In this document: one piece after another, positions 1 to 64,000 of the stretch
Position numbering within the stretch: position 1 is the stretch's first letter
How the letters are laid out: each line of letters opens with the position of its first letter
Assembly (NCBI RefSeq): GCF_025028335.1
Contig: NZ_JAFEUW010000001.1
Location: 744,001 to 808,000, forward strand
Reading direction: 5' to 3'
Length of the DNA: 64,000 bases
DNA from: Brachybacterium sillae
Lineage (GTDB): Bacteria > Actinomycetota > Actinomycetes > Actinomycetales > Dermabacteraceae
The notes under the pieces: model-generated
What the model was told of the DNA's origin: nothing
Seen by the model: only the letters and a program-made list of their open reading frames with translations
The model's database searches: none
Translations under genes and position numbers: made by a program

Positions 1-423
1 GACGGTGCGGCGCAGAGCGGCCGAGAGGTCCTCCGGGCGGGGCCCGTCCCCGTCCTCTCCGGCGTCCCCGAGCGGGCGTCCACGGCGCAGCTCTCCGCCG
101 ACCACACCGTCCTCAGGCACGGAGAGGGGGCCGTCCGCGGGCACGGAGCCCGAGGAACCGCCGGTCGTGGAGGGTGGGGGCACGGCCGGGACGGGGCTGG
201 AGGCTCCCAGCAGCTCGATCCCCGTCTCCTCACCGTCACCGGCCTGCGGAGCGGAGGCGTCGGAACGTCGGACCGGGGCAGGGGACCATGCCGCCGGTCG
301 CTCAGCACCGCGCACCGCTGCCGCCGAATCCTGGTAGCGCGCGCCGCATTCCCCACACAGCACCGCGCCCTCGGGCAGCAGTGCTCCGCAGGTGGAGCAG
401 TAGCGGGGGGTGGGCCACTGCAT
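1..423 (-). CDS. Zinc-ribbon protein, C-terminus beyond window edge
   Basis: The reading frame is open from an ATG at 423 to the left edge (141 codons seen). The N-terminus carries two CxxC knuckles, Cys9/Cys12 and Cys23/Cys26, in the pattern of a small zinc ribbon (YCSTCG ... LCGECG). The rest of the visible part is Pro/Gly/Glu-rich and probably disordered. The start lies only 3 bases after the stop of the transglutaminase-like gene, so it is the last visible member of the MoxR operon. Zinc ribbons followed by a low-complexity linker often precede FHA or membrane domains in such actinobacterial loci, but that part is not visible and the function is unknown. Confidence 0.7.
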   Translation of the reverse strand, partial: MQWPTPRYCSTCGALLPEGAVLCGECGARYQDSAAAVRGAERPAAWSPAPVRRSDASAPQAGDGEETGIELLGASSPVPAVPPPSTTGGSSGSVPADGPLSVPEDGVVGGELRRGRPLGDAGEDGDGPRPEDLSAALRRTV

Positions 424-426
424 GCG

Positions 427-2856
427 TCAGCCGTCCTTCCGTGCACGTCGGGCCTGCCGGGCGGACTGGCGTCGTCGGCGGCGCAGCTGCCGACGCTGCG
501 TACCACCGCTGCGCAAGGAGCGCCACGAGATCGCCGCTCGCCACCGGCGATGCCAGGGCAGGGGTCCGGCCATGCTACGTCGGGCGGCCATGGCTCGGTC
601 CCATGCCTGCTGGGCCTGTGGATCGTCGAGGTCGTCCGGACCGAAGACGGCACGGTCCACGATCTGCGCCACAGGCAGGATCTCCGCTGACGGGTACCGG
701 TCCTGCAGCACGCGGGCGGTCTCCTCGCGGGTGGCGGTCGGATCCAGGCGGCCACCGAGGTCTGTGTGCCGATCGAGGATCTCCTGCCACCCCCCGTGGA
801 GCATCCCGGCGGTGTCGGGCCGCCGGTGGCGTCGACGTCGCCGCAGCGCCTTCAGAGTCAGCACCGTGAGGACCACCGCCAGGGCCAACAGCAGCGGGGA
901 GGCGGCCGCCCAGGCGAGGTACACCGCCCAGGAGCGGGCCTCCTCCGGCACCTCGTTCTCCTGCGGCCGGTCGTTCGAGATCGCCCCCGGCGGCAGCGTG
1001 GGTGGTTCCGCCGGTGGAGGCGGGGGCTGCGCCACGTTCGGTTGCGGGTCCTCGACCGGCTCCTCCTGGGGCTGGGTGGGGGTGTTCTCATCGTCCGGGG
1101 TGACGTCGAAACGCACCCAGCGCCCGTCCTCCACCGCGACCTCCACCCATGCGGTGACGTCCGCGCCGGTGATCTGCACCGAACCGGAGGCCCCCTCCGG
1201 CACCTGGAACCCGACGACGGCGCGGGCGGGGATGTCCAGGGACCGCAGCATCACCGCGATCAACGCGGCGAACTGCTCCTCGTCACCGATCAGACCGGTC
1301 GGGGTGGCCGCCGGATCGTCCGGGTCCAGACCGGTCTCCTCCAGCATGTCCAGCAGGCGCTTGGCACTGTGACCCGACGGGGAGGGGGCCTCATCACGCT
1401 CGATGCCATGGGAGTAGGTGGCGTTCTGCTTCAGCACCGTCACCATGTTCTGGACGCGCTGCAGGTCCGGCCCGTCACCGGCCCACTGCTCGGCGAGCTC
1501 CTCCAGTTTCGGGTCCAGGGGAACGTTCGCCGGCAGGGCGACGTCCGCGAATCGCAGCCGTTCGCGCTCCGCGGCGGTCGGTGCCCGGTACGGCTCCCAC
1601 ACCAGGCGGTACTGTTCGCCGCCGCGGAGTTCCTCAGCACTGGCGGCGGTCTGGGTGGCGTCGTTCAACACCAGGGAGTCCCGCAGCTCCGTCGACCCGC
1701 TCTCCACCGTCAACCGGTTGGTGCGCTCCCCCAGGGTGGGCACCCAGGGGCCGCGGTAGGCGGCGACGGAGAGCGTGGAGGTGCGGGCCGCCGCCGACGG
1801 CTTCGCCAGGTCCACCCCGTCGGCCATCCGCAGGAACGCTCCGCTGGGGGATGCCTCGTCCTGGCCTCCGGCGACGTTGTACGCGTTGCCGTCGTACTGG
1901 TCCATGGTGGCCAGGCGGATGAGCTCCTTGGGTTCGACACCGTCGACGGTGAAGAGCACCTGATCCTTCTGCGTCTTCGTGTAGTAGCGGAAGTCCGACA
2001 GCGGGGAGACGTACCGATGCTGGTCGAACGGCGGAACCACCTGATCCCGCAGGGCGTAGCGGGCCTCGGCCTCGCTCGGTTCCAGCAGGGGCCGCGCCAG
2101 GAGGGCGCCTCCGAGGGCCAGCAGGATGATGAGGGAACCACCGATGACACGCCGCCGCAGCAGCGGGTTGCTCCAGGACCCTGCGGAGGCGGATTCCGCG
2201 ATCACAGTGGAGCGGGAGGTCTCGATCCGCCCACTCTCGTAGCGCCACGTCAACCAGGCCAGCGACACCGCGGCGAGCGCCAGTCCGCGCAGCATGCCGA
2301 AGGGGGTCTCGAGGGTGCCGAACACCACCGCGACCACGCTCACCAGCAATGCGGTGAGCCACGCCGCCAGGTACTGCCGGGTACGCAGCACCAGGGAGAA
2401 TGCCACGGTTCCGAGCAGGAGCGTGCTCAGCCACACCACACCCAACACGTTCTGGCTGGTGCCCACCGGTGGCGCGATGGTCAGCATCGTGCGCCACGTC
2501 GTGACAGGTGTGCGCAGCAGCTCCAGCAGGGCCGATGGCGTGGGGAGCACCCCGGCGAGGGCCCGCCCCGGCACCACCAGGGCGGCTCCGAGCAGCAGGT
2601 GGGCGATCAGCAGCAGCAGGGCGATGCGCAGAGGACCCCAGTGCCACCGTTGCCCCAGCAGGGAGGCTCCGAGGGCGACGCACAGGGCGACACCACCGGT
2701 CAGCAGGTAGTACGGGGTGCCATACGCCTCGTGGAAACCGAGGATCCCGAGGAGCAGCAGCAAGGACACCGCGGTGGCATCCAGCAGGCGGCGGCGCCGC
2801 AGGGCCCCGTCGCGGCGGTCGGCGGCGGCCCGGTCGGGGGTGACGGCGGTGCTCAT
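427..2856 (-). CDS. Transglutaminase-like membrane protein (DUF3488 type), catalytic Cys and His replaced
   Basis: The protein has 809 residues. The N-terminal quarter holds about six membrane segments, then comes a large extracytoplasmic part, a transglutaminase-core fold at about 500-590, a Pro-rich linker and one more membrane helix near 650. In active relatives the core reads G-x-C-E-Q-F ... HAWVEV ... FDPTP. Here it is GDEEQF (E526 at the Cys position), TAWVEV (T568 at the His position) and FDVTP (D584 kept). Two of three triad residues are therefore missing and protease or transglutaminase activity is unlikely. The start ATG overlaps the DUF58 stop (ATGA). Genes of this type usually sit with MoxR and DUF58 proteins, as here. 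A binding or scaffold role outside the membrane is inference. Confidence 0.85.
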   Translation of the reverse strand: MSTAVTPDRAAADRRDGALRRRRLLDATAVSLLLLLGILGFHEAYGTPYYLLTGGVALCVALGASLLGQRWHWGPLRIALLLLIAHLLLGAALVVPGRALAGVLPTPSALLELLRTPVTTWRTMLTIAPPVGTSQNVLGVVWLSTLLLGTVAFSLVLRTRQYLAAWLTALLVSVVAVVFGTLETPFGMLRGLALAAVSLAWLTWRYESGRIETSRSTVIAESASAGSWSNPLLRRRVIGGSLIILLALGGALLARPLLEPSEAEARYALRDQVVPPFDQHRYVSPLSDFRYYTKTQKDQVLFTVDGVEPKELIRLATMDQYDGNAYNVAGGQDEASPSGAFLRMADGVDLAKPSAAARTSTLSVAAYRGPWVPTLGERTNRLTVESGSTELRDSLVLNDATQTAASAEELRGGEQYRLVWEPYRAPTAAERERLRFADVALPANVPLDPKLEELAEQWAGDGPDLQRVQNMVTVLKQNATYSHGIERDEAPSPSGHSAKRLLDMLEETGLDPDDPAATPTGLIGDEEQFAALIAVMLRSLDIPARAVVGFQVPEGASGSVQITGADVTAWVEVAVEDGRWVRFDVTPDDENTPTQPQEEPVEDPQPNVAQPPPPPAEPPTLPPGAISNDRPQENEVPEEARSWAVYLAWAAASPLLLALAVVLTVLTLKALRRRRRHRRPDTAGMLHGGWQEILDRHTDLGGRLDPTATREETARVLQDRYPSAEILPVAQIVDRAVFGPDDLDDPQAQQAWDRAMAARRSMAGPLPWHRRWRAAISWRSLRSGGTQRRQLRRRRRQSARQARRARKDG

Positions 2857-4136
2857 GCGCTCACCGCCCTCAGCCCGCGCGGGAGGTCCTGGAGACGCCC
2901 GACGGTGACCAGGTGCAGGTCACCGAGGCGGGAGCGGCGCAGCTCGGCTCCGTCCTCACAGCGCACGGCGACGGCGAGCAGACCCGGTGGCAGCTGTCGC
3001 GCAGCGGAGTTCAGCTCTCGCGGGGTGGCGGCGGCCCCGACCACGAGGAACACCGCCGATGCGGTGGGGGCGCCGTCGGCGGCGCGGCGACCGAGTTCGT
3101 GCAGCGGATGCCGTCCGGTACGGGCCTCCAGCAGGGTGTAGTCGTCGAGGAGGTGTCGCGGGGAGACGCTGGACTCGCGGCCGTCGATCGACAGGGCCGT
3201 CAGCTCCTTCTCCTCCCGCAGAGTCTGCACTCCCAGCGACGCCGCGGCGGAGATCGCCAGTTCGAATTCGTCGGCGCTGGTGAACCGGTCCCGTGCATTG
3301 TCCAGGGCCACCACCACGTGCGACCGGCGGGTCTCCTCGAACTGCCGCACCATCAGCTGCCCGGTGCGGGCGGTGGTGCGCCAGTGCACGTGCCGCAGAT
3401 CGTCCCCGGGCACGTAGTCCCGCAGCGCGTGGAAGGCGATGTCGGAGGAGGACAGGTCGGAGCTCGGCGTGCCCTCCAGGTCACGCAGGTACCCGCTGGC
3501 GGCGTCGTCCAGACGGACCGTGCGCGGATGCACATACACCTCCTGGGCCGCGGTCCACCGGACCTGCCGGCGCATCAGCGACAGCGGGTCATCCCGCACG
3601 GAACGGATCGGCCCGACGGTCAGCACGGTGCGGCGCCGGGTGGGGATGGCGAAGGGTTCCTCGTGGGTGGCGTCCGGGGCCAGGCGCGGCACCAGGAACT
3701 GCGCCGAGGAGGGGCCGACGACGAGCTCCACCCGGGACGCGAGCAGTGGCCTCTTGGTGGGGTTGGTGACGTCGACCTGTCCGAAGGCCCGCTCCCCTGC
3801 GACGACCCGGTGGCCGGTGAGGTTCAGATCGATCGCGTACGCCGGCTTGGTGAGGATGAACAGCGCCGCGACCAGCAGCACGATGGTGAGGACGGCCGCA
3901 AGCACCGCGAGCTCGGTGACGTGCAGCAGCAGACCCAGGGCCCAGGCGAGCGCCGCCACCAGCACCACCGCCCACCCCCAGGGGCTGATGATGTCGAGCA
4001 CGGGACGCACCCGGTGCTGGGCCCACCGCCGCGTCGCGACCGCACCGGTGCGAGCGCCGCGCCAAGCAGTCGACCCGGCGCCGCGCAACCGGGCAGCGGC
4101 TGCTGGGGGGCGGGCCTCGGCGGACGGTGCGCTCAT
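2853..4136 (-). CDS. DUF58 family membrane protein
   Basis: The protein has 427 residues. I chose the ATG at 4136 because it overlaps the MoxR stop as ATGA; an upstream in-frame start would lie inside moxR and adds an Arg-rich, non-conserved tail. Two adjacent hydrophobic segments (about residues 50-95) are followed by a beta-rich region and the DUF58 signature RDYVPGDDLRHVHW with downstream TARTGQLMVRQFEE near residues 238-262. DUF58 proteins pair with MoxR ATPases and often with VWA proteins; C-terminal parts of DUF58 can adopt a VWA-like fold. It is likely the membrane partner of the ATPase encoded immediately upstream. Confidence 0.9.
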   Translation of the reverse strand: MSAPSAEARPPAAAARLRGAGSTAWRGARTGAVATRRWAQHRVRPVLDIISPWGWAVVLVAALAWALGLLLHVTELAVLAAVLTIVLLVAALFILTKPAYAIDLNLTGHRVVAGERAFGQVDVTNPTKRPLLASRVELVVGPSSAQFLVPRLAPDATHEEPFAIPTRRRTVLTVGPIRSVRDDPLSLMRRQVRWTAAQEVYVHPRTVRLDDAASGYLRDLEGTPSSDLSSSDIAFHALRDYVPGDDLRHVHWRTTARTGQLMVRQFEETRRSHVVVALDNARDRFTSADEFELAISAAASLGVQTLREEKELTALSIDGRESSVSPRHLLDDYTLLEARTGRHPLHELGRRAADGAPTASAVFLVVGAAATPRELNSAARQLPPGLLAVAVRCEDGAELRRSRLGDLHLVTVGRLQDLPRGLRAVSA

Positions 4137-5107
4137 GCCGAGGCGGTGCGGGCCTGCGGCGGCGCGACCTCGGCGACGATGCGGCTCATGACCCCTGCCG
4201 CCGTGGCCCCGGAGAACTCGGCCTCCGGGTCGAGCACGAAGCGATGCAGCCACACCGGCTCCACCAGGTCCTTCACGTCATCGGGGATCACGTAGTGGCG
4301 TCCGTGGGCGGCCGCCCAGACGCACACCGCGCGCACCAGCGCCAGCGCACCGCGCACGGAGACACCCACCCGCACCTCGGGGGCGATGCGGGTCTCCTCC
4401 ATGAGGCGGGAGATGTAGTCGAGCACCGCCGGATCGACGTGCACTGTCGAGGCGAGGGTGGACATGTCCGCGACGGCCTGGGTGGAGATGCGGGGCGTCA
4501 GGGCGGCGGAGCGGTCGCGTGTGGCGGCTCCCTGCAGGATCTGCACCGTCGAGGCGTGGTCCGGATATCCCAGCGACGTCTTGATGAGGAAGCGATCGAG
4601 CTGCGCCTCCGGCAGGCGATAGGTACCGGCCTGCTCGATCGGGTTCTGAGTGGCGATCACGAGGAACGGGGCGGGCACCTCATGGCTGACACCGTCGACG
4701 GTGACACGACCCTCCTCCATCACCTCCAGAAGCGCGGACTGCGTCTTCGGGGAGGCGCGGTTGATTTCGTCGGCCAGCACGACGTTCGCGAAGACGGGGC
4801 CCTCATGGAACTCGAACTTCCGCTCGGACTGGTCGTAGATCGTCACGCCGGTGACGTCGGAGGGCAACAGGTCCGGGGTGAACTGGATGCGGGAGGAGGA
4901 CCCCTGGACGGTCGCGGCGAGCGCCCGCGCCAGCGAGGTCTTGCCGGTGCCGGGGACATCCTCCAGCAGCACATGGCCGGGAGCCAGCATGGCGGTGAGC
5001 ACCAGGCGCACCACGTCGTCCTTGCCGAGAACGGCCTCACCGATGCTCTGCACCAGGGTGTCGAAGGTCTCGGAGAACCAGCGGGCCTGCTCCGGGGTCA
5101 TGGACAT
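4133..5107 (-). CDS. MoxR-type AAA+ ATPase
   Basis: The protein has 324 residues, typical for MoxR. Walker A is VPGTGKTSLA (K56, T57) and Walker B is VVLADEINR (D113, E114), followed by the sensor region IATQNPIEQAGTYRLPEAQLDRF and the C-terminal lid. MoxR ATPases act as chaperones that mature or insert metals into partner proteins, usually together with DUF58 or VWA proteins. It lies 82 bases downstream of the giant Ig/FN3 gene and overlaps the DUF58 start by 4 bases, so all are probably one transcript. The surface protein upstream is the obvious candidate client, which is inference. Confidence 0.93.
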   Translation of the reverse strand: MSMTPEQARWFSETFDTLVQSIGEAVLGKDDVVRLVLTAMLAPGHVLLEDVPGTGKTSLARALAATVQGSSSRIQFTPDLLPSDVTGVTIYDQSERKFEFHEGPVFANVVLADEINRASPKTQSALLEVMEEGRVTVDGVSHEVPAPFLVIATQNPIEQAGTYRLPEAQLDRFLIKTSLGYPDHASTVQILQGAATRDRSAALTPRISTQAVADMSTLASTVHVDPAVLDYISRLMEETRIAPEVRVGVSVRGALALVRAVCVWAAAHGRHYVIPDDVKDLVEPVWLHRFVLDPEAEFSGATAAGVMSRIVAEVAPPQARTASA

Positions 5108-5189
5108 GTCTGGGGGTCTCGCTTTCGAGGGTCTGCCATTGCGGGGGGGATCGTGAAGGGTCGGTGCTGGCGGTCCAGTCCGCGTACTG

Positions 5190-8100
5190 TCACTGACTGG
5201 GGGCGTAATACTCGCCGCCGACGCGCTGCTTATTCACTGTGACGGTGAAGGGTCCGTTTTCGCCTGGGAGCTCCTTCGTGAAGCCGTAGAAGGCAAGGTC
5301 GGTTGTCACGCGGCCCTGGCTGTCGGCAGTGAGCTCCATGTGCTTCCAGTTCGACGGCTCGGGTCGCGCCCAGTTGTGGTACTCGACCACCACACTGCTG
5401 TTGGGCTCGAGATTCCCGATCGTCACCGTGAAGTAGTTGCACGGCGAATCAGGATTGTCCTTGCCGCCTTTGCAGAGTGTCTCGTACCGAGCCGAACCGT
5501 AACCGCGCCAGTCCGGACCGTCTCCCACGAGGACAGGGGTGGGCGGAATGTAGGTCTGCGCCGTGGCGGACTTGGTCGTCGCGGAGCTGGTGGCTCCCTT
5601 GGTGTTGGTGGCGCGCGCGGTGACGGTGACCTTCTCCCCGGAAGCGACCGTGAGCGTCTGGGAATGCTGGGTTCCAGAGATCGTCGTCGTGCTCCCGTTG
5701 TTGACCTGCACCTGCAGGCTCTTCACGCCGAGCTGACCGTTGGCTCCGTCCCCGTTCGCCCGGACGCTCAGGTCCACGGTGCAGGAGGTGCGGCTGGTGC
5801 ATTTCTGCGGTGACAGGGAGACGGTCGGGGCATCGGGCGCACTGAACGGCATCACCGCCGCCGAGGGGGCCGACGGCTCGGACGAGTTCTCGGCGTTCTT
5901 CGCGATGACGGTGAAGCGGTAGCTGGTGCCGTCGGTCAACCCGTTGATGGTGGTGGAGGTCGACCCGGCCTTCACCTCGCGGGAACCACCGTTCCACTGC
6001 ACCAGGTAGCTCTCGATGCGGCCGCCCCGCGCTTCCGGCGCGGACCACGAGACCGTCGCCTCACGGGACCCCGGGTCACCGAGAGACGCGGAGACGTTCC
6101 CCGGGCTGTTCGGGATACCGATGGGCCGCACCCCGTTCGACGGTGCCGACGGCGTCTGCCCGGTCCCGACGGAGTTCACACCGGTGACCGTGAAGGTGTA
6201 GGTCGTGTCAGGGTCGAGATCGCGGAACGAGACCGAGGTACGGGACGCCGGGACGCGCTGCGTCGACCCATCGGAGGCACGGACGATGTACTCGGTGATC
6301 GGCTCCCCGTTGGTCTCCCCGGTCGAGGTCATGGCCGGCCAGGAGACGTCGATCGACCCACCGATGGCGTCCTGCACATGGGTGGCGGTGACCTTGCCCT
6401 CGAGAGCCCCCGGCGGACCGGCGGGATGTTCGGGCGTCGACGACGCCGAGAACCCGGAGGGCTCCTCGGCACCGTTTCGGGCCTGCACCTGGAACGTGTA
6501 GTTCCGGCCGTTGACCAGACCGGGCCACGTCATGGACCGGGCGTCCGGCCCGAACTGCTGCGTGCGGGTGCCTCCGGTCTCGGCATCGAGGATCCGCAGG
6601 TCATAACCGACGATCGGGGACCCGTTGTTCTGAGGCTCCTGCCACGACACCTCCAGCTCGCCATCACCGCGGGTGACGCGGGGCGCGGCGGGCACCTCCG
6701 GCTTGACGTCGGGGCGGGCCTGCGCGCTGGTCGCTGACGGGTCGGACGTGCCGACCGCGTTGGTGGCCGTGGCCTGGAAGGTGTAGGTGGTGCCGTTCGT
6801 CAGACCCGTGACGGTGCAGGTGGTGCTGGCGCACTCCTGCGTCACGTCGCCACCGCTGACGGCCCGCACCGTGTACCCGGTGATGGGCGCACCGTTGTCG
6901 GCCCCGGCGCTGAACTCGAGCACCACGCGGCCATCGCCGATCTCCCGCACGCGCGGCGCCGACGGTGGTTCCGGTCGCGCCCGCACGGTCGCACGGATCT
7001 CCCCGGAGACCTGCCGTTCAGGATCACCGGTGGCATCGAGGACCGTGTACTGCGCGCTGAGGATCCCGTGGAAATCCTCCGCAGGGGTCAGGACGACGGA
7101 GTCGCCGCGGACCTCGATGGTCCCTCGGCCGGCGGTCACCACCGCACCCTTCAACGTCGGGGCGTCCGGGAACGGGTTCGCGTCGTTGGCGAGCACCGGC
7201 ACCGTCTGCGACGTCCCGGCGTCGATCTGGACATCATCGCGGACCGTCTGGATGAGCGGTTCCCGCGATCCCGTGACGGTCAGCTGCACCTGCGCCCCGA
7301 CGGAGTCACTCTTCCCATCAGTGACCGACACCGGGACCTGCACGGTGGTGCCCTTGGGCACGGACTGTGCCGCCTGCGCGTACAGCGTGGTGCCGTCGAG
7401 GCCGATCGTCACACCCTTCGGGGCGGCGACGTCACCCAGTGCGAACCGCAGCTGGTCGCCATCGGGATCCTTCGCACCTCGGGCGAGGTCGACGGTGCTG
7501 GCGTTGCCGCCCTGCTCCACCGACAGCACCGCACCCTGCAGCGTCGGCGGGCGGTTGATCTGCTCGGTCGCGGTGACCCTCACCGGGATCTGCAGTGTGG
7601 ACACGGCGCCCGCCGGGTCGCCGGGGTTCTGGCCGTCGGTGACCTCCACGGTGATGGTGTCCTCACCGGCGAAACCAGCGGCCGGGTTGTACCGCAGGGA
7701 ACCGACGTCGGTGGCGAGCGGAGAACCATCGTGGTGGGCGGCGGAGATGCTGTCCGGGTCCACGATCGAGACGGGGCGACCACCGGGGCGCACCCGCACG
7801 GACTTCTCCGAGCGCAGATCGATGTCCACGGCGGAACCGGCCTTCGTGGTGATGGTGCCACCCACCCACTGCGGCGCCTGCTTCGCCTGGCCCGGCACCC
7901 AGATGAATCCGTAGACGCTCTGCTCGTCCTCATCGGTCACCCGGTAACGGATGCGCTGCAGGTCGTCGGCGACCGGAACCTCCACCGTGCCGGTGGCGGC
8001 ATCCACGATGCGCGCGCCCTCCGGGGCGTCCACGAGGTCCATCTGCAGGTTCTCGACGCTGCCATCGGGATCGGAGTCGTTGTCCTTCGCGGCCACGCGC

Positions 8101-11100
8101 ACCATCCCGCTGCCCTCGGGGTCGAGGACAGCCGCGGGGTCCACGAAGTCATCCCGGGCGATGGGGGCCCGCCGCGGCGCCTTCGGATCCACGGTCACGG
8201 TCAGCACCGACGGGGAGCTCAACTGTCCGTCGCTGACGGTATGCGCCACTGCGTACGATCCGGGCTCGGTCGGCGCGATCAGGTCGACGGTGGCGGACGT
8301 CTCCGAGGCGGGCTCCCTCACCGTGAGGGCGTCGTTCATGCTCTCGGTCTCGCTGTGCACGATCGCCAGGGGGGCGCTCTCCGGATCGGAGTCGTTGTCC
8401 AGGACCCGCGCCTGGACCTCTCGACCGGGGCGCACCTGCACGTGGTCGTCGATCGTCAGCGGCGGCTGGTTCAGACCCGAGGGCCGGGCGATGCCGACCT
8501 GCACCTCACCGGTGGCCACACCGCCATTGCGGTCCATCACCTGGTACTGGAACCGGTCGGTCCCGACGGCGTCATCGAAGGCCTGGTACGTGATGACACC
8601 ACCGCGGGCGCTGATCACCTTCCCCAGACGCGGAGCCGGTGACGCCAACCCCATCAGCAGTGTCGTGTCGCCGTCGGGGTCGATGCTCTGCGTGGAGATC
8701 GGGATCTGGACGGTGCCGCCGGATTCTGTCCGGGCGACGACGTTCTCCGGTGACGGCGGATCGTTGGGGTCGTCGGCGGAGATGATCCGCACCGTGCCGC
8801 GGGAGGCGGACTGGCGGCCGGTCTCATCGGTGACGGTGTAGGTGAACGCGACATCACCGGCGGAGCCGTCGTGCGCGATGAACCGGACGTGGTCGTCGAC
8901 GAGTTCGAGAATGCCCTTGTCCTCGGCCTCGGCGTCGAGGGCGACGTCGGTGACGTGCATCTCGGAGCCCGTCGGAGAGGTGTCGTTCGCCAGCACGTCC
9001 ATCACCGCGACGTCCGCTTCGCGGACCACCCCGCGGTCGGGCACGGTGACGGGGTTGGCGAACTGGGTCTCCTGCGGCACCACCATCACCAGGATCGTCC
9101 CGGTGGAGGTGCCGGAGGAGTTCGCGACGGTGTACGTCACCGGCACCGGCTCCTGACCGGGCTGTGCACCCGGTTCCGCCTCGAAACGCACGAGACCGTG
9201 ATTGAGCACGTGGGCGCTGATCCCCCGGTTCGGCGGCACCTCGATGCTGCCGACCACCAGCACCCCACCGGTCGGATCCACATCGTTCTCCAACGGATCG
9301 ACGAGGGTGCGTCCACCGATGGTCAGCACTGCCTGGTCCGCGACGGGCACCGGTTCAAGGGCCTCACGGGTCGGCTCCACCACGTCGACGCGGATCAGGC
9401 CCTTCGCCGACGCCGCCCCGGACACGGCCGAGTAGTCGAGGTAGAAGGTGCCCGGGGACTCCCCCCGCACCGTCACGGCACCCGAGGTCAGATCGGCATC
9501 GACCTCCAGTCCGGAGGTTTCGCCGACGGCCGCGAGGTCGAGATCCCCTCCCCCGGGGTTCATGTCATTCACCAGCGGGCGGATCGTCGCGGACCGTCCC
9601 GCCACGACCTCCAGGTGGTCAGCGGTGGTGACCGGCGGCAGGTCGGCGTCGTCGACGACCTCGACCTCCAATACGCCCGCTCCGACGAGACCCTTCTCGT
9701 CGCGCACCTGCAGATCGATCCGCTTCGTGCCGGTCTTCAGCCCCGCGTCGTGGACGGTGAGATGGCCGTCCGGACGGAACGTGACCTGGTCCTCCGGGGC
9801 GATCGTCGCCTGGTGGAGGGAGATGGCGTCCCCATCCGGGTCCTGCCAGTACGGCAGCACGTTGAGGGACGCCGATTCCCCACCGCGGATCTTCAGCTTC
9901 AGCACCGCGTCCTTCACCGGGGCCGGTTCGGTGTTCTCCTCGGGCGGGACCACGGTGAGGGTCACCTGCGCCTCGGATGCCCCGCCGCGGCCGTCGGCGG
10001 CGCGGTAGGTGAAGGTGGCCGACCCCTGCGCCTGCGGATCGACCTGCACCTGCAGCTGGGTGCCGCCGCGGATGGGGGTGACCCGGCCGATGCCGGGCTG
10101 GTCCCCCACCACGGAGGCCGTCAGGACATCCCCATCGGGGTCGGTGTCGTTGCGCAGCACCGGCAGCACGACGTGGCCCCCGGGGCGCACCCCGAACTCG
10201 TCGGGCGCGGCGGTGGGCGGCCGGTTCTCCCGATTGCGGTCGGTGACGATGTTCGTGATCCGCGTGGTGACGGTCTTGTCCTGCTGTTCCTTCTTGCGCT
10301 CGTCGATGCGGATCTCCTGCATCACCTTCCACTGCTCCACGAGGGCCATGGAGGAGGAGATCATCCAGGAGGAACCGAACTCGACGTCGTTGAGGACGAC
10401 CAGGTCACCGTTGACCCGCAGGCGCAGGTCCGCATCGGGTCGGGATTCCGGGATCGGTGTCGGTCCGGGACCCTCGCCGCCGCATTCGCGCAGGTAGGTG
10501 TTCGCGACGTTCCACGCCGCGTAGTAGCAGCCGGCGACGTAGGCGGGCGGCACCGGCCGTCCCGCGCCCCGCCCCGGGATCTCCCGCGCCTCACCGGAGT
10601 CCAGCGGGAGCACCCAGGCGCCGTTCGCGGTCGACAGCATCACCGAGTCGTTCTGCGCGGACGGCTGCTGGAGCTGCGCCCCGGCGAGGTCACCGACGGC
10701 CCCCTGGTCCAAGGTGTGGGTGCGCCCGCCCTTCTCCGCGACGATGACCGAGCGGGAGGACGGGTCGAAGATCACGGGGCGTTCACCGACGACAGACAGC
10801 TGCACGTCCTCCGACCGGGAGGAATCGAGTCCCTCGACCTCGAAGGGTTTGCGGGCCGTGGGAGGCGCGGCCGTCTCAGACCGGGGGAACTCCAGCAGCG
10901 AGGAGCCGTCGAGGACGTAGACGGTGCCGTCGGTCCCGACGGCCACCTGGGGGCGCCCACCCTTCGCGGTGTGGACGGGCTTGACCGACTGGGGGTTGAA
11001 CTCCTCGGCCTGGTCAGGCGTCAGCACCCACACGTGGCCCTCGCCGTCGGCGATGGCGAGGCGGTCCCCTCCGATGGTGACACGGGAGTCCGGCCCGACG

Positions 11101-11432
11101 TCACGACGCGGCTTGAGCGTGGAGGAGGCCGGGTCGATGGGACTGAATCCACGACTGTCGGTGGAGTACACGTGGTAGCCCGACTGGATGATGTCGACCC
11201 CGTCTCCGCGGACGGCGAGCTTGTTCGCGAGCTCGGCGGGCTTGACGTTGACCTGGCCGGCGAGACCGAGGTCGCGGTTCTGCACCCAGACCATGCCGTC
11301 CTGCACCTCGACGTCGGTGCGGCTCTCCCCCTGATAGGCGACGGCGAAACCGCCCAGCACGAGCAGGATCACCAGAAGGACCGCTGAGGAGACGATCATC
11401 CCCGGACGCTTGCGCGTCGCCGTCGATCCCAT
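5190..11432 (-). CDS. Giant single-pass surface protein with Ig/cadherin-like and fibronectin III repeats
   Basis: The protein has 2,080 residues. A basic N-terminus and one membrane helix (about 12-33) place the bulk outside the cell. Residues about 60-330 look like a beta-propeller (repeated short strands around VWVL, VYVLDG). About 400-1490 holds roughly eleven repeats of some 95 residues, each with a calcium-site-like turn such as RNDTDPDGD, DNDSDPE or KDPDGDQ. About 1490-1860 holds four fibronectin III domains with the LTNGTTYTF-type strand. A last domain (about 1860-2080) contains Cys pairs. No LPxTG sorting signal or C-terminal helix is seen. Such proteins commonly head MoxR-DUF58-transglutaminase loci in Micrococcales. 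Adhesion, wall binding or envelope sensing are all possible. Confidence 0.88.
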   Translation of the reverse strand: MGSTATRKRPGMIVSSAVLLVILLVLGGFAVAYQGESRTDVEVQDGMVWVQNRDLGLAGQVNVKPAELANKLAVRGDGVDIIQSGYHVYSTDSRGFSPIDPASSTLKPRRDVGPDSRVTIGGDRLAIADGEGHVWVLTPDQAEEFNPQSVKPVHTAKGGRPQVAVGTDGTVYVLDGSSLLEFPRSETAAPPTARKPFEVEGLDSSRSEDVQLSVVGERPVIFDPSSRSVIVAEKGGRTHTLDQGAVGDLAGAQLQQPSAQNDSVMLSTANGAWVLPLDSGEAREIPGRGAGRPVPPAYVAGCYYAAWNVANTYLRECGGEGPGPTPIPESRPDADLRLRVNGDLVVLNDVEFGSSWMISSSMALVEQWKVMQEIRIDERKKEQQDKTVTTRITNIVTDRNRENRPPTAAPDEFGVRPGGHVVLPVLRNDTDPDGDVLTASVVGDQPGIGRVTPIRGGTQLQVQVDPQAQGSATFTYRAADGRGGASEAQVTLTVVPPEENTEPAPVKDAVLKLKIRGGESASLNVLPYWQDPDGDAISLHQATIAPEDQVTFRPDGHLTVHDAGLKTGTKRIDLQVRDEKGLVGAGVLEVEVVDDADLPPVTTADHLEVVAGRSATIRPLVNDMNPGGGDLDLAAVGETSGLEVDADLTSGAVTVRGESPGTFYLDYSAVSGAASAKGLIRVDVVEPTREALEPVPVADQAVLTIGGRTLVDPLENDVDPTGGVLVVGSIEVPPNRGISAHVLNHGLVRFEAEPGAQPGQEPVPVTYTVANSSGTSTGTILVMVVPQETQFANPVTVPDRGVVREADVAVMDVLANDTSPTGSEMHVTDVALDAEAEDKGILELVDDHVRFIAHDGSAGDVAFTYTVTDETGRQSASRGTVRIISADDPNDPPSPENVVARTESGGTVQIPISTQSIDPDGDTTLLMGLASPAPRLGKVISARGGVITYQAFDDAVGTDRFQYQVMDRNGGVATGEVQVGIARPSGLNQPPLTIDDHVQVRPGREVQARVLDNDSDPESAPLAIVHSETESMNDALTVREPASETSATVDLIAPTEPGSYAVAHTVSDGQLSSPSVLTVTVDPKAPRRAPIARDDFVDPAAVLDPEGSGMVRVAAKDNDSDPDGSVENLQMDLVDAPEGARIVDAATGTVEVPVADDLQRIRYRVTDEDEQSVYGFIWVPGQAKQAPQWVGGTITTKAGSAVDIDLRSEKSVRVRPGGRPVSIVDPDSISAAHHDGSPLATDVGSLRYNPAAGFAGEDTITVEVTDGQNPGDPAGAVSTLQIPVRVTATEQINRPPTLQGAVLSVEQGGNASTVDLARGAKDPDGDQLRFALGDVAAPKGVTIGLDGTTLYAQAAQSVPKGTTVQVPVSVTDGKSDSVGAQVQLTVTGSREPLIQTVRDDVQIDAGTSQTVPVLANDANPFPDAPTLKGAVVTAGRGTIEVRGDSVVLTPAEDFHGILSAQYTVLDATGDPERQVSGEIRATVRARPEPPSAPRVREIGDGRVVLEFSAGADNGAPITGYTVRAVSGGDVTQECASTTCTVTGLTNGTTYTFQATATNAVGTSDPSATSAQARPDVKPEVPAAPRVTRGDGELEVSWQEPQNNGSPIVGYDLRILDAETGGTRTQQFGPDARSMTWPGLVNGRNYTFQVQARNGAEEPSGFSASSTPEHPAGPPGALEGKVTATHVQDAIGGSIDVSWPAMTSTGETNGEPITEYIVRASDGSTQRVPASRTSVSFRDLDPDTTYTFTVTGVNSVGTGQTPSAPSNGVRPIGIPNSPGNVSASLGDPGSREATVSWSAPEARGGRIESYLVQWNGGSREVKAGSTSTTINGLTDGTSYRFTVIAKNAENSSEPSAPSAAVMPFSAPDAPTVSLSPQKCTSRTSCTVDLSVRANGDGANGQLGVKSLQVQVNNGSTTTISGTQHSQTLTVASGEKVTVTARATNTKGATSSATTKSATAQTYIPPTPVLVGDGPDWRGYGSARYETLCKGGKDNPDSPCNYFTVTIGNLEPNSSVVVEYHNWARPEPSNWKHMELTADSQGRVTTDLAFYGFTKELPGENGPFTVTVNKQRVGGEYYAPSQ

Positions 11433-11490
11433 CGCCCTCTCCCTCGCGTCATGTCCAGTCGTCGTGTCATCCCCGTATGCGCGTCCTCAC

Positions 11491-11534
11491 ATCATCCTGG
11501 GGATGATCCGTACCGGACACACCGATCCATCTTA
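11491..11534 (-). promoter_or_regulatory. Candidate promoter and palindrome before the giant-protein operon
   Basis: A perfect inverted repeat, ATCATCC-TGG-GGATGAT, covers 11491-11507. Upstream of it on the minus strand is a -10-like TAAGAT (11529-11534) without a clear -35. The palindrome would lie in the 5' leader about 60-75 bases before the ATG at 11432, which has a GGGAGAGG ribosome-binding sequence. An operator or an RNA hairpin is possible. Confidence 0.35.
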
Positions 11535-11623
11535 TGGACGACCTCCCAGGGGGAGCGACCCGATGTGGACGACTGCGTTGACGAGTTCACGCAGCCGACG
11601 CGGAGTGTTCACCCAGCCGGGAC

Positions 11624-12628
11624 TCAGCGTCCCCGGTCGACCAGGGTGCGGGTGAATTCGATCAGGGCATCACGACCGGCGGCATGGGGCAGACGCTCGA
11701 GAACGTCGATGGCGGCCTGGGCCATGGAGCGGGCCATGCGATCGGTCTCCTCGACGGCCGGGTGACTGCGCAGGGCATCGAGCGCCTGTGCCAGAGCGGC
11801 GTCATCGGAGAGGTCTCCATCGAGCAGTTCGACGAGGCGCTGCGCCTCGACATCGCCCTCGTCGGCCCGACGCCGCACCAGCAGCACAGGCATGGTCGAC
11901 ACACCCTCGCGCAGATCCGTGCCGGGCGTCTTCCCAGAGATCTCGGCGTCGCTGCGCAGATCGAGGACGTCATCGGCCAGCTGGAAGGCGACGCCGACGA
12001 TCTCGCCGTACTCACGCAGGGTCCGCCCGATCTCCGCCGGCGCACCGGAGGTGTCGGCTCCGAGCCCACCGGCGAGGGCCAGCAGGGAGGCGGTCTTGTC
12101 GCGCAGAACCCCGATGTAGTGGTCGAAGGGATCGTCGCCCTCCGACGGGCCGACGGTCTCGTGCAGCTGTCCGAGGCAGAGCCGCTCGAAGGTATGGGCA
12201 TGCTCGCGGCTGACCTCTGCGCCGAGCCCGGCGGAGAGAGCACTGGCCCGCGCGAAGAGGAAGTCCCCGGTGAGGATGGCGACGTTGTTGCCCCACACCT
12301 CATGCGCGCTGGCGGCGCCGCGACGGGTGGGGGCGGAGTCCATGACGTCGTCGTGGTAGAGGCTCGCCAGGTGAGTGAGCTCCACCAACACAGCGGCATC
12401 GCGGACCTCCGTGGACGACATCGTGCCGAAGGAGGCGGCGAGAAGGGTCAGAAGTGGGCGCACCCGCTTGCCACCGGCATCCAGGAGGTGACGGGCAGTC
12501 CACCGCATCAGCGCGTCATGGCTGGCAACGGCCTCCCGGAGGGAATCCTCCACCGAGGCCAGTTCGGTGGCGACCGACTGCGCGAGCGCTTCGTCGAGCT
12601 GCGGCAGAGCCGGCACGGTGGATGCCAT
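11624..12628 (-). CDS. Polyprenyl diphosphate synthase (long-chain trans-prenyltransferase)
   Basis: The protein has 334 residues. The first Asp-rich motif is DDVMD (D93, D94, D97), followed by the RRG at 102-104; the second is DDVLD (D219, D220, D223). These bind Mg-diphosphate of the allylic substrate. The residues just before the first motif are small (A88, S89), which in this family goes with products longer than farnesyl diphosphate. It probably makes the side chain of menaquinone (heptaprenyl to nonaprenyl range); exact length cannot be read from sequence. It is monocistronic here, with the giant-protein operon downstream and the rrn terminator upstream. Confidence 0.9.
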   Translation of the reverse strand: MASTVPALPQLDEALAQSVATELASVEDSLREAVASHDALMRWTARHLLDAGGKRVRPLLTLLAASFGTMSSTEVRDAAVLVELTHLASLYHDDVMDSAPTRRGAASAHEVWGNNVAILTGDFLFARASALSAGLGAEVSREHAHTFERLCLGQLHETVGPSEGDDPFDHYIGVLRDKTASLLALAGGLGADTSGAPAEIGRTLREYGEIVGVAFQLADDVLDLRSDAEISGKTPGTDLREGVSTMPVLLVRRRADEGDVEAQRLVELLDGDLSDDAALAQALDALRSHPAVEETDRMARSMAQAAIDVLERLPHAAGRDALIEFTRTLVDRGR

Positions 12629-12812
12629 CGCACTCCTCGTGATGCTGAGACGGGCGGCGCCCGCTCGTGGGGGCCGGCGGGCCGGCAGGGCAACCCCAGC
12701 CTACCTGCCCTGGCCAGGACACCTGGAACGCTGGCGCGCGCACCGGCTGCGCGGCGTGGAAACCGCGAGAGAGCATCCCCGAATCCCCACCCCACCCCGG
12801 ACGGCAGCAGGC

Positions 12813-12853
12813 ACAAAAAAAAGAGTGGGCCGGGAGCTCAACCAACCCCGACC
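12813..12853 (-). terminator. rrn operon terminator
   Basis: On the minus strand a 7-bp stem (arms 12847-12853 and 12828-12834, one G-U pair) is followed by CACTC and eight U residues (12815-12822). It lies about 65 bases after the 5S 3' end. A second U run follows a C/G-rich stretch near 12866-12885, so termination may be double. Confidence 0.75.
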
Positions 12854-12915
12854 ACACACCCCCACAAAAAAGGGGCCCGTGACCAGGACCGGGAACTCCC
12901 GACCCACCATGAAGA

Positions 12916-13034
12916 TGTCCGGCGGCGTCCTACTCTCCCACACCCTCCCGAGTGCAGTACCATCGGCGCTGTCGAGCTTAGCTACCGGGTTCGGAATGGA
13001 ACCGGGCGTTTCCCCGACGCTATGACCACCGTAA
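12916..13034 (-). rRNA. rrf: 5S ribosomal RNA
   Basis: About 119 bases. The RNA begins TTACGGTGGTCATAGCGTCG and contains the conserved CCGAACCCGG and GTGGGAGAGTAGG blocks of actinobacterial 5S. It is the last gene of the rrn operon. Ends are placed by similarity and may be off by one or two bases. Confidence 0.95.
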
Positions 13035-13116
13035 CACGACGAGACCTAAACCAGCCCCCACACCACCCACCCAAGCTCCCAAAAGAACCCCGGCAAGCGG
13101 CCCGGGATTGCTCCCC

Positions 13117-13141
13117 GAGAACCGCACAGTGAACGCGAGCA
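13117..13141 (-). other. Right arm of pre-23S processing stem
   Basis: This 25-base stretch just after the 23S 3' end is complementary along its whole length to 16248-16272 before the 23S 5' end: 22 Watson-Crick pairs and 3 G-U pairs, no mismatch. It is the expected long helix that RNase III cuts to release pre-23S. Confidence 0.85.
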
Positions 13142-13156
13142 CACAGCAACACGCAA

Positions 13157-16214
<3,058 letters not shown>

Positions 16215-16247
16215 GGCAACACACAAAGACACATATTGCTTACAAGA

Positions 16248-16272
16248 TGCTCGCGTCCACTATGCAGTTCTC
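16248..16272 (-). other. Left arm of pre-23S processing stem
   Basis: Pairs over 25 positions with 13117-13141 (3 G-U pairs, no mismatch), closing a helix around the 23S rRNA. Its first bases overlap the boxA-like element, so antitermination factors and the processing helix would use the same RNA. Confidence 0.85.
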
Positions 16273-16408
16273 AAAGAACAACCCCACACCCCACAACACC
16301 ACCATCCGGCAGCACCATGAAGCGAGGACCAGCCACACACCCCCGGAACCCACCAGCCACCCCGAAGGACGACCAGCCGACCGAAGGCCGCGTGCAGCCT
16401 CACAACCC

Positions 16409-16420
16409 AATAGCGTGTCT
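16409..16420 (-). other. Right arm of pre-16S processing stem
   Basis: A 12-base block in the spacer that is a perfect complement of 18203-18214 in the 16S leader. The two arms enclose the 16S gene, as expected for the RNase III helix of pre-16S. Confidence 0.7.
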
Positions 16421-16582
16421 CCACCTGCAACCAGCACCCCCACCCATCGTTCCCACCACCGAAGCGGCGTACTAGACGAGACCGGAGGCACCGGCCAAGC
16501 GCCCATTCATTGATGTTCCACCCATGAGCAACCCCGCCTTCCACACGCGGGAAGGAACGAGGCCACCAATCTTGGTGATGCT

Positions 16583-18109
<1,527 letters not shown>

Positions 18110-18202
18110 CCTATGGAATCCGAAGATCCCGGCAGATACGAACAACCAGCAAAAACTTGCTGTTGTCCTCACTGCCAAACAAAATATTTGGCATCAACAA
18201 AC

Positions 18203-18214
18203 AGACACGCTATT
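18203..18214 (-). other. Left arm of pre-16S processing stem
   Basis: Twelve bases in the 16S leader, exactly complementary to 16409-16420 in the spacer behind 16S. Together they would form the stem that RNase III cuts. Confidence 0.7.
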
Positions 18215-18333
18215 GAGATATCAAGCAACACGCGCACACCGTCAGGGTCCCACATGGTGGGGCCCCTTGGGGGCTCGTTCCGGGCCGGCGAACCGGTCCC
18301 GCTCGGACCGGAATCTCTCCGGCACGGGGATCT

Positions 18334-18363
18334 ACTGTAGCAGATCTCCGGAGCCGATGTCCA
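18334..18363 (-). promoter_or_regulatory. rrn promoter
   Basis: On the minus strand TGGACA (18358-18363), an 18-base spacer and TACAGT (18334-18339) make a good housekeeping-sigma promoter about 225 bases before 16S. The palindrome at 18375-18388 is 11 bases upstream of the -35, where an activator could sit. Confidence 0.6.
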
Positions 18364-18812
18364 CTCCGTTTTCCGTGACCCGCGTCACCATGTCCGCTGG
18401 GCGAACCGGTTCCGCTGATCCGCGGGCGACTCCGAGGAGCCGCGTCAGCTGCCGAGCGTTTCAGGCCGTGCTCCGCCCCGGTGGTTTCCGGTGGGATCCC
18501 CGTGGGGCGGTCTTCCGATCCTCGCCCTCAGCAGCTGACGGGTAGAAACATTACGGCCCCCGGGGAGTGCCCGTCAAACTGCTCGCATCCTTCCGTTCAC
18601 GCCGTCGTACGAGGCGTTTCTGCAGGTCAGCCGGCTGTGTTGGTCGCTGATCGGCGAATGTTCTGCACCGTGTGACCTGGAACTGAGCGGCGGCTCACAC
18701 GGCGCCGTCCTGTGGGGGTATCTGCGGCCCGCATCCTCCGCGCCGCGGTGGGAATGCGGCCTCGCTGGGAACGGCTGACCCGTGGAGCGGAACGGCCGAC
18801 CCACCGCGACTG

Positions 18813-20084
18813 TCAGCCGACCCGTCGCACCATGCCGGCGTTCTTCTTGCCCCTGCGCAGCAGCACGTGCCCCTCGGCGAGGGCGTCCACCTGCTCCAGC
18901 GGGGTCTCGAGGGCCGCCGCAGCGACCTTCTCGCCGTTCACCGACAGGCCACCGTCCTGAGCGGCCCGGCGCGCCGCGCTCTTGGACTCCACCACCCCCG
19001 CAGCGACCGCGGCATCCGCCAGGGTCATGGAGCCGGGTGCCTCGATCACACCCAGCTCCGCTGCCACGGCCCGCAGAGTGTCCGCGTCAAGGGCCCGCAC
19101 GTCCCCCCTGCCGAACAGCACGGCTGCGGCCTCGGTGGCCTGCCGCACCGCGTCGGCGCCGTGCACCAGCTCCGTCATCTCATCGGCCAGGGCCCGCTGC
19201 GCAGCGCGACGGAACGGCTCCGTGCGTGTCTGCTCCTCGAGGGCTTCGATCTCCTCCCGGGAGCGGAAGGAGAAGAAGCGCAGATACTTCACCACGTCGG
19301 CGTCGGCGGAGTTCAGCCAGAACTGGTGGAAGGCGTACGGGCTGGTGAGGTCCGGGTCGAGCCACACGGCCCCGCGCTCGCTCTTGCCGAACTTGGTGCC
19401 GTCGGACTTCGTCACCAGCGGGGTGGTCAGGGCGTGCACGTCCACGCCTTCCGTCTTGCGCACCAGGTCCACGCCGGAGAGCAGGTTGCCCCACTGGTCG
19501 TTGCCGCCGTACTGGAGGGTGACACCCTCGCGCCGGTACAGCTCCAGGAAGTCGATGCCCTGCAGGATCTGGTAGCTGAACTCGGTGTAGGAGATGCCCT
19601 CGTCGCTGGCGAGGCGTCGGGCCACCGTCTCCTTCGCGAGCATCGTGCCCATGCGGTAGTTCTTCCCGACACCGCGCAGGAAGTCGAGCGCGCTCATGCG
19701 GCCGATCCAGTCGAGGTTGTTGACCAGGCGCACGCCGCTGGGTCCCTCGAGGTCGAGGAAGCGGCTGATCTGGGTGCGCAGCGACTCGACCCAGCCAGCC
19801 ACCACCTCCTCGTCGTTGAGCACCCGCTCTCCGCTCATGCGGGGGTCCCCGATCAGACCGGTGGCGCCGCCGACCAGCGCGACAGGACGGTGCCCCGCCA
19901 GCTGGAACCGCCGCATGGTGAGAACCTGGGTGAGGTGACCGACGTGCAGCGACCCGGCCGTGGGATCGAACCCGCAGTACAGGGAGACCGGTCCGGCGGC
20001 GAGAGCCTCCGCGAGCGCGTCGCGCCCGGTGGTCTGCACGACGAGTCCGCGCCAGTCGAGCTCGTCCAGAACGGTCTGTGTCAC
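18813..20084 (-). CDS. tyrS: Tyrosyl-tRNA synthetase
   Basis: The protein has 423 residues, normal for bacterial TyrRS. The class I HIGH element is HVGHL (about 47-51), the KMSKS loop is KFGKS (after GTKFGKSERGAVW), and a C-terminal S4 RNA-binding domain occupies about 350-420. It attaches tyrosine to tRNA-Tyr in the cytoplasm. It follows argH by 59 bases in the same direction, so it may be partly co-transcribed with the arginine cluster, and precedes the rrn operon. No T-box is seen upstream. Confidence 0.96.
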   Translation of the reverse strand: MTQTVLDELDWRGLVVQTTGRDALAEALAAGPVSLYCGFDPTAGSLHVGHLTQVLTMRRFQLAGHRPVALVGGATGLIGDPRMSGERVLNDEEVVAGWVESLRTQISRFLDLEGPSGVRLVNNLDWIGRMSALDFLRGVGKNYRMGTMLAKETVARRLASDEGISYTEFSYQILQGIDFLELYRREGVTLQYGGNDQWGNLLSGVDLVRKTEGVDVHALTTPLVTKSDGTKFGKSERGAVWLDPDLTSPYAFHQFWLNSADADVVKYLRFFSFRSREEIEALEEQTRTEPFRRAAQRALADEMTELVHGADAVRQATEAAAVLFGRGDVRALDADTLRAVAAELGVIEAPGSMTLADAAVAAGVVESKSAARRAAQDGGLSVNGEKVAAAALETPLEQVDALAEGHVLLRRGKKNAGMVRRVG

Positions 20085-20143
20085 GGTGGGTCCTCTCCTC
20101 GACGGGGACGGCCCGGCCGGGCCGCTGCCCCCATGGTCTCAGG

Positions 20144-22791
<2,648 letters not shown>

Positions 22792-22942
22792 GGGGTGAGG
22801 CTCCTTCGATGGGGGTGGTCGGTGGATCCCGGGGCGCGACCCCGGTGGGGGTCGACGGCCGCCGGGAGGGCGGTCCGGTGGCGCCGCGGGGGCGGCGCGG
22901 GAACGGGCGGGGCACCGTGATCAGGGCGACGCCCCGCGGAGG

Positions 22943-25806
<2,864 letters not shown>

Positions 25807-25814
<8 letters not shown>

Positions 25815-26826
25815 AGTCGTCCCTCCTCACCATGGTGCCCACGCCCTTGGTCGTGAACACCTCCAGCAACAGTGCGTGCTCGATCCGGCCGTCGACCATC
25901 GCGGCCGTCCGCACCCCGGCGTCGACGGCGTCGAGCAGGGCCTCCGCCTTGGGGATCATCCCGGCGGTCAGGCCCGGCAGCATGGCGCGCAGCTCGGCGG
26001 CGGAGATCTCCGGGATCAGGGAGCCGCGGTCGGGCCAGTCGCGGTACAGGCCCTCCACATCGGTGAGGACCACCAGCTTCTCCGCGCCGAGGCCCTGCGC
26101 GACCGCGGCGGCCGCCAGGTCGGCGTTGATGTTCAGCACCTCCCCGGTCGGGATGCCGTCGGCGTCGACCTCCGGGGCGATGGAGGAGACCACCGGGATG
26201 CGACCGGCCTCGAGCAGGTCCCGCACGGACTCGACGTCGACATGGGTGACCGCGCCGACATGCCCGAGGTCCACGTCCTCCCCGTCGACGACGGTGCCGC
26301 GGCGGACGGCGGAGAACATCCGGGCATCCTCCCCGGACATGCCGATCGCGTACGGGCCGTGCTGGTTGATGAGGCCGACGAGCTCCCGGCCCACCTGCCC
26401 CACCAGGACCATCCGCACCACATCCATGGTCTCGGCGCTGGTGACGCGCATGCCCCCGCGGAAGCTGGACTCCACCCCCAGGCGTTCCAGCATGGCGGAG
26501 ATCTGCGGGCCGCCGCCGTGGACGACGACCACGTGGATGCCGACGGAGCGCATGAAGACGACATCAGCGGCGAAGGCGCGCTTGAGCTCGTCGTCGATCA
26601 TGGCGTTGCCGCCGTACTTCACCACGACGATGCGGCCGCGGAACCGCTGCATCCACGGCAGGGCCTCGATGAGCACCTCCGACTTGGCGCGGGCGTCGGC
26701 CCGCGCGTCGTCCAGGGCGGCCAGCGGGTTCTTCCCGACGAGGTCCTCGCCGGACGCCGCGGGATCGCTCATCGGGCGGGTGGCCGTGGTGTTCTCGGGC
26801 GCAGTGGGGTCAGGACGAGTAGGCAC
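25807..26826 (-). CDS. argB: Acetylglutamate kinase
   Basis: The protein has 339 residues if read from the GTG at 26826. That start is preceded by GGAGGAG at 5-base spacing and overlaps the restored argJ end; the later ATG at 26772 (321 residues) has no ribosome-binding site. Glycine-rich ATP and substrate loops VVKYGGNAM and [10 protein letters not shown] are present, with VLTDVEGLY near the C-terminus. It phosphorylates N-acetylglutamate and is usually the arginine-inhibited step. In the sequence as given its frame is continuous with argJ because of the argJ frameshift. Confidence 0.92.
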
Positions 26827-27978
26827 TGTTCTCCTCCACGTAGTCGTGGGTGAGGTCGTTGGTCCAGATGTCGGCGGTCGCGGAACCCGCCGCGAGGTCG
26901 ACCTCGATGAGGGTCTCGCGGGGGTCATGTCGACCAGGGAGCGGTCCTCGCCGACACCGCCGTCGCGGCACACCTGGACGCCGTTGACCCGCACGCTGAG
27001 GCGCGCCGGATCGAAGGGGGCGACGGTCTCGGGGACGCAGCCGGCGGCCGCGACGATCCGGCCCCAGTTCGGGTCATTGCCGAAGACGGCGGTCTTCACC
27101 AGGTTCGAGCGGGCGATCTCGCGGGCCACGGCCAGGGCCGACTGCTCCTCGGTGGCGGAGGTGACGACCACGTGCACGTCGTGGGCGGCGCCCTCCGCGT
27201 CGGCGACCAGGGCCCGGGCGAGCCGAGCGCTCACTTCGCGCAGACCCGCGATCAGGGCCTCCTCCTCGACGGTGACGCCGGAGGCCCCGGAGGCCAACAG
27301 GATCACGGTGTCGTTGGTGGACATGCAAGCATCGGAGTCGACCCGGTCGAAGGTGGTGCGGGTGGCCTCCCGCAACGCGCGCCGGGCGGTCGCGTGGTCG
27401 ACGACGGCGTCGGTGGTGAGCACCACCAGCATGGTCGCCAGCTGCGGGGCCAGCATCCCGGCGCCCTTGGCCATACTGCCGATCGCAGCGCCGCCGGGCA
27501 GCTGGGCGGAGGCGGTCTTCGGGACGGTGTCGGTGGTCATGATGGCGTGGGCGGCATCGTGCGCGGCGTCCTCCCCCGCGGCGAGGGCGTGCACCGCGTC
27601 GTCGACCCCCGCGAGCAGCCGGTCCATCGGCAGGCGCTCGCCGATGAGACCGGTGGAGCAGACGAGCACGTCCTGGGCGGACAGCTGCAGAGCGTCGGCG
27701 AGGTGCTCCGCGGTGCGGTGGGTGTCGGCGAATCCCTCGGGGCCGGTGCAGGCGTTGGCGCCACCGGAGTTCAGCACGACGGCGCGGGCGCGCCCGTCGG
27801 CCACGGCCTGCCGTGACCACTGCACCGGGGCGGCCTGCACCCGATTGGCGGTGAACACGGCGGCGGCGACGTCCAGGGGGCCGTCGTTGACGACGAGGGC
27901 GACGTCGCGGGCGCCGGTGGTCTTCAGACCGGCGGCGACGCCGGCGGCGCGGAATCCCTGCGGGGCGGTGACGCTCAT
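26810..27978 (-). pseudogene. argJ: Glutamate N-acetyltransferase / ornithine acetyltransferase, frameshifted near the 3' end
   Basis: Residues 1-350 are a normal Arg[22 protein letters not shown] carries the self-cleavage site before the nucleophilic Thr. At the C5 run (G5 at 26920-26924 on the plus strand) the frame shifts. Adding one C restores [14 protein letters not shown] ... [18 protein letters not shown] and a TGA at 26810-26812, the exact family C-terminus and a 389-residue protein. Without it, reading continues in frame into argB, giving a 723-residue fusion lacking the C-terminal residues that line the ArgJ active site. A sequencing or assembly error is the simplest explanation; a real mutation is possible. 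Confidence 0.88.
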
Positions 27979-28072
27979 GGGAGCTCCTGAGGTGGGGATG
28001 ATGACGGGTGAGGGTGGCGCGGGCTGGTGCCGCGCGGGAGTCGCGGGGCGCGGGGCGGGTGAGCCGCGTGGG

Positions 28073-29206
28073 TCAGGGTCGCAGCCCCGATCGCGGCAGC
28101 CCGAGGGTCTCGGGCAGACCGAGGGCTAGGTTCAGCGACTGAACGGCGGCACCGGCTGTCCCCTTGACGAGGTTGTCGATGGCGCACAGCACGGTGAGGT
28201 GGCCGCTGCGTCGGTCCACAGCGGCCCCCAGGCGCACGGTGTTGGAGCCGAGCACATCCGCGGTGGACGGCATCCGCCCCTCGGGCAGCACCTGGACGAA
28301 GGGCTCGCTCGCGTAGGCCACGGTGAGCGCCTCGAGGACCTGCGCCGTGGTGACACCGGTGGGAACCTCGGCCGTGCAGACGGCGAGGATCCCGCGGACC
28401 ATCGGCACCAACACCGGGGTGAACGTGAGCAGGGCGCCGTCGATGCCGGTGGCGCGACGCAGGTTCTGCAGGATCTCGGGGATGTGCCGGTGGGTGCCGC
28501 CCACGCCGTAGGGCACGGCGCCGGACGCGCCCTCACTGAGCAGCAGGTTCTGTTTCGGGCTGCGCCCGGCACCGGAGTAGCCGACCGGGAGGACGGCCTG
28601 CAGGGTGCGCGGATCCGCGAGGCCCGCGGCGACCAAGGGAACCAGCGCAAGGGTGACGGCGGTGGCGTTGCAACCGGGTACCGCCAGGCGCCGGGCACCG
28701 GCCAGCAGGTCACGCTGGTGGCCACCGCCCGCGAGAGGCAGCTCCGGCATGGCGTAGGTCCAGGTCCCGGCATGCTCACTGCCGTAGTACTCGCGCCAGT
28801 CCTCCGCACGCTCCAGGCGGTGATCGGCGGCCAGGTCGACGACGATCGCATCATCGCCCGACTCCTCCAGCTGCGCGGCGACCGCCCCGGAGTGGCCATG
28901 GGGCAGGGCCAGCACGACCACGTCGTGACCGCGCAGCGCACCGATGGTGGTGGGCTGCACCTCGAGGTCCTCGTCGGGCACCAGGTGCGGGGCGATCTCC
29001 GAGAGTCGCCGCCCTGCGCTGGAGTTCCCGGTGAGGGTGGTGACGTGCAGGCTCGGATGCTGCAGAAGCAGCCTCAGGGTCTCCCCACCGGCGTAGCCGG
29101 AGGCGCCGACGAGGGCGACGCGCAGCGCGGACGCGGGCTGGGCATCCGGAGAGACGACCGCGGCGGGGGTGGCCACCGCGGTGGTCTGCGCGGGCGTGAC
29201 AGTCAT
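28073..29206 (-). CDS. argC: N-acetyl-gamma-glutamyl-phosphate reductase
   Basis: The protein has 377 residues from the ATG at 29206. The NADP-binding GASGYAGGE is near residue 40 and the catalytic cysteine lies in VPGCNATAV. It reduces acetylglutamyl phosphate to the semialdehyde. I preferred 29206 over the ATG at 29245 because a good -10 (TATAGT) ends 7 bases before it, which means a leaderless mRNA. The 35-residue Ala/Val-rich N-terminal extension is not typical of the family. It is the first gene of argCJBDFRGH. Confidence 0.93.
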
Positions 29207-29242
29207 ATGCAGAACTATACACGGCAGCGCATATTGAGTCGG
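29205..29242 (-). promoter_or_regulatory. argC promoter with candidate ArgR operator
   Basis: On the minus strand CCGACT (29237-29242), a 17-base spacer and TATAGT (29214-29219) point to a start at or next to the A of the argC ATG. Plus-strand ATATGC (29205-29210) and GCATAT (29229-29234) form an inverted repeat bracketing the -10, a plausible ARG box arrangement; spacing differs from the best-known ARG boxes. Confidence 0.5.
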
Positions 29243-29307
29243 CATCCGTGTCTGTCGCGCGCGTACGCCCGGGGCCGACGGCCTCGTCCTCCGTCACTGA
29301 CGACCGC

Positions 29308-29337
29308 GGGCCGGCCGCTCCGGGGAGCGACCGGCCC
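29308..29337 (-). terminator. Hairpin terminator after pheT
   Basis: A 14-bp stem (one G-U pair) with a 2-base loop starts 17 bases after the pheT stop. No U run follows, which is common for terminators in high-GC actinobacteria. It separates pheST from the argC promoter. Confidence 0.7.
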
Positions 29338-29353
29338 GCTCCCGTCGGGTCCG

Positions 29354-31963
29354 TCAGGCGCGCAGGTCGCCGCCCACGGCCTGCTTCACACTGGTCACAC
29401 AGCGTTCGCGCGCCGCACCGATCTGGTCGGCGGTGAGGGTTCCCTCCTGGGAGCGCAGCCTCACGGCATAGGCGAGGGACTTCCGCCCCTCCCCCACCTG
29501 CTCGCCGGTGAAGACGTCGAACAGCTGCACGTCCTCCAGCAGATCCCCGATGCCCACGATGATCGCGGCCTCCACGGCCGAGGCCGGGACCGACTGATCC
29601 ACCACGAAGGCGAAGTCCTCCTTGGCCGGCGGGAACGTCGATACCGGCTCCGCAGGGACGATCAGCGGTGCGGAGGCGATGAGGGCGTCCACATCGAGCT
29701 CCAGCACAGCGGCCCGCTGCGGGAGATCGAAGGCCTTCACCACGGCGGGGTGGAGCTCACCGGCGAGCCCCAGCACGGTGCCGTCCTCGCTGCGGATCTC
29801 CGCGGCGCGCCCCGGATGCAGCGGCGCGATCTGCGTCTGGCGCACCTCGATGCGGGTGCCCGCCGCTGCGGCCGCCCGCTGCACGAGATCGAGAGCGTCC
29901 TCCCAGCCCCACTCGCCGAGGTCCCCGCCGCGACCGGCGATCGGGCCGGCGAGCACGGCGGCCAGGCGCCGGGATTCGCGCGGCAGGCCCGCCCGGACGG
30001 CGTCGAGCTCCGCATCGCTGGGACGCTGCGCCGCCGACGGCACCGGAGAGACGCCGGAGACCCGGCCGCCCTGGCCGTCAGCCATCGTGTGCGCCGTGGC
30101 GATCTCGTGGATCGCCACGGTCTCCGCCCCCCGGGAGAAGTTGCGCCGCGCGGTGGGCAGCAGGGTCTGCAGCAGTGCGGTGCGCATCAGCGGCTCATCC
30201 TCGGCCAGCGGATTCACCAGGCGCACCGCTGCGCGGCGGTCGTCCTCGGGCGCATAGCCGAGCTGGTCGAACACCCCTTCGCCGATGAACGGCATGGACG
30301 CGACCTCGGTGCTGCCGGCCTCGACGAGTGCGAGGGACACGGCGCGCCGGCCACGCTGGGCCCGGGTGAGCCCCGTGCCCGCGGGTGCCCTCGGCACGAT
30401 CGACGGGATGGCCGCGTACCCGTTCAGACGTGCGATCTCCTCCACGAGGTCCTCGCGGATGGTGAGGTCGGGACGCCACGTCGGCGGGGTGACGCGCACG
30501 AGTCCCTCCTCGGCGTCCTCCACTGTGCAGCCGATCATCGCCAGGGGCTCCCGCACCTGCTGCTCGGTGTAGGCCAGGCCGATCACGCGCTCCGCATCCG
30601 CCAGGGGGAAGTCGATCGTGTCAGGCGCGGGCACCTCACCCACCACGGTGCGGCGGGCGTCGATCGTGCCGCCACCGAACTGCACGATGAGTTCCGCGGC
30701 ACGCTGCACGGCGTACTCCGGGAGGGCCGGGTCCACCCCGCGCTCGAATCGCTTGGAGGCCTCCGAGTGCAGGCGATGACGGCGGGCGGTGCGCGCCACG
30801 GTGACCGGGTCGAAGGTGGCGGCTTCGAGGACGATGTTCCGCGTGGTGTCGGAGACCTCGGTGGAGGCGCCGCCCATCACACCGGCCATGCCGATCACGC
30901 GGCCGGCCCCGTCCTCCCCGCCGAAGTCGGTGATCAGCAGGTCCTCCGGGTGGAGGGTGCGGGTGGTGCCATCGAGGGTCTCGAGGGTCTCCCCCTGCTG
31001 GGCGCGGCGCACCAGGATGGGGCCCACGAGCTTCTCCGCGTCGTAGGCGTGCAGGGGCTGACCGAGGTCGAGCATCACGTAGTTCGTCACGTCCACGATC
31101 AGACTGATCGGACGCATCCCCGCGAGGGTGAGGCGCTGGCGCATCCACTGCGGGCTCGCGGCCTGCGGGTCCACCCCGTGGATCTCCATCGCCACGAACC
31201 GCGAGCAGCCGGGGGCGCCGTGGATCGGGGCGGGATCGTCGATCTGCACGGGGATGGAACCGCCGTCGGTCGCCTCCATCGGCTGGATCTGCGAGACCGG
31301 ATCCGTGTACGGCTGCCCGGTCGCATGCGAATACTCGCGCGCCACCCCGCGCATCGCGAAGCAATACCCGCGATCCGGGGTCACGTTGATCTCCACGACC
31401 TCGTCGCCCAGCCCGAGCAGCGCGATCGCGTCATCACCGGGCTTCGCGCCCTCGAGGCCGGCACCATGGCCTCGGCCCAGCACGATGATGCCGTCCTCCC
31501 CGGCCGGGTCCGGGCCCAGGCCCAGCTCGTCACCGGAGCAGATCATGCCGTCGGAGAAGTGGCCGTAGGTCTTGCGGCCGGCGATCGGGAAGGGCCCGGG
31601 CAGGACCGTCCCGGGGAGGGAGACGATCACCAGATCCCCCTCCACGAAGTTGTGCGCTCCGCAGATGATGCCGCGGGAGGGCACCTCCTCACCGGGCTGG
31701 GGATCCTTCGGGTCGTCGGCGGCCTCGTTGTGCTCGGGCCCCACATCGACTCGGCACCAGTTGATGGTCTTGCCGTTCTTCTGCGGCTCCTTCACGAGGT
31801 TGAGCACCCGGCCGACCACGAGCGGCCCGGTGACCTGCGCGGGGTGGATGGCCTCCTCCTCGAGGCCGACGGAGACGAGATCCGCGGCGACACCGGCGGC
31901 CGTGTCGGCGCCCTCGCGCAGCTGGACGTGCTCGGCGAGCCAGGTCAGGGGGATGCGGGGCAT
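29354..31963 (-). CDS. pheT: Phenylalanyl-tRNA synthetase beta subunit
   Basis: The protein has 869 residues from the ATG at 31963 (MPRIPLTWL), one base after the pheS stop. Order: tRNA-binding (EMAP-like) domain about 40-160, B3/B4 editing domain, B5, a core with SKRFERGVDPALPEYA, and the C-terminal FDX-ACB anticodon-binding domain (FPPAKEDFAFVVD onward). It forms the alpha2-beta2 enzyme with PheS. An upstream ATG at 32002 would run into pheS and adds no similarity. Confidence 0.95.
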   Translation of the reverse strand: MPRIPLTWLAEHVQLREGADTAAGVAADLVSVGLEEEAIHPAQVTGPLVVGRVLNLVKEPQKNGKTINWCRVDVGPEHNEAADDPKDPQPGEEVPSRGIICGAHNFVEGDLVIVSLPGTVLPGPFPIAGRKTYGHFSDGMICSGDELGLGPDPAGEDGIIVLGRGHGAGLEGAKPGDDAIALLGLGDEVVEINVTPDRGYCFAMRGVAREYSHATGQPYTDPVSQIQPMEATDGGSIPVQIDDPAPIHGAPGCSRFVAMEIHGVDPQAASPQWMRQRLTLAGMRPISLIVDVTNYVMLDLGQPLHAYDAEKLVGPILVRRAQQGETLETLDGTTRTLHPEDLLITDFGGEDGAGRVIGMAGVMGGASTEVSDTTRNIVLEAATFDPVTVARTARRHRLHSEASKRFERGVDPALPEYAVQRAAELIVQFGGGTIDARRTVVGEVPAPDTIDFPLADAERVIGLAYTEQQVREPLAMIGCTVEDAEEGLVRVTPPTWRPDLTIREDLVEEIARLNGYAAIPSIVPRAPAGTGLTRAQRGRRAVSLALVEAGSTEVASMPFIGEGVFDQLGYAPEDDRRAAVRLVNPLAEDEPLMRTALLQTLLPTARRNFSRGAETVAIHEIATAHTMADGQGGRVSGVSPVPSAAQRPSDAELDAVRAGLPRESRRLAAVLAGPIAGRGGDLGEWGWEDALDLVQRAAAAAGTRIEVRQTQIAPLHPGRAAEIRSEDGTVLGLAGELHPAVVKAFDLPQRAAVLELDVDALIASAPLIVPAEPVSTFPPAKEDFAFVVDQSVPASAVEAAIIVGIGDLLEDVQLFDVFTGEQVGEGRKSLAYAVRLRSQEGTLTADQIGAARERCVTSVKQAVGGDLRA

Positions 31964-31964
31964 G

Positions 31965-33110
31965 TCAGATCTCCGTTCCGTAGTGCTGGGAGAAGCGCAC
32001 ATCGCCCTCCACCATGTCCCGCATGTCCTCCACGCCGTTGCGGAGCATGAGGATGCGTTCGATGCCGAGGCCGAAGGCGAAGCCCTGGTACTCGGTGGGG
32101 TCGATCCCGGCGGAGCGCAGAACTGCCGGGTTCACCATGCCGCAGCCACCCATCTCGATCCATCCGGTGCCACCGCACACGCGGCACCCCGGATCGGCAT
32201 CGTGGTCAAGGCCCAGTCGGGCGTCGCAGTGGAAGCACCGGAAGTCCATCTCGGCGCTGGGCTCGGTGAAGGGGAAGTAGTTCGGTCGCAGGCGCGTGAT
32301 CGGCGCGCCGCCGAACAGGGCCGCCGCGAAGGACTCCAGGGTGCCCACCAGGTGTGCCATCGTCAGGCCCTTGTCGATCGCCAGGCCTTCCACCTGCGTG
32401 AACACCGGCGAGTGCGTCGCGTCGATCTCATCGGTGCGGAACACACGGCCAGGACAGGCGATGTACAGCGGGACTCCGCGCTCCAGCAGCGACCGCACCT
32501 GCACCGGGGAGGTGTGGGTGCGCAGGATCTGGCCGGAGCTCGTCCCGCGCGCCCCGCCGGAGGCCCCGTCAGCCCCCTCGGGAGCGGCGATGTAGAAGGT
32601 GTCCTGCATCTGCCGGGCCGGATGATCGGCATCGAAGTTCAGCGCATCGAAGTTGAACCACTCGGCCTCGATCTCGGGCCCCTCCGCGATCTCCCAGCCC
32701 ATGCCGACGAAGACATCGACGATGCGGTCCTCGAGGGTCTTCAACGGATGCTTCGCACCGCGCTTGCGCCGCGGGCGGACCGCGGTGACGTCCACGGTCT
32801 CCTCGGCCAGCTTCGCCTCCTCCTCCGCGGCGGCGAGCTCCTCCTGCCGCGCGGAGATCGCCTGGAACACGCGGCCCTTCGCCTGCCCGACGAGTTTCCC
32901 GGCGTCCGCCCGCTGGTCCTTCGGCAGGGACTTGATCGCGGCGTTCGCGGTGGCGATCACGGAGGCATCACCGGTGTGGGCGATGCGCACCTGCTTCAGC
33001 TCAGCGGAAGTGGTGGCGCCGGCGATGGCCGCGAGGGCCTCGTCGACGGCGGCCGTCATGGTCGCCTCGGTGATCTCCGGGGCAGGGGGATTCTCGGACA
33101 CGGGGTTCAC
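31965..33110 (-). CDS. pheS: Phenylalanyl-tRNA synthetase alpha subunit
   Basis: The protein has 381 residues. An N-terminal coiled-coil (about 1-110) is followed by the class II catalytic core: motif 2 is GRVFRTDEIDATHSPVF and motif 3 GLGIERILMLRNGV. The two CxxC pairs in FHCDARLGL ... CRVCGGTGW are common in this subunit. Compared with the usual infC-rpmI-rplT-pheST order, pheST is here split from the ribosomal genes by mscR, an MBL gene and a CopD-CtaG gene. Confidence 0.95.
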   Translation of the reverse strand: MNPVSENPPAPEITEATMTAAVDEALAAIAGATTSAELKQVRIAHTGDASVIATANAAIKSLPKDQRADAGKLVGQAKGRVFQAISARQEELAAAEEEAKLAEETVDVTAVRPRRKRGAKHPLKTLEDRIVDVFVGMGWEIAEGPEIEAEWFNFDALNFDADHPARQMQDTFYIAAPEGADGASGGARGTSSGQILRTHTSPVQVRSLLERGVPLYIACPGRVFRTDEIDATHSPVFTQVEGLAIDKGLTMAHLVGTLESFAAALFGGAPITRLRPNYFPFTEPSAEMDFRCFHCDARLGLDHDADPGCRVCGGTGWIEMGGCGMVNPAVLRSAGIDPTEYQGFAFGLGIERILMLRNGVEDMRDMVEGDVRFSQHYGTEI

Positions 33111-33485
33111 TTTCGTCCGGCGGGCAGGGGCGCGTCCGGCGCGGGGCGCGCGGACGGCGCCACCATTCTAGGAGTGGGGCAGACGCGCCGCCGGGGCGGT
33201 CCGTGGGCCGGAGCGGGAACCCCGCTCGGGAGCAGGTCACCGCATGGGGACTCCTCCCCATCGACCGTGGTCCCGGATCTCTCGTCACACCTGGAGGGAT
33301 GTCACCCCGGAGCACCCCACGGAGCGGACTCCCGGACGGCTGCTGCCCTCCACACTCTGACGCGGCTTCGGCGCGACTGCGCTGGCGCCGCCGCTCGGAC
33401 CCCGCGCAGGTCGGCCCCCTAGAGTGGGCGCCGTCCCGACGTCGAGCGCTGCCCTGTCCCCCGCAGCGCAGTGAGGAGGCCGTCC
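33111..33485 (+). other. Intergenic region between divergent pheS and mscR
   Basis: About 375 bases. On the minus strand TAGAAT (33165-33170) is a likely -10 for pheS, about 55 bases before its ATG, without a clear -35. On the plus strand TAGAGT (33420-33425) is a possible -10 for mscR. I looked for a T-box or attenuator before pheS and see none. No small ORF with a good ribosome-binding site. Confidence 0.5.
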
Positions 33486-34604
33486 GTGTCCTGGACCGTG
33501 AAGGGTGTCATCGCCCGTGCCGAGAAGCAGCCCGTCGAGGTCGTCGACGTGGTCGTGCCCGACCCGGGCCCGCACGATGTGATCGTCGACGTGCAGGCCT
33601 GCGGCGTCTGCCACACCGACCTCGCCTACCGTGACGGTGGCATCACGCAGGACTACCCCTTCCTGCTGGGCCATGAGGCCGCGGGCCGGGTGGCGGTCGT
33701 CGGTGACGAGGTCACCCACGTCGAGGTCGGCGACTTCGTGGTGCTGAACTGGCGGGCCGTGTGCGGCCAGTGCCGGGCCTGCCGCAAGGGCTGCCCCGAG
33801 TACTGCTTCGACACGCACAACGCCTCCCGCCGCATGACCCTCGCCGACGGGACCGAACTCGAGGCGGCCCTCGGCATCGGCGCCTTCGTGGAGCGGACCA
33901 TCGTCCACGAGGGTCAGTGCACACGGGTGAACGACCAGGCCGATCCGAAGGTCGCCGGGTTGCTCGGCTGTGGCGTGATGGCCGGGCTGGGTGCCGCGAT
34001 CAACACCGCCCAGGTGCAGCGCGGGGAGTCCGTGGCGGTGATCGGGCTCGGCGGCGTGGGCTGCGCCGCCATCGCCGGGGCGAAGCTCGCCGGAGCCACC
34101 ACCATCATCGGTCTGGACCTCGAGGAGGCGAAGCTGCAGGCCGCCGAGGACCTCGGTGCCACCCACACCCTGTCCACAAAGGGCCTGGAGCGCGACGAGA
34201 TCGTCGCGAAGGTGCAGGAGCTCACGGACGGTTTCGGTGCGGACGTCGTCATCGACGCCGTGGGCCTGCCCGCCACCTATGAGACCGCCTTCGCGGCCCG
34301 CGACCTCGCCGGGCGCGTGGTGCTCGTCGGCGTTCCGCATCCCGACGCGGAGCTGACGCTGCCGTTCCTGGAGGTCTTCTCCCGCGGCGGCGCCCTGAAG
34401 TCCTCCTGGTACGGCGACTGCCTGCCCGAGAGGGACTTCCCGTACCTGACCGATCTGTTCCTGCAGGGCCGGCTGCCGCTGGAGCGTTTCGTCACCGGCA
34501 CCACCGACCTCGACGGCGTGGAGGCCGCCCTGAACGGCATGCACGACGGCTCCGTGCTGCGGACCGTCGTCACCATCGACACCCCTCAGGAGGTGCAGGC
34601 ATGA
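33486..34604 (+). CDS. mscR: S-(hydroxymethyl)mycothiol dehydrogenase (mycothiol-dependent formaldehyde dehydrogenase)
   Basis: The protein has 372 residues from the GTG at 33486, which has GAGGAGG at suitable spacing; the GTG at 33471 would overlap that site. A zinc alcohol dehydrogenase: catalytic zinc ligands C42 (GVCHTD) and H63-E64 (GHEAAG), structural zinc loop [18 protein letters not shown]-binding GLGGVG. The length, the HNASRRM insertion region and an adjacent MBL gene match actinobacterial MscR, which oxidises the mycothiol-formaldehyde adduct to S-formylmycothiol. Confidence 0.88.
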
Positions 34605-35221
34605 CCGCCCGCTTCGACCACACGACGACCACCGGCACCTTCACCCTCGACGGGGAGACCCATGAGGTCGAGAACAACGTGTGGGTGCTCGGTGATGACG
34701 AGCAGTGCGTGGTGTTCGACGCCCCGCACGACGTGGCGGCCGTGACCGATCTGGTCGGGGACCGCGAATGCGTCGGCATCCTGCTCACCCATGCCCACGA
34801 TGACCATGTGCGTCTCGCCCCGGAGCTCGCTGAACAGCTGGACGCCCCGCTGCTGCTGAACCCGGAGGATCGGGAGGTGTGGCAGCTGACCCACGGGGAT
34901 CTCCCCTGGGATGACGACGTCACCGACGGGGACGTGTTCACCGTCGCGGGCGTGGAGATCGAGGCCATCGCGACACCGGGCCACACCCCCGGCTCGGTCT
35001 GCTACCTGGTGCGGGACCTCGGGGTGCTGATCTCCGGGGACACCCTGTTCGAGGGCGGCCCTGGGGCCACCGGCCGCTCGTTCTCCTCCCGTGAGACGAT
35101 CGAGGACTCGATCCGGGAGCGCCTGTTCACGCTCCCGGCCGAGACCGTCGTCCACACCGGACACGGGCCCGACACCACGATGGGGGCGGAGAGGGACCGC
35201 GCCATCGGCGACTGGCTCTGA
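34601..35221 (+). CDS. MBL-fold hydrolase, probable partner of MscR
   Basis: The protein has 206 residues. The metal motif THAHDDH is near residue 66, with downstream metal ligands in [14 protein letters not shown] and HTGHGP, as in glyoxalase II-type enzymes. The start overlaps the mscR stop (ATGA). The same pair occurs in mycobacteria. Hydrolysis of S-formylmycothiol to formate and mycothiol is the natural guess, but this is inference from context. Confidence 0.85.
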
Positions 35222-35297
35222 GGGCCTGCCGCCGCGCCTCCGGCGCCCCACGTCGGACGGCCCGGAGGTGACGGCCTGGGTCTGAGAGACCGCATCC

Positions 35298-35336
35298 GAT
35301 GACCGGCTCCGAGCACTGCGCTCGGAGCCGGTCATC
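35298..35336. terminator. Bidirectional hairpin between convergent genes
   Basis: A 17-bp perfect stem (arms 35298-35314 and 35320-35336, loop ACTGC) lies between the MBL gene (plus) and the CopD-CtaG gene (minus). It can serve both strands. Confidence 0.8.
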
Positions 35337-35346
35337 CATCGGTCTC

Positions 35347-35392
35347 CTGTCGCGACTACCTGTCCTGATCTGTCGCGACTACCTGTCCTGAT
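35347..35392. repeat. Tandem 23-bp duplication at the end of the CopD-CtaG gene
   Basis: Bases 35347-35369 and 35370-35392 are identical head-to-tail copies. The inner copy contains the TAG stop of the CopD-CtaG gene (35379-35381) and its last codons; the outer copy lies after the stop. The unit is not a multiple of three, so it leaves the protein end unchanged. Confidence 0.9.
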
Positions 35393-37466
35393 CGCGCAGA
35401 CCGGCGAGGTACCGGTTGTAGGCCTCCAGTTCGGCCTCGCCGTCGCGGTCGGCCTTGCGATCCCACTGCTTCGCGCGCCGCTCGTCGCTGGAGGTCCACA
35501 TCCACGCCAGCACGATCGCGTACACCAGGGTGGGCACCTCGGAGACGCCCCACATGATGGAGCCGCCGCGTTCCTGGATCAGCGCCAGCTGCTCCGAGGT
35601 GTACATCCCCAGGGACCGGTACCAGTCCTCCGCGAGCAGGAACACGGCGGAGACCACCGCCACCCCGAAGAAGGCGTGGAAGGACAGCGTCACCAGCAGC
35701 GTCACCAGCTTCATGACGGGGTTGATCTCCCGCGGGGACGGGTCGAGGCCGATGAGCACCCAGGCGAAGAGGTAGCCGACCAGCAGGAAGTGCACCACCA
35801 TCAGCACATGCCCCAGGTGGGCCGCCAGAGACAGTTCGAACAGCGGCGTGAAGTAGAACGCCACCAGGGATCCGGCGAAGAACAGTCCCGCCATCGGCGG
35901 GGTCGACACCACGCGCGCATACCCGGAGTGCATCCCGGCGAGCACCCATTCGCGCAGCCCCCGGGAGCCGTCGCGGCGCGGGGCGACGGCGCGGGTGAGA
36001 AGCGTGACGGGGGCACCGCGCACCCACAGCGGCGGCACGATCATCATCAACGCCATGTGCTGCACCATGTGGGCATCGAAGCGGGTGTGCCCGTACGCAG
36101 CCGGTCCCCCGCTGGTGACCCACACCAGCGCCAGACACCCGAGCAGCCACACCACCACACGTACCGCGGGCCAGGAGTCGCCGCGTCGCCGCAACCGCAC
36201 CACACCTGCCACATACGCCGCGGCCATGCCGAGGGCGATCAGCAACGCGACCGCGTCCAGATGCCACTGGGTGAACAGCGCCGCGAGGCTGAACGGCGCG
36301 GACGGCGGGGCGAAGCCGACCAGCGCCATGACACGCAGGTCTCCGACGGCAGGGACGGTCTGCGGCACCGGCGGGGCCGTGCGCGCCAGCACGATCGACA
36401 GCCCGATCACCACCGCCATCAGGGCGCCCTCGGTGAGGGCCAGGTGGCGGAACCTCAGGGCATCCCCCAGGCGCCGACGCTGCAGGGCACCGAGTACGGC
36501 CAGCGCCACCAGCAGCAGGGTCTTGGCGAGCACCAGCAGCCCGTACGGGGTGGTGACCAGTTGCGCGGGCGCGTCGATCCGCAGCACCGCACTGATCAGA
36601 CCGCCCAGGGCGATCACCACCACGGAGAACAGCGCCCACGGGGAGAACCGCCGCACCACCACGGCGAGATCGTCGGAGGAGAGCAGGGGCCGGGCGGAGA
36701 GGATCGCCAGCAGACCACCGCACCAGGTGACGACACCGAGCAGGTGCAGGGCCAGGCCGTTGACGGCGTTGATGTGCTCGAGGCTGGAGCCGGCATGCCC
36801 GGCGAGACCGAGGCTGAGGGTGCCGAGCACCCCGAACACCAGACCCCAGCAGGCGGCCACGGTGCCGCGGGCGGTCAGCAGGAACAGGGCGGCCAGGGCC
36901 GCGAGCACCACCACGCCGAGGCGGATACGACCGAGGTCGGTGTCGAGGGCGACCTCCCAGGGACCGCCCCCGGGGACGGTGGGGGCGGCGGGTCCACCGG
37001 TCGGTCCGCCGAGGGTGAGGGCGGTGCCGAGGGCCTCGAGACCCCCGAGCGGGATCAGGGTGAGCGAGGCCAGCGCCCACAGCAGCGCCCCGCTCCCCGC
37101 GAGCCGGGCCAGCGGCCGGGCGGCGCCGACGAAGCGGGTGCTGGTGCGGTCGGAGGCGTGATGCTCCCGCAGTCGGCCTCCGGGCCCAGGAAGCAGCAGG
37201 ACGACGGTGCCGGCGGCCCCCACGGCCAGCAGCATCCCGAGGTGGTGGGCCGCACGGATCACCGGCGTTCCCCAGGTGACCAGGGCCGGCGCCGGCACCA
37301 GGGCCGTGGCCGGGGCGGCGGAGAGGGTGGCGGCCAGGGCGACCAGGGCGACGACGACGATCAGCGCTCCCGCGAGCAGCGGCAGGAGAAGCAGCCGCGG
37401 TCCCCCGCGGCCCGGCGGGGCCGCAGGGGCGTCCGGCGTGGCGGGGGGCGGGGTGGTGACGGTCAT
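35379..37466 (-). CDS. CopD-CtaG fusion membrane protein (cytochrome c oxidase assembly)
   Basis: The protein has 695 residues with about 15-16 membrane segments. The N-terminal half (to about 370) matches the CopD copper-resistance family; the C-terminal half (about 400-650) is a Caa3/CtaG domain with HMVQHMALMMIVPPLWV and the His-rich helices typical of it. The last 40 residues are charged and cytoplasmic. CtaG proteins help deliver copper to cytochrome oxidase; the fusion with CopD is common in actinobacteria. The start overlaps the rRNA methyltransferase stop by 4 bases. Confidence 0.88.
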   Translation of the reverse strand: MTVTTPPPATPDAPAAPPGRGGPRLLLLPLLAGALIVVVALVALAATLSAAPATALVPAPALVTWGTPVIRAAHHLGMLLAVGAAGTVVLLLPGPGGRLREHHASDRTSTRFVGAARPLARLAGSGALLWALASLTLIPLGGLEALGTALTLGGPTGGPAAPTVPGGGPWEVALDTDLGRIRLGVVVLAALAALFLLTARGTVAACWGLVFGVLGTLSLGLAGHAGSSLEHINAVNGLALHLLGVVTWCGGLLAILSARPLLSSDDLAVVVRRFSPWALFSVVVIALGGLISAVLRIDAPAQLVTTPYGLLVLAKTLLLVALAVLGALQRRRLGDALRFRHLALTEGALMAVVIGLSIVLARTAPPVPQTVPAVGDLRVMALVGFAPPSAPFSLAALFTQWHLDAVALLIALGMAAAYVAGVVRLRRRGDSWPAVRVVVWLLGCLALVWVTSGGPAAYGHTRFDAHMVQHMALMMIVPPLWVRGAPVTLLTRAVAPRRDGSRGLREWVLAGMHSGYARVVSTPPMAGLFFAGSLVAFYFTPLFELSLAAHLGHVLMVVHFLLVGYLFAWVLIGLDPSPREINPVMKLVTLLVTLSFHAFFGVAVVSAVFLLAEDWYRSLGMYTSEQLALIQERGGSIMWGVSEVPTLVYAIVLAWMWTSSDERRAKQWDRKADRDGEAELEAYNRYLAGLRDQDR

Positions 37467-38341
37467 CGCGGGGTCGTCGTTCCTGTGGGGGTGGGATGGT
37501 GACGCCGCAGCTGCTCGAAGAGGCAGACGGTGGCGGCGGTGGTGACGTTGAGGGATTCTGCCCGGCCCGCCAGGGGGATCCGCACGGCGAGGTCGCTGGC
37601 GTCGATCACGTCGGTCGGCAGGCCGTGGGCCTCATTGCCGAACAGCCAGGCCACGCGCGACGGCAGGGCCGCGGCGAACAGATCCTGCGGGGCGTAGCCG
37701 CTGGTCGCGACGGGGGCGAGTCCCGCCCCACGCAGAGTCTCCAGAAGGGTGGCGGGGTCGGCGCCGACGACGACGGGCACGTGGAACAGGGAACCGGCGC
37801 TGGCGCGGACGACCTTCGGGGCGTGGGGGTCGGCGCTGCCGGCGGTAAGGATCACCAGGGCCGCGCCGGCGGCGTCGGCGGTGCGCAGCAGGGTGCCGAC
37901 GTTGCCGGGGTCGCGCAGGTCGTGCAGCACGGCGACGGACACGGGACCGGTGGGAAGGGCGGCGAGGGCGTCGTCGAGGGGGCGGTCGACGGGCCGGGCG
38001 GTGGCGACGGCGCCCTGCGGGGAGACCATGCCGCCGCTGCCGTCGTCGTCCCGCACCATGGCGCGCAGCACGTCGTCACCGACGACCCTGTGGGGGATGT
38101 CGGCGCTGCGGGCGAGCCGCGTCAGTTCGGGGTGGTCGGCGGCGGCGCGGTCGGTGAGGAACAGCTCGGTGGCGACGTCGGGCCGTTCCGCGAGGAGCGA
38201 GCGGACGGCCTGCGGGCCCTCGACGCGCAGCAGACCATGGCGCCGACGCGCCGAGCGCCCGGAGAGCGAGGCGATCCGCCGCACCCGATCCGATCGGGGG
38301 GAGGTGATCGCCTGCTGCTCCGGGCGCTCGGGAGAGGTCAT
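37463..38341 (-). CDS. SpoU-family rRNA methyltransferase (TrmH/TsnR type)
   Basis: The protein has 292 residues. An N-terminal substrate-binding domain (about 20-115) precedes the SPOUT knot domain with its three motifs: HDLRDPGNVGTLLRTADA, WLFGNEAHGLP and RAESLNVTTAATVCLFE. It methylates a 2'-hydroxyl in RNA, most likely 23S rRNA; the exact site cannot be read. The position right after rplT is usual for this subfamily. Confidence 0.9.
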   Translation of the reverse strand: MTSPERPEQQAITSPRSDRVRRIASLSGRSARRRHGLLRVEGPQAVRSLLAERPDVATELFLTDRAAADHPELTRLARSADIPHRVVGDDVLRAMVRDDDGSGGMVSPQGAVATARPVDRPLDDALAALPTGPVSVAVLHDLRDPGNVGTLLRTADAAGAALVILTAGSADPHAPKVVRASAGSLFHVPVVVGADPATLLETLRGAGLAPVATSGYAPQDLFAAALPSRVAWLFGNEAHGLPTDVIDASDLAVRIPLAGRAESLNVTTAATVCLFEQLRRHHPTPTGTTTPR

Positions 38342-38348
38342 GCGACGC

Positions 38349-38729
38349 TCAGGCCGCGGGGGCGTTGACGTCCTTCGGCAGGGCGTTCTTCGCGACCTCG
38401 ACGAGAGCGGCGAACGCGGCCTGGTCGTTGACCGCGAGCTCCGCCAGCATGCGACGGTCGACCTCGACGCCCGCCAGGCCGAGGCCCTGGATGAAGCGGT
38501 TGTAGGTCATGCCGTTGGCGCGAGCCGCCGCGTTGATGCGCTGGATCCACAGACGACGGAAGTCGCCCTTGCGGACCTTGCGGTCGCGGAAGTTGTAGGT
38601 GGCCGAGTGGAGCACCTGCTCCTTGGCCTTGCGGTACAGGCGCGAGCGCTGGCCGCGGTAGCCGCTGGCCTGCTCGAGGATCTCCCGACGCTTCTTCTGG
38701 GCGTTGACTGCCCGCTTCACGCGTGCCAC
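38349..38729 (-). CDS. rplT: Ribosomal protein L20
   Basis: The protein has 126 residues: a basic N-terminal helix that threads into 23S rRNA ([18 protein letters not shown]) and a globular C-terminal domain with RDYVKRGDFR-like [19 protein letters not shown]. An early assembly protein of the large subunit and, in other bacteria, a repressor of its own operon. It follows rpmI by 62 bases. Confidence 0.97.
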
Positions 38730-38791
38730 GTGATTCTCCTTCGCTGGTATTCGAGTTCAGGGGTGCGGGAACTCTTCTCCCGCGAGGGGGC

Positions 38792-38986
38792 TCAGCGGCC
38801 GAGCAGCCGCTTGATGCGCTTGGTGTCCGCCGCAGAGACGTCGCCGTCCTTGCCCAGGCGGCGCTTGCGGTTGGTGGACTTGTGCTCGAGCAGGTGGCGC
38901 ACGTTGGCCTTCTCCCGCATGAGCTTGCCGGAGCCGGTCACGCGCACGCGCTTCTTGGTGCCGGAGTGGGTCTTGTTCTTCGGCAT
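38792..38986 (-). CDS. rpmI: Ribosomal protein L35
   Basis: The protein has 64 residues, with [20 protein letters not shown] at the N-terminus and [14 protein letters not shown], both standard for L35. It lies 79 bases after infC and before rplT. Confidence 0.97.
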
Positions 38987-39065
38987 GAGCCTTCTTCTCC
39001 TTCGTGGTGGGATCGCGGGCGGGGCGCCAGGCGCCGCGTCCGCGATCAGGACTGTGTGGCCGGGG

Positions 39066-39731
39066 TCAGGACTGCGTGGTCCCCGACGCCGTGGTCTCGG
39101 GGGCGGTGGCCTCGGCGGCGGGGGCCGCGGACGTGTCGGACGTCGTGCCCTCCGCCTCGGACTTCGCAGCCGCCTTCTCCGCGTCGGTCTTACGCTTGCG
39201 CGCCTCGGCCCGGGCCTGGGCCTTCTTCTTGTGGGGGCCGAGGACCATGACCATGCTGCGGCCGTCGGCCCGCGGGTGAGTCTCCACGTAGCCGTACTCG
39301 GAGACGTCCTCCGCCATGCGGCCCAGCAGCTTCACGCCCATCTCGGGGCGGGACTGCTCACGGCCGCGGAACCGGACGATGACCTTCACCTTGTTCCCGC
39401 CGGAGAGGAACTTCTCGACGTTGCGACGCTTGGTCTCGTAGTCGTGGGTGTCGATCTTCAGGCCCATCCGGATCTCCTTCTGGACCGTGTTGGCCTGGTT
39501 CTTCCGGGCCTCGCGCGCCTTCATGTTGGCTTCGTACTTGTACTTGCCGTAATCCATGAGACGTGCGACGGGCGGGTTCGCGCCCGGGGCCACCTCGACC
39601 AGGTCGAGATCGGCCTCGGCGGCCAGACGAAGGGCGTCCTCCACACGGACGATGCCGACCTGCTCGCCGGCGGGGCCGACCAGAAGGACCTTCGGAACCC
39701 TGATCTGGCCGTTGATGCGCTGCTCGCTGAT
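39066..39731 (-). CDS. infC: Translation initiation factor IF-3, AUC start codon
   Basis: The protein has 221 residues. Conserved similarity begins at [20 protein letters not shown], encoded from an ATC at 39731. A GAGGAG Shine-Dalgarno sequence is 5 bases upstream and an in-frame TGA at 39741-39743 excludes any upstream ATG or GTG. The first in-frame canonical codon inside (GTG, before EDALRL) would delete about 30 conserved residues. Rare AUU or AUC starts on infC let IF-3 repress its own synthesis. The N and C domains are complete ([32 protein letters not shown]). The last 45 residues are an Ala/Thr/Glu-rich tail. Confidence 0.95.
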
Positions 39732-40046
39732 GGTGTCTCCTCACCTCGGATGTCGTCGAACACGACGAGGGCCCCCATCGAGGATGGAGGCCCCTGGTGA
39801 TGCGCAGCGCACGGCACTGCGGACCGCGCGAGGGCGGTCATCACGACCCGGCGACCCGGGGGCCGCGAGGTGGGAGCGGGGCTCCACTTCGACACGGGAA
39901 CGGCGTGTTCCGGTCCACTATCCTACCAGCGGATCCGTGGCGGCCGGGGTGATGTGCATCGCCCCGGGCGGGCGGCGGATCTCCCCCATCCAGCGCACCG
40001 CAGACGGCGCCCCGCGCGCCGCGACGGAAGGACCCGGCGAGAGAGC
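39732..40046 (-). promoter_or_regulatory. infC promoter and leader
   Basis: On the minus strand TAGGAT (39920-39925) is a good -10, without a clear -35. It gives a leader of about 180 bases before infC. Near its end a 10-bp stem (one G-U pair, loop CCTCG) occupies about 39765-39790. The length and position fit an autoregulatory leader for the infC-rpmI-rplT operon, as known for L20 in other bacteria. The divergent DUF1844 gene starts at 40047. Confidence 0.5.
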
Positions 40047-40472
40047 ATGCAGGACCACAGCCAGGACGATCGACCGGATCCCCTCACCCCCGGCATCGCC
40101 GGCCACCCCGAGGTGGACGCGGCCACGGGCGGCACCGACGTGGCCGAGGAGCTGCGGGACATCGCCGACGTCTCCGCCGTCGAGATCATCACCACCGCCA
40201 CCGTGCACCTCATGAGCGCCGCCGCCGTGAAGGTCGGCCTCGCGGAGGACGAGGAGGGCGGGCAGTACCAGGACCTCGCGGAGGCGCGGAAGCTCATCAC
40301 CGCGCTCGCGGGCCTGGTGACGGCTGCCGCCCCGGAGATCGGCGGGGAGCACGCTCGCTCCCTGCGCGACGGTCTGCGGTCACTGCAGCTGGCTTTCGCC
40401 GAGGCGCTGCCGTTCCCCGACGCGCCCGGGGAGGGACCGGGCGAGAAGTGGACGGGGCGCGTCAGCCGCTGA
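40047..40472 (+). CDS. DUF1844 family protein
   Basis: The protein has 141 residues from the ATG at 40047. DUF1844 core: an alpha-helical block DVSAVEIITTATVHLMSAAA and EARKLITALAGLVTAA, with an acidic N-terminal tail. Function unknown. It is commonly next to infC and the ribosomal genes in actinobacteria. The 3' end overlaps the convergent MFS gene by 11 bases. Confidence 0.88.
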   Translation: MQDHSQDDRPDPLTPGIAGHPEVDAATGGTDVAEELRDIADVSAVEIITTATVHLMSAAAVKVGLAEDEEGGQYQDLAEARKLITALAGLVTAAAPEIGGEHARSLRDGLRSLQLAFAEALPFPDAPGEGPGEKWTGRVSR

Positions 40473-41832
40473 ACCGCTGCCGCAGCAGTGCCCGACGCCG
40501 GGTGCGTCGCATCCGCTGCGCGGTGAGGCCGGCGACCGCGACCACCACACCGAGCAGCCCGGCGGAGGCGATGGCGACCCCCGGCCCGGCGGCATCGATG
40601 ATCAGACCGATCACGGGGCCGCCGACGGCCGCCCCGATGGTCATCGCGGTGCCGTGCCAGCCCATCGCCTCGCCGCGCACCTCCTCCGGCACCAGGTGGC
40701 TGATGGCCTCCCCGGTGGCGGAGATGATCGGGGCACAGGCCACACCCGCCACGAACACCGTGACGCCGAGCATCACCGGCCCGTGCGCCAGGGCGATCGG
40801 CACCGTCAGCGCTCCCAGCGCGAGCAGCACCCACAGCGGCGGGATCTGCCGGGTCATGGCACCGTAGACGGTGCCGCCGATCACCGACCCGGCGCACCAC
40901 ATCACCATGATCACGCCCACGAGGCCGGTGCGTCCGGCACCGTCGAGGATCGCGACGATGGCGAGGTCGGTAGCGGTCAGCTCCAGGGAGCCGACGGCCG
41001 TGGCGACCAGCACCGCCAGACCGCCGAGGGTCAGCAGGGCATCCCGGGCCGAGACGGCCTGCGCTCCGCGGCCCCCCTCCCGCTCGTCGCGGCGGCGCCC
41101 CGGTTCGTGGTCCGGGTCGATCACCGGGATTGCACCGGTGGAGAGGTCCTCTGCGGTGCGCTTGTCCCGCAGGGACTCCATCGACGGGGAGGCCCCCAGC
41201 ACCGCGTTCTCCGCGGCATCGAGCGCGGCCGGCATCCGCACCGGCAGGGTGATCTGGTCACTGCGGGTGGGCGGGTTCACCACCGCCAGGCCGACACCGG
41301 CGGCGGCCACCAGCGCGGCGACCACGAGCATCGTCTCCCGGGTGCCCAGCTGCAGCGCGAGCACCGTCGCCCCCGCCGGGCCGATCATGAAGACGATCTC
41401 GGTGAGCACCGAGTCCAGAGCGAAGGCGCTGCGGCGGTGTGTGGCGGGCACCAGCACCGCCAGCGAGGTGCGCACCACCGCGAACACCGGCAGGGCGTAG
41501 ATCCCCCCGAGCAGCGCCAGCAGCACCAGCCCCCAGTACGGGGCGTAGGCGGCGGCGATCAGAGAGGCGGTCTGCACCACGATCGACGGGGCGACGGCGC
41601 GCCGCAGACCCCGGCGGTCGACGATCCGCCCACGCCACGGGGAGGAGATGGCACTGCCGACGGTGGAGGCGGTGACGATCAGACCCGCCGCCAGGTACGA
41701 CAGGTGGAGGGTCAGCACCACGTGCAAGGTGAGCAGCAGCCCGAGGGCGCTGAAGGGGATGCGCGCGAGGAAGCCGAGGATCAGCAGGGGCAGAGCCCCG
41801 GGCACGGCGAGCACGCGACGGTACGCGTCCAC
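40462..41832 (-). CDS. MFS transporter
   Basis: The protein has 456 residues from a GTG at 41832. Twelve membrane segments are predicted, in two halves separated by a charged loop (about 205-255). The cytoplasmic loop 2-3 element reads GRIVDRRGLRRAV. The substrate cannot be told; closest in style to drug or sugar efflux families. It starts 4 bases after sseB and ends tail-to-tail over the DUF1844 stop, so it probably belongs to the his transcript. Confidence 0.87.
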   Translation of the reverse strand: MDAYRRVLAVPGALPLLILGFLARIPFSALGLLLTLHVVLTLHLSYLAAGLIVTASTVGSAISSPWRGRIVDRRGLRRAVAPSIVVQTASLIAAAYAPYWGLVLLALLGGIYALPVFAVVRTSLAVLVPATHRRSAFALDSVLTEIVFMIGPAGATVLALQLGTRETMLVVAALVAAAGVGLAVVNPPTRSDQITLPVRMPAALDAAENAVLGASPSMESLRDKRTAEDLSTGAIPVIDPDHEPGRRRDEREGGRGAQAVSARDALLTLGGLAVLVATAVGSLELTATDLAIVAILDGAGRTGLVGVIMVMWCAGSVIGGTVYGAMTRQIPPLWVLLALGALTVPIALAHGPVMLGVTVFVAGVACAPIISATGEAISHLVPEEVRGEAMGWHGTAMTIGAAVGGPVIGLIIDAAGPGVAIASAGLLGVVVAVAGLTAQRMRRTRRRALLRQRFSG

Positions 41833-41836
41833 GGCC

Positions 41837-42661
41837 TCAGCCCCTCAGCGTCAGGGCGAGGGAGCTGATGCGCTCGGCCACCAGCGGGCTGCGGCCGAGC
41901 CGGGCGGTGAGACCGTCGACCACCTGCCGCATACCCTCGCGGTCAAGACCGGACACCAGGTGGGTCACCAGCTCCACCTCCCGCTGGGCGCCGGCTCGCG
42001 GCTCGAGGGCGACGACGCCGGGGGCGTCGGCGGCGATCCGGTCGAGCTCGGCGCGCAGCTCCGGGTCGCGGTGCGGCGGCACCCAGTCGCGGCCCTGCGC
42101 GAGCGCCCACAGCACCGACCGTGGCAGCACCACCGGTGCGACCTCGAGTCCGGGGTCGAGCAGCAGCACGGTGCAGCCCTCCTGCACGGCCGCCTGCGCG
42201 GCCTGTGGGGCCACCACCGGCACCGGGCGGGCGTCAGTGCGCCACGCGGCGAGCGCCTGCACCGAGGAGAACACCGGCAGGGCCTGGGAGCCGTCCGCAC
42301 CACGCACCGTCACCATCGCCATGTCGGCGCCGTTGTCGCTGGTCAGGCCGTGCGCGGAGATCGTCTCCCCGGCGCCGACCGCCATGATCGGCACCAGCAC
42401 TCGGCTGCGGGCGAGGGCCGCGACGAGGCGGTCACGCTCCGGGTCCTCCCCCGCGGCGTGGGCGGCGAGGGCGTCGGCGAGCTCCGCGGGGGCGGAGCCG
42501 TCGTCCTCAGGGAAGGGGCTGACGGTGTAGTCACGGCCCTTCCACGGCACCCCGGCGGTGTCGGTGAGCGGTGATTTCTCGCGGAAGTGGGCGGGCAGGG
42601 TGCGGTGCCCCGCACCGGCGCCGTCGGGGTCCGGCGGGGGCGTGGGGGTCATGGAGGTCAC
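41837..42661 (-). CDS. SseB N-terminal domain protein
   Basis: The protein has 274 residues. It has the SseB-like fold region with [27 protein letters not shown] and [11 protein letters not shown], and a second C-terminal alpha/beta part (about 190-270). Function unknown in actinobacteria, although the gene is often found next to priA. The start overlaps the priA stop as ATGA. Confidence 0.85.
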
Positions 42662-43389
42662 CGCTCGGCGACCTCCAGGGCTTCGCGCACCGTGAACGCG
42701 CCCGCGTACAGGGCCTTCCCGACGATCGCGCCCTCGACACCCTGCGGCACCAGCTCCCGCAGGGCGGCGAGGTCGTCCAGGGAGCTGACACCGCCCGAGG
42801 CGACCACCTTCGCGTCAGTGCGGGCGCACACGGCGCGCAGCAGGTCGAGGTTGGGGCCCTGCAGGGTGCCGTCCTTGGTGACGTCGGTGACGACGTAGCG
42901 GGTGCAGCCGGCGGCGTCCAGCCGGTCGAGGGTCTCCCACAGGTCGCCGCCCTCGCGGGTCCAACCGCGGGCGGCCAGGGTGGTGCCGCGCACGTCCAGG
43001 CCGACGGCGATGCGGTCACCGTGCTCGCCGATCACACGGGCCGTCCACTCGGGGTCCTCCAGGGCGGCGGTGCCGAGGTTCACGCGGCGGCAGCCGGTGG
43101 CCAGGGCGCGCTCCAGGGAGGCGTCGTCGCGGATCCCGCCGGACAGCTCCACGTTCATGTCAACGGCGGCGCAGACCTCAGCCAGCAGCTCCGCGTTGGA
43201 TCCGCGCCCGAAGGCGGCGTCGAGATCCACCAGATGCAGCCAGGAGGCACCGGCCTGTTCGAAGGTGCGGGCGGCGTCGATCGGGGCACCGTAGGTGGTC
43301 TCGGTGCCGGCCTCCCCCTGGACCAGGCGCACGGCCTGGCCGTCGGCGACGTCGACGGCGGGCAGCAGTTCGAGGACGGGGCGGGACAT
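42658..43389 (-). CDS. priA: Bifunctional HisA/TrpF isomerase PriA
   Basis: The protein has 243 residues, a (beta/alpha)8 barrel. Catalytic aspartates lie in [10 protein letters not shown] (D13) and VTDVTKDGT; phosphate loops are SGGIRDD and VASGGVSS. It isomerises ProFAR in histidine synthesis and, in actinobacteria lacking trpF, also phosphoribosylanthranilate in tryptophan synthesis. The second activity is inferred from lineage. The start ATG at 43389 has GGAGG 6 bases upstream. Confidence 0.93.
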
Positions 43390-43409
43390 GGGAACCTCCG
43401 GGAGGGTGG

Positions 43410-43565
43410 TCACTGGTTGATGCGCCAGAGGGCGACGACGATGCAGGCGAGGGCGGCGACGGCCAGGACGATCACCGACCACAGCGGCTTGCGGTGGGTA
43501 TGGAAGGACCACGCCCCGCCCAGCAGGATCCCGCCGAGGGCGAGCATGACGAACGCGAGGGCCAT
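43410..43565 (-). CDS. 51-residue membrane protein in the his operon
   Basis: ATG at 43565 directly follows the hisH stop (TGAATG) and the frame ends at 43410, 20 bases before priA. The product has two hydrophobic segments, [16 protein letters not shown] and [18 protein letters not shown], joined by a short loop SFHTHRKP; both would cross the membrane as a hairpin. Spacing on both sides and high third-position GC support a real gene. No family recognised. It may only carry translation from hisH to priA, or act at the membrane. Confidence 0.75.
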
Positions 43566-44261
43566 TCAGTCCACCTTCCCGCCGGCGGCGGCGCGCCGCG
43601 GCAGCGTCCCGATCCAGTTGCGCAGCAGGGTCAGCCCGGCCTCGCCGCTCTTCTCCGGGTGGAACTGGGTGGCGCTCAGGGCACCGTTCTCGACGGCGGC
43701 GACGAAGCGGTCCCCGCCGTGCTCGGCCCAGGTCACCAGCGGTGCCGGCAGATGGGGGATGGGCTCCAGCTCCCACTGCCGCGCGGCATAGGAGTGGACG
43801 AAGTAGAAGCGCTCCTGCTCGATGCCGGCGAACAGCCGCGAGCCGCTGGAGGCCTCGACGGTGTTCCAGCCCATGTGCGGCACGATCGGGGATTCCAGCT
43901 GGGTGACGGTGCCGGGCCATTGGTCCAGGCCCCGGGCCCGCACCCCGTGCTCCTCCCCTGCGGAGAAGAGGATCTGGTGGCCCACGCAGATGCCGAGCAC
44001 CGGCAGACCCCCGGCGAGCCGCCGCTCCACCAGGCGGTCCCCTCCGACCCGGCGCACCTGCTCGACGGTGGCGGCGAAGGCCCCGACACCGGGGACGACA
44101 AGACCGTCGGCAGCCATGCCGGCGTCACGGTCGGCGGTGAGCTCGACCTGCGCCCCGGCGGCCTCGAGGGCCCGCACGGCGGAGCGGACGTTCCCGCTGC
44201 CGTGGTCGAGGACGACCACGCGGGGGCGCGGCCCGCCGGGCGAGCTGGCCTGTGCCGTCAT
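43566..44261 (-). CDS. hisH: Imidazole glycerol phosphate synthase glutaminase subunit
   Basis: The protein has 231 residues from the ATG at 44261, which overlaps the orf216 stop. Class I glutamine amidotransferase: nucleophile C92 in [11 protein letters not shown], and His/Glu in QFHPEKSG. It supplies ammonia to HisF; hisF is not in this window. Confidence 0.94.
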
Positions 44262-44908
44262 CGGCGGCGGCCCCGGCCGTCGTCGGACAGCCATTCCAGG
44301 GCCTCGGCACGGCTGAGACGACTCGGGTCGTGGCCCTCGCCGAGGTCGTCGAGGTCCTGCGCGCCGAGCAGCAGCTGCTCGACGAGGCCGTCGACGGCGC
44401 CGAGCACCAGCGCCGGGGAGACGTCGTCCCCGCGGGAGCCGTCGCGGTAGCGGGTGGCGGTCATGCGGTCACCGCGCCGCCAGAACAGCACGACGCCGTT
44501 GCGCTGCAGGGCGGTGGAGACGACGGCGGCGAGCTCGTGGGCGCCGGTCTCGTCGAGGGCGCCGACGGCGATCGCCCCGGTCCCGGTCTCGTGGATGCGG
44601 GTGCCGGGCGGCACGACGAGACCGTCGGTGCGGGCCTCCTGTCCGAGGCGGACGGCGCCGGCGAGGGCGCGGGCGGAGGCGACGGCGGTGGCGACGACGG
44701 CGAGGGTCGGCTCGGTCTGCTCCTGCAGCTCATCGAAGGGGTCCGGAGCGTCGTCCCTCCGGCCGACCTCACCGCGAGGGGCGGCGCTGCCGGGGGCGGT
44801 GGCCTCGGGGACGTCCTCGAGGTCGAGGCCCTCCATCATGCGGGCGAACTCGGCGTCGATGTCCTCCGGGGAATGGTCATCGGGGCGGGGGGCGTCGGGC
44901 GTGGTCAC
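44258..44908 (-). CDS. Uncharacterised his-operon protein (orf216)
   Basis: The protein has 216 residues from a GTG at 44908 that overlaps the hisB stop (GTGA). An acidic, disordered N-terminus (about 1-65) is followed by an alpha/beta domain with two related halves: [13 protein letters not shown] ... [16 protein letters not shown] ... [20 protein letters not shown]. It ends in an Arg-rich tail. No catalytic motif or membrane segment seen, and I do not recognise the family. It is translationally coupled on both sides (hisB, hisH), so it probably serves with them. Confidence 0.8.
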
Positions 44909-45513
44909 AGTGCTCCCTTCGTCGACGGGACGTCGTGCACCCGCGGGTCGAGCGCCACGGCGACGCGCAGGGCGCGGGCGAGGGCCTTGAACTGGGCCTC
45001 CACCACGTGGTGGGGGTCGCGGCCGGCCAGTACCCGCATGTGCAGGCAGATCGCGGCGTGGAAGGCCAGGGACTCCATGACGTGGCGGGTCAGGGAGCCG
45101 GTGAAGTGGCCACCGATCAGGTGCAGTTCCTGCCCGGCGGGCTCTCCTTCGTGCACGCAGTAGGGGCGGCCGGAGACGTCCACGACGGCCTGGGCGAGGG
45201 CCTCGTCGAGCGGGACCAGGGCGTCCCCGAAGCGGGCGATGCCGACCTTGTCCCCGAGGGCCTCCCGCAGGCACTGCCCGAGCACGATCGCGGTGTCCTC
45301 CACGGTGTGGTGGACGTCGATGTGGGTGTCCCCGGTGGCGCGCACGGTGAGGTCGAACCGGGCGTGGGTGCCGAGGGCGGTGAGCATGTGGTCGAAGAAC
45401 GGCACGGAGGTGGACACGTCCACGTGACCGGTGCCGTCGAGGTCCAGGAACACCTCCACCTGGGACTCGCGGGTCTCGCGGTGGATGCGCGCCTGGCGCG
45501 GGGCGGTGCTCAT
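44905..45513 (-). CDS. hisB: Imidazoleglycerol-phosphate dehydratase
   Basis: The protein has 202 residues. Metal-binding motifs are [29 protein letters not shown] and, in the second repeat, FHAAICLHM and [17 protein letters not shown]. It dehydrates IGP to imidazole-acetol phosphate. The start ATG at 45513 overlaps the hisC stop (ATGA). Confidence 0.96.
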
Positions 45514-46694
45514 GCGTCCTCCCTCCCGGGGGTCGTCGCGGTGGTGGTGTCGTCCGCTGTCGCAGCGGTGGGTTCCGGGTCGGCGGTCTCGAGGGCGCGG
45601 CGGAACGCGGCGTTGTCCTCCGGGGTGCCGATCGACACCCGCAGCCATCCGGGCGGGCCGACCTCCCGCACTAGCACTCCCTGGTCGAGCAGGCTCTGCC
45701 ACACCTCGTGGCGATCGCGCCGCACGGTGAACAGCACGAAGTTCGCATCCGACGGCGCGACGTCGTGGCCGCGCTGGCGCAGATGCTCGGCGAGGGCGTC
45801 GCGTTCCCGGCGCAGCATCGCCACGGTGGACAGCAGCTCCCGGCGGTGCCGCAGAGCGGCACGGGCCACCGCCTGGGTGATGGCGGACAGGTGATACGGC
45901 AGGCGCACGATGCGGACGGTGTCGACGATCCGTCGGTCGGCCACCATGTACCCCAGGCGCGCCCCCGCGAGCGCGAAGGCCTTGGACATGGTGCGGCTCA
46001 CGACGAGGTTCGGGTGCTGCCCGAGCAGGGTGAGGGCGCTCGGCACACCGTCGCGGCGGAACTCCGCGTAGGCCTCGTCGACGATCAGCAGGCCCCGATC
46101 GGCGGCGAGCTCGGCGGCGGCAGCCCGCACCACGTCGAGGTCCAGGGCGGTGCCGGTGGGGTTGTTCGGGCTGGTCAACAGCACGATCTGCAGGCGCTCC
46201 CGGCGGATCGCGGTGACGACGTCCTGCGCGGAGAGGGTGAAATCAGGGGCGGGTCCACGCTCGGCGGTGCGCCAGCTGGTGAGGGTGTCGCGGGCGTACT
46301 CGGGATACATCGAGTAGTGCGGCGCGAAGGACAGCGCGGTGCGTCCGGGACCGCCGTAGGCCAGCAACAGCTGGTGCATCACCTCGTTGGAGCCGTTGGC
46401 GGCCCACACCTCCTGCGGCGCGGGAGCCGGGATGCCCGATTCCTCGGCGAGGAAGGCGGCGAGGTCGGCGCGCAGGTCCAGGAACTCCCGATCGGGGTAG
46501 CGGTTCAGGCCCGCGGTGGCGCGGGCGACCTCCCGGGCGATGTCCTCCACCAGGGCGGGGGACGGCCCGACGGGGTTCTCATTGACGTTCAGCAGGTGCG
46601 CGGCCTCCACCTGCGGCGCCCCGTACGGCTCCATGCCGGCGAGGTCCTCCCGCGGGGCGGGCAGGGCGGCGTCGGGGAGAGCGGGGGTGGGCAT
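45510..46694 (-). CDS. hisC: Histidinol-phosphate aminotransferase
   Basis: The protein has 394 residues. A PLP class I/II aminotransferase: [22 protein letters not shown], and the Schiff-base lysine in [17 protein letters not shown]. It makes histidinol phosphate from imidazole-acetol phosphate. The start ATG at 46694 has no Shine-Dalgarno sequence but lies 6 bases after TACGAT (46701-46706), so the mRNA may be leaderless. First gene of the hisC-to-MFS transcript. The C-terminus is a Thr/Ala-rich tail. Confidence 0.94.
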
Positions 46695-46700
46695 GGGCTC

Positions 46701-46770
46701 ATCGTACTGGCGGCCCCCGACGAGCGGGGCGGTGGTCCGCCCGTCGGGTCCCGGGGCCCTGCCCTACCCT
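46701..46770. promoter_or_regulatory. Divergent leaderless promoters of hisC and DUF3054 gene
   Basis: TACGAT on the minus strand (46701-46706) is 6 bases before the hisC ATG; TACCCT on the plus strand (46765-46770) is 6 bases before the DUF3054 ATG. Neither gene has a Shine-Dalgarno sequence. No strong -35 at either. Confidence 0.4.
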
Positions 46771-46776
46771 GGACGG

Positions 46777-47154
46777 ATGTTCCGCGCTCTCGGCTCCCTG
46801 GTGGGCGATGCCCTCGCCGTCGTCCTGTTCACCGCCGTCGGTCTGATCCAGCACGGTGAACGCCTCACCACCATGAACCTGGTGATCGTGGCGTGGCCGT
46901 TCCTGCTGGGGATGCTGCTGGGTCACCTGGCGGTGCAGGCATGGAAACGCCCCTTCGCGCTGTGGCCCACCGGGGTGTTCGTCACCGCGATCACGGTGGT
47001 CGGCGGGATGGCGGTGCGCACCTTCCTGGGCGCCCCTCCGCAGGTGTCGTTCGTCGTGGTCACCAGCCTGGTGCTGGCGCTGCTGATGCTGGGATGGCGA
47101 CTGGTGGCACGATTCGTGACGGGCCGGCCGCAGCCGGGGCCCGCGGCGCGCTGA
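46777..47154 (+). CDS. DUF3054 family membrane protein
   Basis: The protein has 125 residues with four membrane segments, starting MFRALGSLVGDALAVVLFT; it contains WPFLLGMLLGH and WPTGVFVTAITVVGGMAVR, typical of DUF3054. Function unknown. The ATG at 46777 has no ribosome-binding site and follows TACCCT (46765-46770) by 6 bases. It sits alone on the plus strand between hisD and hisC. Confidence 0.87.
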   Translation: MFRALGSLVGDALAVVLFTAVGLIQHGERLTTMNLVIVAWPFLLGMLLGHLAVQAWKRPFALWPTGVFVTAITVVGGMAVRTFLGAPPQVSFVVVTSLVLALLMLGWRLVARFVTGRPQPGPAAR

Positions 47155-47225
47155 CCGCCCGCGGCGCCACCCGGACGGGCCGCCACCGCCGGGGGCCCGC
47201 GGGGCCGCTGTGGGTCCTGCCGACG

Positions 47226-48557
47226 TCAGCCCTGCGGGTCGAAGCGGATGTCGACGGCGCGTCCGTGGGAGGGCAGACCCTCGCACTGCGAGAGCACCGT
47301 CGCAGCTCCCCGCGCTGCGGCGAGAGCGTCCCGGTCGTACGTGACCTCGTGGATGCCGCGCAAGAACGTCTGCACCCCGAGCCCGCCGCCGAAGCGGGCC
47401 GAACCGCCGGTCGGCAGCACATGATTGGACCCCGCCGCGTAGTCACCGAGGCTCACCGGACTGTGGGGGCCGACGAACACCGCACCGGCGGAGCGCACGC
47501 GGCGGGCGAGAGCGGCGGCATCCCGGGTCTGCACCTCGAGGTGCTCGGCCCCATACGCGTCGACCACCGCGAGACCCTGCTCCATGTCGTCCACCAGCAC
47601 CGCGCCGCTCTGCGATCCGCGCAGCGCCTTCGTGATGCGTTCGGCGTGGAGGGCCTGCGGCACCTGCAGCGCGAGCTCCTGCTCGACACGGTCCACGAGC
47701 TCCTCGCTGTCGGTGACCAGCACACTGGCGGCCATCGGGTCGTGTTCGGCCTGGGAGATCAGGTCGGCGGCCACGTAGCGCGGATCGGCCTCGGCGTCGG
47801 CGAGGATCGCGATCTCCGTCGGCCCGGCCTCGGCGTCGATCCCGACGCGGCCGCGCACCAGACGCTTCGCCGCGGCGACATACACATTCCCGGGCCCCGT
47901 CACCAGGTCCACCGGTTCCAGGGCGGCATCGGCGCCGGCGGCCTCCGCGCCATACGTCATGAGGGCGATCGCCTGGGCACCGCCGACGGCCAGCACCTCG
48001 TCCACGCCGAGCAGAGCGCAGGCCGCGAGGATCGTTGGGTGCGGCCACCCCCCGTGGTCGGCCTGCGGTGGTGAGGCCAGCACGATCTGCTCCACACCGG
48101 CGGTCTGCGCCGGCACCCCGTTCATCACCACGGAGGAGGGCAGCACCGCGCGACCCCCGGGCACGTAGAGGCCGACGCGCCGTACCGGCACCCAGCGTTG
48201 ACGCACCACGCCCCCGGGGATGACCTCGACGACCTCATCCTCACGCCGCTGCGTCTCATCGACCGTGCGGACATGCGCGATGGCGGTCTCGAGGGCGCGG
48301 CGCACCTCGGGATCCAGCTGCTCCAGCGCGGTGGCGATGACCTCGGCTGGCACCCGCAGCGCCGGCGGCCGACAGCGGTCGAACCGCTCCCCCGCCTCGA
48401 GGGCCGCGGGGGTGCCGCGGGCGGCGACATCGGCGACGACATCCCGCACGGCCTCGGTGGCGGCCTCCACGTCGATCTCGGCGCGCGGAAGCGCGGCGGC
48501 GAGCTCTCGGGACGACAGGACGCGTCCGCGCAGGTCGGTGTGGGTGAGGTACGGCAT
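47226..48557 (-). CDS. hisD: Histidinol dehydrogenase
   Basis: The protein has 443 residues. It oxidises histidinol to histidine in two NAD-dependent steps. The zinc and substrate residues sit in [29 protein letters not shown] and GIHEVTYD. It is separated from hisC by the opposite-strand DUF3054 gene, so it has its own transcript. The ATG at 48557 is 6 bases after TAGACT. Confidence 0.95.
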
Positions 48558-48563
48558 GGAGGC

Positions 48564-48616
48564 AGTCTAGGAGCGGGGTGGCCGGTTGGGCCGAGGCGTC
48601 CGCCAGGTCCTACGAT
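48564..48616. promoter_or_regulatory. Divergent leaderless promoters of hisD and ZIP gene
   Basis: Minus-strand TAGACT (48564-48569) lies 6 bases before the hisD ATG; plus-strand TACGAT (48611-48616) lies 6 bases before the ZIP GTG at 48623. Neither start has a Shine-Dalgarno sequence. The two -35 regions would overlap around 48586-48592 (TTGGGC for the plus strand, 19-base spacer), so one factor could affect both. Confidence 0.5.
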
Positions 48617-48622
48617 ACGGGC

Positions 48623-49438
48623 GTGACCTGGGCATTTCTCCTCACCTTCCTCGCCGGCGCCGCCGCCTGCGTCGGGGCCGGGCTCGGTCTGCTCGGACGT
48701 GAGGACGACGACCGTGCCCTGGCGGGCGGTCTGGCGCTCAGCGCCGGCGTGATGCTGTATGTGTCGTTCGTCGAGCTGCTGCCGCAGGCGGCCGCCATGC
48801 TCGACGGCGGGACGGCGAGCGCCTCGACCTCGGTGCGCACCGCCCTCGCCTTCTTCTTCGGCATCGCCGTGATCATGGTGCTCGACCGATTGGTGCCGCA
48901 GGCTGTCAACCCGCATGAGAGGCCCGACTCGGGGATGGCGACCGGCGACGCAGCGGGGGCCTCCTCGCGCGAGTCCGCGCGCCGGTCGCGTCTGTTGCGC
49001 ACGGGCTTGGTGACGGCGGCGGTGCTGGCGCTGCACAACGTGCCCGAGGGCTTCGCGACCTTCATGACCGCCCTGCAGGCGCCGGAGGTGGCGATCCCGG
49101 TGGCCGCGGCGATCGCCCTGCACAACATCCCCGAGGGCATCGCCGTGGCGGTGCCGGTGCATCGGGCGACGGGGTCGCGGCGGCGCGCTTTCATCCTCGC
49201 CACGTTCTCAGGACTCGCGGAACCGGTGGGGGCGCTGCTCGGGTACGCACTGCTGGCGCCGTTCCTCACCGATGCGGTGCTCGGCTCCCTGCTGGCGGCG
49301 GTCGCGGGCGTGATGGTGTTCGTGAGTCTCGACGAGCTGCTGCCCGCCGCGGTGCAGACCGGCCGCCACCATGTGGCGGTGTACTCCCTGGTGGCGGGGA
49401 TGGCCGTGATGGCGGTGAGCCTGCTGGTGCTCAGCTGA
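48623..49438 (+). CDS. ZIP-family metal transporter (ZupT-like)
   Basis: The protein has 271 residues from the GTG at 48623. Eight membrane segments; the metal path motifs are LHNVPEGFATF in helix 4 and LHNIPEGIAVAV in helix 5, as in ZupT. It takes up zinc and possibly other divalent metals. An upstream in-frame start would run through the promoter. It is near another metal-transport-like gene (Nramp family) about 1 kb away. Confidence 0.9.
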   Translation: MTWAFLLTFLAGAAACVGAGLGLLGREDDDRALAGGLALSAGVMLYVSFVELLPQAAAMLDGGTASASTSVRTALAFFFGIAVIMVLDRLVPQAVNPHERPDSGMATGDAAGASSRESARRSRLLRTGLVTAAVLALHNVPEGFATFMTALQAPEVAIPVAAAIALHNIPEGIAVAVPVHRATGSRRRAFILATFSGLAEPVGALLGYALLAPFLTDAVLGSLLAAVAGVMVFVSLDELLPAAVQTGRHHVAVYSLVAGMAVMAVSLLVLS

Positions 49439-49444
49439 TGCGCA

Positions 49445-49464
49445 GCCCGGGACCCGCCCCGGGC
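49445..49464. terminator. Hairpin between convergent ZIP and ectC genes
   Basis: A 7-bp stem GCCCGGG/CCCGGGC with a 6-base loop lies 6 bases after the ZIP stop. No U run. A plausible terminator for the ZIP transcript. Confidence 0.5.
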
Positions 49465-49547
49465 ACGGGACGGGCCCCGGTCGGACACGCGGATCGGGCC
49501 GGAGGCCCGTACCCGGAGTGCTCAGAGGCAGCAACCAGCTGCCGTGC

Positions 49548-49925
49548 TCAGTAGGAGGAGAAGCCGTCCTCGGACAGGGTGTGCTTCTCCTTGCCGGTGA
49601 TCGGCGGGTTGAAGATCGAGACGAGGATGAGGTCCTCGTCGTCGGAGGCCTCGAGGTAGTGCTTGTCGTGCTGGTCGAGCACATAGATGGTGCCCGGCAC
49701 GATGTCGTACCGCTGCGAGCGGTCCTCGTTCCACACGGTGCCGCTGCCGCCGATGCAGTAGCAGGCCTCGAGGTGGTTGCGGTACTGCAGGCGCGAGGAG
49801 GTGCCCTTGCGGACCACGGTGTGGGCGACGGCGAAGCCCATCGGGTCCTCGGCGGTCAGCACGCGCTGGCTGGTGCCGGCGCCCCACTCGACCTTCTCGA
49901 CGTCGTTGATGGAACGGGTGTACAT
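49548..49925 (-). CDS. ectC: Ectoine synthase, solitary gene
   Basis: The protein has 125 residues from the ATG at 49925, with AAGGAGG 5-6 bases upstream. It is a full-length EctC cupin: NHLEACYCIGGSG, PGTIYVLDQHDKHYL and FNPPITGKEKH. E53, Y81 and H89 match the iron ligands of characterised EctC (each 4 residues earlier than in the Paenibacillus enzyme), and W14 is kept. EctC closes N-gamma-acetyl-diaminobutyrate to the osmolyte ectoine. No ectA, ectB or ectD is nearby: the neighbours are metal transporters. Confidence 0.9.
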   Translation of the reverse strand: MYTRSINDVEKVEWGAGTSQRVLTAEDPMGFAVAHTVVRKGTSSRLQYRNHLEACYCIGGSGTVWNEDRSQRYDIVPGTIYVLDQHDKHYLEASDDEDLILVSIFNPPITGKEKHTLSEDGFSSY

Positions 49926-50259
49926 CGCGTCCTCCTTCTTGGTCGACTCTCCGGCCGGGACCAACCGGGGGTGCACCCCGGCCCGGTGGACGACCGGGCC
50001 GCGGTGCGGATGGCGGTCACCATAACGGCCGTCCCCGACACGCGACCGGGCCCCGTCCGACATGCGAGGCACCCCTTTCGTGTGGCGCAGGTCTCCTGTA
50101 GCTTTGCGGTCCACGTCACATCGGGTGCCGTCCGGGCTCCCGATCGGATTCCGCGAGCGCCGCAGGCCGCGTCGACGCCGCACTGTCCCGTCCGGACGAC
50201 GGCGACCCGATCAACGGCCGACCGACTGGCCCGCACCACGTCTCGCGTGAGGAGCGTCC
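49926..50259. other. Intergenic region between divergent ectC and Nramp-family gene
   Basis: About 330 bases. On the minus strand TATGGT (50019-50024) is a possible ectC -10, giving a leader of about 85 bases. The leader contains a 6-bp hairpin CCGGGG/CCCCGG (49965-49981). The Nramp-family start at 50260 has GAGGAG upstream; I cannot name its promoter. No additional gene. Confidence 0.4.
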
Positions 50260-51576
50260 ATGGCCCCCACCCCCGTTCCCTCCGGTGCGTCCGAGGATGT
50301 CCCCGCGCACGCGCCCGACCACACCTCGAGAGATCACGGGCGCTCCACCGCGCAGCCACGCCGTCGCGGTTCCCGTTTCGGCCCCGGGCTGATCATCGCG
50401 GCCTCCTTCATCGGCCCGGGCACGGTGACCACCTCGATCGTGACCGGCGCGAGCGTCGGTTTCGCCCTGGCCTGGGCGGTGGTGTTCTCGATCATCGCCA
50501 CGATCGTGCTGCAGGAGATGTCCGTCCGCCTCGGCCTGGGCGCCCGCATCGGCCTCGCTGAGGCGATGCGGCGCGTGTTCCGCCACCCCGTGGCGAAGGC
50601 GCTGATGATCGCCCTGGTCGTCGCGGCGATCGGGATCGGCGGCGCCGCCTACGCGGGCGGCGACACCACCGGCACCGCCCTGGCCGTCACCACCGCCCTG
50701 CCGGTCGACCTGACGATCGTGGTGGCGGTCATCATCCTGGCGATCTTCGGACTGCTGGTCACCGGCAGCTACCAGGTGGTGGAGAAGGTCCTGATGGTGA
50801 TGGTGGTGATCCTCGCCGTCCTGTTCCTCATCACCGCGTTCGTGGTGCGTCCGCCGATCGGCGACCTCCTGCGCGGACTGTTCGTGCCGTCGATCCCCGC
50901 GGGATCACTGCTGACCACCATCGCCCTGATCGGGACCACCGTCGTGCCCTACAACGTGTTCCTCCACGCCAGTCTGGTGCAGGAGAACTGGGGTGAGGAC
51001 GACCCCGACCACGCCATCCGCGAAGCCCGCATCGACACCGTCGGGTCGATCTCCCTGGGCGGCCTGATCACCCTGGCCGTGATGGCCACCGCCTTCGGCG
51101 CGATGTTCCTGCGCGGCATCCCCGCCGAGACCGGTACCGACCTGGTGCGATCCCTGGAACCGTTGCTCGGGGACGCCGCCCCGTGGGTGTTCGCGCTCGG
51201 TCTGTTCGCGGCCGGATTCACCTCAGCCCTGGCCGGCCCGCTGGGCGCCGCCTACGCGATCTGCGGGGTGCTGGGACTCAGCACCGACATGCGGTCGTGG
51301 CCCTTCCGCATCGTGTGGATGCTGGTGCTGCTGATCGGAGCGGTGATCGCCCTGACCGGCATCGAGCCGATCACGATCATCGTGGTGGCGCAGGCCGCGA
51401 ACGGCCTGTTGCTGCCGATCATCGCGGTCTTCCTGCTGATCACCATGAACAACCGTGAGCTGCTGGGCCGCTGGGCGAACGGCCCGGTGAGCAACATCGT
51501 CGGCGGGCTGATCACCGCTGTCATCATCGGCCTGGCGATCTATCAGCTCGGCAGCCTCGCTGGATTCTGGGAGTGA
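50260..51576 (+). CDS. Nramp-family transporter with altered metal-binding motifs
   Basis: The protein has 438 residues, eleven or twelve membrane segments after a 40-residue polar N-terminus. In canonical Nramp/MntH proteins helix 1 carries DPGN and helix 6 MPHN, which coordinate Mn or Fe. Here helix 1 reads FIGPGTVTT (G52-P53-G54-T55) and helix 6 VVPYNVFLHASLVQ (V229, Y231). The Asp, Asn and Met ligands are thus all absent, although the fold elements (LQEMSVRLG; SLVQENW) are kept. Mn transport is doubtful; another ion such as Mg, or a non-metal substrate, is possible. Confidence 0.85.
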   Translation: MAPTPVPSGASEDVPAHAPDHTSRDHGRSTAQPRRRGSRFGPGLIIAASFIGPGTVTTSIVTGASVGFALAWAVVFSIIATIVLQEMSVRLGLGARIGLAEAMRRVFRHPVAKALMIALVVAAIGIGGAAYAGGDTTGTALAVTTALPVDLTIVVAVIILAIFGLLVTGSYQVVEKVLMVMVVILAVLFLITAFVVRPPIGDLLRGLFVPSIPAGSLLTTIALIGTTVVPYNVFLHASLVQENWGEDDPDHAIREARIDTVGSISLGGLITLAVMATAFGAMFLRGIPAETGTDLVRSLEPLLGDAAPWVFALGLFAAGFTSALAGPLGAAYAICGVLGLSTDMRSWPFRIVWMLVLLIGAVIALTGIEPITIIVVAQAANGLLLPIIAVFLLITMNNRELLGRWANGPVSNIVGGLITAVIIGLAIYQLGSLAGFWE

Positions 51577-51617
51577 CACCGTCGGGCGGGTCCCGCCCGA
51601 CGACTCGCACCCCATGA

Positions 51618-53945
<2,328 letters not shown>

Positions 53946-54033
53946 TCCCCGAGCTGACCCGGAGTCCGATCGGCGCCGATCGTGCACACGCTCTGACCCG
54001 CAGGACGGTCGGCAGTCGGAAGGAGGGCCACCC

Positions 54034-54846
54034 GTGGCTGGGGGCACCCAGAAGGTGACGGGCGCCGGGGGTGTCCGCCTGGCGGTGGACGCCACCGGCC
54101 ACGGTGATCCCGTCGTGCTGCTGCACGGGTCCCTGCTGTCACGGGCGGTGTGGCGCGGCTCCGGATATGTGCAGCCCCTGCTGCAGGCCGGGTATCAGGT
54201 GGTCCGGATGGATCTGCGCGGGCACGGCCGCTCCGACGCTCCGCACGACCCCGCCGCGTACACCCAGGATGCGTTCGTCGAGGACCTGCTGGCGATGCTG
54301 CGGGCCCTGGACCTGGAGCGGGTCGCGGTCATCGGGTATTCGATCGGGGCCCGGGTCGCGCTGACCGCGGCACTGTCGGCCCCGCAGCAGGTCCGCGGGA
54401 TCGTGTGTCTGGGAGGTTCTGCGGCCCGGCAACAGGGGGCACTGGACCGGATCTTCTTCCCCGGTGCGGTGCACACCCTCCGCGAGAAGGGCATGGAGGC
54501 GTTCTGCCGCGCCCAGGGCCTCGGCCCGGAGGTGAGCGGAGAGCGGGCGGCGGCCACCCGTGCCGCATTCCTGGCCTCCGATCCGCAGGCGATGGCAGCG
54601 ATGTTCACCGCCACCGACGCCACCGCGGCCGTGCCGGAGGAGGACCTCGCCTCCTGCCAGGTGCCTGCCCTGTGGATGGCCGGGGACCGTGACGTCCCGC
54701 GCGTCGAGGAATCCCGCCAGGCGGCCGAGCGCATGCCCCTCGGCCGCTTCGTCGTGTTGCCGGGCCGTGACCACGGCGGCACCCTCGTCCCGCCCGGTCC
54801 CGTCCTCGACGAGATCCTGCCGTTCCTGGAAGGACTGCCCCGATGA
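54034..54846 (+). CDS. Alpha/beta-fold hydrolase
   Basis: The protein has 270 residues from a GTG with AAGGAGGG upstream. Oxyanion loop LLHGSLLS, nucleophile elbow GYSIGA, acid in AGDRD and catalytic His in GRDHGG complete the triad. DLRGHGRSD is typical of the esterase/haloperoxidase-like group. The substrate is unknown. The stop overlaps the acylphosphatase start (ATGA). Confidence 0.88.
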
Positions 54847-55211
54847 CCACCACGCCCCCTGGCGCCTCCGACGGATCAGCCTGCACTGCCACCGAGACCC
54901 CCGGTCAGGGAGCTGAAGGATCCGACTGCCCGATCCGGCGGATCGTCGTGGTGCACGGGCGGGTGCAGGGAGTCGGGTTCCGCGCCGCCACCGCGGCGCA
55001 GGCCCGGCCGCTCCCGCTCGGTGGCACGGTGCGCAATCTGCTCGACGGAACCGTCGAGGTCGACGTCCAGGGGGAGACTGCCGCCGTGGAGCAGCTGCTG
55101 GAGTGGCTGCACCGGGGTCCATCGAGCGCCCGCGTGGAGGACGTCGCGATCCGTGAGGCGGAGATCCGCCCGGCCGCCGAGGTGCCCTCGCCCCTGCGCA
55201 TCGCCCGCTGA
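54843..55211 (+). CDS. acyP: Acylphosphatase
   Basis: The protein has 122 residues; the domain (about 32-122) follows a 30-residue polar tail. Catalytic R47 is in [12 protein letters not shown] and N65 in [10 protein letters not shown]. It hydrolyses acyl phosphates such as carbamoyl or 1,3-bisphosphoglycerate phosphate. Coupled to the hydrolase upstream. Confidence 0.92.
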
Positions 55212-55612
55212 GACCGGCGTGCGGCCCCTGCGCCTCCGCCACCCCGGACGCGGTTCCCAGACTTCGCTCAGTGCGGACTCCGGATCAGGCCCGGAAACCC
55301 CGAAACCGACCAGGTGGTCATGACTGGCATGCCCGATTCGTGAGGATTCTGGCGAGGTGGGCTGTGGGTAATATCCGGCATCCACCCTGATCAGACGGCC
55401 GATGTTGTATCGTTATCGCAAGCATCCCTATTCGTCAAGGGCCTCCTGCGCCCAGGAGCGGCATGGCTGGCGTTCAGGGACCGGCGTTACGGTCGCTGAG
55501 AACGGTCTTTGCCGGGGGTTGACCCCGGCGCCGCTCCCCCGACTCCGGTCGAGGGACAACGGACTGCCGATCACCTCCGGTGGGACGACCCGACACGTGA
55601 AAGGACGAGAAC
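55212..55612 (+). other. Intergenic region before the PRC-barrel/DUF2382 gene
   Basis: About 400 bases with a short AT-richer pocket around 55370-55435 (TTGTAT, 17 bases, CTATTC is a weak promoter candidate). A GGGTAA near 55375 recalls the -10 of stress sigma factors, but no matching -35 is found. A hairpin-forming GGGGTTGACCCC is near 55516-55527. No gene seen. The downstream ATG has GAAAGGA upstream. Confidence 0.4.
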
Positions 55613-56467
55613 ATGACCCAGAACGATTTCCAGACCCTGCAGAACGCTGTGGTGTACGACTCCACCGGCGACAAGGTCGGCAACGTCGGCCAGCTGTACA
55701 TCACCCAGGACTCCCAGCAGCCGTCGTGGGTCACCGTGAACACCGGCTTCTTCGGCGCCAAGCAGACCTTCATCCCGCTGGCCGAGGCCCGCGTCGAGGG
55801 TGACTCCATCACCGTCCCCTACGAGAAGGCCTTCATCAAGGACGCGCCGAACATCGACGACGACGGTGAGATCACCTCCGAGCAGGAGGAGGAGCTCTAC
55901 CGCTACTACGGCGTGGGCACCACCGGTGCCGGCCGTGGCGTGGCTGGCCGCGACCTGGATCGTGACCGTGACCTCGACCGCGACGCCGCCCTGGCGGGCA
56001 CCGCGGGCGTGGCCGACCGCGACTACGACCGCGACCGCGACCTGCGCGACGGCGACGCCAGCACCACCCTTCACGAGGAGCGCCTGAACGTCGGCACCGA
56101 GCGCGTGGAGACCGGCAAGGTCCGCCTGCGCAAGTACGTCGTCTCCGACACCGAGCGCGTCGAGGTCCCCGTCGAGCGCGAGGAGGTCGTCATCGAGCGC
56201 ACCCCGGCCGACGGCCGCACCGGTGGCACCCTCTCCGAGGGCGAGGCCGAGGTGACCCTCCACGAGGATCGCGCGGTCGTCGACAAGGAGACCGTGGCCA
56301 CCGAGGAGGTCAGCCTCGGCAAGCGCACCGTGCACGGTACCGAGACCGTCGAGGCCGAGGTGTCCCGCGAGGAGGTCGAGATCGAGCAGGACGGCCGCGT
56401 GCACGACAACGGCCGCGATGGCCTGCGCGACGGCCTGGGCGACGGCGACCACGACGGCCGCCGCTGA
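55613..56467 (+). CDS. PRC-barrel and DUF2382 domain protein
   Basis: The protein has 284 residues. The PRC-barrel domain (about 5-85; VYDSTGDKVGNVGQLYI) is followed by a linker rich in Asp-Arg repeats (about 115-150, pieces such as RDLDRDRDLDRD) and a DUF2382 domain (about 150-265; LHEERLNV, VPVEREEVVIER, LHEDRAVVDKETV). It is highly charged and without signal peptide. DUF2382 proteins are often stress-induced and of unknown biochemical role. Monocistronic, with a strong terminator behind. Confidence 0.9.
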   Translation: MTQNDFQTLQNAVVYDSTGDKVGNVGQLYITQDSQQPSWVTVNTGFFGAKQTFIPLAEARVEGDSITVPYEKAFIKDAPNIDDDGEITSEQEEELYRYYGVGTTGAGRGVAGRDLDRDRDLDRDAALAGTAGVADRDYDRDRDLRDGDASTTLHEERLNVGTERVETGKVRLRKYVVSDTERVEVPVEREEVVIERTPADGRTGGTLSEGEAEVTLHEDRAVVDKETVATEEVSLGKRTVHGTETVEAEVSREEVEIEQDGRVHDNGRDGLRDGLGDGDHDGRR

Positions 56468-56555
56468 CCTCAGCTCACCGCGCGATCCCCTCAGTGCGGC
56501 AGAGCGGGGCATGACCTCCGGGTGAGGCCCCCACTCTCCCGCTGAGAGATCACCA

Positions 56556-56607
56556 GCAGACGACGGCGCGGTTCCGGGAATCCTCCCGGGACCGCGCCGT
56601 CGTCTGC
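56556..56607. terminator. Very strong hairpin terminator
   Basis: A 24-bp stem (one G-T pair) with the 4-base loop ATCC, about 90 bases after the DUF2382 stop. It stands between convergent genes and may act on both strands; no U run. Confidence 0.75.
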
Positions 56608-56802
56608 GCATACGTGTGAGCTGAGAGGTGGTGACGACCGGGCCGAGCCGTACGGACCTGTCGCCCCCATGTCCATCCACGCACGCTGGGCAGCGCTAAT
56701 CCTTTGACGGCGTCCAGGACTCGACACGGCGGTGCTGCAGGCGCGCACTGACCACTGCTACTCCGTTTCGTGATACGCCAGGTCCGTGATACACCAGGTC
56801 GA
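56608..56802. repeat. Intergenic stretch with a 16-bp tandem repeat
   Basis: Bases 56769-56784 and 56785-56800 are tandem copies (CGTGATAC-n-CCAGGTC type, one mismatch) ending at the TauE/SafE stop codon. The rest of the stretch shows no gene. Confidence 0.6.
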
Positions 56803-57612
56803 TCACAGCACGTGACGGACCAGCGCGACCAGCGCGACGACGACGATCGCGCCGCGCAGCACCGGATCGGGCAGCTTCTTGGCGAGCCGCGCCCCGAAGT
56901 AGCCGCCGAGAAGTGCCCCGACCGCGATCGCCGCCGAGGCGATCCAGAGGATCTCCGCACCCCACACCAGGTGCGCGACCAGGTAGACGAGCACCGCGGC
57001 GGCGTTGACCAGCAGGCTCAGCCAGTTCTTCACCGGGTTGACCTCGCTCAGCGAGCGGCCTGACAGAGCGCTGAGGATCGCCATGTACAGGACGCCCTGG
57101 GCGGCCGTGAAGTAGCCGCCGTACAGCGAGGCGGCCCCCATGGAGGCGACGAGCGCTGGGCGCCGGTACGGGTGGCGCTCGACGACCTCACGCCCTGGGG
57201 GGACCCGGTGCTCCCGAGATCGATCCTGCCGGGAGCGGATCGCGGCGGCGATCCGCTTCTGGAACACGACCAGGACCAGAGCGGCGACGATGAGGATCGG
57301 CACCACGATCTCCAGCGCGCCGGGAGGAGAGACCAGTAGCAGACAGGCACCGGTCATCGCACCGATCACCGCGAGGATGCTCACGGGGCCGATACCCGCG
57401 CGGTCGGCGGCGATCTCCCGACGGAACCCGGCCACGGACCCGATCGTGGAGAACAGGATGCCGAGCGTGTTGGTGCGCACCGCGGTTCCCGGCGGGACCC
57501 CGAGCGCGATCAGCACCGGCAGGGTGAACAGCGATCCGGAGCCGACGGCCGCATTGATGGCGCCGGCGGCGGTGCCCAGGACCAGCAGGATCAGCAGGGG
57601 AAGGATGTCCAC
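56803..57612 (-). CDS. TauE/SafE (TSUP) family permease
   Basis: The protein has 269 residues, eight membrane segments in two repeats (AINAAVGSGSLFTLPVL; ASMGAASLYGGYFTAAQG). The family exports or imports sulfite, sulfoacetate or related anions; the substrate here is unknown. It follows tpx on the plus side by 34 bases but is upstream of nothing, so it is probably a single gene or co-transcribed with its neighbours by readthrough. Confidence 0.88.
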   Translation of the reverse strand: MDILPLLILLVLGTAAGAINAAVGSGSLFTLPVLIALGVPPGTAVRTNTLGILFSTIGSVAGFRREIAADRAGIGPVSILAVIGAMTGACLLLVSPPGALEIVVPILIVAALVLVVFQKRIAAAIRSRQDRSREHRVPPGREVVERHPYRRPALVASMGAASLYGGYFTAAQGVLYMAILSALSGRSLSEVNPVKNWLSLLVNAAAVLVYLVAHLVWGAEILWIASAAIAVGALLGGYFGARLAKKLPDPVLRGAIVVVALVALVRHVL

Positions 57613-57646
57613 GGGGGCGTGGGGACTGTGGGGGTTCGCGCGGCGA

Positions 57647-58147
57647 TCAGGCCGTCAGTGCCGCGAGGGCGGCGTCGTAGTCAGGCTCCTGGCCGGTCTC
57701 CGGCACCTGCTCGGTGTACCGCACGGTGCCGTCGCGGTCGATGACGACGACGGCGCGGGAGAGCAGGCCCTGCAGCGGACCGTCGGTGAAGGTCACGCCG
57801 TAGTCCTCGCCGAAGGTGGAGCGGAAGGCGGAGGCCACGACGACGTTCTCGATGCCCTCGGCCGCGCAGAAGCGGTCCAGAGCGAACGGCAGGTCCTTCG
57901 AGACACACAGCACGGTGGTGTCGTCGAGGTCGGCGGCCCGCTGGTTGAAGGTGCGCACGCTCATGGCGCACACGCCGGTGTCGACGGAGGGGAAGATGTT
58001 CAGCACGAGGCGGCGGCCCGCGAAGTCACCGGTGCGGACGACGCCCAGATCGGCGCCGACCAGCTCGGCCGCGGGGGCGGTGGAGCCGACCGGCGGCAGC
58101 TCACCGGCGGTGTGGACGTTCTCGCCCTTCAGAGTGATGTCAGCCAT
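57647..58147 (-). CDS. tpx: Thiol peroxidase
   Basis: The protein has 166 residues from the ATG at 58147. Atypical 2-Cys peroxiredoxin: peroxidatic C60 in [11 protein letters not shown] and resolving C94 in [10 protein letters not shown], matching E. coli Tpx C61 and C95. It reduces H2O2 and alkyl hydroperoxides with thioredoxin. It lies between ppk2 and the TauE/SafE gene in the same direction. Confidence 0.95.
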
Positions 58148-58208
58148 GGGTCCATCCTCGTCCCGTCGGCCGGGGCCGGGCAACCCGCCGCGGGACGCCG
58201 AAGCCCGC

Positions 58209-59111
58209 TCAGCCGAGGGTGGCCCGCAGGCGCTGCTTCTCCTGCTCGACGTCGAAGTCCGCCGTGGGCCACTGCGGGTCGATCGCCCGCAACGCATCGA
58301 GCAGGAGTTGCTGCACGACCAGGCGCGCGTACCACTTGCGGTCGGCGGGCACGACGGTCCACGGTGCCGACTCGGTGCTGGTGGCGCGCAGCGCGGCGTC
58401 GTAGGCGTCCATGTAGGCGTCCCAGTGGCCGCGCTCGTCGACATCACCGGGGTTGTACTTCCAGTGCTTGTCGGGCCGTTCCAGTCGCTCCATCAGCCGC
58501 TCGCCCTGCTCGGCGTGGGAGATGTGCAGCATCACCTTCACCACGGTGGTTCCGGCGTCCACGAGCTCCTGCTCGAAGTCGCGGATGGCGGCGTAGCGGC
58601 GGTCGATCTCGGCGGCGTCGGCCCAGCCGTGGACACGGTGGATCAGCACATCCTCGTAGTGGGAGCGGTCGAACACCCCGATCATGCCGGGGGCGGGGGC
58701 ATGCGGGCGGATGCGCCACAGGAAGTCGTGGCGCTTCTCCTCGTCAGTGGGGGCCTTGAAGGCGGTGAGGTCGACGCCCTGCGGGTCCACAGCCCCGACG
58801 ACATGGCGCATGATGCCGCCCTTGCCGGAGGTGTCCATGCCCTGCACCACCAGCAGCACGGCGCGGCGATCTCCTCCACGGGAGGCGGCGTACAGACGCT
58901 CCTGCAGCTCGGACAGGTTCTCGACACCGCCCGCGAGGGCCTTCTCCCCCTCGGCCTTCCCGCCGTCGGCGCCGGGGGTGGAACCGGGGTCGATCTCGGT
59001 GACCGACCCCGTCCACCCGGCGGGGATGCGGACCCCGCGGGGCGCCTCGGAGGACGCAAGGGCCTCAGCGGAGGACGCGGACGGATGTGAGGACGCGGAG
59101 CGATGTGCCAT
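58209..59111 (-). CDS. ppk2: PPK2-family polyphosphate:nucleotide phosphotransferase
   Basis: The protein has 300 residues from the ATG at 59111. Walker A is [10 protein letters not shown], Walker [11 protein letters not shown], lid region [12 protein letters not shown]. It moves phosphate between polyphosphate and nucleotides; the GMDxSGK form resembles the class III group that can use both AMP and ADP, which is inference. The first 60 residues are a Ser/Ala-rich extension. TAGACT (59119-59124) lies 7 bases before the ATG, and there is no Shine-Dalgarno sequence, so the mRNA may be leaderless. Confidence 0.92.
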
Positions 59112-59118
59112 GGGCGGG

Positions 59119-59124
59119 AGTCTA
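59119..59124 (-). promoter_or_regulatory. ppk2 -10 element, leaderless
   Basis: TAGACT on the minus strand, 7 bases before the ppk2 ATG. The -35 is not clear. Confidence 0.45.
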
Positions 59125-59156
59125 GCCCTCCCGCGGCGCACCGCTCCGCGTCGGGA

Positions 59157-60457
59157 TCAGGCCTCGGAGACGTCGATCCCGTCGAAGGACGGGTTCTCGC
59201 CCTCGATGGAGGTGGCCTTCGAGCGGGCGCCGTGGGCGCGGATGCCGCGGCCGACGGAGACGGTCATCACACTCCCGCCCTTCTGTACCTCGTAGGTGAC
59301 GAGGTCCTCGCCCTGCGTGACGATCTCCCCGCCGACGGTGAGGCCCTCGAGCTCGCCGCCCTCCTGTACGGAGAAGGCGATGGCCTCGAGCTCCATCTGC
59401 ACACCCTTGACCAGCGAGGTGCCCTTGCCGCCGGTGGTGGCGAGGTCTCCGCGGATCTCGATCGGGCCGGAGGGGCGGGAGATCTGCACGCCGACGGAGC
59501 CGTCGCCATGGGTGCGCATCTCCTGGAAGGTGGCCTTCTTCAGGCTGCCGTCGTAGAGGTTGTAGCCGCGGGCGCCTGCGCCGACGGTCACGATCGGGCC
59601 CTCGACCCGCAGTTCACCGATGTCGCCGAAGTTCACGAAGCCGATGCCCGAGGGGCCGGTGGAGATGACGGCGCGCTCGGCCGCCCACTCCTGCACGGTG
59701 CCCCAGTTGTCGAGCACCATGTCGTTCTGCCCGTGGGTGGCGACGACCCCGCCGTTGACGACCTTCTCGACCTCGGCGCCGGAGACGACGAACACCCCGG
59801 CGGAGATGAGGTCGGCGGTGCCGGGGGCGATGCCGCCATCGGTGACGATGTCACCGGTGTACAGGCGGTCGATGCGCAACACGCCACCGTCTCCACGGCC
59901 CTCCTCGTCGCCGTGACCGGCGACGAACACCCCGGAGCCGCGCACCGGGGTGAAGGGGGTGCCGACGGCGAGGTCGTCGATGGTGGCGGTGACGACCACG
60001 GCCGGGTCGTCCTGGCGGTTCCACAGGGTGAAGCCGCCCTGCAGCACGTCGACGCCGTAGCCGTGGGGGCGCTGCACGCGGCCGCGGGTGTCGGCGTCCT
60101 TGATGCGCAGGCCGTCCACCTCGACGCGCAGCGACGTGAGGTTCTCATCGGCCACGAGATAGACGGACCCGACGGTGGTGACGTCCTCCAGACGCAGCGT
60201 GCCGACGTCGACCACGCGGGTGTCGTTGAGGATGGCGGCCTCATGCCGCTGGGTCTCGATGGTGACGCCACGCAGGGTGTTGTCCTTGGTCAGGCGCACC
60301 CCCTTGGCACCGAAGCGGAGGGTGCCGCCGGTGAGGGTGACACCCTCCGGCAGGGTGACGCTGGGACCGCCCGCGACGACACCGTCGATGACGATCTCCT
60401 TCTCCCCCGCCTCGAGGGCCTCACGCAGTTCCTGCGCGGAGGTGACGGGGGTGCCAT
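59157..60457 (-). pseudogene. Beta-helix-like repeat protein, frameshifted close to its start
   Basis: From about codon 6 the frame encodes some 425 residues of short beta-strand repeats with regular hydrophobic spacing (LPEGVTLTGGTLRF, LRGVTIET, LRLEDVTTVG, ISTGPSGIGFVNFGDIGEL), as in right-handed parallel beta-helix proteins. No signal peptide or membrane segment. The only good start, ATG at 60455-60457 with AAGGAG upstream, is one base out of frame: adding one C to the C5 run (G5 at 60447-60451) joins them as M-A-P-P-V-T-S-A-Q-E-L. As given, the first in-frame start is the GTG at 60299, which loses about 50 residues. Family and function not recognised. Confidence 0.75.
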
Positions 60458-60623
60458 GACGATGGCTCCTTCCCGGGTTCTTTCACCCTGATGACTGAAG
60501 ATTCAACTAATAAGAGGGCAGAGCCTCCCGATGACCCGATCGTCCTCGCCCCTCATCACCGTTCCCTGGGAGGGCGTCAGGCCCGGCCCGTCACCGCGGG
60601 AACAGATCCCGAAAGGACCCGGC

Positions 60624-61365
60624 ATGACCAGCTCACCGCTCACCCGTCGCTCCGTCTCCGCCCTCGCCCTCACGGGTCTGGGTGCTCTCACCCTGGCCGC
60701 CTGCAGCGCGGGCACCGACGACGCCGCTGCGCCCAGTGAACCCGCCACCGCCGACGGCACCTCCACGGGCTCCGCGCAGGGCGCCTCCGACGACGGATCC
60801 TCCGACGCCGCGGCCTCCGATGCAGGCGGCACCCTGGAGGTCGTGCCCGGTGCCTCCGGGGCCGACGGCAGCGCTGCCACCGGTGACCTGCCGGAGGTCT
60901 GGCCCCAGCCCGTCACCGACCCGCAGGAGGGCATGACCGACACCGCCGACGGCAACGCGGAGTTCACCACCGCCACGGCCACCACTCTGGCGGCCCCCGA
61001 GCCGCAGACCCCCTCCGATCTCGTGGAGCGTCTGCGCGCGGGCGGCCTGGTGATCGTCCACCGGTACACCGGTTCCGGCGGCGATGGGCACGGTGGTGCG
61101 GATGAACCGCGACCTCACCGGTTCCCTGAACTTCGACGACCCGGCCGAGCTGGCGTCGAGCCTGCAGACGCTGCGCAACCGCACCGTCACCGCCCCGCAG
61201 GACGGCACCAACACGGTGCTGTTCACCCACCAGGGGAAGTTCGACAAGGCCTGGGGCTGGTTCCCGCCGGCCGGGCAGACGATCATCTTCGCCCCCGACG
61301 GCTCCGGAGAACCGCTGGTGCTGGCGAACCTGCCGATCGCGGAGTGGACGGCGCTGGAGGGCTGA
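60624..61365 (+). pseudogene. Tat lipoprotein with histidine-phosphatase-like domain, internally broken
   Basis: ATG at 60624 with GAAAGGA upstream starts a twin-arginine lipoprotein signal (TRRSVSALALTGLG, lipobox LAAC) and an acidic Ser/Ala/Gly linker to about residue 140. SDLVERLRAGGLVIVHRYTG then resembles the start of a histidine phosphatase. At about 61075-61090 the coding frame jumps by +1 to one encoding MNRDLTGSLNFDDPAELASS ... GTNTVLFTHQGKFD ... EWTALEG, which matches the end of that fold. About 60 residues of the catalytic middle are missing. An internal out-of-frame deletion is the best reading; a sequence error cannot be excluded. Confidence 0.6.
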
Positions 61366-61378
61366 CGGCGCCGACGGG

Positions 61379-61699
61379 TCAGGCGTCGGCGGGGAGGTCG
61401 AACTCGTCGCGGGCGTCGGCCGGCACCAGGTCCAGGTACTGATCGGGGTGCTTGGCGACGGTGCGACGCACCAGCGGGCAGTACGGCAGCAGACCGAGGA
61501 CGCGCTCACGGATGTCGGCGAGCATCTCCCGCACAAGCACCCCGGCGTAGCCCTTGCCCTGGTGCTCCTCGGGCACCTCGGTGTGGACCACGGCGATGCG
61601 GTCGCCCGTGAGGGTGTAGCGGGCGAACCCGACGATCTCACCGCCGTCCTCGATCACGTAACGGTGGGTGTTTTCGTCGTCGCGGACGGTGGCGGTCAT
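61379..61699 (-). CDS. GNAT-like N-acetyltransferase (YjdJ type)
   Basis: The protein has 106 residues from the ATG at 61699, overlapping the MFS stop. The short GNAT fold with GEIVGFARY, VHTEVPEEHQGKGYAGVLV (acetyl-CoA loop Q-x-G-x-G) and LPYCPLVRR is typical of the single-domain YjdJ group. Substrate unknown. Its stop is 13 bases from the end of the opposite lipoprotein pseudogene. Confidence 0.9.
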   Translation of the reverse strand: MTATVRDDENTHRYVIEDGGEIVGFARYTLTGDRIAVVHTEVPEEHQGKGYAGVLVREMLADIRERVLGLLPYCPLVRRTVAKHPDQYLDLVPADARDEFDLPADA

Positions 61700-63048
61700 G
61701 GCGCTGCTCCTTCGGTGCGTGCTGCGCCGCTCACGGTACCGCCCGGCACGGCGAGCGCGATGAGCACGGCGGCCGCGAGCAGCAGCGCCACCGCTCCCCC
61801 GGCCGAGGACAGCAGTCCCAGACGGTCCACCAGCAGACCCCCGACGAGGGCGCCGCAGGCGATGGAGGCGTTGAAGGCGGCGCCGTTGATGGCGGTGGCG
61901 GCATCCTCCACCCCGGTGGAGACCCTCACCACCGCGGCCTGCACCGCCACGGACAGCGCCCCGGCGCACAGACCCCACAGCAGCAGAAGGGCGGTCGCGC
62001 TCAGGGGGGTCCGCCCCAGCAGCGCGAACGCGGTGACACCGCCGGCGATGCCGAGCACCACCAGCAACAGGCCGCCGCGGGCGCCCCGCTCCAGCACCGG
62101 CCCGATCGCGAAGTTGCCGAGGAGCCCCGCCACGCCGAAGCCGAGAAGCAGCGGCCCGATGAGGTCGACACCGACGCCTCCGCGCTGCTGCAGCAGCGGG
62201 CTCACGTAGCTGTACACGGCGAACTGCCCCGTGACCGCCAGCAGTGTCACCGCCGCCACGGCCCGCACCCCGGGGACGGCCGCGGCGCGCCGCATGCCCG
62301 TCACACCCACCGCTTCCGCCACGGGCACCGGCCGCACCCGGAACAGGACCACGATGAGCACCACCGCGGCGAGAGCGCCGACGAGACCGAAGGCCGCGCG
62401 CCAGCCGAGCATCGCCCCGAGCCACGACGCCAACGGCACCCCGAGGACGACGGCGGCCCCGATGCCGGAGAAGGCCAGTGCCAGTGAGCGCTCCGCAGGG
62501 GCGTCACCACCCTGGCGGATCGCGACCACGGGCAGCACCGACCAGTTCAGGCCGATGGCGAGGCCGGTGAGCAGGCGCGCGGCGAGAACGGTGCGGAAGT
62601 CGGGAGCGAGCACCGTCAGCAGGCAGGAGAGGATCACCGCCACCAGGGAGGCGATGATGAGCAGGCGTCGGTCGAGACGCCCGGCGACCACCGGCACCAC
62701 CAGCGATACCAGCGCGGCGAACAGACCGGGGACGGTGACGGTGAGGCCCGCCGTGCCGGTGCTCACCCCGAGGTCCTGCGCCATGAGCGTCAGCACCCCG
62801 ATGGGCAGCTCCTCGATGGTGATGAGCACGAAGATGCCGGCGGCCAGGGCCACCAGGGCCGACAGGGAGCCACGTCGTCCACTCCTCGAGGTGATCCCCC
62901 CGGGAATGGGTGCAGCCGACCGGGATGTCGGTGACGTGACGCGTTCGATGATGTCCTCCTGCTGGTCGCGGTGCTCTCCGACGCTACCCTGAGCAGGTCC
63001 GTGTCGTGCCTGCACCGGCACCGACTCGACCCCGTCGTGACCCATCAC
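61696..63048 (-). CDS. MFS efflux transporter (AraJ/CmlA-like), start uncertain
   Basis: The protein has up to 450 residues with twelve membrane segments starting about residue 60 (ALVALAAGIFVLITIEELPI), helix 2-3 loop AGRLDRR and TGQFAVYSYVSPLL. It resembles sugar/drug efflux MFS proteins. The GTG at 63048 has no good ribosome-binding site, and the likely -10 (TAGCGT, 62981-62986) lies downstream of it. If that promoter is used, translation would have to begin near 62949, where AGGAGG precedes ATC codons, or at another rare codon. Coupled to the GNAT gene. Confidence 0.82.
   Translation of the reverse strand: MMGHDGVESVPVQARHGPAQGSVGEHRDQQEDIIERVTSPTSRSAAPIPGGITSRSGRRGSLSALVALAAGIFVLITIEELPIGVLTLMAQDLGVSTGTAGLTVTVPGLFAALVSLVVPVVAGRLDRRLLIIASLVAVILSCLLTVLAPDFRTVLAARLLTGLAIGLNWSVLPVVAIRQGGDAPAERSLALAFSGIGAAVVLGVPLASWLGAMLGWRAAFGLVGALAAVVLIVVLFRVRPVPVAEAVGVTGMRRAAAVPGVRAVAAVTLLAVTGQFAVYSYVSPLLQQRGGVGVDLIGPLLLGFGVAGLLGNFAIGPVLERGARGGLLLVVLGIAGGVTAFALLGRTPLSATALLLLWGLCAGALSVAVQAAVVRVSTGVEDAATAINGAAFNASIACGALVGGLLVDRLGLLSSAGGAVALLLAAAVLIALAVPGGTVSGAARTEGAAP
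62981..62990. promoter_or_regulatory. Overlapping divergent -10 elements (MFS / DUF808)
   Basis: Plus-strand TACCCT (62985-62990) and minus-strand TAGCGT (62981-62986) share two bases. The plus-strand site would give DUF808 a leader of about 65 bases ending in AGGAG before its ATG. Confidence 0.35.
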
Positions 63049-63062
63049 CCAGGAGTGTTCCC

Positions 63063-64000
63063 ATGGCCGGTGGCCTCGCCGCCCTTCTCGACGACGTCGC
63101 CGCGCTCGCGCGCCTGGCGGCCGCCAGCGCCGACGACGTCGCCGCCGCCAGTGCCCGCGCGAGTGCGAAGGCCGCTGGCGTGGTGGTGGATGACGCCGCC
63201 GTCACCCCGCAGTATGTGCGCGGCATCGAGCCCATGCGTGAAGTGCCGATCATCGCGAAGATCGCGCGCGGCTCCCTGATCAACAAACTGCTCGTGATCC
63301 TGCCGGTCGCGCTGCTGCTGTCGCAGTTCCTGCCATGGTTGCTGACGCCGCTGCTGATGCTCGGCGGCACCTACCTGTGCTTCGAGGGCGCAGAGAAGCT
63401 GTGGGAGCACCTGCGCGGTCACCACGCCGCCGACCAGGCCGCGGTGGAGCAGGGCCCTGAGGCGGAGAAGAAGATCGTCTCCAGTGCTGTGCGCACCGAC
63501 CTAATCCTCTCCGCGGAGATCATGGTCATCGCCCTGAACGAGGTGGCCGACCAGCCGCTGCTGAACCGGGCGATGATTCTCATCGTCGTCGGTGTGGCGA
63601 TCACACTGCTGGTGTACGGGGCGGTGGCGCTGCTGGTGAAGATCGACGACATCGGCCTGGGCATGATGGAGAAGGAGTCCGAGGCCTCGCAGCGCACCGG
63701 ACGGATGCTGGTCGCCGCCATGCCGAAGGTGATGACGGCGATCAGTTGGATCGGCATGATCGCCATGCTCTGGGTGGGCGGCCACATCATCCTGGTGGGC
63801 CTGGACGAGCTGGGGTGGCACGCCCCGTACGCCGCGGTGCATCACCTGGAGGAGGCCGTGCACGGGGTCCCCGGGGTCGGTGCTGCCCTGGCATGGCTGG
63901 TGAACACCTTCTTCTCGTTCCTGCTGGGCCTGGCCTGGGGTGCGGTGATCGTCGCGCTGCTGCACCTGCTGCCGTTCGGGAAGAAGCACGGCGCGGACGG
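63063..64000 (+). CDS. DUF808 family membrane protein, C-terminus beyond window edge
   Basis: ATG at 63063 with CAGGAG upstream; the frame is open to the right edge (312 codons seen, near the usual full length). N-terminus MAGGLAALLDDVAALARLAA, then ALLLSQFLPWLLTPLLMLGG, DLILSAEIMVIALNEV and a C-terminal helix pair, all typical of DUF808 (E. coli YedI). Five or so membrane segments. Function unknown. Confidence 0.92.
   Translation, partial: MAGGLAALLDDVAALARLAAASADDVAAASARASAKAAGVVVDDAAVTPQYVRGIEPMREVPIIAKIARGSLINKLLVILPVALLLSQFLPWLLTPLLMLGGTYLCFEGAEKLWEHLRGHHAADQAAVEQGPEAEKKIVSSAVRTDLILSAEIMVIALNEVADQPLLNRAMILIVVGVAITLLVYGAVALLVKIDDIGLGMMEKESEASQRTGRMLVAAMPKVMTAISWIGMIAMLWVGGHIILVGLDELGWHAPYAAVHHLEEAVHGVPGVGAALAWLVNTFFSFLLGLAWGAVIVALLHLLPFGKKHGAD

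Follow-up and report, generated by a model that had tools for sequence, protein, structure and literature searches.

A solitary ectoine synthase-like gene of Brachybacterium sillae encodes an EctC protein that falls in a clade separate from the cluster-encoded enzymes, has an altered pocket signature, and is found without ectAB; it is associated with a gene for an Nramp-family transporter in which the family's metal motif is lost. Together, these features point to a small cyclic relative of glutamine, and to neither ectoine nor metals, as what the pair handles. The reading that we put forward, tentatively, is of a two-gene module outside ectoine biosynthesis—the carrier would move a cyclic amidine or lactam, probably 5-amino-3,4-dihydro-2H-pyrrole-2-carboxylate (ADPC), and the EctC-like enzyme would interconvert this compound with glutamine. 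The substrate, the direction, and the transport activity are the parts of this reading that we infer. Features of the locus are collected in Table 1; the window is the whole stretch of DNA analysed, 64,000 nucleotides in length.

Table 1. Features of the ectC-like/nramp-like locus (window coordinates)
Feature	Position	Strand	Basis
ZupT-type ZIP transporter, flanking background gene, outside the module	48578..49438	+	
Solitary clade-II EctC-like cupin of 125 aa	49548..49925	-	ORF, profile matches, tree, predicted fold
Divergent intergenic region, ectC-like/nramp-like, 334 bp	49926..50259	.	
Nramp-like (Nramp-related) transporter, 438 aa, EctC pair partner	50260..51576	+	
Monomeric isocitrate dehydrogenase (IDH), background gene on the other flank	51717..53945	+	

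The ectoine synthase-family gene that a preliminary description of this DNA had placed here is real: the open reading frame, 125 codons and a stop, has the coordinates given there, an AAGGAGG ribosome-binding site lies immediately 5' of the ATG at 49925, and the product matches both the Pfam profile PF06339 (Ectoine_synth; 116.6 bits, cut-off 27) and the NCBIfam ectoine synthase model NF009806 (142 bits, cut-off 128). Its AlphaFold2 model (mean pLDDT 93.4) has the predicted cupin fold of solved EctC structures, the closest being 5bxx (Z 17.6, rmsd 1.6 over 109 residues), followed by 5onn (Z 17.4, rmsd 1.9 over 116 residues). Residues E53, Y81, and H89, which the description had named as retained iron ligands, align with Glu-57, Tyr-84, and His-92, the iron ligands of P. 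lautus EctC (PMC6344544), and its view of the enzyme as active is one that we accept as probably right. The gene is a member of the orphan EctC group already in print, as had also been proposed; in a 2018 survey, 145 of the 582 EctC sequences belonged to this group, whose function is called unresolved in the available text of PMC5924519 and PMC6344544.

In the 2.67-Mb source genome (2 contigs, 99.99% complete), a profile search returned a single EctC match, the window gene. EctA drew no match at E 0.001 in the whole genome, and the EctB model drew two, at 150.5 and 52.9 bits, both far under its cut-off of 552.2—the higher-scoring protein, at 24507-25814, reads as an ArgD-like aminotransferase by sequence and gene order, and the weaker lies outside the window. 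Thus, the absence of ectA and ectB, first described for 14 kb on either side, extends to the entire genome, and the EctC-like gene, lacking the genomic company of ectA and ectB that marks a bona fide EctC, is solitary genome-wide. An ect cluster elsewhere that is missing its ectC, which would have made the gene a simple relocation, was searched for across the genome and not found; a relocated ectC of a broken cluster is rejected, as neither ectA nor a true ectB was found in the genome. Among 36 same-genus genomes, canonical-type EctC (at least 167 bits) occurs in 19, the divergent type (115-117 bits) in three (G000, G027, and G033), and no match in 14; the two types occur together in none of the 36.

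Elsewhere in the window, a complete rRNA operon (5S, 23S, 16S) on the minus strand at 12917-18107 explains a GC dip to 57% over the same interval. On the same strand, a 723-aa frame at 25807-27978 seems to combine an ArgJ-like N-terminal part, a low-complexity linker, and an ArgB-like part (names assigned by eye); instead of a true fusion, this may be the result of a frameshift or a sequencing error.

The preliminary description had called for a phylogenetic comparison with operon-encoded EctC, and this comparison places the window gene in a separate clade. The tree comprises 84 distinct proteins (identical rows were collapsed, and sequences shorter than 100 aa were left out, which removed L036 and L066, both of them copies of one truncated gene record from genome G375), with a 100/100 branch between 37 canonical and 47 second-clade (clade II) rows. 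Solitary and cluster-encoded EctC-like rows, the window gene included, are interleaved inside clade II. At the canonical loci, ectB was found within the fetched stretch (mostly 1.5-kb flanks) in 46 of 47 cases, compared with none of 106 clade-II loci having ectA or a close ectB (many of the 106 are duplicates, 44 exceed 9 kb, and one has a distant 27.7% match); for ectA the control is weak, as the flanks reach that gene at just 4 of the 47 canonical loci.

Eight positions—the three iron ligands together with S23, R25, T40, Y52, and F106 (P. lautus numbering)—are invariant in 84/84 rows. The position of the catalytic tryptophan, on the other hand, divides the clades completely, with WGxGxSxR in all 47 clade-II rows versus xWxSxR in all 37 canonical ones, such that the clade-II residue sits three positions earlier than canonical Trp-21 (which is two before Ser-23). 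In the window protein, this residue is W14, five residues before S19, and the Trp-21 of bona fide EctC is accordingly missing. Conservation of Trp-21 across 437 cluster-encoded EctC is reported in PMC6344544, where a shift of the tryptophan in some orphan EctC had already been noted. Other pocket positions have changed as well: position 38 is Ala, Cys, or Thr in clade II, as against His in the canonical relatives included here and Asn in P. lautus; Cys-104 is replaced by Ser in 46 of 47 clade-II rows; and Trp-51 is replaced by Gln, Glu, or Lys. Given that the C105S variant of S. alaskensis EctC retains 84% activity (PMC4795551) and that position 38 is already His in the canonical relatives here, these changes are compatible with ectoine synthesis, and by themselves the changed residues would be no proof of a new substrate.

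The order hisD, ZIP, EctC, Nramp-like, IDH is found in the three species with divergent EctC. At 8 of 23 other same-genus ZIP loci, ZIP and IDH are direct neighbours (approximately 110-190 bp apart) without ectC; at five others IDH lies approximately 1.3-1.4 kb from ZIP, and at 10 it is beyond the flank. Because ZIP and IDH adjoin in the eight sister genomes, we interpret the ectC-like and nramp-like genes as a two-gene insert. The ZIP transporter, being genus background that stands beside IDH without ectC in those same eight genomes, is ruled out as a functional partner, and among 38 loci a ZIP match near ectC occurs solely in B. epidermidis. The preliminary description had identified the neighbours correctly as a ZIP (here, of ZupT type) and an aberrant Nramp (here, one without canonical metal motifs), but the position "beside metal-transport genes" loses its value as a clue when the ZIP is genus background and the Nramp has lost its metal-coordinating residues. 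The recurrent EctC/Nramp-like pairing, and the membership of this EctC in a clade from which biosynthetic clusters also draw a presumed glutamine cyclase, were points that it missed.

The Nramp-like protein matches PF01566 at 288 bits (cut-off 29.8). Alignment against 10ky shows GPGT in TM1 and VVPYN (VPY) in TM6 in place of DPGN and MPH, the motifs that define a canonical Nramp and coordinate its metal (PMC10185341, PMC12873925), and GPGT/VPY is present in 19/19 transporters examined from EctC-positive genomes. As the protein is the sole Nramp match in the source genome at E 0.001, no canonical MntH is seen there. In a 2026 preprint, as far as its available text goes, Nramps without DPGN/MPH are termed Nramp-related, most of their groups are described as uncharacterised, and B. 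subtilis MntG (YcsG) is assigned to a "G-motif 3" group. YcsG, a homologue of PxpT, is reported to be a Mn2+ importer (PMC10448178), so loss of DPGN is compatible with cation transport. PxpT itself, an Nramp-family protein of C. glutamicum that is 50% identical to YcsG, is reported as required for growth on 5-oxoproline (PMC13274462). Transporters of the PxpT/YcsG type share an operon with oxoprolinase genes; the partner in the window is EctC-like, and PxpA, PxpBC, HyuA, and HyuB had no match in the window or in stretches L121-L158.

On plasmids, the proteins closest to the window transporter come mostly from haloarchaea. The Nramp tree served for the motif table and clustering only (m_L089, in the wrong frame, and the duplicates L163, L164, and L179-L181 were left out), and its haloarchaeal/MntH placement was not used because long branches meet there. 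In 8 of 10 neighbourhoods, the haloarchaeal relatives (43-51% identity) lie directly upstream of hydantoinase/oxoprolinase A and B genes, and an Asp/Glu racemase or maleate isomerase comes next in five of these eight; one of the two remaining neighbourhoods stops at the record edge and the other is without hydantoinase/oxoprolinase genes. A Pseudoalteromonas homologue (49%) has no oxoprolinase alongside. On the strength of the 8/10 haloarchaeal cases, and with Pseudoalteromonas as an exception, the Nramp-related branch occurs repeatedly, not always, with enzymes for small-ring, amino-acid-derived compounds. The Nramp-related carrier, HyuA, and HyuB sets of the haloarchaeal plasmids (L208, L209, L211, L212, L215, L217, L218, and L219), with a CopG-type regulator just upstream in seven of the eight, are likely cyclic-substrate operons, although the carrier bears the annotation of a metal transporter.

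The transporter and the enzyme are associated across genomes. Within the genus, an Nramp-like protein at 75% identity or more is present in 3 of 38 genomes, namely those with divergent EctC, and other Nramp matches reach at most 31% identity. In a sample of 396 genomes of the order, clade-II EctC (at least 60% identity, one truncated) was found in nine and the Nramp-like protein (E at or below 1e-60) in seven, five of which also have clade-II EctC; in two of these five, both Brevibacterium, the genes are unlinked. The exceptions, G305 (60%) and G130 (48%), have the transporter with canonical EctC alone. The relationship is tightest in Corynebacterium (242 genomes), where EctC occurs in 24, the Nramp-like protein in 13, and both in 13, with no transporter match reaching E 1e-60 in genomes without clade-II EctC; in all 13 the two genes are linked, with gaps of 13-2179 bp, in tandem or convergent orientation, and Brachybacterium adds a third arrangement, the divergent one. 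Over 638 genomes, 18 of 19 transporter carriers (at least 57% identity) also have clade-II EctC, which itself occurs in 33; hypergeometric and Fisher values are tiny but ignore relatedness. On the EctC tree, the linked state requires at least five gains or losses, two of them forced by starred branches.

The relation is nested—the transporter nearly always implies the enzyme, and not vice versa. Among the named-locus genomes, the transporter (E at or below 1e-40) was found in 8 of 31 and in none of the nine cluster-type ones; given its absence from these nine and from 11 of the 24 Corynebacterium genomes with EctC, the enzyme is not dependent on it. In the Micrococcus-like genome G375, EctC is N-terminally truncated (L066:9941-10219) and there is no Nramp-like protein above threshold; Micrococcus lacusdianchii has both genes between neighbours like those in G375.

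Several features of these loci were observed alongside. In the two order genomes that have the carrier without clade-II EctC, it stands next to a GntR-like frame (L161) or a maleate isomerase-like frame (L162), by eye. Corynebacterium G551 has three EctC/Nramp-like pairs (L171, L180, and L181), two of them with identical EctC proteins. At seven Corynebacterium loci (L128, L131, L132, and L141-L144), the EctC-like gene is beside ThiO/ThiG/ThiE-like frames (by eye, with one Pfam DAO match), and in L128 and L141 a BCCT transporter lies approximately 2.2 kb from it. Carriers of EctC include isolates with names referring to skin, ear, or urine (for example, Brachybacterium epidermidis, Corynebacterium otitidis, and C. 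urinipleomorphum).

Shared regulation of the ectC-like and nramp-like genes from the region between them is possible. A promoter scan of this region gave no match to the sigma-70 consensus, Rfam gave no family near its gathering score in 49300-51900, and no RNA families were found between the EctC and Nramp-like genes of five linked loci, although RNA, promoter, and fold searches are unable to prove absence. The three intergenic regions align poorly (61% mean identity), and we therefore claim no operator. Riboswitches were seen at two related loci: a glycine riboswitch at 8193-8309 of L145 (Micrococcus lacusdianchii), beside the Nramp-like gene and before a gcvP-like frame, and guanidine-III and TPP riboswitches at 19937-20005 and 17006-17122 of L128 (C. 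lipophiloflavum), further from the pair.

Clade-II context was sampled at 32 loci from named genomes and in a plasmid search of 120 records. Genes for an AMP ligase, a carrier protein, and an acyl-CoA dehydrogenase accompany the EctC-like gene at 9 of the 32 named-genome loci, at four of the first six plasmid loci, and on one further Streptomyces plasmid; L145 and L155, where acyl-CoA dehydrogenase matches nearby are distant (28-32%), were excluded from the cluster count. At five loci the set is complete, comprising AMP ligase, carrier protein, EctC-like protein, acyl-CoA dehydrogenase, transglutaminase-like protein, PsuG-like protein, HAD, and MFS; these showdomycin-type sets are in Arthrobacter sp. 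H35-MC1 (L147), Brevibacterium iodinum (L149), Catellatospora paridis (L156), Micromonospora rosaria (L157), and a Burkholderia stagnalis plasmid (L124). The Brevibacterium iodinum set was checked by Pfam, in which its carrier protein has no match. For showdomycin, the cyclase SdmE is proposed to convert L-glutamine to 2-amino-1-pyrroline-5-carboxylate. SdmC is then described as activating the product for loading on SdmD; oxidation and hydrolysis follow, with SdmA next as the C-glycosylating and SdmB as the dephosphorylating enzyme, in a pathway that is called incompletely understood (PMC8724604). Gene content would equate the EctC-like protein with SdmE and makes it the cyclase candidate of the showdomycin-type clusters.

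The window EctC and the EctC-like proteins of the showdomycin-type clusters share a clade from which canonical EctC is excluded (100/100). At E 1e-4, the window gave no match to AMP ligase, carrier protein, acyl-CoA dehydrogenase, transglutaminase-like, or PsuG-like genes, and none were found in the B. epidermidis locus L127. Rhizobial members of clade II have other surroundings: one adjoins a glutamine synthetase gene, one lies 0.6 kb from a set comprising DUF1989, biotin carboxylase, urea amidolyase, and PxpA, one is ahead of a saccharopine dehydrogenase-type gene, and others are near adenylation, NRPS, ketosynthase, or ATP-grasp genes. A second type of cluster was also observed, in which the EctC-like gene, AMP ligase, carrier protein, and acyl-CoA dehydrogenase occur with trp genes (L125, L226, and L065, the last identical to L153); the annotations of L125 and L226 include trpA, phosphoribosylanthranilate isomerase, and indole-glycerol-phosphate synthase, and the Kineococcus locus L065 has trp-like frames that look similar by eye.

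Independently of these clusters, H. elongata EctC is reported to form ADPC from L-glutamine with very low efficiency, in a reversible reaction with its equilibrium towards glutamine (PMC5924519); PMC4795551 differs from this in describing formation from "two glutamine molecules". By our reading of the names, ADPC is the same compound as the showdomycin intermediate 2-amino-1-pyrroline-5-carboxylate. In the mechanism that we propose, the Nramp-like carrier would move a small cyclic amino-acid derivative, most likely ADPC, and the EctC-like protein would use its Fe(II) as a Lewis acid, in keeping with known EctC chemistry, to open or close the ring of the same compound by hydrolysis or dehydration of an amide or amidine. 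The couple would most likely be L-glutamine and ADPC, the imino relative of 5-oxoproline. Two points lead us to favour import followed by ring-opening to glutamine: the equilibrium is towards glutamine, and the transporter is nearly confined to genomes with the enzyme, but not the enzyme to genomes with the transporter. Ring-opening of this kind would proceed without ATP, on which the PxpABC route for 5-oxoproline depends. Put at its most specific—a cyclic-glutamine scavenging (or secretion) module, previously undescribed, made up of an Nramp-family carrier whose substrate would have changed from metal to a cyclic amidine or lactam amino acid and an EctC-type iron cupin working as ADPC hydrolase/glutamine cyclase—the proposal is possible, and we advance it with more reserve.

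Other explanations would keep the enzyme closer to its annotation. The gene might encode a solitary ectoine synthase fed from outside, with the carrier importing N-acetyl-diaminobutyrate from neighbours or a host and EctC converting it to ectoine as an osmoprotectant. The iron ligands are conserved, as is the majority of the substrate contacts, the protein passes the NCBIfam ectoine synthase model, and solitary ectC of P. syringae is reported to yield ectoine in an H. elongata ectC mutant, with ectoine also found in P. syringae cultures with host leaves (PMC5924519). We consider this account unlikely all the same: clade and pocket differ from those of the 37 canonical enzymes, the clade is also present in clusters without ectA or ectB, relatives of the transporter accompany oxoprolinase/hydantoinase genes in 8/10 haloarchaeal cases, and P. 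syringae is reported to have taken up external N-gamma-ADABA without ectoine formation being seen (PMC5924519). Slightly below it we would rank a glutamine cyclase whose ADPC would serve as a compatible solute or be secreted, with the Nramp-like protein exporting or retrieving it. Such a role would fit the presence of the clade in biosynthetic clusters and the growth under salt stress that ADPC is reported to support (PMC5924519), and export would also account for a transporter found almost only with the enzyme; what makes it doubtful is that the equilibrium favours glutamine in the sole enzyme reported (PMC5924519), that the window has no ATP-consuming partner of the cluster type, and that PxpT, a comparable Nramp-family carrier, is needed for uptake (PMC13274462).

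Two further accounts seem far less probable than either of these. That the locus is a metal module, with the EctC cupin receiving its Fe(II) or another cation through Nramp and ZIP, accords with the iron dependence of EctC (PMC6344544), with the Pfam and NCBIfam labels of both neighbours as metal transporters, and with the report of YcsG as a Mn2+ importer (PMC10448178), and is very improbable in view of the replacement of DPGN and MPH in 19/19 transporters from EctC genomes and of the ZIP as background that adjoins IDH without ectC in eight sister genomes. Still less credible is a functionless remnant of a lost ectABC cluster; canonical ectC does exist in sister species (19 of 36 same-genus genomes), yet the window protein is not a canonical EctC, neither ectA nor ectB is at the site, the frame is intact together with its partner in three species, and dN/dS is below 1 for both genes (approximately 0.34-0.52 for the EctC-like gene and 0.25-0.44 for the Nramp-like gene, three pairs each).

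What is new here relative to orphan EctC as previously described is the stable pairing with an Nramp-family carrier that lacks the metal site, and the connection of the clade with clusters that presumably cyclise glutamine. In a limited search of open-access papers, we found none joining Nramp with ectoine synthase, or showdomycin with ectoine synthase. Should the glutamine/ADPC reading be true, much of the orphan EctC group would act on glutamine and not on ectoine precursors, and in actinobacteria with the gene, its annotation as "ectoine synthase" would lead predictions of ectoine production astray. For the orphan EctC, the locus offers a transporter partner and, in Gln/ADPC, a concrete substrate couple that can be tested; it also adds an enzyme context for Nramp-related proteins.

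Set against known systems, the window transporter resembles the entry 7qia, listed as a divalent metal cation transporter, which we take to be the Nramp-related Mg2+ transporter EleNRMT. The two share membership of the Nramp family without the canonical metal motif (124 bits to the window transporter), and their site residues differ; we know of no EctC link of EleNRMT.

Canonical EctC (5ONM/5ONN/5ONO, 5BXX) and the window protein have in common the cupin fold, the Fe(II) ligands, and S23, R25, T40, Y52, E57, and F106, whereas the window protein is 35-36% identical to them, has WGxGxS instead of xWxS, and stands without ectA/ectB. It belongs with the orphan EctC of PMC5924519 and PMC6344544, which likewise lie outside ectABC, keep the iron ligands, and in some cases show the shifted tryptophan; the available text of those papers names no partner gene, in contrast to the Nramp-like partner and glutamine-cyclase context found here. 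With SdmE (PMC8724604), the likeness is one of gene content—clade-II EctC-like genes fill the cyclase slot in five similar clusters, whereas the window and L127 are without adenylation, carrier-protein, and dehydrogenase neighbours. Finally, PxpT/YcsG (PMC13274462, PMC10448178) provides the parallel for the pair as a whole, an Nramp-family carrier genetically coupled to an enzyme that opens or forms a ring derived from glutamine or glutamate, with PxpABC as the partner there and the EctC-like protein as the partner here.
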